This document shows, piece after piece, positions 1 through 47,223 of a DNA stretch of 47,223 nt. Every line of letters starts with the position of its first letter. The stretch's first letter is position 1. Below the pieces are notes generated by a model. That model was not told where the DNA came from and did no database searches. It saw only the letters and a program-made list of their open reading frames with translations. A program made the translations under genes and the position numbers. Source of the stretch: an uncultured Enterorhabdus sp. (GTDB lineage Bacteria; Actinomycetota; Coriobacteriia; Coriobacteriales; Eggerthellaceae); assembly GCA_947573925.1 (NCBI GenBank), contig CANPHS010000004.1:1-47223 (forward strand), written 5' to 3'.

Positions 1-1
1 G

Positions 2-160
2 GAAGCCGCCCGCCTGCGCGACCAGGTGGTGAAGCTGAAAAGCTCGGTGGAGGACAAGTCGGAGGCGGATGTGCTGAAAGATCTGAAGAAGAGCGCGCGC
101 AAGGGCAGCGCCTACGGCAACCGCAAGCACGCCGCCTACGGGTCCAGCCGCAGCTCCTAG
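2..160 (+). CDS. uvrB: UvrABC excinuclease subunit B, C-terminal fragment (5' end outside window)
   Basis: Only the last 52 codons are present, ending in TAG at 158-160. The reading frame begins EAARLRDQVVKLKSS, which matches the C-terminal UVR motif of UvrB, the helical hairpin that contacts UvrC in nucleotide excision repair. After it comes a short basic tail rich in Gly, Ser and Lys, typical of the variable end of UvrB. The helicase motifs lie upstream of the window and cannot be checked. UvrC also carries a UVR motif, but there it is internal, so UvrB is the better reading for a motif about 50 residues from the stop. Confidence 0.75.
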   Translation, partial: EAARLRDQVVKLKSSVEDKSEADVLKDLKKSARKGSAYGNRKHAAYGSSRSS

Positions 161-208
161 CGACGTTCCGGTTGCGGTGTCGCCGACCGGCGATGGAAGA
201 CGCCTTGC

Positions 209-287
209 TGCGGGACGCCATGCCGGGCATGCTGTCCCGCCTCGCGCGGAGTGAGAATGGGACAGCGTGCCCGGTATGGCGTCCCGG
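209..287. repeat. Inverted pair of REP-like palindromes
   Basis: Two imperfect palindromes lie head to head. The first (210-240) pairs GCGGGACGCCATGCC with GGCATGCTGTCCCGC around one central G. The second (259-285) is a relative in opposite orientation. The two units also pair with each other over about 27 bases with two G-U type differences, giving a long hairpin with a loop near 241-258. A third relative lies at 15658-15688. This resembles the paired REP/BIME organisation of other bacteria. It follows uvrB and could act as a transcription barrier. Confidence 0.6.
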
Positions 288-363
288 CTTTTGGAGATTT
301 CGCGTATCGGGAACTTTACGGAAATGTAAGGGAGCACGGGTCGCGCAGGGGCTGGGCAACGCT

Positions 364-369
364 TATAAT
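364..369 (+). promoter_or_regulatory. Candidate -10 box of the deacetylase gene
   Basis: A perfect TATAAT lies about 70 bases before the deacetylase start, in an otherwise GC-rich region. No good -35 box is visible 16-18 bases upstream, so only the -10 call is offered. Confidence 0.4.
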
Positions 370-437
370 CGCCTTGTACTGTTGATACTTTTCGCGGCGC
401 CTCGGTGCCGCGTGCGCCGCCCCATGAAGGAAGAGCC

Positions 438-2459
438 ATGCCCGACCAACCGATGCATCCCGCCGGCGATCACAATCCCCGGAACAATCCACGCCAGCAC
501 AAGCGCCCCACGCGCCGCCGCCCTGCCAACGGGCATCCTGGCGCTTCCCACGGGGGCGTCGAGGCACACCACGGCTCCGGAGCCGCCTCTGCGCACCCCG
601 GTTTCGAGGGCGCCCAGCAGCATGGTGCGCACCCGGGCGCGGACGCGCCGTCTTCTGCGCCGGCCGAAGCTGCCGCGCCGGCCTACCCGGCCGGTCACGA
701 CGCCGCTTCTCAGGAGGCCGCCGCCCGCGCCGCCTACGAGCAGTATGCCGCTGCTACGAACCATCCCCATCCGGGGGCGGCCAACCACCCCCAGTACGGT
801 TCCCGCTATCAGAGCGAGTCGGGGTACGCCGGCTTCGCCAACACCGCCGCCGGCAACCCGCGGGTGGCCCCGGCCCGACCCACGCCGGGCCAGATGTCGC
901 CCTACGATCCTTCCCTGTACAAGAAGAAGGGCAAGAAGAAGGCGGGCATCGCGGGCATTGTGGCCGCTGTGCTCGTGCTGGGCGCCATCGGCGTCGGGGT
1001 GTATATGTACCTGAACCCCTCCACCTTCAACATGACCGTGAACGGCATGACCCGCACCGTGGACAACGGCACCACTGTGGCCGACCTGGTGTCCCAGGGC
1101 GTGGTCACGCCCAAGCCGGGCAACCTCATCGACGTGGAAGGCGAGGTGCTGGAGGAAGGCGGCGGCAACGCCTTCGACGGCACGCTGAACGGCGAGCCCA
1201 TCAGCGATCCGAACACGCCGGTGCACAAGGGCGATTCGGTGCAGATCGGCAACGGGTCCGACAAGATGGAAGACTACGACGTTGAGACCATCGAGAAGAA
1301 GCCCAAGCAGAAGATGCTGGGCGAGGGCGCCATCCACGTGTACATTCCCGGCGAGACGGGCCAGGTGGAGAAGCGTACGGGCAAGGTGTCCGGCAAGACC
1401 GCCAAAGAGGTCGTCAAGAAAGCCACGGACAACATCTACTTCCAGTACAACGCCAACCCCGGCGATGAGAAAGTGGTGGCCCTCACCTTCGACGACGGCC
1501 CGTGGCCCACGACGGAGGAGCTGCTGAAGGTGTTGAAGGACAACGACGCCAAGGCCACGTTCTTCACCATCGGCCGTCAGATTGCCGACCAGCCGAAGAC
1601 CATGAAGAAGATGGCCGAGGCCGGCCATCAGATTGCCACCCATAGCTGGGACCATGCGGACAGCGGCGGCGGCAACGGCGTGGACATGACGCGTCAGAAC
1701 GCCGAGACCCAGATCGAGGAGGTGCAGAAGGGGCAGCAGGCCATTGCCGACGCCACGGGTCAGGAGGCCTCCAAGGCGTTCCGCTCGCCCGGCGGCAACT
1801 TCCACGACGACATCATCTGGACGCTGCAGCCCTACATTACGAGCGAGATCGGCTGGAACGTGGACACCGAGGACTGGCGCACGCCGGGTGCCGAGGCCAT
1901 CGCCGAGCGCATTATGAGCGCGAAGTCCGGCGACATCATCCTCATGCACGACGGCGGCGGCTCGCGCGACCAGACCATCGAGGCCCTGAAGGTGGCGCTG
2001 CCCTACCTGCGGGAGAAGGGCTTCAAGTTCGTGACCATCGACGAGCTTCTGGCCTACGACCCGCCCGCGGCGGCGGCGCTGGCGGCGGCCCCGCCGGGGG
2101 CGGCTGAGTTGGGGCCCGCCGCTTGGGCTGGGCCAGGCCACCGCGACCTGGCCGAGCCGAAGCGAACAACGTTGGTTTTATCGCAAAGAAGAAGGCCGGC
2201 GCCGTGGGGCGTCGGCCTTCTTCGTGCTCGGGGACTGTGCGAGCGGGGAGTCGGCGGCGTGCCTAGGCGCCGGCGCCGAGCATCTCCCGGGCGTGGGCGA
2301 GGGAGGTCTCCGTGGCGCTGCCCGACAGCAGCCGTGCGATTTCCCGCACCCGCTCCTCGCCGGTCACCTCGGCGAGCCGGGTCTCGGGGGCGTCGTCTGC
2401 GGTCTTCGCCACGGTGTAGTGGGTGTCGGCCACCACGGCCACCTGGGCCAGATGGGTGA
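438..2459 (+). CDS. Membrane-anchored polysaccharide (peptidoglycan) deacetylase, NodB/CE4 family
   Basis: Start chosen at ATG 438 because GAAGGAAG lies just upstream. Residues 1-165 are a Pro/Ala/His-rich cytoplasmic region, 170-191 a transmembrane helix after a lysine cluster, and about 195-330 an extracellular beta-rich region. The NodB domain occupies about 345-535. Its CE4 motifs are all visible: TFDDGP (D352, D353), the metal-binding HSWDH (H402, H406), RSPGG (R449), DTEDW and LMHDGG (H504). It should remove N-acetyl groups from surface glycan or peptidoglycan. The catalytic domain ends near residue 540 (about nt 2060). The frame then stays open through a terminator-like hairpin and 197 bases of recN antisense, to TGA at 2459. 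That tail is low-complexity and probably not real: one extra G in the run at 2096-2100 would end the protein at TGA 2105-2107. Confidence 0.85.
   Translation: MPDQPMHPAGDHNPRNNPRQHKRPTRRRPANGHPGASHGGVEAHHGSGAASAHPGFEGAQQHGAHPGADAPSSAPAEAAAPAYPAGHDAASQEAAARAAYEQYAAATNHPHPGAANHPQYGSRYQSESGYAGFANTAAGNPRVAPARPTPGQMSPYDPSLYKKKGKKKAGIAGIVAAVLVLGAIGVGVYMYLNPSTFNMTVNGMTRTVDNGTTVADLVSQGVVTPKPGNLIDVEGEVLEEGGGNAFDGTLNGEPISDPNTPVHKGDSVQIGNGSDKMEDYDVETIEKKPKQKMLGEGAIHVYIPGETGQVEKRTGKVSGKTAKEVVKKATDNIYFQYNANPGDEKVVALTFDDGPWPTTEELLKVLKDNDAKATFFTIGRQIADQPKTMKKMAEAGHQIATHSWDHADSGGGNGVDMTRQNAETQIEEVQKGQQAIADATGQEASKAFRSPGGNFHDDIIWTLQPYITSEIGWNVDTEDWRTPGAEAIAERIMSAKSGDIILMHDGGGSRDQTIEALKVALPYLREKGFKFVTIDELLAYDPPAAAALAAAPPGAAELGPAAWAGPGHRDLAEPKRTTLVLSQRRRPAPWGVGLLRARGLCERGVGGVPRRRRRASPGRGRGRSPWRCPTAAVRFPAPAPRRSPRRAGSRGRRLRSSPRCSGCRPPRPPGPDG
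2188..2223. terminator. Bidirectional hairpin between the deacetylase gene and recN
   Basis: GAAGAAGGCCG (2188-2198) pairs perfectly with CGGCCTTCTTC (2213-2223), and the loop can extend the stem. It lies between convergent genes and suits termination from both sides. The open frame of the upstream gene runs through it, which argues that the gene really ends before it. Confidence 0.7.
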
Positions 2460-3912
2460 TGACGATGACTTGGTGGCTTGCGGCCAGCTCGGCCAGCACG
2501 GCGGCCAGGGCATTGGCGGTGCTGCCACCCACCCCGGCGTCCACCTCGTCGAAGATGAGCGTCTCGGTGCCGTCTTTCGTGCCGAGCACCACCTTCACCG
2601 CCAGCATGACGCGGCTGATCTCGCCGCCGGAGGCGATGCGGGCCAAGGGGCGGGGCTGCATGGACTTGCCGGGGCGGAACTCGAAGGTGACGGCGGCGGC
2701 CCCGCTCCGCGACCATTGGGGGCGGTCGAGCGCCTCCACGGTGCACAGAAGCGACGCCGTGCCCATGTCGAGGCGCCCCATCACGGCGCTCACCGCCTCG
2801 GCGAAGCGGGGCGCGGCGGCTTCGCGGGCGGCGTTGTAGGCTTCCGCCGCCTTTTGGAGGGCCGCCTCGGCTTCGTCGCGCAGGCGCTCGGCCTCGGCGA
2901 TGCGGGCCGCTCCGTCGTCTACGAGGGACACGAGGGCGGAGGCCTCTTCCCACCGGGCGAACACCTCGTCCATGGTGGGGCCGAAGGAGCGCGCGAGCCC
3001 TTGCAGTGCCCCCATGCGCTCCTGGGCCTGGGCGAGGGAGGTACCGTCGAAATCGATGTCGTCGCAGTAACCGGCCATGTCGCGGGCCACGTCCTCCACC
3101 ACAAAGCAGGTTTCCCGCAGGGAGGCGGCGTAGGGGGCCAAGTCGCCATCGGCGCGGGCCGCCTCGTCCAGCAGGGCGATGGCGCTGTTCAGGGCATCCA
3201 GGGCACCCCCTTCGCCGGACAGCGCCTCGGCGGCCCCGTGGGAGTTGCGGGCCAGCGTCTCGGCGTGCTCGGCCCGGGCCAGGTAGTCGCGCACCTCGTC
3301 GTATTCGCCCGGCTGGGGGTTCACGGCCTCGATCTGCTGGAGGGCGAAGCGGGCCTCGTCCAGCTGGCCGTGGGAGGCGCTGGCCTGGTCGCGCACGGCC
3401 TCCAGGGCCTTCTCGGCGGCGGTCCAGGCGTCGAAGGCCTCCCGGTAGCCGTGGGCCGCCGGGGCCACCTCGTCGGCCCAGGTATCGAGGATGCGGCCGT
3501 GCTCGGCCGGCTTGAGCAGGGTTTGGAACTCGTGCTGGCCGCACAGCTCGATGGCCGGCCCCACGATGCGGGCCAACTCGGAGGCGCTGGCCATGGCTCC
3601 GTTGAGGGACGCCCGCGACCGCCCGTCGGCCCCTACTTTGCGGGTGACCACCAACTCCTCGCCTCCCTCGTCGGCACTCGGCGTGCCGTCGGCGGTACGG
3701 GCGGTGAACAGGCGCCCGCTGACCTCGGCGCTGGCCGCCCCTTCGCGCACGAGGGCGCTGTCGGCCCGAGCGCCGATGAGCAGCTTGCAGGCCGAGATGA
3801 GGGCGGTCTTGCCCGCGCCGGTCTCGCCGGTGAGCACGGTCAGGCGCGGCGAGGGCGCCAGCGTGGCCTCCTTGATGAGCGCCAAATCGCGCACCTGGAT
3901 TTCATCGATCAT
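2263..3912 (-). CDS. recN: DNA repair ATPase RecN
   Basis: A 549-residue SMC-like ATPase of double-strand break repair, of normal family length. The N-terminus MIDEIQVRDLALIKEA is typical of RecN. Walker A GETGAGKT is at residues 29-36, a long coiled-coil middle follows, and the C-terminal half holds an ABC-type signature region (ARIASGGEISRVMLA), Walker B LIFDEVDAGVGG and the H-loop VITHLAQVA. The ATG at 3910-3912 is preceded on its strand by GGGAGGTG. Downstream it meets the deacetylase gene tail to tail. Upstream, the PIN-toxin gene ends 14 bases away on the same strand, so recN may be co-transcribed with the toxin-antitoxin pair. Confidence 0.95.
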   Translation of the reverse strand: MIDEIQVRDLALIKEATLAPSPRLTVLTGETGAGKTALISACKLLIGARADSALVREGAASAEVSGRLFTARTADGTPSADEGGEELVVTRKVGADGRSRASLNGAMASASELARIVGPAIELCGQHEFQTLLKPAEHGRILDTWADEVAPAAHGYREAFDAWTAAEKALEAVRDQASASHGQLDEARFALQQIEAVNPQPGEYDEVRDYLARAEHAETLARNSHGAAEALSGEGGALDALNSAIALLDEAARADGDLAPYAASLRETCFVVEDVARDMAGYCDDIDFDGTSLAQAQERMGALQGLARSFGPTMDEVFARWEEASALVSLVDDGAARIAEAERLRDEAEAALQKAAEAYNAAREAAAPRFAEAVSAVMGRLDMGTASLLCTVEALDRPQWSRSGAAAVTFEFRPGKSMQPRPLARIASGGEISRVMLAVKVVLGTKDGTETLIFDEVDAGVGGSTANALAAVLAELAASHQVIVITHLAQVAVVADTHYTVAKTADDAPETRLAEVTGEERVREIARLLSGSATETSLAHAREMLGAGA

Positions 3913-3926
3913 CGGCTCGCACCTCC

Positions 3927-4373
3927 CTAGAAGTCGACAAGGTCGAACACGATGCCGCGCTCGGCTTCGATGTCCTCGAACAGCTCCGTGGGGCTGACTC
4001 GCTTGACGGGGCGCGAGATGTTGAGGGCGCCCCCGTTGGTGACCAGGTAGTCGGCCTGGATCTTACGGGCGCAGGATTCAGCCACGGCGGCCTCGTAGGG
4101 CAAGTCCATGTGGTCGAGGGCGAAGCGGATGTCGGTGCCGTCCACCGAGCAGATGGTGATGAAGCCCATGGTGGACCGCAAAGCCGAGCGCACCTCTTCG
4201 TCGGGCAGCACGGCCACAAGCTGGGTGCGCAGCCGGTCGTAGGAGGAGGCGGCGGCCCACAGCTCGGCGGCGCCCGTCAGCTCCAGGGCGTTGAGCTTGT
4301 TCCACGCCTCAACGGAGGCGGGACGCTCGGCAATGAGGTCGAGCAGCACATCGGTGTCAATGAGCAGGCGCAT
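3927..4373 (-). CDS. PIN-domain toxin (VapC-like ribonuclease)
   Basis: A 148-residue protein that opens MRLLIDTDVLLDLIAERP, the first PIN motif with the metal-binding Asp (D6). It closes with ADYLVTNGGALNI, the usual terminal PIN strand, although the common Asp/Asn pair reads NGG here. The segment between looks like the PIN_3 subgroup. Such proteins are usually endoribonucleases held inactive by a cognate antitoxin. The start lies 3 bases after the stop of the RelB/DinJ-like gene, a normal antitoxin-toxin order. Whether the altered last motif leaves it active cannot be told from sequence. Confidence 0.75.
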   Translation of the reverse strand: MRLLIDTDVLLDLIAERPASVEAWNKLNALELTGAAELWAAASSYDRLRTQLVAVLPDEEVRSALRSTMGFITICSVDGTDIRFALDHMDLPYEAAVAESCARKIQADYLVTNGGALNISRPVKRVSPTELFEDIEAERGIVFDLVDF

Positions 4374-4376
4374 GGC

Positions 4377-4664
4377 TTACCTTCCCTTCTCGGCGCAAGC
4401 GACGCCGTTTCGAGCCCAAAACGAGGGCGGCACGGCACGGGTGACATGCTGGAGGCGGAACCGGAGCTCGTGCTCCTGGGCCTCGGTGAGGGTGATGCAC
4501 AGCGGGGCATCGTCATCGTTCGGGTCGGGAAGCTTCCCGGTTTTCAACACGTAGTCGTAGGCGGCGTTGACCAGCTCCGTGGGCGATGAGCCGATGGCGC
4601 GAAGCTGGGCGTTGACCTGGTCGCGGATTTCCTGGGGAACCCGCGCGGTTACCATTGCGTGCAT
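4377..4664 (-). CDS. RelB/DinJ-like ribbon-helix-helix antitoxin
   Basis: A 95-residue protein starting MHAMVTARVPQEIRDQVN. The pattern of a beta strand followed by two helices (residues about 5-40) matches RelB/DinJ-type ribbon-helix-helix DNA-binding domains. ATG 4664 is chosen because AAAGGAG precedes it on this strand; a second in-frame ATG lies three codons on, and an upstream ATG at 4730 overlaps the promoter. The C-terminal half would wrap the PIN toxin encoded 3 bases downstream. Antitoxins of this fold normally autorepress their own promoter, and a palindrome lies just upstream. Confidence 0.75.
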   Translation of the reverse strand: MHAMVTARVPQEIRDQVNAQLRAIGSSPTELVNAAYDYVLKTGKLPDPNDDDAPLCITLTEAQEHELRFRLQHVTRAVPPSFWARNGVACAEKGR

Positions 4665-4686
4665 GGCATCTCCTTTCGTTGGGGCC

Positions 4687-4715
4687 AGTATAGCGAATGT
4701 ACGCGGAAAATACAA
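4687..4715 (-). promoter_or_regulatory. Promoter of the antitoxin-toxin operon
   Basis: Read on the minus strand: -35 TTGTAT (4710-4715), 17-base spacer, -10 TATACT (4687-4692). The predicted start near 4680 leaves a short leader before the antitoxin ATG at 4664. Confidence 0.65.
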
Positions 4716-4727
4716 CAATAATACGAA

Positions 4728-4737
4728 CAAATATTTG
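4728..4737. promoter_or_regulatory. Palindromic candidate operator between divergent promoters
   Basis: CAAATATTTG is a perfect 10-base palindrome within an AT-rich island. It lies 12 bases upstream of the leftward -35 box and overlaps the -35 box of the rightward promoter, where a ribbon-helix-helix antitoxin could repress one or both transcripts. Confidence 0.4.
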
Positions 4738-4763
4738 CATTATTACCATAAACATGCTATGGT
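4735..4763 (+). promoter_or_regulatory. Promoter of the coiled-coil/3D-domain gene
   Basis: TTGCAT (4735-4740), 17-base spacer, TATGGT (4758-4763). It drives transcription away from the toxin-antitoxin promoter and shares the palindrome at 4728-4737. Confidence 0.55.
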
Positions 4764-4769
4764 GTGTGC

Positions 4770-4907
4770 CAACCCGGCGGCGGCCTCGTGTCTTTTTCGG
4801 CAAGGCGCTTGCCACGGGACGGCAAATTCAGGAAGATTAAGCGATGCGCTTTCCCGGCTCGTGCAGAGCGGCGAAGCGTCCCATGTCAGCAAAGTGAAAG
4901 GGATACC
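4770..4907 (+). other. Long 5' leader, possibly structured
   Basis: About 138 bases separate the promoter from the TTG start. The segment contains a stem GGGACG (4816-4821) with CGTCCC (4877-4882) and an inner AAGCG/CGCTT hairpin. I could not match it to a named riboswitch class, including c-di-AMP and c-di-GMP types, which often control wall hydrolases. Confidence 0.3.
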
Positions 4908-6137
4908 TTGGTACAGCTGCAACAACAGGGAAGCCGCGTGCTCGCCATGGCTTTGGCCGTGCTGCTCGCCTGCTCCCTTCTGGGGGTCGCCCCCTCTGCG
5001 GCCATGGCCGATCCCGTCGACGACGGACAGGCCGCCGTCGATCAGGCCCAGGCGACGCTGAACGATGCCGAGGCGCGCATGGCCCAGATCAACGAGGAAT
5101 ACGAGGCTCTCTCCGCCCAGGTGGACGAGCTTCAGAAGAAGATCGACGAAACGTCCGCCTCGGCCCTGGAGGCCCAGCAGGCCATGCTGGACGGCCGGGA
5201 GAGTCTGGGGGAGGTGGCCGTCGGCGAGTACCGCAACGGCAGCGCCGCCGGCCTTCTGGCAATGGTGCTCGACTCCAAGAGCTTCGCCGATCTGCTCCGC
5301 AACATGGAGTACGCCACGCAGATCATGGCCTTCCAAGCCGACGAGATTGCCAAGCAGGAAGAGCGCAAACGCGCCTTCGATGAAGTGTCCGACGAGCTGA
5401 ATGCCCAGAAAAACGAGCAGGAGCAGGCCCTGGCCGCCCAGGAAGAGAAGCGTGCCGAGGCCGAGGCGGTGGTGGAAGAGGCCACGGGCCGCCTGGCGAG
5501 CGCCAAGGCCGACCACGCCGCCCGCCTGGCCGAGCTGGCGGCTCAGGCCGAGGCTTTGCGCAAGCAGAAGGAAGAGGCCGAGGCGGCCGCTGCGGCCGCG
5601 GCCCCGAAGGAGAGCGCCGACGCCAACACGGGCGATCGCGAACCGGTGGTGGGCGACGATGAGGCCGTGGCCTCCGACCCCGACGATTCCCCGAAGGACG
5701 ACGGCGACAAGGGCTCATCGTCGGGCTCCTCCGACAAGGGCGACGCGTCGTCCGGCAGCGGCTCCGGCGATTCCGGCTCGTCCTCGGGGTCCTCCGACAG
5801 CTCCAGTGAGGGATGGCTTTCCGGCACGGCCTCGGCCTACGGCGGCAAGACCGACCCCTCCACGCCGAATCCGGGCACCACGGCCACCGGCGCCGTGTGC
5901 GACGACAACTCCATGGGCGTGGCGGTGCCCAAGTCCATGCCCAACTACCGCAGCTACTTCGGGCGCACCGTGGAAATCAAGTACGGCGGCAAGACGGTGT
6001 ACGCCACGGTGAACGATTGCGGGAGCATGGGCGGCGGCAGCCGCGTGCTCGACTTACAGCCGGGCGTGTGGAAGGCCTTCGGCTTCTCCAGCTGCCGCGG
6101 CTGGGGCCTGCGCACCGTGAAATATCGCTTCCTCTAG
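4908..6137 (+). CDS. Secreted coiled-coil protein with C-terminal 3D/double-psi beta-barrel domain
   Basis: A 409-residue protein, started at TTG 4908 because GAAAGGGA precedes it and a clean signal peptide follows at once (residues 1-34, cleavage after AMA). Residues about 38-240 are Ala/Glu-rich coiled coil, as in CwlO/PcsB-type N-termini. A Ser/Gly/Asp linker covers about 255-305. The last 100 residues start GTASAYGG, include a TVNDCG motif and end in a VLDLQP-type strand, which looks like a 3D or RlpA-like double-psi barrel acting on peptidoglycan. Likely a wall-remodelling enzyme or regulator. It has its own promoter and is followed by the pheS T-box leader. Confidence 0.8.
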   Translation: MVQLQQQGSRVLAMALAVLLACSLLGVAPSAAMADPVDDGQAAVDQAQATLNDAEARMAQINEEYEALSAQVDELQKKIDETSASALEAQQAMLDGRESLGEVAVGEYRNGSAAGLLAMVLDSKSFADLLRNMEYATQIMAFQADEIAKQEERKRAFDEVSDELNAQKNEQEQALAAQEEKRAEAEAVVEEATGRLASAKADHAARLAELAAQAEALRKQKEEAEAAAAAAAPKESADANTGDREPVVGDDEAVASDPDDSPKDDGDKGSSSGSSDKGDASSGSGSGDSGSSSGSSDSSSEGWLSGTASAYGGKTDPSTPNPGTTATGAVCDDNSMGVAVPKSMPNYRSYFGRTVEIKYGGKTVYATVNDCGSMGGGSRVLDLQPGVWKAFGFSSCRGWGLRTVKYRFL

Positions 6138-6189
6138 CGGAAAACTCGCTCATTTGCCGGCGCAGTGCGCTATACTGCACTGTTACATG

Positions 6190-6492
6190 CGATGACGAAG
6201 ACAAGGGTTTCGCGTCACGGTCGCCAGAGAAGGGTCCCATCGGCTGAGAGGGCCCGACCCGCTGGGCGTCTCCCCGTTCCCTTCCGAGCAGCATTCCTGA
6301 ACGCGAACGCGCACGTGCGAGGCGCCCAGTAGGGAATGCCGGTTCGCCCCCGTCACCGGGCGTCAACGAGCGGGCGATGCCCGCGGCCCCGGCCGCGCCG
6401 TTGCCAACCGAGGTGGTACCGCGAGAGCCCTCTCTCGTCCTTGGGTTTCCGGAGACGCGTCTCCAGCCAAGAACGAGAGAGGGCTTATTTGT
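6190..6492 (+). promoter_or_regulatory. T-box riboswitch leader of pheS
   Basis: The T-box sequence TGGTACCGCG is at 6414-6423, where uncharged tRNA acceptor ends pair. Upstream, the distal part of stem I shows GGCTGAGAGGGCCC (6242-6255). A UUC triplet at 6294-6296 is a plausible phenylalanine specifier, but its position in the specifier loop is my inference. A 19-base-pair terminator follows. Low phenylalanyl-tRNA charging should therefore raise pheST expression. A -10-like TATACT is at 6172-6177, with no clear -35 box. Confidence 0.9.
6426..6490 (+). terminator. T-box attenuator terminator
   Basis: AGCCCTCTCTCGTCCTTGG (6426-6444) pairs with 6467-6485 over 19 bases with a single G-U. The loop contains the perfect palindrome GGAGACGCGTCTCC (6451-6464), and TTATTTG follows. 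It is mutually exclusive with the antiterminator holding the T-box sequence. Confidence 0.85.
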
Positions 6493-6519
6493 TGGATGCG
6501 AGTGAAAGGCGAAGCAGCT

Positions 6520-7581
6520 ATGGCCATTGCAGAGGAACTAGCCGACCTGCGCGAGCGCACCCTGGCCGAGATCGGCGCCGCCCAGGATTCGGCGGCGTTG
6601 GAGGCCGTGCGCGTGGCGGTGCTGGGCAAGTCCGGCACCCTGACCGGGTACCTGAGGTCCATGGGGTCGGTGCCCCCGGAGGAGCGGGCGAGCGTGGGCA
6701 AGGCGGTGAACGCCGCCCGCGTTGAGGTGGAAGAGGCCTTGGCCGCCGCCAAGGCCGCCATCGACGCGGCGGAGCTGACCGCGGCCATCGATGCGGCCGC
6801 CGTGGACGTCACCCTGCCCGGCCGCGCCCAGCAGATGGGGACGCGCCATCTCATCAACGGCATCATCGACGAGGTGAGCGACATCTTCATGGGGCTCGGC
6901 TACAAGGTGGTGGACGGCACCGAGATCGAGACCGACTACTACAACTTCACGGCCCTGAACGCCCCGGCCGACCATCCCTCCCGCTCCATGCAGGACACCT
7001 TCTACATCCGCGACCTCTCCGGTGACGCCTCGCGGGTGCGCGGCGAGTCCGACGTGCTTCTGCGCACCCAGACCTCCGGCGTGCAGGTGCACACCATGGA
7101 GGACTGGGATTTGCCCATCTACATGATCGCCCCGGGCAAGGTGTACCGCCGCGACGTGGCCGACCCGTCGCATCTGCCCCAGTTCCACCAGATCGAGGGC
7201 TTGGTGGTGGATCGCGGCATCACCTTCGGCGACTTGAAGGGCACGCTGGACTACATGTGCAAGCAGATCTTCGGCCCCGAGCGCAAGACCCGCTTCCGCG
7301 CCCACTACTTCCCGTTCACCGAGCCCTCGGCCGAGGTGGACGTGAGCTGCGGCATCTGCCACGGCGAGGGCTGCCGCATGTGCAAGGGCACCGGCTGGAT
7401 CGAGATTCTGGGCTGCGGCATGGTGGATCCCAACGTGCTCTCCATGAGCGGCATCGATCCGGAGGAGTACTCCGGGTTCGCCTTCGGCATGGGGGTGGAG
7501 CGCATCGCCTGCCTGAAGTACGACGTGCCCGACCTGCGCATGCTGCTCGAGGGCGACATGCGGTTCTTACGGCAGTTCTAA
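6520..7581 (+). CDS. pheS: Phenylalanyl-tRNA synthetase alpha subunit
   Basis: A 353-residue class II synthetase subunit that charges tRNA-Phe in an alpha2-beta2 complex with PheT. The N-terminal coiled coil occupies about residues 1-90. The catalytic core shows motif 2 (FRAHYFPFTEPSAEVDVSC) and motif 3 (GFAFGMGVERIACLKY). Between them lies a CGICHGEGCRMCKGTGW cluster with four cysteines, a pattern also present in many bacterial PheS proteins. ATG 6520 is preferred over ATG 6496 because AAAGG lies before it, whereas 6496 follows directly on the terminator. Expression is under the T-box upstream. A palindromic repeat separates it from pheT. Confidence 0.95.
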   Translation: MAIAEELADLRERTLAEIGAAQDSAALEAVRVAVLGKSGTLTGYLRSMGSVPPEERASVGKAVNAARVEVEEALAAAKAAIDAAELTAAIDAAAVDVTLPGRAQQMGTRHLINGIIDEVSDIFMGLGYKVVDGTEIETDYYNFTALNAPADHPSRSMQDTFYIRDLSGDASRVRGESDVLLRTQTSGVQVHTMEDWDLPIYMIAPGKVYRRDVADPSHLPQFHQIEGLVVDRGITFGDLKGTLDYMCKQIFGPERKTRFRAHYFPFTEPSAEVDVSCGICHGEGCRMCKGTGWIEILGCGMVDPNVLSMSGIDPEEYSGFAFGMGVERIACLKYDVPDLRMLLEGDMRFLRQF

Positions 7582-7613
7582 GTTCTGCTCGTGGCTCTGC
7601 CGGGATCGGAGCC

Positions 7614-7711
7614 GCTGGGTATTCCGATTCGCTCGGACAGTCCTCGCTTGGTGGAAATGTCCACTGGACATTTCCAGTCGCTGCGGAACTCGCTCGGTCG
7701 GAACACCCAGC
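7614..7711. repeat. Palindromic intergenic repeat, copy 1 (between pheS and pheT)
   Basis: A 74-base core (7626-7699) is 69/74 identical to a core at 19664-19737. At its centre is a palindrome, GGAAATGTCCA and TGGACATTTCC around a single C (7653-7675). Outside the core, GCTGGGTATTCCGA pairs with TCGGAACACCCAGC. The arms differ in sequence from copy 2 but keep pairing, so the whole element can form one hairpin. No open frame is conserved in it. Confidence 0.8.
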
Positions 7712-7779
7712 GTCTCCTCTACGCTTTGCCATGGTTGGTATTCATGATGGGACGTTCGGTTTAAGAGAAAGACAAAGCT

Positions 7780-10230
7780 ATGAAAGTATCGTTGAAGTGG
7801 CTTTCGGAATATACGCAGGTGCCCTCGGATGTGAAGGCGTTCTGCGATCGGTTGGATCTGACGGGCACCGGGGTCGAGGGGGTGGAGACCCTGGGCGAGA
7901 GCTTCGACGGCATCGTCGCGGGGCGCGTGCTCACCTGTGAGCCGCACCCGGATTCCGACCACATGCACGTGGTGACCGTGGACGTGGGGGCCGCCGAGCC
8001 GGTGCAGATCGTGTGCGGGGCGCCGAACATCGCCGCGGACATCGTGGTGCCCGTGGCCTGCGTGGGCGCGGTGCTGCCCGGGGACTTCAAGATCAAGAAG
8101 TCGAAGCTGCGCGGCGTTGTGAGCTGCGGCATGTGCTGCTCCCAGCGCGAGCTGGGGCTCGGCTCCGACCATTCGGGCATCTGGATCCTGCCCGATGAGG
8201 TGCCCGTGGGCACCCCCATGGCCGAGGTGATCGGCTCCGGGGACACGGTGCTCGACCTGGAGATCACGCCGAACCGCCCGGACTGCCTGTCAGTGGTGGG
8301 CATGGCCCGCGAGGTGGGCGCCATGTACCAGCAGCCCGTGGAGTACCCGCTGGCCGCCGATGTGGCGAAGCTGGCCGCGGTGACCGCCGGGGCCGACGTG
8401 GCCGAGGTCGTCTCGGTGACCGTGGAGGACGCCGAGCGCTGCCCGCGCTACACCGCCCGCGTCATCGACAACGTGAAGGTGGGCCCCTCGCCGGATTGGC
8501 TGGCCGAGCGCGTGACCGCCGCCGGAGGGCGCTCCATCAACAACGTGGTGGACGTGACCAACTACATCCTGTACCTCTACGGCCAGCCGCTCCACGCCTT
8601 CGACGCCGACCTTCTGGCCGATGAGGCGGGGCATATCTCCGTGGTGGTGCGGGGCGCCGCGGAAGGGGAGGCGCTGACCACGCTGGACGGCGAGGAGCGC
8701 ACCCTCACCGAGGACATGACCGTCATCGCCACGCCGAAGCGGGCCGTGGCCCTGGCCGGCGTCATGGGCGGCCTGGACACGGAGGTGACCGAGGCCACGC
8801 GCACGGTGCTGCTGGAATCCGCCGACTTCTGCAACGGCCGCACCTCGCGCACGAGCCGGAACCTGGGGCTCATCTCCGAGGCCTCCATGCGCTACGAGCG
8901 CGGGGTGGACGAGAATATGTGCGAGCTGGTGTCCCAGGCCGCCGCGGCCCTTCTGGCCGAGGTGTCCGGCGGCACCGTGCGCCCCGGCGTGGTGGACGTG
9001 TACGGCAAGCCGGCCGAGGGCCGCCCGCTCACCTTCCGCATCGGGCGCTTCAACGCCATGATGGGCGCCGCCATTCCCACCGACTTCATCGAGGATATCC
9101 TCGTGCGCCTCGGCTGCGCGGTGGAGGCCACCGACGACGCCGACGTGCTCTCGGTGCTCGCCCCCACCTTCCGCCCCGACCTGGAGCGGGAGATCGACCT
9201 GTACGAGGAAGTGCTGCGCCTGTGGGGCATGGACCGCATCGCCCCCACGCTGCCCGGCGGCCGCGAGCGGGTGGGCACGCGCACGGCCGAGCAGGCCACG
9301 CTGCGCCGCGTGAACGACGTGCTGCGGGCGAGCGGCCTCAACGAGACCATGACCTACTCCTTCGCCGAGCCCGGCGACGTGGAGCGCCTGCGCCTGGCTC
9401 CCGACGCCTTGGGCCTCGCCGTGGAGCTTCTGAACCCCCTGAATGCCGCCATGTCGGTGATGCGCCAGTCCATGCTGCCGAACCTGCTGCGCTCGGTGGC
9501 CCACAACCAGGCCCGGGGCGTGAAAAACATCCAGCTCTACGAGATCGGCACGGTGTTCACGGCCGCCGAGGGCCGCAAGAAGGCCAAGGAACGGAAGAAG
9601 CTCGCGGGCGTGCTGGCCGGGTCCATGGCCGACACGGCCTGGAACGCGCCGGCGGTGCCCTTCGACTTCTTCGACGGCAAGGGCGTGCTGGAGAACCTCG
9701 CTCGGGAACTGGCCCTGCCCAAGGTGCGCTTCCGGGCCCTGTCCGCCGAGGAGGCGCCGCAGCTGCAGCCGGGCCGCGCTGCCGAGATGATGGCGATGGG
9801 CGCCGTGATCGGCTGGGTGGGCGAGGTGCACCCGCTCGTCTGCGACGCCTTCGACGCGGCGCCTCCCGTGGTGGCCTTCGAGCTGGACGTGAGCGCGCTG
9901 GTGAAGGCCTCCCGCCCGGCCCGGAACTACGTGGACGTGCCCACCTTCCCCGCCGTGGCGGTGGACCAGGCCTTCGTGGTGGACGAGGCTGTGACCCACG
10001 AGAAACTTTCCCAGGTGATGGCCTCGGCCGGCGGCAAGCTGTTGGAATCGGCGGCCCTGTTCGACGTGTACCGCGACGAGGAGCGCGTGGGCGCGGGCAA
10101 GAAGTCCATGGCCTACAGCCTCACCTACCGCGCCGCCGACCGCACGCTCACGAGCGAGGAAGTGGAGCGGGCCCACGGCAAGCTGGTGGACAAGGTGCAG
10201 AAGGCCACCGGCGCGGAAGTGCGGGCGTAG
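7780..10230 (+). CDS. pheT: Phenylalanyl-tRNA synthetase beta subunit
   Basis: An 816-residue protein of normal length for PheT. It begins MKVSLKWLSEYTQVP, with the EMAP-type tRNA-binding domain at about residues 40-150 (PHPDSDHMHVVTVDVG). B3/B4 editing-domain residues follow, then the B5 domain and a catalytic-like core containing YEEVLRLWGMDRIAPTLP. The C-terminal ferredoxin-fold anticodon-binding domain spans about 720-816 (FPAVAVDQAFVVDE, then KSMAYSLTYR). It pairs with PheS, whose gene lies about 200 bases upstream with a repeat element in the gap. The ribosome-binding site is weak (AAGAGAAAGA), and acpS follows 4 bases after the stop. Confidence 0.95.
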   Translation: MKVSLKWLSEYTQVPSDVKAFCDRLDLTGTGVEGVETLGESFDGIVAGRVLTCEPHPDSDHMHVVTVDVGAAEPVQIVCGAPNIAADIVVPVACVGAVLPGDFKIKKSKLRGVVSCGMCCSQRELGLGSDHSGIWILPDEVPVGTPMAEVIGSGDTVLDLEITPNRPDCLSVVGMAREVGAMYQQPVEYPLAADVAKLAAVTAGADVAEVVSVTVEDAERCPRYTARVIDNVKVGPSPDWLAERVTAAGGRSINNVVDVTNYILYLYGQPLHAFDADLLADEAGHISVVVRGAAEGEALTTLDGEERTLTEDMTVIATPKRAVALAGVMGGLDTEVTEATRTVLLESADFCNGRTSRTSRNLGLISEASMRYERGVDENMCELVSQAAAALLAEVSGGTVRPGVVDVYGKPAEGRPLTFRIGRFNAMMGAAIPTDFIEDILVRLGCAVEATDDADVLSVLAPTFRPDLEREIDLYEEVLRLWGMDRIAPTLPGGRERVGTRTAEQATLRRVNDVLRASGLNETMTYSFAEPGDVERLRLAPDALGLAVELLNPLNAAMSVMRQSMLPNLLRSVAHNQARGVKNIQLYEIGTVFTAAEGRKKAKERKKLAGVLAGSMADTAWNAPAVPFDFFDGKGVLENLARELALPKVRFRALSAEEAPQLQPGRAAEMMAMGAVIGWVGEVHPLVCDAFDAAPPVVAFELDVSALVKASRPARNYVDVPTFPAVAVDQAFVVDEAVTHEKLSQVMASAGGKLLESAALFDVYRDEERVGAGKKSMAYSLTYRAADRTLTSEEVERAHGKLVDKVQKATGAEVRA

Positions 10231-10234
10231 GGCC

Positions 10235-10795
10235 GTGGCGCGTTCCAAGAAATCCCAGGCCGCGGTGGACGGCGCCCTGGCCATGGCCGTGCCCGACGAG
10301 TCGGTGGGCCTGGGCGTGGACATCGTGGAGATCGAGCGCATGGGGAAGATCCTCGAGCGCTCGCCCGCCTTCGCCGAGAAGGTGTACTCCGCCGCCGAGC
10401 GGGCCTACTGCGACGGGCACGCGCACCCCGAGGTGCACTACGCCACCCGCTTCGCCGCCAAGGAGGCGGTGCTGAAGGCCCTCGGCACCGGCTTTTCCGA
10501 GGGCATCGGCTGGCTCGACGTGGAAGTGCGCCGCACCTCGAAGGGGCGCCCCTACGTGGTGCTCACGGGCCGCGCCCGGGAAGTGGCCCGCGAGCTGGGG
10601 GTGCGCGAGATTCCCATCTCGCTGTCCTACACCCACACCGACGCCGTGGCCTGCGCCATGGCCATCACCGAGGAGTCGGTGGCGGCCCAGGAAAGGCGGC
10701 GCGACCCCATGGAGGCGCTGACCCGCCAGTTCAAGGAGGCCCGCGCCATGCTGGACGACCTGCCCGGCAGCGGCTCCTCTGCGGGCGTTTCGTGA
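10235..10795 (+). CDS. acpS: Holo-[acyl-carrier-protein] synthase with C-terminal extension
   Basis: AcpS transfers 4'-phosphopantetheine from CoA to acyl carrier protein. The core starts at about residue 23 (VGLGVDIVEIERM, with the Mg-binding Asp). It contains RFAAKEAVLKALGTG, the second hallmark with the acidic ligand, and the late motif ISLSYTHTDAVACAMAI. The family is usually near 120-130 residues. This one has 186 because of an N-terminal lead of about 20 and a charged C-terminal tail of about 40. The GTG start 4 bases after pheT has no strong ribosome-binding site. An in-frame ATG at 10283 is the alternative and would remove the lead. Probably translationally coupled to pheT. Confidence 0.9.
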   Translation: MARSKKSQAAVDGALAMAVPDESVGLGVDIVEIERMGKILERSPAFAEKVYSAAERAYCDGHAHPEVHYATRFAAKEAVLKALGTGFSEGIGWLDVEVRRTSKGRPYVVLTGRAREVARELGVREIPISLSYTHTDAVACAMAITEESVAAQERRRDPMEALTRQFKEARAMLDDLPGSGSSAGVS

Positions 10796-10823
10796 AACGG
10801 GGCCGCGCGGGGGCGGCCCACGG

Positions 10824-10899
10824 TACAATATTGCGAATCATTTCAGGAAAACGGGGCGGCCGTGGGGTCGCCCCTTCAGCGGGCGGTCTCAGGCCGCCC
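10824..10899 (+). promoter_or_regulatory. glmS promoter -10 and leader with two tandem hairpins
   Basis: TACAAT at 10824-10829 is a likely -10 box. The leader then forms GGGGCGGCC/GGTCGCCCC (10853-10874) and GGGCGGTC/GGCCGCCC (10881-10899) hairpins before the ribosome-binding site. They do not match the glmS ribozyme core, and neither has a T run. Confidence 0.4.
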
Positions 10900-10921
10900 C
10901 TGCGCGATAGGAGCATCGTCT

Positions 10922-12751
<1,830 letters not shown>

Positions 12752-12788
12752 GGGAAAGGGGCGGCGGGCCCGCGAAACGATCCTGCGG

Positions 12789-12812
12789 AAGGGGCGCCTA
12801 GGGGCGCTCCTT
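12789..12812. terminator. Terminator between convergent glmS and histidine kinase genes
   Basis: AAGGGGCGCC (12789-12798) pairs with GGCGCTCCTT (12803-12812), a 10-base stem with one G-U and a 4-base loop. CTTCGTTT follows on the plus strand. The stem includes the stop codon of the kinase gene. Confidence 0.6.
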
Positions 12813-15503
12813 CTTCGTTTCAGTCAGCTTCGCCACGACGCGCTGGAGCTCCTTGATGTCGATGGGCTTGGCCACGTGGGCGTTCATGCCGCAGGCCAAG
12901 GCCTCGCGCTCGTCCTCGGCGAAGGCGTTGGCGGTCATGGCGACGATGGGGACCGTGCGGGCGTCGGCGCGGTCCAGCTCGCGGATGGCCCGGGTGGCCG
13001 CATGCCCGTTCATCACCGGCATCTGCACGTCCATGAAGATCGCGTCGAAGGTGCCCGCCGGGGCCGCCGAGAACTTCGCCACGGCCTCCTCGCCGTCGGC
13101 GGCCACCGCGCAGGTGGCGTCGTTGATGTTCAGGATGGCGCTGATGATCTCGGCGTTCAGGTCGTTGTCCTCGGCCACGAGGAAGTGCTTGCCGGCCAGG
13201 GCGTTGCCCACGGCACCGGCCCCGTCGTCCTCGCGGGCCTCGGGCGCCGCGGCGGGGGAGGCCGGCGGGAAGTCCACGTCCACGATGAAGGTGCTGCCCT
13301 GGCCCGGGGCGCTCTCCACCGAGATGGTGCCCCCCATGAGATCCACGAGGTTCTTGGTGATGGCCATGCCGAGACCCGTGCCCTGCACCTTGTTGGTCAG
13401 GCTCGATTCCGCCCGGGTGAAGGAGTCGAAGATGCGGGCGAGGTATTCCGGCGCCATGCCGATGCCGTCGTCGCGCACGATGATGCGCAGGTGCTGCAGG
13501 GCGCCGCGGCGCTTGGCCGACCCGTCGATGCGGAAGAGGATGTGGCCGCCCTGGGGCGTGTACTTCATGGCGTTGGACAGCAGGTTCATGAGAACCTGGC
13601 GCAGGCGCCCCTCGTCGCCGAGGATGCGGTCGTGCTCGACGCCGACCACCTCCACGGTGAAGGTCTGTTCCTTGGCGTCGGTCTGCTGGCGCATCATGGC
13701 CTCCACGGCGGCCACCGTGCCCGACAGGGCGAAGGGGGCCTGGGCCAAGGTGGTCTTGCCCGCCTCGATCTTCGACATGTCCAGCACGTCGTTGATGAGC
13801 CCGAGCAGGTGCTGGCCCGAGGTGGCGATCTTGCGGTTGTAGTCGCGCACGGCGTCGGCGTGGTCGGCCTCGCGGTCGATGAGGGTGGAGAAGCCCAGAA
13901 TGGCGTTCATGGGAGTGCGGATGTCGTGGCTCATGGAGGACAGGAAGTTGCTCTTGGCCCGGTTGGCCTCGTCGGCCGCCTCGGCGGCCCGCTGGAGCCG
14001 GGCGCGGGCGTCGTGCTCGTCGGTGACGTCGGTGAGCGAGAAGATGGTCTTCGCGCGGTCGGCCAGGGTGACGGGGCGGGCGGTCATGCGCAGCCACATG
14101 GCGCGGCCGAGGGCCGGGTTATCCGCCTCGAATTCCCAGCAGCGCCGCTCGCCGCCGCTGGAATGCACGATGGCGGCCACCTTGGCGTAGGCCTCGTTGG
14201 CCGACAGCGCGTCCACGGCGAAGAACTTCTGGGCCGGCACGCCCAGGATGTCCTGGGTGTTCTCGAAGACGGCCTCCACTACATGCTCCTCGGCGTCCAC
14301 GATGAAGATGGCCGTGTCGATGTTGGCGCCGATGGCCCGATACACGCTCTGGAGGTACTGCTCGTAGCGGTGCTCGCGGCGCCGGCGGTACATGACGAGC
14401 GCCGCCATGGCGGCCACGGCCAGGGCCACGGCCACGGCGAGCACGCCCACCATCTGGGTGGTGAGCCCCACGATTTGGGCGCCGTCGGCCTCCACCACCG
14501 ACAGGGGCAGGATGGTGACGAAGGACCAGCCGTCCTTGGCGTCGATGGGGGTGTAGAAGACGAACTGCTCGGCCCCGTCCAGGGCGAGGGTGAGGCTGCC
14601 GGAGCTGTTCGAGGCGATGCCGGCCAGCAGTGAGGCCACGGCGCCCTCGTTATCATCGGTCGGCAAGGCCGTGCCGCTTGCGTCCCCGTCGGCCCCGTCG
14701 TCGGCGAGCAGAGCCGCCAGGGAGCCCTGGACGGCGTCGTCGCCGCCGCGGTTGGCGTCGAGCACGATGGTGCCCCCCGCGTCCACCACGAAGGCGGCGC
14801 CGGAGCTGGAGTAGGCGGTGCCGTAGGAGTTCTGCAGGTCGTCGGCGGGGTAGGACACGTAGACGGCTCCCACCACGTCGGCCGGGTCCACCGGGGCGGG
14901 AATGCCCGTGGTGGCCGCCCCGGCGGTGTCGTCGTCGGGAATGGCCTCGCCGTCGGCGGCCGATGCGACGTCCGTCTGGTCGGCGCGGCCCGCGGCCGGC
15001 ACCATGGCCGCCTTCGACGCCTTCACGATGGGGGCGTAGAAGAGGATGCGCCGCTCGCCGCCGAGGCCCGGGTACACCTCGGAGGAGCCGGTCTCGCCGG
15101 CCAGCGCCGGGCCGAAGAGCTCTTCCTCGCGGTCGGCAGGGTAGAGGTTCGGCTCGTCGCGGGAGCACCACACCTCCCCGTCGACGGAGCGCACCCAAGC
15201 CGCGGCGGCCTCGTGGGTGGAGATGAACTCGCGCACCTGGTCGGCGGCGTCCTCCTCGGGGGTGTAGGCGATGAACTGGGCGAGGCTGCGCACGGAATTC
15301 TGGTCGGTGGTGAGGCATTCGTCCAGGTAGCGGGCGCGGGCCGTGGCCAGCTCCATGACCGAGGTCGTGGTGGTGCTGCGCACGAGGGACTGGATTTTCC
15401 CCAGGTAGAACAGGTTCGTGGTGATGGCCACGGCGGCGAAGGCCGCCACGATGACCAGGCCGATGGCCATGATCTTGCGGCTGTCCACCTTGACGGCGTG
15501 CAT
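12798..15503 (-). CDS. Hybrid sensor histidine kinase with C-terminal receiver domain
   Basis: A 901-residue membrane sensor. TM1 is at about residues 11-34, an extracellular sensor region of Cache-like size at about 35-350, and TM2 at about 351-371. A PAS-like domain covers about 390-500. The HisKA box has H526 in SSMSHDIRTPMN. The ATPase domain has N644, DDGIGM (about 678-682) and GTGLGM (708-713). The receiver domain at about 772-895 has AEDN, phospho-acceptor D825 in MDVQMPV and K879. The presence of H and D in one chain implies an internal phosphorelay. No response regulator or Hpt gene is adjacent, so its target is unknown. The start is supported by AAAGGGGAG upstream on its strand. Confidence 0.93.
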   Translation of the reverse strand: MHAVKVDSRKIMAIGLVIVAAFAAVAITTNLFYLGKIQSLVRSTTTTSVMELATARARYLDECLTTDQNSVRSLAQFIAYTPEEDAADQVREFISTHEAAAAWVRSVDGEVWCSRDEPNLYPADREEELFGPALAGETGSSEVYPGLGGERRILFYAPIVKASKAAMVPAAGRADQTDVASAADGEAIPDDDTAGAATTGIPAPVDPADVVGAVYVSYPADDLQNSYGTAYSSSGAAFVVDAGGTIVLDANRGGDDAVQGSLAALLADDGADGDASGTALPTDDNEGAVASLLAGIASNSSGSLTLALDGAEQFVFYTPIDAKDGWSFVTILPLSVVEADGAQIVGLTTQMVGVLAVAVALAVAAMAALVMYRRRREHRYEQYLQSVYRAIGANIDTAIFIVDAEEHVVEAVFENTQDILGVPAQKFFAVDALSANEAYAKVAAIVHSSGGERRCWEFEADNPALGRAMWLRMTARPVTLADRAKTIFSLTDVTDEHDARARLQRAAEAADEANRAKSNFLSSMSHDIRTPMNAILGFSTLIDREADHADAVRDYNRKIATSGQHLLGLINDVLDMSKIEAGKTTLAQAPFALSGTVAAVEAMMRQQTDAKEQTFTVEVVGVEHDRILGDEGRLRQVLMNLLSNAMKYTPQGGHILFRIDGSAKRRGALQHLRIIVRDDGIGMAPEYLARIFDSFTRAESSLTNKVQGTGLGMAITKNLVDLMGGTISVESAPGQGSTFIVDVDFPPASPAAAPEAREDDGAGAVGNALAGKHFLVAEDNDLNAEIISAILNINDATCAVAADGEEAVAKFSAAPAGTFDAIFMDVQMPVMNGHAATRAIRELDRADARTVPIVAMTANAFAEDEREALACGMNAHVAKPIDIKELQRVVAKLTETKKERP

Positions 15504-15657
15504 GGCTCCCCTTTCGGCCTTCCCTTCCCGGCACGGTGCCCCGCATCGTGCGTATAGCCAACCAGTATAAGCCCTCCGGCCTCCAAAACCGGCGAGAGTG
15601 CCCTATTAACGGGCGGTTAAGAGGGGAGGAGCCGCGGAGCGAGGCGGGACGGCTGCT

Positions 15658-15688
15658 GTGGGACGGCCTACCGGGTACGCTGTCCCAC
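15658..15688. repeat. REP-like palindrome, third copy
   Basis: GTGGGAC and GTCCCAC arms enclose GGCCTACC/GGTACGCT, a near-palindrome of 31 bases with the same plan as the units at 210-240 and 259-285. The flank GCGGAGCGAGGCGGGAC also resembles the flank of the first pair in reverse. It lies between the kinase promoter region and the end of nnrD. Confidence 0.55.
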
Positions 15689-15697
15689 TTTCTCTAC

Positions 15698-16594
15698 TTA
15701 TATATGGGTGATGGCGCGGACGGCGGCGGGGAGGTGGGCGGCCAGGTCGCCGGCGGTGACGCAGATGTCGGTGAGGGCGGCCGCGGCGGCCCGGCCGGCC
15801 TCGGCGTGGAGGGCGCAACCCAAGGCCGCCGCGTCGGCGGGGGCGAGCCCCTGGGCGAGCAGGGCCCCCACGATGCCGGCGAGCACGTCCCCGGTGCCCG
15901 CCTTCGCCAGGGCGGCGGTGCCCCGGTCCATGACCTCCACGGCGCCGTCGGTGCCGGCGATGAAGGTGACGGGGCCCTTCAGGGCCACCGTGGCCCCGTA
16001 GGCTTTGGCCAGCGCCGTCGCCAGGGCCGCCGGGTCCCCGCCGTCCCCTTCGATACCTACCGCCCGGGCGAGCCGGGCCGCCTCGCCGCCGTGGGGCGTC
16101 AGCACGAGCGGGCCCGTGCCGGCCGCGCCCCGCTCGGCGGCCAGGCGCAGGCCCGTCTCGCAGGCCAGAAGCCCCAGGGCGCCCCCGTCCACGAGCACCG
16201 GTCCCGCGAAGGCCCGCAGGGTCTCCATGAGCAGCCCCTCCGCCCCGTCCCCGGCGCCGTCGAAGCCGCAGCCGATGACGCAGGCCCGCGGATGCCCCGG
16301 CCGGGGCGCGGGCAGGCGGGAGGGCCGCCAGCTGCGCCAGTCCCGCACCACGAGGGTGGGGGCCGCCGTGCGCACGGTCAGGAGGGATCGGCCGGCGCAG
16401 AACACCTCGGTGTAGCCGGCCCCGGCCCGCTCCGCCGCCGTGCCGGCCAGCACGGCGGCCCCGGGGTAGGCGGCCGACCCGGCCACGAGGCAGAGCTTCC
16501 CCCGTGTGTACTTGTTCGCGTCCGCCGTCGGCCAGGGCAGAAGCGCCGCCAGGGCGGCGTCGTCGCGGCCGGGGCTCACCGGTACGGCATCCAT
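15698..16594 (-). CDS. nnrD: ADP/ATP-dependent (S)-NAD(P)H-hydrate dehydratase
   Basis: Repairs hydrated NADH or NADPH by dehydration. The protein is 298 residues from ATG 16594, chosen because GGAAGG precedes it; the open frame extends further upstream but into the divergent gene. Ribokinase-fold motifs are visible: KLCLVAGSAAYPGAA near the N-terminus, LTPHGGEAARLA, VALKGPVTFI, and AGTGDVLAGIVGALLAQG with the catalytic-type Asp. Many bacteria fuse this to an NnrE epimerase domain. Here only the dehydratase is present and no epimerase gene lies next to it. The stop at 15698-15700 is close to the REP-like palindrome. Confidence 0.9.
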   Translation of the reverse strand: MDAVPVSPGRDDAALAALLPWPTADANKYTRGKLCLVAGSAAYPGAAVLAGTAAERAGAGYTEVFCAGRSLLTVRTAAPTLVVRDWRSWRPSRLPAPRPGHPRACVIGCGFDGAGDGAEGLLMETLRAFAGPVLVDGGALGLLACETGLRLAAERGAAGTGPLVLTPHGGEAARLARAVGIEGDGGDPAALATALAKAYGATVALKGPVTFIAGTDGAVEVMDRGTAALAKAGTGDVLAGIVGALLAQGLAPADAAALGCALHAEAGRAAAAALTDICVTAGDLAAHLPAAVRAITHI

Positions 16595-16714
16595 GGGCCT
16601 TCCTTCCACTTCATGAGGCTCTCCCTCATGAAACATCGCGGCTACGCGGGGTGTTCCCGTCGGCAACGGCTGGCCGCCGCGGTCGAAACCTGAGGGATGC
16701 GCTTCTAATATAGG

Positions 16715-16727
16715 TACTGTCACAGTA
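16715..16727. promoter_or_regulatory. Inverted repeat upstream of the DUF308 gene
   Basis: TACTGT (16715-16720), a single C, ACAGTA (16722-16727), in a short AT-rich stretch about 30 bases before the ribosome-binding site. It is a candidate operator; the regulator is unknown. Confidence 0.35.
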
Positions 16728-16757
16728 TACAACCAGGGAAAAAGGAGCGTGGTTGTC

Positions 16758-19584
<2,827 letters not shown>

Positions 19585-19650
19585 AGGGTCGGACCCCCTC
19601 TGTTCCTCCGGGGCCGGCCGCGCGGTTGCTCTGTCCCTTCGGGACTCGGC

Positions 19651-19750
19651 TACGCGGTACCTTGATTCGCTCAGACAGTCCTCGCTCGGCGGAAATGTCC
19701 ACTGGACATTTCCGTTCGCTGCGGAACTCGCTCGGTCAAGGCACCCCGTA
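19651..19750. repeat. Palindromic intergenic repeat, copy 2 (after ligA)
   Basis: The core 19664-19737 differs at five positions from copy 1 and keeps the central palindrome intact (19691-19713). The outer arms ACGCGGTACCTTGA and TCAAGGCACCCCGT pair with two mismatches, although their sequence is unrelated to the arms of copy 1. A small GTCCC-TTC-GGGAC hairpin (19633-19645) lies just before it. Confidence 0.8.
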
Positions 19751-19947
19751 TCCGATCCCTGCTCAACTCTTGTTGCTGATCTGGCCATTCTCGGTTGCGT
19801 TATTTATTAGCTTCTTCCTTAGCAATGAAGGGCTTGCGGAGTGGGCGTGGACGGGGTGCGAACTGGGCGTGAACGGGCTGTTGGCATCTCGCGGTCGAGT
19901 TGTGAAGTGGGTTGGCATCGGGACGGGCGGCCCTTAGACTGCCCGTC
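19751..19947 (+). other. Leader region of the small NlpC/P60 gene
   Basis: No gene is apparent. The segment holds an imperfect 22-base tandem duplication (TGGGCGTG at 19842 and 19864, each followed by an ACGGG block). Just before the ATG it has CGGGC...GCCCG complementarity that could hide the start. No convincing ribosome-binding site is visible. Confidence 0.35.
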
Positions 19948-20517
19948 ATGCTTAGTTACAGATCACTTTCCAAGCGGGTGCGCACGCTGGTGCTCGCCTG
20001 CGCCCTTTCCGCGACGATGGTCGCGATGAGCGCCCCTGCGGCCCACGCCGCCGAGGGCGCGATCACGAGCCCGTTCACCGAGGTCGAGACGTTCGCCGAC
20101 GAGATCAAGGACTACGTGGGTTCCGTGGCCGACAAGGCGGCGGAGAAGAAGCAGCGCAAGGCCGATCGCAAGGCGGTTGTCGCCGAGGCCGACAAGCAGC
20201 TGGGCGTGCCCTACGTGTACGGTGGCACCACGCCGGCGGGCTTCGATTGCTCCGGATTCACCCGCTGGGTGTTCGAGCATGCCCTCGGCACTTCGCTGCC
20301 GCGCACCGCCGCCGAGCAGAGCGTCCTGGGCAAGAAGGTGTCGCTGGACGACCTGGTTCCCGGCGATTTGCTGTTCTGGGGCGGTGCCGGCGATGCGTAT
20401 CACGTGGGTATTTACGCGGGCGACGGCGAGTACATCCACGCCTCCACGGGCGGCGGCCGCGTCATGCGGGCCACCTTCGACTACTTCGCCCCCGATTTCG
20501 CCCGCCGCATCATGTAG
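19948..20517 (+). CDS. Secreted NlpC/P60 peptidoglycan endopeptidase (small)
   Basis: A 189-residue protein from ATG 19948. Residues 1-34 form a signal peptide ending AHA. Residues 35-80 are a short helical, lysine-rich stretch. The NlpC/P60 domain covers about 82-189, with the catalytic Cys in GFDCSGF (C101) and histidines at H152 (YHVGIY) and H164 (YIHAS). It should cleave peptide stems of peptidoglycan. The start is uncertain: no ribosome-binding site precedes this ATG, and the upstream in-frame TTG at 19912 lacks one too. The hydrophobic core right after 19948 decides the choice. A strong terminator follows. Confidence 0.85.
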   Translation: MLSYRSLSKRVRTLVLACALSATMVAMSAPAAHAAEGAITSPFTEVETFADEIKDYVGSVADKAAEKKQRKADRKAVVAEADKQLGVPYVYGGTTPAGFDCSGFTRWVFEHALGTSLPRTAAEQSVLGKKVSLDDLVPGDLLFWGGAGDAYHVGIYAGDGEYIHASTGGGRVMRATFDYFAPDFARRIM

Positions 20518-20563
20518 TCCCTCCGAGATGCGGGCTGCCTTTAGCCCCGCCGAGATGCGGACT

Positions 20564-20602
20564 GCCCGGCGGGGAGGCTTTTGCGCTCCCGCCGGGCATT
20601 TT
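20564..20602 (+). terminator. Rho-independent terminator after the small NlpC/P60 gene
   Basis: GCCCGGCGGG (20564-20573) pairs with CCCGCCGGGC (20588-20597) and is followed by ATTTTC. Just before it, a CCGAGATGCGG-(G/A)-CTGCC unit occurs twice. The rest of the gap to 20934 is AT-rich (about 20640-20810) and shows no gene. Confidence 0.75.
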
Positions 20603-20814
20603 CGCCGAGTGTCGGCATAATCCATGACCCCGTTCATCAAGGAAAACGGCACGTCAGACCAAAGTTTACGATTCTCCACAATTTCAACTTTTATGACACC
20701 GCGTCAGTTCCTTAATGAAGAAATGCCAGTTCAGTAACAATTTTTCGTTTTTAAGAGAAATCTGAATCACTCTTTCAGGTTTATGATGACCTCTATTGTG
20801 AACTTCCCGTTTGG

Positions 20815-20842
20815 TAGACAGGGCAGCTCATTGCGTTATAAT
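20815..20842 (+). promoter_or_regulatory. Promoter of the PASTA/NlpC hydrolase gene
   Basis: TAGACA (20815-20820), 16-base spacer, TATAAT (20837-20842). The leader contains a CAAGGCA/TGCCTTG hairpin (20851-20870). AGAGGAGG precedes the ATG at 20935. Confidence 0.7.
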
Positions 20843-20934
20843 GCAAGCTTCAAGGCAGGATTTTGCCTTGGGTTCGCGCACCCAAATATGCGGGGGCGCG
20901 TCCATAACGGGAGATGAGTACAAGAGGAGGCACC

Positions 20935-23646
20935 ATGAGCACACCGAAGAACGCCGTCTCGCTTCTGACGGCTGCCGCTCTGGTCGTTGCCCCTGTGGGC
21001 GGCGTTGCCGCAACTTACGATACCGGTTACGCCGACGACGGCGGTGACAAGGGGAAGGACGAAGACGGCAGTCTCGCCATTCCCGACAGCGCCGAGCAGG
21101 CTATCGAATGGATTCAGAGCGGCAAGCTCACGAAGGAAGCCGCCCTCGACAAGGCTTGGGCCGACGGCAAGATCGCCGACGTGGATATTGACAGCCTGCG
21201 CCAGTACCTGAAGGACTACCTGGCCGCCGTGGCCGAGGCCGAGGCCCAGGCCGAAGCGGAGGCGAAGGCCGCCAAGGAAGCCGAGAAGGCCGAGCGGGAG
21301 GCTGCCGAGAAGGCCGCCGCCGAGAAGGCGGAGAAAGAGGCGGCGAAGGCTGCCGCGGCCGAGAAGGCCGAGAAGGAAGCCGCCGAGCAGGCGAAGCTGG
21401 CCGCTGCCGAGGAAGAGGCGAAGGATGCCGCGGCCACGGAGCCCGGTACCGACGACGGCGCTACGGCCGACGGCGAGGGCTCTGCGACGATGGAGGGCGA
21501 TGGGGGCGAGGGCGGCGCCGGTGAAACCGGGGGCGCCGAAAACGGCGGTATGCCCGAGGGCACGATTCCCGAGAAGCCTGCGCCCGAGGAGACGACGCCT
21601 TCCGAGCCCGTGGCCGACATCGAGGTGCCCGCCATCACGGGCATGACCAAGGAAGCCGCCGAGGCGAAGCTGAAAGAAGCGGGCCTCACGCTTTCCGACA
21701 AGGAGCCGTCGCTCGTCTTCCATGACGAAGTGGCCCGCAACAACGTCATCAGCCAGTCGCCCGCCGCCGGCACGAAGGTGGCAGCGGGAACGGCCGTGGA
21801 CATCCTCGAGATTTCCCGGGGTCCCGAGCAGTTCCCCATGATCGACCTGTCCGGCAAGACCGTGGCCGAGGCCATGGCCGCCCTTCAGGAAACGGGGCTC
21901 ACGCTTTCCGAGGAAGCGCCCCTCCACGAGTACAGCGACACGGTGGCCAAGGGCAGCATCATCCGCACCGTTCCCGCCGCCGGCGAGACGGTGAAGGCCG
22001 AGTCGGCGGTACAGTACGTCATTTCCGACGGCGCGAAACCGGCCGACCCGGCACCCGACACCCCCGACCCGAAGCCGGAGCCGGCGCCCGAGCCCGACAA
22101 GCCCGCCCCGAGCGACCCGGTGGACACCGACAACCCGGTGGACTCGGGCGTGCAGAAGCCCAATTCCGGCGGGGCCGGCGGCAACACGAGCGGCAGCCAC
22201 ACGGCGGCCGTGAACAAGGGCCAGGCCCAAACGCCGCTGAAGCAGGTGGCGGTGAAGGTGCCGTCCATCAGCTTCACCCACATGGACAACTCCTCCTACG
22301 TGGCGCGCCACTACAGCGAAGACCTCACCACCGAGAAGTTCATCTCGCTGGTGGGCGAGTCGGCCCGCTCCATCGCCGCCGACAACGATCTGTACGCCTC
22401 GGTCATGATCGCCCAGGCCATTTTGGAATCGGCCTCGGGCAATTCCACCCTGGCCCAGGCGCCGAACAACAACCTGTTCGGCATCAAGGGCACCTACAAG
22501 GGCCAAAGCGTGCAGCTTCCCACCCGCGAGGACGACGGCTCCGGCAACACCTACACCATCAAGGCAGACTTCCGCCAGTACGATACTGTGGAAGAATCGC
22601 TGTCCGACTACGCCGATTTGCTGTCGAACTCCATGGGGGACTTCTACGCCGGGGCCCGCAAGTCGAACACCGACTCGTTCGTGGACGCCTGCGACTTCCT
22701 CGTGGGGCGCTACGCCACCGACATCTTCTACTCCGAGAAGCTGCAGGACCTCATCGAGACCTACGACCTCACCCGCTTCGACGTGCCGCTCACCTACGAG
22801 ATGACCGAGACCTTCGTGCTGCCCGTCGTGGACGAGGTGACCGGGCTCGATCTGGTGCTGGACCCGGAGGCCGACAAGGAGGCCTACGACGCGCTGGTGG
22901 AGGAGTACCGTGCCTACGTGGACGCCAACCAGGAGTACCAGGCGTCGCTGCGCGAGTGGGAACAGCAGGTGGCCGCGGCCGAAGAGCTGTACCACGTGCC
23001 GGTGTATTTGGAGAAGCCCGCAGCGCCGGCGGCCGACACCCCCATGCAGCAGCATCAGAACGAGATCGATGCCGCCCGCTTCGAAGGGTTCGACAAACTC
23101 GTGGCCAATCGCGAACCCCTGCCCGTGCGCGAGGCCCGCGATTTGAACGACCTCACCACGCTGGCCACCTCGTTTCTGGGGGTGCCCTACCTGTGGGGCG
23201 GCACCACGCCGAACGGCTTCGACTGCTCGGGCTTGGTGCAGTACTGCTACCGCGAGGTGTTCAACATCGAACTGCCCCGCACCACCTACTACCAGTGCGA
23301 GGTGGGTACCGAGGTTCCCTTCGAGGAGCTGCTCCCCGGCGACCTGCTGTTCTTCGACGACGGGGGAGACGTGCACCACGTGGCCATGTACCTGGGCGAC
23401 GGGTACTACGTGGAGGCGCCGCACACCGGCGATGTGGTGAAGATCACGGCCATGAACGACAAGCTGCCGGACTTCGCCAAGCGCGTGGTGGAGGCCCGCG
23501 ACATCGACCTGTCGGAGTACAGCGACGAGCAGCTGGCCATGTTCGTGGAGCGCGAGAAGTACCTCCAGGAACGGGAGCAGCGCATGGGCGTGTCCGACGA
23601 GGCCCTCCAAGAACTCACCGAATGGCTGCAAGGCCTTGAGTTCTAG
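20935..23646 (+). CDS. Large secreted peptidoglycan hydrolase: coiled coil, two PASTA, glucosaminidase, NlpC/P60
   Basis: A 903-residue protein. The signal sequence covers about residues 1-30. An Ala/Glu/Lys coiled coil spans about 95-165. Two PASTA-like repeats follow at about 228-296 and 298-366; each has the (I/V)PxxAG...V pattern that binds uncrosslinked peptidoglycan or muropeptide. A Pro/Asp linker is followed at about 465-615 by a glucosaminidase domain (AILESASGNS with E498, then NNLFGIKG). The C-terminal NlpC/P60 domain starts near 736, with C764 in GFDCSG and a HHVAMYLGDG histidine motif (H815). It would cut both glycan and peptide bonds. ATG 20935 has AGAGGAGG before it; an upstream ATG at 20914 overlaps that site. 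Confidence 0.9.
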   Translation: MSTPKNAVSLLTAAALVVAPVGGVAATYDTGYADDGGDKGKDEDGSLAIPDSAEQAIEWIQSGKLTKEAALDKAWADGKIADVDIDSLRQYLKDYLAAVAEAEAQAEAEAKAAKEAEKAEREAAEKAAAEKAEKEAAKAAAAEKAEKEAAEQAKLAAAEEEAKDAAATEPGTDDGATADGEGSATMEGDGGEGGAGETGGAENGGMPEGTIPEKPAPEETTPSEPVADIEVPAITGMTKEAAEAKLKEAGLTLSDKEPSLVFHDEVARNNVISQSPAAGTKVAAGTAVDILEISRGPEQFPMIDLSGKTVAEAMAALQETGLTLSEEAPLHEYSDTVAKGSIIRTVPAAGETVKAESAVQYVISDGAKPADPAPDTPDPKPEPAPEPDKPAPSDPVDTDNPVDSGVQKPNSGGAGGNTSGSHTAAVNKGQAQTPLKQVAVKVPSISFTHMDNSSYVARHYSEDLTTEKFISLVGESARSIAADNDLYASVMIAQAILESASGNSTLAQAPNNNLFGIKGTYKGQSVQLPTREDDGSGNTYTIKADFRQYDTVEESLSDYADLLSNSMGDFYAGARKSNTDSFVDACDFLVGRYATDIFYSEKLQDLIETYDLTRFDVPLTYEMTETFVLPVVDEVTGLDLVLDPEADKEAYDALVEEYRAYVDANQEYQASLREWEQQVAAAEELYHVPVYLEKPAAPAADTPMQQHQNEIDAARFEGFDKLVANREPLPVREARDLNDLTTLATSFLGVPYLWGGTTPNGFDCSGLVQYCYREVFNIELPRTTYYQCEVGTEVPFEELLPGDLLFFDDGGDVHHVAMYLGDGYYVEAPHTGDVVKITAMNDKLPDFAKRVVEARDIDLSEYSDEQLAMFVEREKYLQEREQRMGVSDEALQELTEWLQGLEF

Positions 23647-23647
23647 G

Positions 23648-23675
23648 TTGCGCGGCGTGAGTTCTGGTTTATACT
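23648..23675 (+). promoter_or_regulatory. Promoter of the TagO/WecA-like gene
   Basis: TTGCGC (23648-23653), 16-base spacer, TATACT (23670-23675), starting two bases after the hydrolase stop codon. The predicted transcript has a leader of only about a dozen bases. Confidence 0.55.
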
Positions 23676-23694
23676 GAACTCCGTGGGAGTAACA

Positions 23695-24828
23695 TTGCGA
23701 CATCTGATAGTGCTGGGCCTGATTGCCTTCGCCGTGACGTACATCTGCGTCCCGTTGGCGAGAAGGCTCGCACTGCGTTTAGACGCGGTGGACTATCCGA
23801 GCGAGCGCCGGGTGAACAAACGCCCGACGCCGCGGATGGGCGGCATCGCCATGGCCTGCGGCATTTTCGCGGCCATCATCATCGAGGTGCTCGGCGAGTA
23901 CTTCTTCGGTTGGGCCGGCTTCTACATCACCGGTGACAACCGGGGCATCAACCACTTGGGCGTCATGGTGGGGCTTCTGACCATTGTGCTGGTGGGGGCC
24001 CTCGACGACGTGTATTCCCTGAAACCGGGCATCAAACTGGCGGGGCAAATTCTGGGCTCCACCATCATCGCCGCGTCGGGCTGCCTGCTCTCCAGCATCG
24101 CGAACCCCTTCGGCGCCGGGTTCATTGAGTTCGGCTGGTTCGCCTATCCGCTCACGGTACTGTACCTGGTGTGCTTCATGAACGTGATGAACCTCATCGA
24201 CGGCTTGGACGGCCTGGCCGCGGGCATCGCAGCCATCGCGGCGTTCTTCCTGTTCGTGATCGCCTGCGACAAGGCCCTGGAAGAGACGGCCATGCTGTCC
24301 ATCGTGCTGCTGGGGGCCACCCTGGCCTTCCTGCGCTACAACTTCGCCCCGGCCACCATTTTCATGGGCGATTCCGGCTCGCTCATGCTGGGGGCCATGA
24401 TCGGCATCATCTCGCTCATGGGCGTCATGCGCTCGCCCACGGTCATCGTCATGGCGGTGCCCATTGTGATCGCGGCCATTCCCATTGCCGACACCGGGGC
24501 GGCCATCGTGCGCCGCCTGTACCACCACCAGCCCATCCAGCAGGCCGACCGCAAGCATTTGCACCACATGCTGCTGCGCAAGGGCTACGGCGTGCGCAAG
24601 TCGGTGGCCATCGTGTACGCCTGGACCATCGTGCTGGGCGTGGGGGCCTTCCTCATGTCCCACTCCCACGGTGTGGCCGTGTTCATGGTGCTCGGCGGTC
24701 TTATCATCATCTCGTTCTTCATTCTGTGGAGGCTGGGCATGTTTGACAAAGTGCTGCGTCACCACTACCACGGCCGCCACCTGCGCCAGGAGGACAAGCC
24801 TCGCTGGTACGGCAAGCACGGCCGGTAA
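23695..24828 (+). CDS. tagO: Undecaprenyl-phosphate sugar-1-phosphate transferase (TagO/WecA/MraY family)
   Basis: An integral membrane enzyme of about 377 residues that links a sugar-1-phosphate, usually GlcNAc-1-P, to undecaprenyl phosphate. This is the first step of wall teichoic acid and similar polymers. Family motifs are clear: GGIAMACG, GALDDVYSLKPG, NVMNLIDGLDGLAAG, IFMGDSGSLMLGAM and the HLHHML histidine motif. About ten hydrophobic segments surround them. TTG 23695 is preferred, with GGGAG five bases upstream; GTG 23683 would add four residues but has no site. It sits at the border between core genes and the polymer locus, and I assign it to the latter by function. Confidence 0.9.
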   Translation: MRHLIVLGLIAFAVTYICVPLARRLALRLDAVDYPSERRVNKRPTPRMGGIAMACGIFAAIIIEVLGEYFFGWAGFYITGDNRGINHLGVMVGLLTIVLVGALDDVYSLKPGIKLAGQILGSTIIAASGCLLSSIANPFGAGFIEFGWFAYPLTVLYLVCFMNVMNLIDGLDGLAAGIAAIAAFFLFVIACDKALEETAMLSIVLLGATLAFLRYNFAPATIFMGDSGSLMLGAMIGIISLMGVMRSPTVIVMAVPIVIAAIPIADTGAAIVRRLYHHQPIQQADRKHLHHMLLRKGYGVRKSVAIVYAWTIVLGVGAFLMSHSHGVAVFMVLGGLIIISFFILWRLGMFDKVLRHHYHGRHLRQEDKPRWYGKHGR

Positions 24829-24889
24829 CGGGGCGCACTGCTGCCGAGTCGGTGTCTGTGCTGATGAAATCAGTGCAAATGCACGTCTT

Positions 24890-25073
24890 TTTGTAACTGA
24901 AACGTACAAAGCGGCCCATAATATGCAGTATTTCGGCATAGAGGCGTACAAAGTAACGGGTTTAGTACGAGAGGGGCGAGAGGGTTGAGGATGCTCCGAT
25001 GTTTCGGCGGCAGACGCCACTGGCTTGCTGGGACTGTGCAAATCCTGCGGGCAGGGCGCCGGAATGGTAAAAT
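24890..25073 (+). promoter_or_regulatory. Regulatory region upstream of the ABC exporter
   Basis: The 279-base gap holds an inverted repeat TTTGTA (24890-24895) / TACAAA (24905-24910). CGTACAAAG occurs twice as a direct repeat (24903-24911 and 24945-24953), 42 bases apart, about four helix turns. -10-like boxes are CATAAT (24917-24922) and TAAAAT (25068-25073). No gene or tRNA is seen here. Confidence 0.4.
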
Positions 25074-25107
25074 AGGGGCTCGCTGTTAACTCGGAGAATC
25101 GAGGAAC

Positions 25108-25917
25108 GTGTCAACACTGCTGAACATCATCCAGTCCCAATGGGAGCGACGGGAGCAGATTTTCAACTTGGCCCTGTTCGACCTTAAAAAGCAGGCACGC
25201 GGGGCTGTTCTCGGGTGGTTTTGGTTTTTCGCGAAGCCGGTAGTCTACATCCTTGTATTTTGGTTTGCTCTTCAGATCGGGCTAAAGACGGGCTCATCTT
25301 CGGAGCACGGAGCCCCCTACATTCTTTGGCTTATGGCGGGGCTCATTCCCTGGTTTTACATGCAGAACATGCTGGGAACGGGAACCCATGTGTTTACCCG
25401 GTTTTCCTACCTTGTAAACAAGATAAAGTTTCCTCTTGCTGGCATTCCGACTATTTACGCCATTTCGATTTTCATAGTGCATTGCGGGCTCGTGCTGTTC
25501 TTGCTCGCTGCCTATTTCGTATGCGGACAGCCCCTCGACGTGCATCTTCTGCAGATTCCATTGGGCATGGCGCTCATGTTTGTGTTCTTCTACATGTTTT
25601 CTCTTACAACGAGCCTGCTTTCGGCCATCAGCAAAGATTTCCAAAACCTCATGGCTACTCTGAGCACACCCCTCTTCTGGCTCTCGGGTATTATTTTCAA
25701 TGTGTTCGACCTGGGCATAGGTTGGCTCGAAACCATTCTCATGTTCAATCCCATAACCTTCATCGCTACAATTTACCGCTGCGCTATTTTCGATCGCACG
25801 TGGATTTGGGAGCAGCCTATGGCGATTGTCGGATTCGCGGTGGTGTTTGCGCTCACGCTTGTACTTATGATTGTGGTGTACAAGCGCTCCGCCGAGGAGG
25901 TGCCCGATGTCCTCTAA
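25108..25917 (+). CDS. tagG: ABC-2 type polysaccharide/teichoic acid export permease
   Basis: A 269-residue membrane protein with six predicted helices and the amphipathic N-terminus typical of TagG/Wzm permeases (LALFDLKKQARGAVLGWFW). The conserved region STPLFWLSGIIFN and the FNPITFIATIYR segment near the C-terminus fit the ABC-2 family. It would form the channel that flips lipid-linked polymer to the outside. The GTG start has GAGGAA before it. It overlaps the ATPase gene by 11 bases, so the two are translationally coupled. Teichoic acid is the likely cargo from context; O-antigen-like glycans are the alternative. Confidence 0.88.
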   Translation: MSTLLNIIQSQWERREQIFNLALFDLKKQARGAVLGWFWFFAKPVVYILVFWFALQIGLKTGSSSEHGAPYILWLMAGLIPWFYMQNMLGTGTHVFTRFSYLVNKIKFPLAGIPTIYAISIFIVHCGLVLFLLAAYFVCGQPLDVHLLQIPLGMALMFVFFYMFSLTTSLLSAISKDFQNLMATLSTPLFWLSGIIFNVFDLGIGWLETILMFNPITFIATIYRCAIFDRTWIWEQPMAIVGFAVVFALTLVLMIVVYKRSAEEVPDVL

Positions 25918-26671
25918 TCAATCTCCTGCCATGGTGAGCGAGGATATTGCCATCAAGTTCGATCACGTCACCAAGACATATAAACTGTACAAGGACGACC
26001 GCCAGCGTTTCGCCAGTATTTTCTGGAGCAAGAAGAAACGCGATTCGGTGACAACCATCGATGCCAACAATGATTTATCTTTTGAAATCAAGAAGGGCGA
26101 GGCGGTGGCCTTCCTTGGTGAGAACGGCGCGGGAAAGTCGACGGCGTTGAAGTTGGTAACCGGGGTGGCCTATCCCACTTCCGGCACGGTGACGGTGAAC
26201 GGTCATGTAAGCGCTTTGCTGGAGTTGAAGGCCGGTTTCGACCCCTCGCTTACGGGGCGCGAAAACATTCACTTGCGCGGTCAGGCGCTCGGTTTCACAG
26301 AGGAGCAGATTTGCGCCGTTGAACCTCGCGCTGTGGAATTTGCCGATTTGGGTGTTTATATCGATCAGCCAGTACGTATGTATTCCTCGGGTATGAAGTC
26401 GCGTCTCGGTTTTGGTTTCGCGGTGTCGTCCGACCCGGAAATCCTTGTGGTGGATGAAGCGCTAGCCGTAGGAGACAAGAAGTTTAAGAAGAAGTGCTAC
26501 GCGCGGGTGCGTGAAATCATGGAGGATGAAAACGTAACGGTGCTGTTTGTCACCCATTCCACGGGCGCGGCAGAGGAATTTTGCAAGCGCGGCATTGTGC
26601 TCGATAAGGGCCGCAAGCTTTTCGACGGCTCTATTGAAGACGCGATGGCGTTCTACGAGGGTAATTTCTGA
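25907..26671 (+). CDS. tagH: ABC exporter ATP-binding protein (TagH/Wzt type)
   Basis: A 254-residue ATPase. Walker A GENGAGKST is at about residues 71-79, the signature YSSGMKSRLGFG follows, Walker B is ILVVDEAL and the H-loop is VTHS. The insert KLYKDDRQRFASIFWSKKK after strand 1 is typical of the polysaccharide-export branch. It powers the permease encoded just upstream. There is no C-terminal carbohydrate-binding or extended domain, so it is shorter than B. subtilis TagH and simpler than the Wzt proteins that read chain-end modifications. ATG 25907 follows GAGGAGG. It converges on the next gene with an 11-base gap. Confidence 0.88.
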   Translation: MSSNQSPAMVSEDIAIKFDHVTKTYKLYKDDRQRFASIFWSKKKRDSVTTIDANNDLSFEIKKGEAVAFLGENGAGKSTALKLVTGVAYPTSGTVTVNGHVSALLELKAGFDPSLTGRENIHLRGQALGFTEEQICAVEPRAVEFADLGVYIDQPVRMYSSGMKSRLGFGFAVSSDPEILVVDEALAVGDKKFKKKCYARVREIMEDENVTVLFVTHSTGAAEEFCKRGIVLDKGRKLFDGSIEDAMAFYEGNF

Positions 26672-26682
26672 GATCAGACTTT

Positions 26683-27819
26683 TTACGGTCGACAACTCGA
26701 TTCGGCAAAGGTGATGATGCGTTCGCAAAGATACTCGGTGCAGGTGCCGTGGGTGGGTAACGTTATATTGCGGGCTGTGAATTGCTGGTAGGCATCGTGA
26801 TCGAACTCGTCGCGCTCAATGGCCGCTAGGATGGCCACCGCATCGTTGGTGAACAGTGTGGGCACCTCGCGGGCGATATCTATGTTGAGACCGCGTTTTT
26901 CCCGATAGGTCTCCCAATCGTAGGCATACAGGAATACCGGCACACCCAGCAGTCCGGCCTCGTAGATAATAGTGGAATAATCGCTGATGACATAATCGGC
27001 AATGAGCAGTGGATCGGGATCGGAAGCGCTGGCCGTAATGACGCGCGGATCGTCGATGGCGAGCGTGCTCACCGGGTGAGGTTTGTAGACGAGCGCATAG
27101 CGATTGAAGTCGACGGCGCCCATGAGGGATTCCATGGCGTGTGATGTGCCCGAGTCCCGGGTGCGGCGGAAGGTGGGGCAGTATGCGATAACCTGTTTGT
27201 CCTGGAGCTGCGCGTGGGCTTCGCGGAACAATTCACGTGCCCGGGCGCGCCGATGCGAATCGAGCAGCAGGTCGACCCGGGGAAGAGGCGCCTCAAATAT
27301 AATGGCAGGATCGGCATTGAAGCCAGCGGCGAAATCTTCTCGGAAATCAAGGGATGAGATGGCGATGGCGTCGTAGCCTTCGTGCATGTGCATGAGGCGG
27401 GCGAGTTTGGGGCTGCGCCCTTCCCCCGATGCCTCGTCAAGAGCCGTGTACCCGAACTTCTTCATATTGCCCAAGGCATGCCAAATCTGAATGACGGGAG
27501 TTTTGATGGTGCTTCCCAGCAGGCTCACGACAATGCAGTAGGAATCGAGCACTACGGCCTTGCTTGTGGCGATGTAGAACACCTGGCGGACTATTTCGGG
27601 AAGGTAGGAGAGGGGGTTGTGCAACTGCTTTGCCAGAATGACTACATCCAAAGGGGGCGTGCGGTTGCGGCAATAGTCAGCTATGAGCTGAAAATCCAAG
27701 GGCGGCGTATCACTCTGCCGGCTTATGCACACCAGACGATTGCGCACGGGGAAGAGGCGGCAGAGCCCATAAAGCGCCTTCAGGCACAAAGAGACAAAGT
27801 TCACGGCCAATTTCAACAC
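26683..27819 (-). CDS. CDP-glycerol glycerophosphotransferase family protein (TagB-like, short form)
   Basis: A 378-residue single-domain member of the TagB/TagF family, which moves polyol phosphate from CDP-polyol to a lipid-linked acceptor. Family motifs: VIQIWHALGNMKKFG (the catalytic-type His in WHA), YCPTFRR, YKPHP and ISDYSTIIYEAGLLGVP. The N-terminus (residues about 1-30) is hydrophobic and amphipathic, fitting membrane association. Its length resembles primases such as TagB rather than polymerases such as TagF. The GTG start at 27817-27819 has only a weak ribosome-binding site. It is divergent from the next transferase gene and convergent with the ABC ATPase gene. Confidence 0.85.
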   Translation of the reverse strand: MLKLAVNFVSLCLKALYGLCRLFPVRNRLVCISRQSDTPPLDFQLIADYCRNRTPPLDVVILAKQLHNPLSYLPEIVRQVFYIATSKAVVLDSYCIVVSLLGSTIKTPVIQIWHALGNMKKFGYTALDEASGEGRSPKLARLMHMHEGYDAIAISSLDFREDFAAGFNADPAIIFEAPLPRVDLLLDSHRRARARELFREAHAQLQDKQVIAYCPTFRRTRDSGTSHAMESLMGAVDFNRYALVYKPHPVSTLAIDDPRVITASASDPDPLLIADYVISDYSTIIYEAGLLGVPVFLYAYDWETYREKRGLNIDIAREVPTLFTNDAVAILAAIERDEFDHDAYQQFTARNITLPTHGTCTEYLCERIITFAESSCRP

Positions 27820-27904
27820 AGATTATCGTGCCCTTCTCGGTCATAATGATATCGAAAGCATCGACCATGGTATCATGACTTTCGCACTGAATTGGAGGAT
27901 ACCT

Positions 27905-29692
27905 GTGACTATCACCGTGGAAGACATTGCGTGGAACCGCGTCTTTATGAACGTTCGCTATCGGGCAACATCGGGAGAGCACTTGATGCTCTATCGTTTG
28001 CGCTCGCAGCGGTTTGTGCCCTTCATGGAAGAGCGGGCGATTGCCGATGACGGCTCTGAGACGGTGCAAGCCCATGTGAGCATTGTGGAAACAGGCAATC
28101 GGCAGCCCTTCGACGATGGTGAATGGCTGCTGTGCGAACGCATCGACCAGGAACCTCTGACAGTGGAATGGGCTTCCCAACATATGCCATGGCTGGTGGA
28201 TCAGGTTCGCCACCGCGTGTGGAGCAGCCTGCCGAAGCGTGTGCGTCGCCGGGCTGCGGCGCAGGACATTACATGGCGGGAATACCCCATAGACGAACAG
28301 GCTGTGGCGGCCCGTATCGATGAGCACCCCTACAACACCCACAACATCGAGTACGACTCGCAGCTGCTGTGCCGCTTGGGTGACCTGTCGCGGGTGTTCC
28401 GCTATGTGAACGGCAAGTACGCCTGCGCTGTTTCCCTGCTTCCCCGTACCGATGTGACGGGCTACAGCAACCTGGTGCTGGCCGTGGACTATTATCTGAA
28501 GAACAAGAACCCGCGCATACGCCGTTTCAGCTTGCGGTTCATGGAAAAGCAGGTGTTTGCCCTGTTCTATCGGATTGTCCACAGGCTGTTTCCCCACAAG
28601 GGCAATCGCGTGCTCTTTCTGAAGGAGAACGGCGACGAGCCCACGGAGAACATGGCTGTGGTGCGGGATCGCATGATCGAACGCGGGCTGGATAAAGACT
28701 ACGTGATCGCCGAGCGCTATCGCAATACCTTCGGGCGTCATCAGAACCCGTTTTCGTGGACGCGCGATATTGTGGCCATTGCGCGGGCGGATTATATTTT
28801 CATCGACGATTACTGCCCGGTATTCAACTTTATCGATCCCGGTGATGACACGGTGCTGACCCAGGTGTGGCACGCGGGGGTGGGGTTCAAATCGGTGGGC
28901 TATGCCCGTTTCGGCATTAAGGGCTCGCCCGATCCGTATCAGTCGGCTCACCGTCGCTACGATTACGCGTTGGTGGGCAACGAGCATTTGCGCACCATAT
29001 ACGCAGAAGTGTTCGGCATCGAAGAGGAGGCGCTGCTTGCCACCGGCATGCCGCGACTCGATCACTTTTTGGATGAGGGCCACGACCGGGAAGCGCGGTC
29101 CGAGCTGCTGGGCCGTTACCCGTGGATGGAACAGGGCCGGGTGGTGGTGTTCGCGCCGACGTTTCGCGGCGCGGGCCAGAGAACGGCTCACTACCCCTAC
29201 GAAGATTACTTCGACATGGAAGCCTTGTACGAGATGTGCTACGACACGAACACCTACTTTGTGTTCGAGATGCATCACTTCATCGAGGAGCGCCCCGAGA
29301 TACCCGAGCGCTTTCAGGATCGGATCTTTGATCTTTCCGATGAGAACTTAAACCAGCTGTTCTTCGTGGCCGATGTGCTGGTGACCGACTACTCGTCCTG
29401 CTTCTACGACTACCTGCTGCTGGGCAAGCCCGTGGTGTTCTACGTGCCCGACAAAGTAATGTACGAGGTAACGCGCGGTGTGCAGCGCACGGTGGACGAG
29501 ATGGCACCGGGCGTGGTGTGCGACACCTTCGCCGACTTCATACAGGTACTGGCCACCGATGCCTACGTTGACGTGGAACCCGACCCGTCCATGCTGGATC
29601 GCTGTTTGGAGCGGTCGGGCCTGGCGAGCGATCGCGCGATCGACACCATTCTGTTGGGTCGGGACGTGCCGGGTGTGAGGAAAGGGAAATAG
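27905..29692 (+). CDS. CDP-glycerol glycerophosphotransferase family protein (TagF-like, with N-terminal beta-rich domain)
   Basis: A 595-residue member of the TagF family. Residues about 1-230 are beta-rich and lack catalytic motifs. The transferase region follows: QVWHAGVGFKSVGYARFG with the catalytic-type His, FAPTFRGAG, EMHHF in place of the usual KxHP, and VTDYSSCFYDYLLLGKPVVFY. GTG 27905 is preferred because TTGGAGG precedes it; the ATG at 27875 would overlap a TATCAT -10-like box. It probably elongates the polymer. The third motif, HH instead of HP, is a small deviation from the family norm. Confidence 0.87.
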   Translation: MTITVEDIAWNRVFMNVRYRATSGEHLMLYRLRSQRFVPFMEERAIADDGSETVQAHVSIVETGNRQPFDDGEWLLCERIDQEPLTVEWASQHMPWLVDQVRHRVWSSLPKRVRRRAAAQDITWREYPIDEQAVAARIDEHPYNTHNIEYDSQLLCRLGDLSRVFRYVNGKYACAVSLLPRTDVTGYSNLVLAVDYYLKNKNPRIRRFSLRFMEKQVFALFYRIVHRLFPHKGNRVLFLKENGDEPTENMAVVRDRMIERGLDKDYVIAERYRNTFGRHQNPFSWTRDIVAIARADYIFIDDYCPVFNFIDPGDDTVLTQVWHAGVGFKSVGYARFGIKGSPDPYQSAHRRYDYALVGNEHLRTIYAEVFGIEEEALLATGMPRLDHFLDEGHDREARSELLGRYPWMEQGRVVVFAPTFRGAGQRTAHYPYEDYFDMEALYEMCYDTNTYFVFEMHHFIEERPEIPERFQDRIFDLSDENLNQLFFVADVLVTDYSSCFYDYLLLGKPVVFYVPDKVMYEVTRGVQRTVDEMAPGVVCDTFADFIQVLATDAYVDVEPDPSMLDRCLERSGLASDRAIDTILLGRDVPGVRKGK

Positions 29693-29767
29693 GTCCCAAA
29701 GTGCCCTGGGCAGGAAGAGCGTTTTGGGTGGCGCTGTCCTTGTCGCGCAGTTCTCTTTTAAGAAAAC

Positions 29768-29823
29768 TTGACCGAAAAACTGCGTGTCAACTCTTTTTCT
29801 GATCTGGTCAAACGTGCTACAAT
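29768..29823 (+). promoter_or_regulatory. Promoter and inverted half-sites before beta-helix gene 1
   Basis: TTGACC (29768-29773) and GGTCAA (29806-29811) form a widely spaced inverted pair just upstream of a -10 box, TACAAT (29818-29823). No clear -35 box lies at 17 bases, so an activator may be needed. Confidence 0.4.
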
Positions 29824-29857
29824 GACGCAACTTATTGACAGGATGAAAGGGGCAGGC

Positions 29858-31630
29858 ATGCGGGCAATGCTGGGGAAGTGCTTGGCGGTGGCGGCGCTTG
29901 CAGTGTGTTTGGTTGGCGCGGGAGCGACGGTCGCCTACGCCGACACGGTTGTTACCGTTAAGCCCAAGAAGGGCGCCGACGCCTATAAGGTCATTCAGAA
30001 GGAGCTCGACAAGGCTCGCAAAAAGGCCTCGTCGAAGAACAAATACACAATCAAGGTTAAAAAGGGTTCTTATAGGCTGAGCCACCATTTGAGCATCTAC
30101 AGCAACACGACGCTCGATCTTTCCGGGGTGAAGCTGAAGGCAACGAAGCGCGGCGGCCACATGATTAAGGTGGGGGCGTCCAGCAAAGACAACAAGAAGG
30201 GCTACGCTTACAAGAACATTACCATCAAGGGCGGCGACCTGAACAACAACGGCAACAAGGCCACTGCTGTGTTGGTGGCCCATGCGAAGAACGTCAAGTT
30301 GCAAGGGGTGAAAGTGCACAACTCCAAAGACGCTCATCTCATGGAGGTGGCCGGTGTCAATGGGCTGACTGTGGAAAAGTGCAAGTTCTACGACCAGAAA
30401 CAGAACAAAAAGGCCAAGGTGCTTACCTTGGAGGCTATTCAGCTAGACATTCTCGTGAATACGCATATGAAGCAATATCGATCCGAGGTGCTTCCCACAA
30501 AGAATGTAACCATTAAGAACTGCTCGTTCAACAATGTTCCGCGTGCTGTGGGGAGCCATACGGCATTCTTGAATAGCTACACCACCAATGTGAAAATTCT
30601 CAACAACACGTTCACCAACTGCAAGAGCTCGGCAATTCAGACGCGCGGCTATACGAATTGCCTGATCGAGGGCAATACAATCAAGAGCACTCCTCGTGGT
30701 GTCGTGATAGAAACGATCAGCGAGACAGGCACCTACCTGGCCTCCACGGCCGTCAAAGAGGGTAAGGTGAAGTCGAAGGTTTCCCGTAAGTACAAAAAGC
30801 CCATTGCCAATCAGAACATTGTGGTGCGCAACAATACCATCTCGGTGAAGGGCGCCGACCCGTTTTTCGGCCGGGTGGAAAACGAAGGCGTTCGCGTAGC
30901 GGGCTGTCGCCTCAAGAAGGCATTGAAGAAAACGAGTCAGACCGACGCTATTCCCAAAGGCAGCTACTATGCGAGCGGCGTTACCATCGAGGGGAACAAA
31001 ATCACGACAGCTGCCCATGGTATTCGGCTTGATGAAACCCGTAATTCCACGGTAGCAAATAATACCATGAGCTTTAACGGCAATCCGAAGAAGGTCAAGA
31101 CGGGTTTCTACGGTATTCAGTTGCTCAACAATAGTACGGGCAATGTGGTCAAGGGGAACACGGTGTCGCGTTTCTGCACCCATGGTATCGTGGTGTCGGC
31201 TGGGTCCTCTGCCGCAAGCATTGAGGACAACAGCGTGAATGATGCAGGCAGTTACGGCATTGTGGTTCTGGAGTCGAAGGCCTCCCACATTGCGGCTAAT
31301 CGAGTGTCCAATGCAGGTGTTATCGGCATTTACATTATGAATGGCGGCTCTGCCGGAGCCATTGAGGGCAACACCGTTTCTACCGTTTCCAAGGGAAGTG
31401 CCATTTCGGTCTACAATGGCTCATCGGCGGATCGCATTGTGAACAACAGGCTCACCAACCTGTCGGCAAACGGCATCATGGTTCATCGGAAATCGTGTGT
31501 GGGCGTTATAACGGGTAATGCTATAACCAAGGCCGGTAAATACGGCATTTATGTCGATGAGGGTTCCCGGCCTAAAACAGTAACGGGCAATACGATTGTT
31601 TCGGCTTACAAGGATATTGTTATAAAGTAG
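29858..31630 (+). CDS. Secreted right-handed parallel beta-helix protein 1
   Basis: A 590-residue exported protein. ATG 29858 is chosen because AAAGGGG precedes it and a signal peptide follows (cleavage near AYA, residue 28). The mature part starts with an IQKELDKA helix cap, as in pectate-lyase-like folds. Repeated NNT/GNT turns follow, with a late stretch (about residues 440-590) of rungs with a period near 22 residues, such as GIVVLESKASHIAANRVSN. It is lysine-rich and lacks visible sortase, PASTA or other wall anchors. The fold is shared by polysaccharide lyases, epimerases (AlgG type) and adhesins. I cannot assign catalysis. It is a paralogue of the next gene along most of its length. 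Confidence 0.8.
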   Translation: MRAMLGKCLAVAALAVCLVGAGATVAYADTVVTVKPKKGADAYKVIQKELDKARKKASSKNKYTIKVKKGSYRLSHHLSIYSNTTLDLSGVKLKATKRGGHMIKVGASSKDNKKGYAYKNITIKGGDLNNNGNKATAVLVAHAKNVKLQGVKVHNSKDAHLMEVAGVNGLTVEKCKFYDQKQNKKAKVLTLEAIQLDILVNTHMKQYRSEVLPTKNVTIKNCSFNNVPRAVGSHTAFLNSYTTNVKILNNTFTNCKSSAIQTRGYTNCLIEGNTIKSTPRGVVIETISETGTYLASTAVKEGKVKSKVSRKYKKPIANQNIVVRNNTISVKGADPFFGRVENEGVRVAGCRLKKALKKTSQTDAIPKGSYYASGVTIEGNKITTAAHGIRLDETRNSTVANNTMSFNGNPKKVKTGFYGIQLLNNSTGNVVKGNTVSRFCTHGIVVSAGSSAASIEDNSVNDAGSYGIVVLESKASHIAANRVSNAGVIGIYIMNGGSAGAIEGNTVSTVSKGSAISVYNGSSADRIVNNRLTNLSANGIMVHRKSCVGVITGNAITKAGKYGIYVDEGSRPKTVTGNTIVSAYKDIVIK

Positions 31631-31652
31631 GCTGCATCCGATTTGCATCAAA

Positions 31653-31698
31653 TGAAGCGATGAGCGACTGCACTAGAACGCACGTCGTTCTCGCTTCA
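31653..31698. repeat. Hairpin between the beta-helix genes
   Basis: TGAAGCGA (31653-31660) pairs with TCGCTTCA (31691-31698). An inner AGAACG/CGTTCT pair stacks inside it. No T run follows, so this is a leader structure or cruciform rather than a standard terminator. Confidence 0.5.
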
Positions 31699-31757
31699 TG
31701 AGGTCGGCTGTCGAACAGTTGGCGCGGAGCTCAGCTTCACGCCGCAAGGGAAGGAAT

Positions 31758-33590
31758 ATGAAGAGAAACTTGATTGGCGCCGTATCGGCTCTGTTTCTGT
31801 GCGTGACGCTGCAGCTGATCGTGGTGCCCAATGCCTACGCGGCTACCACCATCGAGGTGACGCCCACACGACCCGACGCCTACTCCGAAATTCAGAAGCA
31901 GTTGAATTTGGCGAAAAAGCAACCGGAGAAAGGCCCGTACACCATTACTGTGACACCGGGAACCTACACCATTGGCCATAGCCTCAAGCTGTACAGCAAC
32001 ACGACGCTCAAGCTGGAAGGGGTGTCTCTTTCCCATGGTTCGGGCACGCGCAGCAATATGATTCGCTTGGGAGATGGCACCGATACCCAGCAGGGCTACT
32101 ATTATCAGAATATCACGGTGGTTGGAGGCGATCTCAATCACAGAGGTCAGAGCAACACCACCATAAAACTAGCTCACGGCAAGAACATCAAGATCAAGAA
32201 CGTTACTATGCGAAACACCCGCGACGGCCACCTTATGGAAGTTGCGGGGGTTAAAGGATTGACCGTGGAAGGGTGCGTGTTTCGCGATCAGGTGCAAGTG
32301 TCGCGATCCGAAGATATCGCCGAAGCGCTTCAGATCGATATTCTCAACCAGAAGCATATGCCGGGATACCGGTCCGAAGACTTGCCCATGAAGGACATCA
32401 CTATCAAGAACTGCACGTTCGAGAACGTCCCTCGCGGCATTGGCGCCCATACGGCGGTGCTCAATCGGTATGTGAAGAACGTAGTTATAAAGAACAACAA
32501 ATTCAAGAATTTGAAGAGCGATGCCATTCGCATTATGAACTTCTACAACTGCCGCATCGAAGGCAATAAAATTGAGAATGCTCCCCGAGGTATTGCCGCC
32601 TACATGGGGCATACCAAGGGAATGTACCTCGCTTCTAGTTTGGCCCGCGAGGGTGGAGTGCCCACGAGTACTCAAACCACCTACAAAGCGCCGTACAAGA
32701 ACCAAAAGATTTCCATTCGCAAGAACTCCATTAAGGTGTCTGGCTCCCATATTTACAGCGGGGGCACGGTGGAAGGCATTTTCGTGTGCGGTTACAGCTT
32801 CAGCCGCAACCTGAAGAAGGGATCGGAAAACGACGCCATACCCAAGGGCAACTACTACATCAGCGGCGTGGCGGTATCTGACAACACCATTAAGACGACG
32901 GGGCATGGCATTCGCTTTGATAACGCGCGCTACTCCACGGTACGGGGCAACAAAATTACCTACACGGGGTCGAAAACGGGTGGCGCGTCGTACTTTGGCA
33001 TCTACGCTCTGAGCGATTCCCGCATTGACTATATCAAAGCCAATAAAATATCCAACATGAAGAACCACGGTATTTTGGTTACGTCGAAGTCGAAGGTGAA
33101 GACTATTACGAGCAACACCATCAAGTCTCCGCGCAAATGCGGCATTAGTGTTCAGAACGCCACTGTCACCGCCATGACGAAGAACAGCATCAGCAAGTCG
33201 GGCGCTGCGGGGGTATCGGTGCTCATAAACGGCCGTGTCGATTCTATGACCAAGAACAAGATATCGTCCTCAAAGGGGGCTGGCATTACTTTGGAGTCCA
33301 AGGCGCGGGTAAAGAGCGTGTCAGGCAACACCATTTCTTCCGCGAAGAAGTACGGCATTGCAGTAGCCGACATAAAAGGCCCCGCGAGCATTACGAAAAA
33401 CAAGGTTTCCAAGTGCGGCAAGTACGCAGTGTACGTAAACAAGAAGGCTAAAAACCAGCGTGTGTCTGTGAAAGGCAACAAGCTCACGGGTAAGCGATCG
33501 CTGGCACTCGTGCGCATTGAAGGCGGCAAAGTTTCAGTGTCGGGGAGCCGCGCATCCGTTAAGATAGCGAAAGAGGCCAAGCGTGCCTAA
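31758..33590 (+). CDS. Secreted right-handed parallel beta-helix protein 2 (paralogue)
   Basis: A 610-residue paralogue of the preceding protein. ATG 31758 is preferred, with AAGGGAAGGA upstream and a signal peptide ending near AYA (residue 28). Shared blocks in the same order include YSNTTLKLEGV, HLMEVAGVKGLTVEGC, NVPRGIGAHTAVLN, DAIPKGNYY and GHGIRFD. The N-terminal 400 residues are conserved between the two. The C-terminal rungs are repetitive in both but diverge, this one being richer in Ser and Lys. Tandem duplication followed by divergence of the C-terminal helix explains the pair. Function unknown; a role in shaping or binding the secreted polymer is an inference from location. Confidence 0.8.
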   Translation: MKRNLIGAVSALFLCVTLQLIVVPNAYAATTIEVTPTRPDAYSEIQKQLNLAKKQPEKGPYTITVTPGTYTIGHSLKLYSNTTLKLEGVSLSHGSGTRSNMIRLGDGTDTQQGYYYQNITVVGGDLNHRGQSNTTIKLAHGKNIKIKNVTMRNTRDGHLMEVAGVKGLTVEGCVFRDQVQVSRSEDIAEALQIDILNQKHMPGYRSEDLPMKDITIKNCTFENVPRGIGAHTAVLNRYVKNVVIKNNKFKNLKSDAIRIMNFYNCRIEGNKIENAPRGIAAYMGHTKGMYLASSLAREGGVPTSTQTTYKAPYKNQKISIRKNSIKVSGSHIYSGGTVEGIFVCGYSFSRNLKKGSENDAIPKGNYYISGVAVSDNTIKTTGHGIRFDNARYSTVRGNKITYTGSKTGGASYFGIYALSDSRIDYIKANKISNMKNHGILVTSKSKVKTITSNTIKSPRKCGISVQNATVTAMTKNSISKSGAAGVSVLINGRVDSMTKNKISSSKGAGITLESKARVKSVSGNTISSAKKYGIAVADIKGPASITKNKVSKCGKYAVYVNKKAKNQRVSVKGNKLTGKRSLALVRIEGGKVSVSGSRASVKIAKEAKRA

Positions 33591-33693
33591 CGGGCTGGGG
33601 TTTGCGTGGACTTGTCAGAACCCGGTTGTTGGCTTGAAGGCCATGGCCGATAATAACATGGTTAACATACCGTTGAGGTAAAAGAGGTCATTC

Positions 33694-34410
33694 GTGAATT
33701 GCGCGCTTATTTTCGCTGGCGGCACTGGCCAGCGTATGAATACAAAAACAAGGCCAAAGCAGTTCCTCGAGCTTCATGGAAAACCGATCATCATCTACAC
33801 CATCGAGGTGTTTGAAAACCACCCCGACATCGATGCAATTGTAGTTGTGTGCTTGGAAGACTGGATTCCGTTTTTGCGCAAGAAGCTTGTCCATTACGAC
33901 ATTGCCAAAGTGATCGACGTGGTGCCCGGAGGCGCTACCGGGCAAGAGTCCATTCGCCATGGTATTGACGCGCTCATGCTTCACGCCGACGAAGATGCCA
34001 CGGTGCTCGTGCACGATGGCGTGCGGCCCTTGCTGCGTCCTGAAACCATCACTGACTGCATTCAATCGGTGCAGGAGCGGGGAAGTGCCATTACCGTGAC
34101 GCCGGCCATTGAGACTATCGTCCAGGAATCGGATGGCATGGTGACCAACGTCATCGAACGGCAAGCATGCCGCTTGGCCAAGGCACCTCAATGCTTTAAG
34201 TTGGCGGAGCTGGAAGCAGCCCATCGGAAAGCGGAGGCTGACGGCCTTCATGACTTTATCGATTCCGCCAGTATGATGCGTCATTACGGGCACGATCTTT
34301 ACACTGTCGAGGGCAGCCCTGAGAACATCAAGATCACCACGCCTTCCGACTTCTACATTTTCCGCGCTTTCGTGGACGCACAGGAGAATTCGCAGATTTT
34401 CGGTCTATAG
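33694..34410 (+). CDS. tarI: IspD/TarI-like cytidylyltransferase
   Basis: A 238-residue nucleotidyltransferase. The N-terminal LIFAGGTGQRMNTKTRPKQF is the CTP-binding loop of the IspD/TarI family, and VHDGVRPLL carries the metal-binding Asp. IspD makes CDP-methylerythritol in isoprenoid synthesis; TarI makes CDP-ribitol for ribitol teichoic acid. Location inside a teichoic-acid-like cluster, next to a dehydrogenase-type gene, favours the TarI role. There is no IspF partner here. The GTG start follows AGAGG. The SDR gene begins 14 bases after the stop, so the two probably work on the same polyol phosphate. Confidence 0.8.
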   Translation: MNCALIFAGGTGQRMNTKTRPKQFLELHGKPIIIYTIEVFENHPDIDAIVVVCLEDWIPFLRKKLVHYDIAKVIDVVPGGATGQESIRHGIDALMLHADEDATVLVHDGVRPLLRPETITDCIQSVQERGSAITVTPAIETIVQESDGMVTNVIERQACRLAKAPQCFKLAELEAAHRKAEADGLHDFIDSASMMRHYGHDLYTVEGSPENIKITTPSDFYIFRAFVDAQENSQIFGL

Positions 34411-34424
34411 ACAGAGGGAGATTC

Positions 34425-35471
34425 ATGTTTGATTTGAGAGCTGAGGCGCAGGCGGTGGCCCAATCGCCGATGGTTGCGTGGGAGAAGCTGTCTGGGGCCA
34501 CGGTTCTGATAACGGGCGTTACCGGTCTGATTGGATCGGCCTGCGCGAGAGTGCTTCTGGAGCGCAATCGGGCCGATGGGAGCGATATCCATGTGCTGGG
34601 ACTGGCGCGGAGCGAGGCGCGGGCCCGTGAGGCGCTGGCTGGCTACAACGAGGGAGATGGCCTGACCATCATCGAGGGCGACCTTCTCGGCGGCGCCGTT
34701 GAAGATTGCCGTCCCGACTTCATCATTCATTCCGCGTGCCCCACGGCTTCGCGCTTTTTCGCCGAGCATCCTGTGGAAACGGCTGATGCCATCGTCCTCG
34801 GTACGCGCCATATGCTGGATCTGGCGAAGGCTGCCTCTGTGAAAGGCTTCGTGTACGTGTCCAGCATGGAAGTGTACGGAGATGGCAACGATGCAGCGGG
34901 CCTCGATCATCTGCTTACCGAAGGCGATGTGGGCTACGTGAACCCCACTGTGGTGCGAAGCTGCTATCCCGAGGGGAAGCGCATGGCCGAGCAGTATTGT
35001 GCGGCCTATGCGAGTGAGTACGGTGCCCCGGCCACCATCGTGCGGCTCGCTCAGACGTTCGGCCCGGGCATTCCGAAAAACGATACGCGTCTGTTCGCCC
35101 TGTGCGCGCGCAATGCCATGGCCGGCGAGGACATTGTGCTGAAGACCACAGGCGCGAGCACGCGCATGTACCTATACACCGCCGATGCCGTCACCGCGCT
35201 CTTGGCGGTGTTGCTGGAGGGTGAGCCTGGAAGGGCGTACAACGCGGCGAATCCGAGCACCTATTCGTCAGTGAAGGGTATGGCCGAGATGGTGGCCGGT
35301 CTCTTCCCGGAAAAGAATGTGCAGGTACGTTGCGAGATCGATCCGAGCGCCCCCTTCCCGCCCGAGCACCATCTGCCGCTCGACGTAAGCGCCCTTGAAG
35401 GCTTAGGCTGGCAGCCGACCAAGGATCTGTCGCAAATGTACGAGAACCTTATTCAGTATTTGGAGGGCTAG
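34425..35471 (+). CDS. NAD-dependent epimerase/dehydratase (extended SDR)
   Basis: A 348-residue Rossmann enzyme. NAD-binding GVTGLIGS is at residues 31-38, SSMEVYG carries the catalytic Ser, and YPEGK provides Y181 and K185. The C-terminal half (TGASTRMYLYTADAV, then AYNAANP) matches sugar-nucleotide epimerases. Classical ribitol teichoic acid loci pair TarI with the zinc alcohol dehydrogenase TarJ, whereas this partner is an SDR of the WcaG/GalE type. It could reduce or epimerise the precursor of the TarI-like reaction, or make a nucleotide sugar for decoration. Start supported by GAGGGAG. The next gene begins 2 bases after the stop. Confidence 0.85.
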   Translation: MFDLRAEAQAVAQSPMVAWEKLSGATVLITGVTGLIGSACARVLLERNRADGSDIHVLGLARSEARAREALAGYNEGDGLTIIEGDLLGGAVEDCRPDFIIHSACPTASRFFAEHPVETADAIVLGTRHMLDLAKAASVKGFVYVSSMEVYGDGNDAAGLDHLLTEGDVGYVNPTVVRSCYPEGKRMAEQYCAAYASEYGAPATIVRLAQTFGPGIPKNDTRLFALCARNAMAGEDIVLKTTGASTRMYLYTADAVTALLAVLLEGEPGRAYNAANPSTYSSVKGMAEMVAGLFPEKNVQVRCEIDPSAPFPPEHHLPLDVSALEGLGWQPTKDLSQMYENLIQYLEG

Positions 35472-35473
35472 TA

Positions 35474-37012
35474 GTGGGCATCAAGGCGCTTGTGCGCAAT
35501 GTGAAAAAAGAGGGACTGACGAAGACTGTTCGCAAGGGCTGCGAACGGCGCCGACGTGAGCGAGAAGTGCGCGATTTGATGCGCGAATTGAAAGAAATTG
35601 CCAGCCGATGCCCGCTGCCCGCCGAAAAGGCCGAAGTGACATCGGAAATGGTCCTTGAGTTTCAAAAAGGAATCTTCTCTATGATGGATTTCATAGAGGA
35701 AAAGGAGGCTTGGGGGATAGCGAAGGCGTATGACTATTTCCAGCTGCGTTTCGATGACTACTTGAAAGCAGCGGCCTTCTCTGACGAAGATGATCCTGCT
35801 CAAGATCTGGTTTTTCGGGAGGCACTGGCCTCTCGTGAAACACCGGCATATATGCGCCGTCTCAAAACTGATTTCATTAAGAAGCGTATTCCCGCTGCCT
35901 ATCGCGATGCATGCTCCCAACCCGTAGGGGCCAAAGCCGTGTTTGTTCAGCCGCGTGAAGGGTTGAATCAAAGTTTCAAGTATATGTTTAACTGGCTCGA
36001 GAAGAAGGGCCCTTATGAGCCGCTGCTATGCGAACTCCATCGCGGCGACGTACCGTTTTCCCTATATTTTCGCAATGCCGAAGAGATGGCGCGACAAGCG
36101 GCTACTGCCAAGGTAGTTTTCTTTCATGAATCGAATAACCTGTTTGGATATGTTGATGTTCGCGACGATTCGAGGGTTGTTCAGCTATGGCATGGTTGCG
36201 GTGTTTTCAAGAAGATAGGACTGGACACTGCCGGCATGCCTGGCTATAAGAGTGAGAAAAGCTACCGCGTTTATCCGGAATACAATTGCTACTCTTGCGT
36301 GACTATTGCGAGTCCCGAGCTTTCCTGGGTGTTTGAACAGTTCATGGGTATTTCCAAGGAATCTGGCATTATAAAGCCTCTCGGAGTGAGTCGCACTGAC
36401 GAGTTCTTCGATCCAGCCTATATTGACCGTTGCTACGAGAAACTTTACGAGCGTATCCCCGAGGCTCGCGAGAAGAAGGTCATCTTGTATGCGCCGACTT
36501 ATCGCGGAGTCGGGCGCAACCGAGTGGCTCCCAATGAGCTCGACATTCCCGCCATGGCTGAGAAACTTGCCGATACGCACGTTTTGCTCATTAAGCAGCA
36601 TCAAACGGCAAAGGAATGTCCGCCGGTGCCCGAACCCTACGATCAGTCCTTTGCGTGGGACGTGACCCGCGGCTGGGGCATGGACATTAACGAGCTTATG
36701 ACGGTGGCAGATGTTTGCGTGTCGGATTATTCGTCGCTCGTGTTCGAATACTCCATCTTCGAGCGTCCTATGGCGTTTTTCGTGTACGACCTGGAAGAAT
36801 ACATTGACGATCGGGGCCTCTATTACGACTTCGATGAGATTACCCCTGGTCCTTTGTGCTATACCACCGACGAGCTTATCGATTACATTCAGTCAATCGA
36901 GCGCGACGGTTTCGATTCATCGGAGGTGGCTGCTTTTCGGCAACGCTTTATGAGCAGCTGCGATGGCCACTCTACGGAGCGCATTTTGGAATACATCGAG
37001 AAAGGCGAATAG
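35474..37012 (+). CDS. CDP-glycerol glycerophosphotransferase family protein (TagF-like)
   Basis: A 512-residue member of the family, started at GTG 35474 directly after the SDR gene (GAGGGC upstream). Residues 1-150 are charged and helical and have no recognised domain. The transferase region shows VVQLWHGCGVFKKIG, LYAPTYRGVG, LIKQHQT and VSDYSSLVFEYSIFERPMAFF. The tagD gene begins 4 bases downstream, which ties it to use of CDP-glycerol. The third motif reads KQHQ rather than K(P/L)HP. Probably a chain-extending transferase. Confidence 0.87.
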   Translation: MGIKALVRNVKKEGLTKTVRKGCERRRREREVRDLMRELKEIASRCPLPAEKAEVTSEMVLEFQKGIFSMMDFIEEKEAWGIAKAYDYFQLRFDDYLKAAAFSDEDDPAQDLVFREALASRETPAYMRRLKTDFIKKRIPAAYRDACSQPVGAKAVFVQPREGLNQSFKYMFNWLEKKGPYEPLLCELHRGDVPFSLYFRNAEEMARQAATAKVVFFHESNNLFGYVDVRDDSRVVQLWHGCGVFKKIGLDTAGMPGYKSEKSYRVYPEYNCYSCVTIASPELSWVFEQFMGISKESGIIKPLGVSRTDEFFDPAYIDRCYEKLYERIPEAREKKVILYAPTYRGVGRNRVAPNELDIPAMAEKLADTHVLLIKQHQTAKECPPVPEPYDQSFAWDVTRGWGMDINELMTVADVCVSDYSSLVFEYSIFERPMAFFVYDLEEYIDDRGLYYDFDEITPGPLCYTTDELIDYIQSIERDGFDSSEVAAFRQRFMSSCDGHSTERILEYIEKGE

Positions 37013-37016
37013 CTTT

Positions 37017-37433
37017 ATGAAACGAATTCTCACGTACGGCACCTACGACCTTCTCCATTACGGGCATATTCGGTTGCTAAAGCGGGCGAAGGCCATGGGT
37101 GACTATTTGGTTGTGGCCATTTCCACTGATGAGTTCAATGCGACAAAGGGCAAGAAGGCGTATCACAACTACGAGACCCGCAAGGAAATGCTGGAGGCGG
37201 TGCGCTATGTCGATCTGGTTATTCCCGAGACCGACTGGGAGCAGAAGGTCGACGATGTGAAAACTTACGCCATCGATACGGTGGTGATGGGCAGCGATTG
37301 GGCCGACGACCCTCGCTTTGAGTGTCTGCGCGATTATTGCGACGTTGTGTATCTCGATCGCACGGAGGGCATTTCCACAACCCAGATCAAGCAGGAGCTG
37401 AACCTTCCCCAAGAGGAACTCTTCGAGAAGTAG
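37017..37433 (+). CDS. tagD: Glycerol-3-phosphate cytidylyltransferase
   Basis: A 138-residue enzyme that makes CDP-glycerol from CTP and glycerol-3-phosphate. HYGH (residues 14-17) is the HxGH nucleotide-binding motif, and RTEGIST (115-121) is the second signature of the family. Length and sequence match TagD/GCT closely. ATG 37017 lies 4 bases after the upstream transferase stop, with AAAGG before it. This gene is the strongest evidence that the locus uses CDP-glycerol. Confidence 0.95.
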   Translation: MKRILTYGTYDLLHYGHIRLLKRAKAMGDYLVVAISTDEFNATKGKKAYHNYETRKEMLEAVRYVDLVIPETDWEQKVDDVKTYAIDTVVMGSDWADDPRFECLRDYCDVVYLDRTEGISTTQIKQELNLPQEELFEK

Positions 37434-37482
37434 CCCGTTCAATTCGATCAGATTAAACCCCGTTACTCGCGAAAGGCCCTCC

Positions 37483-39534
37483 GTGAACATCGGCATCATT
37501 TCCATCAACATGTACACCAAAGGACTCAACTTCGCCTGCCCCCTCCATACGTTTGCTTTCCAGCGGTTTTTGACCAAGAACGGCATTGCAAGCAAGGTTA
37601 TCGACTACAAGCCGGTTTACTATGGCGATTTTGACCTGCGTCATCCTGACGAGTCTTACACAAAGCTGGTCGATCGCAGGAAGAAGGAAGGGGCCAGTGA
37701 CGGAGAAATTGCCGAGTTGGTTGAAAAGCGAGACGGTTATCGGGCTCTTCGACGTCAACAAGAGGTACGCCACGATAAGTTCCAATCTTTCATCGACTGC
37801 CACTACGATAAGACCGAACGCTGCTACAATTCCGACTTGCTTGAGATAGAAGACCCCGGCTTCGATTGCTATATTTGCGCGACGGATGTAATTTGGAAAA
37901 AGGAGCCGACTAAAGATTTCGATCGCGGATTTTTCTTGGCCAGCAAGGCCATGGAGAACAAAGGCAAGATAGCCTATGCGGCAAGTCGCGGCGTCCATTT
38001 CAGTCAGACCAACGAGGACGAACGCCGCTTCCTGCACTGGGTCGACGATATCGACTTCATAGGGGTACGCGAGAACAGCTTGAAGGAGTATCTGGAGGAG
38101 GGAACCGATAAAGAGGTGGCCCTTGTGCTCGATCCAGTCTTGCTGCATGAGCGCGATTTTTACGATGCTCTGGCGGTGAAGCCATCGGAGGAGAAATACC
38201 TGTTTCTGTATTATGTGATGGAGCGCGCGGAGGACACTTTGGCTCAAGCAGCCGCCTATGCCAAGGCGCATGATTTGACCATCGTTGAAGTCACTGACCG
38301 CCCGTTGCCCCACGGGATGCTGGGCGATCGTGATGATATTCGAGTGGTGTATCGCTACGATATTGGCATTGAGGAGTGGCTCGGGTACTTCAAGTATGCC
38401 GACGTAGTGTTCACCAATTCATTCCATGCGTCGTGTTTCTCCATCTTGTTTGAGAAGGAGTTCTTCGTCGGTCCCCGGAGCGGGGATAAGGTGACAAATA
38501 TTCTCGATCTGTTCGATCTCGGCGATAGGCGCTTTGGAAAGGAAGACGAAGTGCTTGCGCGGTCGGTGGCGCCCATCGACTACGGGCGGGTGCGGAGCGT
38601 TCTTGAGGAGAAGCGTCGCGATTCGGAGGCGTTTCTGCTGGGTGCCATTGAAAAGATTTCTTCTTTGCAGAAGTCCACTGATTACGAGTGGTGGAAACGC
38701 GAGCAGCATTATCCCATTCGCTATCTGTGCGACAGCCAGCAAGAAAGTTGCTTTGGGACGTTTGGCGCCGACGGAGAGCCGCGGGCACATTTGGAAAGCG
38801 GATCTATCGAATACCGTCCCAGGGAAGAAATGGTAAACGATGGACTCAGTCGTTTCGTTCCCAACGGCTTCTACCGCCGTGGCTGCAGGCCAGTGGGATG
38901 GAAGATGCGCTTTCGCATCGACAACCGCTATTTCTGGTATCTCGAAGACGGCTCGTTCAAGCTTTGCAGTGAGTATGATGGGGCTGTCGACATTCCCGTG
39001 AAGCGCTTTGAGGAACGGGCGCGGATTCCCTATATACCCGTTGACCACATAGGAATGATGGTGGCGGAAGCTTTGTGGGAGCCGGCTGGGGCAGAGGAGT
39101 TTGAGGTGATTTACAATAGCGGGGCAAAGGGGTGCGAGACCTCTTCTGCCGCCAAGGTTGCCGCCGATGACGTTTATACCTTGGAAAGCGGGTCAATCGA
39201 GTTCTTTGCGTCCCAGATGATGTCGAACGACGGTTCCGGGCGCCTCATGATTGAGCCGTTCGTGCGGGAAGGCTATCTTTTCAAGGGGTGGTACCTGCGA
39301 CTTAAAGTGCGGGACGTGTGGTACTGGCTCTTGGACGACGGATCGCTTAGGGTTGCGGACCAGTGGTCTCCGGAACGCGATAGGGCACGGCAGCTCATTG
39401 CTCCGGGCGCCGCTCTTCCCGTGTTGCCTTCTACTGATATTGAGCGCATTGCCGTTCAAGGAGCGTGGCGTGCCGATCCGAGCCTGAAGGCGCGTATCGG
39501 TCGACGGTTACGAAGGGGGCTCGGTCGATCGTAG
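37483..39534 (+). CDS. Polysaccharide pyruvyl transferase with two C-terminal repeat domains
   Basis: A 683-residue fusion. Residues about 1-385 match the polysaccharide pyruvyl transferase family: GIISINMYTKGLNFACPL at the start, LDPVLL near 216-221, and TNSFHASCFSILFEKEF near 311-327. Such enzymes add ketal pyruvate to glycans, as on secondary wall polymers. Residues 437-533 and 567-663 are two copies of a domain that begins LESGSIE(Y/F), contains a GY/GF...GW core and ends in an (ALWEP / GAWRA) Trp motif. The copies are spaced 130 residues apart. They resemble InlB B-repeat-like units, which are usually found outside cells, although no signal peptide is present. Start GTG 37483. Confidence 0.82.
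   Translation: MNIGIISINMYTKGLNFACPLHTFAFQRFLTKNGIASKVIDYKPVYYGDFDLRHPDESYTKLVDRRKKEGASDGEIAELVEKRDGYRALRRQQEVRHDKFQSFIDCHYDKTERCYNSDLLEIEDPGFDCYICATDVIWKKEPTKDFDRGFFLASKAMENKGKIAYAASRGVHFSQTNEDERRFLHWVDDIDFIGVRENSLKEYLEEGTDKEVALVLDPVLLHERDFYDALAVKPSEEKYLFLYYVMERAEDTLAQAAAYAKAHDLTIVEVTDRPLPHGMLGDRDDIRVVYRYDIGIEEWLGYFKYADVVFTNSFHASCFSILFEKEFFVGPRSGDKVTNILDLFDLGDRRFGKEDEVLARSVAPIDYGRVRSVLEEKRRDSEAFLLGAIEKISSLQKSTDYEWWKREQHYPIRYLCDSQQESCFGTFGADGEPRAHLESGSIEYRPREEMVNDGLSRFVPNGFYRRGCRPVGWKMRFRIDNRYFWYLEDGSFKLCSEYDGAVDIPVKRFEERARIPYIPVDHIGMMVAEALWEPAGAEEFEVIYNSGAKGCETSSAAKVAADDVYTLESGSIEFFASQMMSNDGSGRLMIEPFVREGYLFKGWYLRLKVRDVWYWLLDDGSLRVADQWSPERDRARQLIAPGAALPVLPSTDIERIAVQGAWRADPSLKARIGRRLRRGLGRS
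38791..39471 (+). repeat. Coding duplication inside the pyruvyl transferase gene
   Basis: Two units, 38791-39081 and 39181-39471, encode the duplicated ~97-residue domains described for the pyruvyl transferase. The DNA has diverged more than the protein, so the duplication is old. Confidence 0.7.
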
Positions 39535-39547
39535 GGCGCAACGGCAG

Positions 39548-41461
39548 CTATGCGTTGTCGCAATCTGGGTCTGTTCCGAAAAGCGCTTCGGGGTTGCTCG
39601 CGCAGTCGATCACTTCGACTGCGCTGCCGATTTCTCGAATGATCTCGGCATCCCGGGGGCTATCGACAAACACCTTTTCGCAATGACGAAGGCAATAGGC
39701 TACGGCATCGGACGAGAACCCGTCCCCTTCATCGCTCAATACGTGCTTAAGCTCATCGGTGAAGAAGATGTGCAATGGATAGGGGGCGCAGGCAAGGGCC
39801 AGGAGGATGTCGATGTTGCGAACATCGAGGGCAAGGACGAGGGAAAAGGGCATCCGTCCCCACATGCGCTCTGCCGCTAAACGATATTCTTGTTGGAGAT
39901 AGCGCATGGCAACGGAGAAGGGCAGCAGGCGCAATGTTGCAAGTTGCCTGATCTTTTTTCCTGCGTTGCTGAGTCGAATTTCCGGATCGATGCCGATGAC
40001 GGGTACGTTGAAGAGAAGCGGATAGGCTGTCTTTCGATTTTGGCTCACGGCCCGCTTGTCGCATCCGACGAAAAGATTGCAATGAGCACTGTCCCGGTGA
40101 CTCACTAACTGCTGGAGCAAGGCGGTTTGGAGGTGATCGTCGCACGTTTCCGCGAATATCAACATGTTGGGCGCACCCTCTGACTGCAGGGTTTCGATGG
40201 CGAGATCGGAATCGGGGGTTTCCTGGAACAGGCTGCACAGCTTCCGTGTGTTTTCCGGGGTGTCAAAGGGGCAGAATGATTCCCGAGCATTGCCGTCGTC
40301 GTAGGTCTTGCCCTGTGAAAGTGCTTCGAAAACCGCCTCTTTTGTATGGGCGATATCGAAGGGCAGGTTGGTGATGTCGAGATACATCCCGCGCTTCTTC
40401 TCGTAGAGGGAGAGATCGGGGCAATAGAGGATGATGTGGCGGCCGGTGGCAAGGTAATCGAAGAAAACGCTCGAATAATCGGAAATGAGAGCGTCGGCGA
40501 CAGCAAGCACCTGGTAGGTGTCTAAGGTTGCGGGGAATTGTCGAATATGTTCAAAGCGATCGTAATCCACCGAGTCGTTTATCTTATGGTGCAGGTTAAC
40601 GTACAAAATCTGGTCGTTGCTCAGATGCCCATCGAGGTATTCAAGCAACTCGATGCATTCGGAGACAACCTGCTCGGGTTTAAGGTAGTCTTTCCAGGTT
40701 GGCATGTAGGCGAAAACCGTCTCGCCGTTGGGGGCAAGTTGTTCCCGTAGAGCCTCGCATGTTTCTTCTGCTGCCTGCAGCATGCCTCCCGTACGCGGGT
40801 ATCCCAACATGAGGGCATTGCCCTGCAAGAGATTGCCCACGCGATAGGCCTCGGCCATATGGTCTTTGGTGTAGTAGTTGGGGTAGAGAAGGTAATCGGC
40901 GTTGACGAAGTCCCTCTGCTTTACCCCCGACAGATGATTGTTACGAGCGTGCTTGTCACTGCCGAGGTTTTTCAGCGGCGTGCCATGCCAGATATTAATG
41001 TAAACTTGGTCGGGCTTTTTTACCCAGCTGGTGGGCATGTTGACCTCGGTGAGAACGTATTTGACGCGGGCGAGCAGCTGGTCGTATTCCACAGGGTCGG
41101 CAACGGGCGTGGTACGGTGCCAGTTGTACCGGTCAATGAGCTCACGAAGATGGTCGATGGTTTCCGGAGAGGCCTTTACGTAGATGCGGTAGTCCTCAAA
41201 CCGCTCGGAGCTATTGAGCTCCTCCAAAAGGTAAAAGAGATTTCCCCGAACGGACGATCCGAGACCCACCAGCATGATGGTGTTATCTTCCACATCGTTT
41301 TCGAAATAGTAATCGGTAACGGTGCGACCGTCGTCGCTGAGCCCAAGCTTCCTGAGGGATTGAGCCACAAGGCGATATCGCTCCACGTCAGTCAAGCCGG
41401 AGTTCGAGTTCCTGAGAGCCCAGCGCAATGTGAGGGCATAGGCGCGGTTGCGAAGATTCAT
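39548..41461 (-). CDS. CDP-glycerol glycerophosphotransferase family protein with extra C-terminal domain
   Basis: A 637-residue protein. The transferase region carries YINIWHGTPLKNLGSDKHAR, VFAYMPTWKDY, LHHKIND and LISDYSSVFFDYLATGRH. Residues about 430-637 form an additional domain starting PNMLIFAETCDDHLQ, with alternating strands and helices suggestive of a partial GT-B glycosyltransferase half. Similar two-part proteins are seen in teichoic acid loci, but I cannot assign a donor. ATG 41461 has AAGG before it. The stop lies 13 bases from that of the convergent pyruvyl transferase gene. It is divergent from the acyltransferase gene. Confidence 0.83.
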   Translation of the reverse strand: MNLRNRAYALTLRWALRNSNSGLTDVERYRLVAQSLRKLGLSDDGRTVTDYYFENDVEDNTIMLVGLGSSVRGNLFYLLEELNSSERFEDYRIYVKASPETIDHLRELIDRYNWHRTTPVADPVEYDQLLARVKYVLTEVNMPTSWVKKPDQVYINIWHGTPLKNLGSDKHARNNHLSGVKQRDFVNADYLLYPNYYTKDHMAEAYRVGNLLQGNALMLGYPRTGGMLQAAEETCEALREQLAPNGETVFAYMPTWKDYLKPEQVVSECIELLEYLDGHLSNDQILYVNLHHKINDSVDYDRFEHIRQFPATLDTYQVLAVADALISDYSSVFFDYLATGRHIILYCPDLSLYEKKRGMYLDITNLPFDIAHTKEAVFEALSQGKTYDDGNARESFCPFDTPENTRKLCSLFQETPDSDLAIETLQSEGAPNMLIFAETCDDHLQTALLQQLVSHRDSAHCNLFVGCDKRAVSQNRKTAYPLLFNVPVIGIDPEIRLSNAGKKIRQLATLRLLPFSVAMRYLQQEYRLAAERMWGRMPFSLVLALDVRNIDILLALACAPYPLHIFFTDELKHVLSDEGDGFSSDAVAYCLRHCEKVFVDSPRDAEIIREIGSAVEVIDCASNPEALFGTDPDCDNA

Positions 41462-41617
41462 TGCGTTGCCTTACTTGTGTCGAGGGAAAATAGCCCAGTT
41501 GCCTTTCGACGCCGGTTTTTCACTTTCAGCGTTATGACGTTTCTGGGGAGAGATGATAGCATTGTTGGCTCGCATTACTTATCATTGCATGGGATAAACT
41601 GAGTGTAAGGGGATCCG

Positions 41618-42731
41618 GTGACTAAGGAGCGTTTGGCATATTTCGACAATTTGAAAGGCGTGTTGATCATTCTGGTGGTTATCGGGCATTTGCTCGAACC
41701 ATGTGCTCGGTTGGGAAGCGAGGGTTTGGCGGGTTTTCGTGTTCTCGATTTCATCTATATGTTTCATATGCCTCTCTTCATCTTCGTGACTGGGCTGTTC
41801 AGTAAGGGTGTCTTCAGACAGGGCCGTTTCCGGGCTGAAGTGCCTCTGTTCTACTTCGCCATTTGCTTTCTGCTGTATACGGGGCTTATGGTTGAGAAGT
41901 GTCTTTTGGGGGCGCATGTTTCCTTCAATTACCTAACGCTCAACGGACGCATTCCCTGGTATTTGATGGTTGCGGGTTTTTACGTGTTGGGCGTTCCCTT
42001 CTTCGTGCGGCTTAGGCCCGTCGTGGCTCTGGGGGGGGGGTCTGGCAATTTCCGTGCTTGCGGGGTTGGTTGATGGTACCAATATGCTTTCAGCATCGCG
42101 GGCTGTTACATTCCTGCCGGTATTCTTGGCAGGTTTCTATCTTTCGCCAGACACCATTATTGCCCGCATGAAGGGAGGCAACCTGGCTCACCGTCGGTTT
42201 GTTGCGGGGGCGGCGGTGATAACAATTGCTGCTGCAATCATGTTTTTCCAGTTTTGCGGACTCAAAAAATTGGAATTCTTCCTCAATATGTTTTATGGAA
42301 AGTGTTCTTACGCGGACATGCTGTCCGCGTCGGGGCTCGATTTGCCTCTGATTGTCTGTATGCTGCTGCGGTTGTTGTCCTATGCTGCCATCGCGGTTAT
42401 TGGCGTCGCTCTTTTTATTCTTCTGCCGACGGGACGCGTGCCGATGCTTACTAATGCGGGCGCGCGCTCGCTCCAGATCTATGTTTTGCACCCGTTTGTT
42501 TACTACGCATTAAGTTCTGTCAGGTTCACCCAGAATGTCTTCGCCTTGCTGCCTCCCGTTGGAGCAGTGGCAGCTCTCATGTTGCTGGGAACGGTTCTTG
42601 CGTTGCTGCTCAGCATGTCTGATGGGCCTCAACGTGTCTTCGATGAGATGAAGGCACGCATCGGTCGCTGGGTTGATCGCCAAGCTCCCGAAGCTAGGGG
42701 CGATCAAAGTACTGGGGGTGCGTGCTCGTGA
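41618..42731 (+). pseudogene. Acyltransferase family 3 membrane protein, frameshifted at a 10-G tract (possibly phase-variable)
   Basis: GTG 41618 with AAGGGGA upstream. The first frame gives an AT3 N-terminus (YFDNLKGVLIILVVIGHLLEP, with the conserved His; HMPLFIFVTGLFSKG) and stops at 42071-42073, shortly after the tract. The second frame, open to 42731, continues the same protein with several membrane helices and an LQIYVLHPFVYY segment. With nine Gs the two halves join as LGGGLAISVLAGLV, giving a protein of about 370 residues. Such enzymes O-acylate surface sugars. The tract at 42031-42040 therefore looks like an OFF state of a slipped-strand switch. A sequencing miscall of the homopolymer is the other explanation. 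Confidence 0.85.
42031..42040 (+). repeat. Poly-G tract (10 G) in the acyltransferase gene
   Basis: Ten consecutive Gs follow GTGGCTCT. This long homopolymer lies exactly where the reading frame breaks; 9 or 12 Gs would restore it. Confidence 0.9.
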
Positions 42732-43956
42732 CGCGGGCGTAAGCCAGGGGATTGCCGATGAAGTAGATGGCATCGGCGCCGGAATCGTCGATGCGGCCCT
42801 GAAGGGTCTCCGGTCCTTCGTTGTCGTTCTTCAAATCGAGAACGCATTGGCTGTCACGATAGTCTTGGGCGACTAGCCAGTGAAAGGCATCGCCGAACGA
42901 ATCCATGGCAATAAGGGCCTTTTGATCGGTGGTGGGAGTGGAGTTTGTAACGGTTAGATCGGCAGTTACGTTGGTAGACCCGTACCATGTGGAATAGAAG
43001 TCGAACACTGATCCCATGGCGTCGTCGTGGATGAGGGAGGGCCCATCGGGCTCAACGATGGGCGGGATGCGCGGACCGGTTGCCTCGATGCCCGTTAGGT
43101 CGAGCTGAGGTTCCCGAGCCGATTCGTTGATGAGCATGAGGCCTTTGCGGGCGTAAGATCCGTTGGTAATGATGCCGGGAAAATCGACGGTTTCCGCGTC
43201 GTTGTCGCGACGGTTGGAGAGGCCGGCGACCTCTTGCAAGGCGTTGTAGGCGCGAAGGGCGCCATAGCCGTTCCAATGGTGGTCGGAACGGTAGAAATCG
43301 CGATAGTACTCCTCGGGCTGATCGTAGCGGATGCTGACCAGCCGAACGTTGGAGGCCTCGGCCACGGCTCGCTCGAGTACCTTCACGCAATCATCAGTTG
43401 AATAACGTTGAGAGACAAGGAACGCTGCGGGATTGGCATTCGAGGTATCTGATTGATCTGCAACGACCATGTAGAACTGCTTGTCGGGGTTGGCGTTCGC
43501 CGTGGCGATGAGGCCATCGACGAACTCCTCGGTCGATTTTGTTTTGCTTTTCTTTGCATGCTCGGGTATCTTGGCCAAGGCGTCGCTGGCGGGCAGGTAG
43601 ATCTGCTCGCTGCCAAAGAAGGTGGGATACGCCTCGAACCGGAAGAGGGCGTTCGAAGCTGCAATGGCGCTCCGCTGCATCGCGGCGTTCTGAAGAAGAA
43701 TGACGGCGCGATAGGGGATGCTGTTCTCGACGGTGGTGTTCAGGTCATCTTGAAACTTCTCGGCCGAGAAGCCTTTCAGGGAAAAATGTTCCAGAAGATC
43801 GACCTCTTCATAGCCGCCCGAAAGATAGGTGGAGTCTTCGGCCGTAAGGTCGCTGGGCAAATCGAGCTTCCAGTGCGTCTGCGCCACCCAAAGGGTCATC
43901 GGGCCCAGCAGGAACAGGCAGAAAACTGTAGCGACAATGGCATTCCGTACTTTCAT
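42694..43956 (-). CDS. DHHW/AlgX-AlgJ-like O-acyltransferase partner protein
   Basis: A 420-residue protein with one N-terminal membrane anchor (about residues 5-25) and an extracytoplasmic SGNH-like domain. The DHHW motif is at D225-W228 (RSDHHWNGYGALRAYNAL), and a Ser in AMDSFGDAFHW (S353) completes a likely Asp-His-Ser triad, as in AlgX and AlgJ. With the MBOAT protein encoded immediately upstream, it would move acyl groups onto the surface polymer. The ribosome-binding site GGGGG precedes the ATG. Its last 38 bases overlap, tail to tail, the end of the acyltransferase-3 frame. Confidence 0.83.
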   Translation of the reverse strand: MKVRNAIVATVFCLFLLGPMTLWVAQTHWKLDLPSDLTAEDSTYLSGGYEEVDLLEHFSLKGFSAEKFQDDLNTTVENSIPYRAVILLQNAAMQRSAIAASNALFRFEAYPTFFGSEQIYLPASDALAKIPEHAKKSKTKSTEEFVDGLIATANANPDKQFYMVVADQSDTSNANPAAFLVSQRYSTDDCVKVLERAVAEASNVRLVSIRYDQPEEYYRDFYRSDHHWNGYGALRAYNALQEVAGLSNRRDNDAETVDFPGIITNGSYARKGLMLINESAREPQLDLTGIEATGPRIPPIVEPDGPSLIHDDAMGSVFDFYSTWYGSTNVTADLTVTNSTPTTDQKALIAMDSFGDAFHWLVAQDYRDSQCVLDLKNDNEGPETLQGRIDDSGADAIYFIGNPLAYARVTSTHPQYFDRP

Positions 43957-43965
43957 GGCTGCCCC

Positions 43966-45489
43966 CTAGAACTGGAAGTAGATGAACGGGTTGTAGGAGC
44001 TGGAGACTACGGACATGGCCGACAGCACCAGCACGGCCAGAAGCGCCACGTCCACGGCGATGTTCACGGCCAGGACGGCGCGGGCCCGGGCGGGGGAGGC
44101 CGCCGGAGCGGCTAGCTCGGCCTGGCAGGGCGGCACGGCCTCGTTGCCCTTGGCGGGCGCGGCCATGACGGCGCGGCGCGGGTCGCCCTCGGCCCAGGCC
44201 TGAAGCTTCTTGCGCAGCCACGGCGCCCAGGGCAGCGACCCCACGATGAAGATGGGAATGAGGCTCACGTAGCTCCACGACTGGAGCTCCCAGAGCGTGC
44301 TCGTGCCCGTGAAGCCGTAGGCGCCGAACATGGCGCAGAACCACTCGGCCACGTTCGAGAGCCCCGTGACGGCGAACAGCAGCCAGCCGAAGAAGAACAG
44401 CACGGCGCACCAGATGTGGCTCACGAAGCCGGGCAGCCGGTCGAGCACCTTCATAATGAAGAACTTCTCCAGCAAGATGAGGACGCCCCAGTACAGGCCC
44501 CACAGCACGAAGTTCCACGCCGCGCCGTGCCAGATGCCGGTGAGGCCCCACACGATCATGGTGTTCAGGACGAACCGCGGGGTGGACACGCGGTTGCCGC
44601 CGAGCGGGATGTACACGTAGTCGCGGAAGAAGCCGCCGAGCGACATGTGCCAGCGGCGCCAGAACTCCGTGGCCGACTTGGAGGTGTAGGGGTAGTTGAA
44701 GTTGCGCGGGTAGTCGAAGCCCATCATCTTGCCGAGGCCGATGGCCATGTCGGAGTAGCCCGAGAAGTCGAAGTAGATCTGGAAGGTGTAGGCGGCCACG
44801 CCCGAGAAGCAGCCCACGAAGCCGATCTCGGCCGCCTCGCGGGGCAAAAGCGAGTCGGCCAGCGTGCCGGCGGTGTTGGCCAAAAGCACCTTCTTGCCGA
44901 GACCCACGCAGAACAGGCGCAGCCCCTGGGCGAAGCCGGCCAGGGTGGCCCGGCGGTTGTCGATCTCGGCCTCGATGTCGGAGTAACGCACGATGGGGCC
45001 GGCCACCAGCTGCGGGAACATGGCGATGTACATGCCCAGATACAGCGGGTTCTTCTGCGCCTTCACCTGGCCGCGGTACACGTCCACCACGTAGGTGATG
45101 GCCTGCAGGGTGAAGAACGAGATTCCGATGGGCAGCGCCAGGTTAAGCTCGGCGATGAACTCCTCGCCGATGGCGCGGTTGACGTTCTCGGCCAGAAAGC
45201 CCTGGTACTTGTAGAAGCCCAGGATGAGCAGGTTCAGGAAGAGGTCGGCGACGAGCAGGAACTTGCGCAGGGGAGGGGTCGCGCTCTTTGAGATGGCGAA
45301 GCCGAAGGCCCAGTTGAAGCCGATGGAGAAGACCATCAGCCACACGTAGACCGGCTCGCCCCAGGCGTAGAACAAAAGCGAGAAGGCCAAAAGCACGATG
45401 TTCTTCGCCGCCCGTTTCGGCATGAGGAAGTACACTGCCAGAAACGCCGGCAGGAAGGCGAAGAGAAACACAGAGCTGGAAAAGACCAT
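43966..45489 (-). CDS. MBOAT-family O-acyltransferase (AlgI/DltB-like)
   Basis: A 507-residue protein with about ten membrane helices that carries acyl groups across the membrane. The conserved histidines are H281 (FWRRWHMSL) and H321 (LTGIWHGAAWNFVLWG). LPIGISFFTLQAITYVVDVYRG and YFDFSGYSDMAIGLGKMMGF are typical of the AlgI branch. The DHHW protein gene starts 9 bases after its stop, and the pair forms an operon. Codon use is much more GC3-rich than in its neighbours, matching the core genome half of the window rather than this locus. DltB is a relative, but no dltA or dltC is nearby, so D-alanylation is unlikely. Confidence 0.92.
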   Translation of the reverse strand: MVFSSSVFLFAFLPAFLAVYFLMPKRAAKNIVLLAFSLLFYAWGEPVYVWLMVFSIGFNWAFGFAISKSATPPLRKFLLVADLFLNLLILGFYKYQGFLAENVNRAIGEEFIAELNLALPIGISFFTLQAITYVVDVYRGQVKAQKNPLYLGMYIAMFPQLVAGPIVRYSDIEAEIDNRRATLAGFAQGLRLFCVGLGKKVLLANTAGTLADSLLPREAAEIGFVGCFSGVAAYTFQIYFDFSGYSDMAIGLGKMMGFDYPRNFNYPYTSKSATEFWRRWHMSLGGFFRDYVYIPLGGNRVSTPRFVLNTMIVWGLTGIWHGAAWNFVLWGLYWGVLILLEKFFIMKVLDRLPGFVSHIWCAVLFFFGWLLFAVTGLSNVAEWFCAMFGAYGFTGTSTLWELQSWSYVSLIPIFIVGSLPWAPWLRKKLQAWAEGDPRRAVMAAPAKGNEAVPPCQAELAAPAASPARARAVLAVNIAVDVALLAVLVLSAMSVVSSSYNPFIYFQF

Positions 45490-45526
45490 AGGGCAACGCT
45501 TTCACTCGGTGAGACAAACCTTATGT

Positions 45527-45555
45527 ATGATAGCGGAAAAACACTCTGATTTGAA
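45527..45555 (-). promoter_or_regulatory. Promoter of the MBOAT-DHHW operon
   Basis: On the minus strand: -35 TTCAAA (45550-45555), 17-base spacer, -10 TATCAT (45527-45532), about 38 bases before the MBOAT ATG. Confidence 0.5.
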
Positions 45556-45606
45556 CGTCGCATATTCCGCTGGAGTTTCTCTGTCCGGAACGGCAGTACG
45601 AAGCGG

Positions 45607-45612
45607 TATACT
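45607..45612 (+). promoter_or_regulatory. Candidate -10 box of the GT2 gene
   Basis: TATACT lies 48 bases before the glycosyltransferase ATG in the intergenic region divergent from the MBOAT promoter. The -35 region is poor. Confidence 0.4.
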
Positions 45613-45659
45613 TGATCAGCAATCGTCTGAAATCTTACTTTGACCGAGAAGGTGTTTGC

Positions 45660-46883
45660 ATGATGGATCCGTCCTCTCAACCAGTTGTTTCGGTAGTGGT
45701 TCCTGTTTACAACACAGAGCGGTACCTGCCCGAGTGTCTCGATAGTCTGCTTGGCCAGTCGTTAAACGAGATTGAGATCATCTGTGTGGACGATGGCTCC
45801 ACTGATGGTTCATTGGGGGTATTGGAGAGGTATACATCGGTTGATGTTCGCATTAAAGTCCTCACTCAGAGTAACTCTTTCGCTGGCGTGGCACGTAACA
45901 ACGGAATGAAGCACGCCAGAGGCGAGTACATCGTTTTTTGCGATTCCGATGACTATTTGGCTGCCAATGCCTTGGAGAAAATGTACGCCCAATGCAAAGC
46001 AGACGATGCAGATATATGCGTATGTGCTGGAGAGCGCTTTTATGAAGGTCTTGGGCTGACGGTGCCTTCGCCGGGATACCTTGAAGTGAAGCGCATTCCT
46101 GAGGTAATGCCATTCAATCGATATACGAATGCGGATCATATATTCAGCTTCACTACCATCATGATGTTCAACAAAATGTTTCGCCTCTCATTCCTGCGCG
46201 ATCACCATTTGGAATACGGGCACACCAGAAACGGGGAAGACGTTCATATCTGCGCTATGGCGCTCTGGCTTGCGCAGCGCATCACTGTTGTGAAGGAGCC
46301 GCTCGTTTTCTACAGAATCGATCGTCCTGATAGCCTGGTCGGAACGTTGGCTGAATCAGCTGTGGATCCGTTGCGTGCGTGGATGAGCGTGTGGGAAGAG
46401 ATAGGTACCGATCTGGGTTGTTCTGAGCGCAGCTTTGTTTGTAAGGTACTGGGGGTGATGCGCCACTGTTTTCGCAATGTATCTACAGCTACCGCTTTTG
46501 CTGCATGTTATCAGTTTGCGAGGGACAACATGGTCCGCCAGTTGGATCTCCGGGTGCGTCCCGAAGGCTACTATTACACTCCTTGGTACAACGTGTTCGT
46601 CGCACAACTTCTTTCAGATAGCGAATCGGATTTTATGGCGCATATGCTGTATACGGCCGCTCGCGATCTGGAGGCAGAGGGGGCAAAGAAACTCGATTTT
46701 CGTCAAAAGATGAGAGAGGAAAGGAGACGGAACAAAGCTTTGGACACGCAGTTGCAGCGGAAGAGGAGGGAGTACGATCAACTACGGCGCAAATTTTCTA
46801 AGGTCGAATGGGTCTACAAACTGGGGCGAGCGATGCTGCGTCTGCCGCGAAAGATTAAGAAAGCTTTCGCGGCAGACAAATAA
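45660..46883 (+). CDS. Glycosyltransferase family 2
   Basis: A 407-residue GT-A fold enzyme. SVVVPVYNTERYLPECLDSL opens the nucleotide-sugar fold, ICVDDGSTDGS follows, and the metal-binding DxD is DSD in VFCDSDDYL (residues about 95-97). The C-terminal 60 residues are a basic coiled coil ending in a Lys/Arg-rich amphipathic segment, which suggests membrane or partner contact. ATG 45660 is chosen because AGAAGG precedes it; the TTG at 45612 lies within the -10 box. It probably adds a sugar to the polymer or its linkage unit. Donor and linkage cannot be inferred. Confidence 0.9.
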   Translation: MMDPSSQPVVSVVVPVYNTERYLPECLDSLLGQSLNEIEIICVDDGSTDGSLGVLERYTSVDVRIKVLTQSNSFAGVARNNGMKHARGEYIVFCDSDDYLAANALEKMYAQCKADDADICVCAGERFYEGLGLTVPSPGYLEVKRIPEVMPFNRYTNADHIFSFTTIMMFNKMFRLSFLRDHHLEYGHTRNGEDVHICAMALWLAQRITVVKEPLVFYRIDRPDSLVGTLAESAVDPLRAWMSVWEEIGTDLGCSERSFVCKVLGVMRHCFRNVSTATAFAACYQFARDNMVRQLDLRVRPEGYYYTPWYNVFVAQLLSDSESDFMAHMLYTAARDLEAEGAKKLDFRQKMREERRRNKALDTQLQRKRREYDQLRRKFSKVEWVYKLGRAMLRLPRKIKKAFAADK

Positions 46884-46888
46884 GGGCG

Positions 46889-47223
46889 CTACCCAAGATT
46901 TACGATTGCCTCGTACACTCGCTCACAGCAATGGCCGTCGGCCATGGTGAATGTTGCTTCGGCTCGTTCCATGTAAGGTTGTGCCATTGAGAAGTCTTGC
47001 GCTGCAATGGCCTCAAGGGCGTTGAGACATTGGTCGACTTCGCTCACAACTGGACCGAAGCCGTCTCGATCGAAATCGAAATAGCCGGTTTCAATCCCGT
47101 GATCACCACTGAAGAAAGCTTTTTTATCGAATTGGTAATAGATTACTGGCACTCCGGCCAAAGAGGCGTCGAGAGAGGCCGAGGAATAGTCGGTGATGCA
47201 GACCTGCGCTTCTGCGACATAGT
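46889..47223 (-). CDS. CDP-glycerol glycerophosphotransferase family protein, C-terminal fragment (5' end beyond window)
   Basis: Open from the window edge to a stop at 46889. The translated end begins YVAEAQVCITDYSSASLDAS and continues SLAGVPVIYYQFDKKAFF. ITDYSS followed by GVPVIYY is the C-terminal nucleotide-binding signature of TagB/TagF proteins, seen in the four other members in this window. Only about 111 codons are visible. It is convergent with the GT2 gene, with 5 bases between stops. This is the fifth member of the family within about 21 kb, and the locus evidently continues past the edge. Confidence 0.85.
   Translation of the reverse strand, partial: YVAEAQVCITDYSSASLDASLAGVPVIYYQFDKKAFFSGDHGIETGYFDFDRDGFGPVVSEVDQCLNALEAIAAQDFSMAQPYMERAEATFTMADGHCCERVYEAIVNLG

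What the first reader, a model, noticed from the sequence alone, without database searches (positions are those of the whole stretch)
42031..42040. Poly-G switch in a surface acyltransferase gene
A run of ten Gs coincides with the point where one acyltransferase-3 protein is split into two frames. Removing one G fuses the halves seamlessly. Long poly-G tracts in surface-modification genes are classic slipped-strand phase-variation sites in Campylobacter, Helicobacter and Bacteroides; I know of no such established case in this lineage. If real, acylation of the polymer would be switched at random between cells.
Basis: partly seen in the sequence, partly recalled or inferred. Interest (0 to 1): 0.78.

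Follow-up and report, generated by a model that had tools for sequence, protein, structure and literature searches.

The report
Likely poly-G switch, surface acyltransferase gene
In a gut bacterium related to Adlercreutzia, a gene that probably decorates a cell-surface polymer is broken exactly at a run of ten Gs, and the pattern of such runs in its relatives suggests a slippage switch that turns the gene on and off at random, although no change in run length has yet been seen directly.

Summary
G10 at 42031-42040 is the only G or C run longer than 6 in the window, and it sits where an acyltransferase-3 protein (PF01757) changes frame: profile 2-145 upstream, 163-325 downstream. An uninterrupted homolog aligns across the seam without a gap. 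The genus is Adlercreutzia (Eggerthellaceae).

Indirect evidence favours a slipped-strand contingency locus. (1) Eight congeners hold 206 runs of at least 9 against 81 of exactly 8, while 249 ordinary genes of one of them hold none of 7 or more (codon-shuffle expectation about 53). (2) An AT3 homolog in another genus has an in-frame G9 a few codons away. (3) Of six congeners with the neighbouring MBOAT/DHHW acylation pair, three carry an in-frame 9-mer in it and a fourth has its MBOAT broken between contigs at a run of 8 or more. (4) Tracts elsewhere break or border methylase, HsdS, glycosyltransferase and surface-protein genes.

Length variation was not shown. The draft has poly-G artefacts, so G10 may be misread. 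A fixed frameshift remains possible.

Poly-G switches are known in Bifidobacterium; my searches listed none for Coriobacteriia. New member of a known kind.

The parts
42031..42040 (+). G10 tract at the frame junction (putative slippage site)
41618..42073 (+). upstream part of the acyltransferase-3 gene (GTG start; its frame reaches TGA 10 codons after the tract); holds a K-X10-H motif
   Evidence: (PF01757 positions 2-145)
42039..42731 (+). downstream part of the same protein in the next frame (open ORF listed as 41970-42731); an in-frame ATG lies at 42084
   Evidence: (PF01757 positions 163-325)
42694..43956 (-). DHHW-like protein, convergent with the acyltransferase and overlapping its 3' end; counterparts in G005 and G008 carry an in-frame G9 at one shared place
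   Evidence: PF14286, 21.2 bits, below the cut-off of 25
43966..45489 (-). MBOAT O-acyltransferase; the ortholog in G006 carries an in-frame C9 where the window reads CCCCTCCCC; that of G004 is broken between contigs at a run of G8 or more at about the same codon
   Evidence: (PF03062)
39548..41461 (-). CDP-glycerol glycerophosphotransferase domain protein, divergent from the acyltransferase
   Evidence: PF04464
35474..37012 (+). second CDP-glycerol glycerophosphotransferase domain protein
   Evidence: PF04464
37483..39534 (+). polysaccharide pyruvyl transferase
   Evidence: PF04230
27875..29692 (+). TarL-like protein of the same locus
   Evidence: NF041713, 237 bits, below its cut-off of 1000
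45612..46883 (+). family 2 glycosyltransferase
   Evidence: PF00535

Best explanation
The acyltransferase-3 gene is a simple-sequence contingency locus. Replication slippage adds or removes Gs in the tract. Lengths in one class modulo 3 give a full-length membrane acyltransferase (ON). The other two classes end translation shortly after the tract or in a wrong frame, separating the part with the K-X10-H motif from the rest (OFF). The assembled length, ten, is an OFF length. The gene lies between a glycerophosphotransferase gene and an MBOAT/DHHW pair, so the trait switched is probably O-acylation of a cell-wall polymer. Shown: tract, frame break, continuity of the homolog across the seam, the same tract design in related acylation genes and other switch-type genes. 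Inferred: slippage in living cells, reversibility, substrate, benefit (phage, immune or antimicrobial escape).
For: Seam exactly at the tract, with halves contiguous on homolog L011. AT3 homolog L013/L206 of another genus has its own G9, in frame, a few codons from the same place; its genome has only 6 tracts of 9 or more. Six congeners hold the MBOAT ortholog at 59-92% identity: G006 has an in-frame C9 in MBOAT, G005 and G008 an in-frame G9 at one shared place in DHHW, and G004 a run of G8 or more at both contig ends where its MBOAT breaks, at residues 70-75, the place of the G006 tract. Post-hoc Poisson chance of the three 9-mers in six pairs is 5e-4, and with the AT3 homolog (1 of 7) 3e-5 (for the other six). 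Across 8 congeners: 198 runs of 7, 81 of 8, 206 of 9 or more; in the family 9-or-more outnumbers 8 in 93 of 138 genomes. A methylase-like gene in two congeners keeps a tract at the same place as C10 and C9, both copies frame-split. The downstream half stays open for 229 codons.
Against: No second isolate or reads were available, so no length change was seen. No match to the gene's DNA in the 8 other genus genomes. The tracts found in acylation genes of relatives whose frame could be read are all 9 long and in frame, so none shows an alternative state. The downstream half is more diverged from its nearest homologs than the upstream half (31% against 64% to L011; L011-L012 63% against 73%), and is also farther from L013 (23%) than L011 is (32%), which fits a mosaic gene or relaxed constraint. 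Five of the six AT3 homologs examined carry no tract. Another congener's PF01757 gene is split with no long run at the break, so plain frameshifts or errors also occur. The draft has poly-G artefacts. Of 96 tracts tested, 46 lie in no long frame, and several lie beside housekeeping-type domains. G002 has one tract only, and in 33 of 138 family genomes runs of 9 or more are fewer than runs of 8.
Confidence: 0.7

Rival explanations
1. Sequencing or assembly error: the true tract is one base different in nearly all cells, the gene is intact, and its length does not vary meaningfully.
For: The assembly is a 213-contig draft with poly-G clusters at contig ends and an interior G39. The four in-frame tracts found in relatives' acylation genes are all of length 9.
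Against: A G9 would still be a long tract of a kind missing from ordinary genes and would itself be a slippage site. The excess of long tracts is clear in the six-contig G001 (36 of 9 or more against 16 of 8), though marginal in the single-contig G005 (9 against 8).
Confidence: 0.13
2. Fixed pseudogene: a one-off indel in the tract disabled an accessory gene that is now drifting.
For: The downstream half is more diverged from near homologs than the upstream half; a split AT3 gene without a long run at the break exists in another congener; the gene is absent from the 8 other genus genomes searched by DNA.
Against: No stop in 229 codons downstream. Similarity of the downstream half to outgroups L014 and L015 (24%, 28%) is like that of intact L011 (25%, 21%), though not to L013 (23% against 32%).
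Confidence: 0.12
3. Programmed slippage during expression: RNA polymerase or the ribosome slips on the G run so that a fraction of full-length enzyme is made from one fixed DNA length; or the downstream part is re-initiated at the ATG at 42084.
For: A long homopolymer is a slippage-prone template (general knowledge); an in-frame ATG begins 11 bases after the last base of the upstream stop (sequence).
Against: The relatives' acylation-gene tracts that could be read keep the frame rather than a conserved shifted frame; no clear ribosome-binding site before that ATG (by eye).
Confidence: 0.05

Closest known systems
Bifidobacterium breve sortase-dependent pilus loci bbr_0113 and bbr_1889 (PMC9187656; abstract and passages seen)
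   Same: Intragenic G11 and G10 tracts split one gene into two ORFs; lengths vary in the population; same phylum; gut commensal
   Different: Pilus genes, not an acyltransferase; length variation measured there by Maximum Depth Sequencing, not here; different class
Haemophilus influenzae oafA, a phase-variable AT3 (review PMC9558356, passages seen)
   Same: An AT3 surface O-acetyltransferase that is phase-variable; the review says the first genome sequence carried a frameshift
   Different: Tetranucleotide repeats (from the title of a reference in that review); Gram-negative lipooligosaccharide
Staphylococcus aureus icaC (PMC4117637, abstract and passages seen)
   Same: Slipped-strand frameshift switch in a gene of surface-polysaccharide synthesis in a Gram-positive
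   Different: Tetranucleotide repeat; polymer PIA/PNAG
Gardnerella homopolymer tracts (PMC11287997, passages seen)
   Same: Actinobacteria with many G/C tracts of 8 or more; length change of one repeat shown by Sanger sequencing
   Different: About 70% of G/C tracts lie upstream of genes; no acyltransferase case in the passages seen
Eggerthella lenta capsule switching (preprint PMC13174815, passages seen)
   Same: Same family; reversible variation of a surface polysaccharide
   Different: Works by megabase-scale inversion; the words homopolymer, poly-G and slippage do not occur in its text

Membership tests
Simple-sequence (slipped-strand) phase-variable locus | Long mononucleotide tract inside a coding region | tested here: met
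   G10 inside the PF01757 gene
Simple-sequence (slipped-strand) phase-variable locus | Tract at the frame junction, so that length sets the reading frame | tested here: met
   Split pair open 140/229 codons, best single frame 32/31; homolog contiguous across the seam
Simple-sequence (slipped-strand) phase-variable locus | Tract not expected from composition or coding | tested here: inconclusive
   Not exceptional against dinucleotide shuffles (25 of 100); exceptional against ordinary genes and the run-length distribution
Simple-sequence (slipped-strand) phase-variable locus | Tracts of differing length, in and out of frame, in homologs | tested here: inconclusive
   One AT3 homolog of another genus has in-frame G9, but a few codons away and the other homologs examined have none; the relatives' MBOAT/DHHW tracts that could be read are all 9 and in frame
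Simple-sequence (slipped-strand) phase-variable locus | Length varies within a clonal population and switches a phenotype | not testable with these tools
   No reads, no second isolate
Pfam PF01757 Acyl_transf_3 | Profile score above the curated cut-off | tested here: met
   Upstream half 35.7 bits against 31; downstream half alone 25.4, below it
Characterised AT3 O-acyltransferases (OafB, Oac, OatA type) | R-X10-H in the first helix (called absolutely conserved in PMC9833829, passages seen) | tested here: not met
   K-X10-H instead, shared by the five homologs aligned; so filed as a PF01757 protein, not as this characterised type
Characterised AT3 O-acyltransferases (OafB, Oac, OatA type) | Demonstrated acyl transfer | not testable with these tools
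   No assay
Wall-teichoic-acid-type polymer locus | CDP-glycerol:polyol-phosphate transferases with a TagO-like initiator and ABC export genes | tested here: inconclusive
   PF04464 proteins, Glycos_transf_4 and ABC2_membrane present; the TarL model scores far below its cut-off; the label TagO-like is mine; polymer unknown

The most novel reading that the evidence does not exclude
Many Eggerthellaceae carry a poly-G 'phasome': up to dozens of slippage switches per genome in surface glycan acylation, surface proteins and DNA methylases, with O-acylation of one wall polymer switched through different enzymes (AT3, MBOAT, DHHW) in different species.
Probability: 0.5. Interest if true: 0.7.

Novelty: new member of a known kind. 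Interest (0 to 1): 0.55.

Why it matters
If real, clonal populations of this gut commensal would be mixtures of cells with and without an acyl decoration on their wall polymer, which could decide phage adsorption, immune recognition and strain-level assays. It would also warn that 'pseudogenes' split at poly-G runs in Coriobacteriia annotations, methylases included, may be switches caught in the OFF state. The claim is cheap to test by deep sequencing of existing isolates.

Tried and rejected
A codon-usage classifier for the frame on either side of tracts called even the window gene non-coding and was dropped. It was replaced by open-frame lengths, themselves confounded by chance ORFs in GC-rich DNA; that test used tracts with at least 600 bases on each side in the window and chosen loci, not the later loci L186-L205.

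Ortholog tract comparison for the window gene itself failed: no DNA match in the 8 other genus genomes, none in plasmids, and no relative confirmed in named genomes from the downstream half.

A second split PF01757 gene, G004:C32, looked like support but has no long run at its break, so I count it against. That the G006 and G005 tracts are orthologous was rejected: one is in MBOAT, the other in DHHW. That the tract sits at the very same codon in L013 was rejected: it is a few codons away.

My first chance estimate for the acylation tracts, about 3e-4, used only loci I happened to hold, two of them fetched because of their tract. On checking I searched the MBOAT in all nine genus genomes. That removed the bias, found a further tract in G008 and the contig break in G004, and gave the figures now used: for six congeners 5e-4 for the three 9-mers, 3e-5 with the AT3 homolog; if all eight congeners are counted, 1e-3 and 9e-5. 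They remain post hoc and treat tracts as evenly spread.

The 400 kb sample of G001 was chosen at round coordinates after I had seen the tract list and holds no tract of 9 or more, so it is used only for runs of 8 or fewer and for codon statistics. The 69 tract-adjacent ORFs given to Pfam (one further query was a neighbour gene) were my choice of plausible frames, several from one tract, not all tracts; 26 had a match at E of 0.001 or better, two of them below the curated cut-off (L056, L134).

Full report
What is there. A run of ten Gs occupies 42031-42040; no other G or C run in the window exceeds six. It lies in a 1.1 kb gene whose upstream part (41618-42073) matches PF01757 Acyl_transf_3 at profile positions 2-145 and whose downstream part (within ORF 41970-42731) matches 163-325. 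The two parts are in neighbouring frames and change over at the tract. The best single frame there is open for only 32 and 31 codons, while the split pair is open for 140 and 229. Aligned apart to the uninterrupted homolog L011, the upstream half ends and the downstream half begins at the same residue, 198.

Chance. By composition alone a G10 is not rare: 25 of 100 dinucleotide shuffles of the window hold one, and 14 of 300 order-3 simulations hold a G or C run of ten or more. Real genes tell otherwise. In 249 ordinary genes (328 kb) of congener G001, synonymous-codon shuffling predicts about 36, 14 and 3 runs of length 7, 8 and 9, and none were observed. The genes were picked by a codon-usage model; elsewhere in the same 400 kb are six runs of 7 and one of 8. 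Long G/C runs are thus rare in ordinary genes, and those that remain need a reason.

Where it is. The window is contig C4 of a 2.42 Mb draft of 213 contigs, 85% complete. The Glycos_transf_4 gene at 23683 is 97% identical in protein to Adlercreutzia caecimuris B7, so the organism is an Adlercreutzia or a very near relative (Coriobacteriia, Eggerthellaceae). The gene sits in a wall-polymer-type locus: Glycos_transf_4, ABC2_membrane, a TarL-like protein (far below its cut-off), two PF04464 proteins, a pyruvyl transferase, MBOAT, DHHW (below its cut-off) and a family 2 glycosyltransferase. AT3 and MBOAT are acyl-transfer families, so O-acylation of that polymer is the natural inference; the substrate is not known.

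Tracts in relatives. Whole-genome counts for eight other genus genomes give 198 runs of exactly 7, 81 of exactly 8, and 206 of 9 or more. In one (G006) the counts are 8, 1 and 22; in another (G002) 12, 5 and 1, so the excess is not universal. Over 138 genomes of the family, runs of 9 or more outnumber runs of 8 in 93, are fewer in 33 and equal in 12. The window's own genome has 57, but many lie at contig ends and one interior run is 39 long, which points to poly-G sequencing artefacts. Among 96 tracts of 9 or more in the loci tested, 24 lie in a frame open at least 80 codons on both sides, 26 only in shifted frames, 46 in neither. For 297 control runs of five in G001 the figures are 226, 23 and 48.

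Acylation genes. (a) The PF01757 homolog L013/L206 of another genus (local BLAST identity 42% and 32% in the two halves, 34% and 23% over the full alignment) has a G9 in frame, coding Gly-Gly-Gly, a few codons from the window's tract. That genome has only 6 tracts, and the gene's neighbour is a beta-helix protein distantly like those of the window locus. The six other AT3 homologs found in the family have no run of 8 or more in their loci. (b) In G006 the ortholog of the window's MBOAT (91.5% identical, full length) carries an in-frame C9 where the window reads CCCCTCCCC. (c) In G005 and in G008 the DHHW gene next to MBOAT (85% and 81% identical) carries an in-frame G9 at one shared place, in the sequence SWGGVALPSW. 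(d) In G004 the MBOAT is broken between two contigs: one ends and the other begins with eight Gs, at residues 70-75, the place of the G006 tract; its true length is unknown and it is not in the census of 9 or more. Of six congeners with the MBOAT ortholog, G001 and G002 have no tract in the pair as fetched, nor has the window. The post-hoc Poisson estimate is 5e-4 for the three 9-mers in six pairs and 3e-5 with the AT3 homolog; over all eight congeners it is 1e-3 and 9e-5. Against this, every one of these tracts that could be read is 9 long and in frame, so none displays an OFF state. The ten PF01757 loci of the genus fetched (of 19 matches listed there) have no run longer than 7; one of them, in G004, is split with no long run at the break.

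Other switch-type genes. Of 69 tract-adjacent ORFs chosen by me, 26 gave a Pfam match. They include fn3, CAP, choline-binding, C69-peptidase and leucine-rich surface-type proteins, two N6/N4 DNA methylases, two cytosine methylases, an HsdS, GmrSD, Abi_2, a family 2 glycosyltransferase and a hexapeptide-transferase/glycosyltransferase protein. They also include AMP-binding, FAD-binding, AraC, ATP-synthase C, ABC-transporter and metallo-beta-lactamase-fold domains that do not fit the classic list. A cytosine-methylase gene shared by A. caecimuris and A. mucosicola (74% DNA identity) keeps the tract at the same place with C10 in one and C9 in the other, and both copies are frame-split; the Pfam match rests on the A. 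mucosicola upstream half alone (23.9 bits against 22). Large ORFs of over 1000 codons, in several copies, share the flanks AGAAAACTCGAT and TCTCTGTGATTT, with small differences, around 9 or 10 Gs.

Decay or not. Upstream/downstream identities are 64/31% to L011 and 62/29% to L012, against 73/63% between L011 and L012. To outgroups L014 and L015 the window's downstream half is 24% and 28%, and that of L011 25% and 21%; to L013 it is 23% against 32% for L011. So the downstream half is unusually far from its nearest relatives, which suggests mosaicism or relaxed constraint, but it is not clearly degraded relative to outgroups and has no stop in 229 codons.

Mechanism. The best reading is reversible slipped-strand mispairing of the tract that joins or separates the two frames. 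The upstream part has the histidine motif (as K-X10-H, not the R-X10-H described for OafB-type enzymes in PMC9833829, passages seen). Either part alone is expected to be inactive (inference). Slippage itself has not been seen.

Literature. Poly-G switching of split genes is published for Bifidobacterium pili (PMC9187656, abstract and passages), homopolymer variation for Gardnerella (PMC11287997, passages), phase-variable AT3 in Haemophilus and Salmonella (review PMC9558356, passages), and a slipped-strand switch in S. aureus icaC (PMC4117637, passages). For the family I found inversion-based capsule switching in Eggerthella lenta (PMC13174815, passages) and prophage-related variation (PMC8778435, passages). 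Searches pairing Coriobacteriia, Eggerthella or Adlercreutzia with phase-variation terms listed no homopolymer switch in this class among the rows shown: 20 of 257, 15 of 425, 4 of 4, 10 of 189 and 0 of 0 papers. The library holds open-licence papers only.

Verdict. It is a new member of a known kind, in a class where I found no published case.

Noticed in passing
L142, L146, L156, L170, L171 (A. mucosicola-like G003) and L056 (G001): ORFs of over 1000 codons (cut by the locus ends) in several copies share the flanks AGAAAACTCGAT and TCTCTGTGATTT, with small differences, around 9 or 10 Gs near the ORF start; no match above a Pfam cut-off. Possibly a phase-variable family of large proteins.
   Followed up: partly
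L076 around 3002 and L144 around 3001: A cytosine-methylase-like gene in two Adlercreutzia species keeps a C tract at the same place with different lengths, and both copies are frame-split.
   Followed up: partly
L166 around 3000: A type I specificity gene (PF01420) changes frame at a tract of ten between two Methylase_S matches.
   Followed up: no
L209 5463-5475: A C13 tract close to the end of a TarL-like match, in the same polymer locus of G006 that carries the C9 in MBOAT.
   Followed up: no
L228 end and L218 start (G004:C40 and C61): The MBOAT gene of G004 is divided between two contigs that end and begin with eight Gs, so the assembler stopped at a homopolymer inside the gene.
   Followed up: partly
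G004:C32:18189-19195 (L179): Another PF01757 gene split in two frames with no long G or C run at the break, either a plain frameshift or a sequence error.
   Followed up: partly
G000:C48:7556-7594 and many contig ends of G000: A G39 run and clusters of poly-G/poly-C near contig ends look like sequencing or assembly artefacts in this draft.
   Followed up: no
L134 2997 and 3658: Two near-identical 609-base stretches in G003 carry C13 and C11; they differ by one substitution that shortens the run, not by slippage.
   Followed up: no
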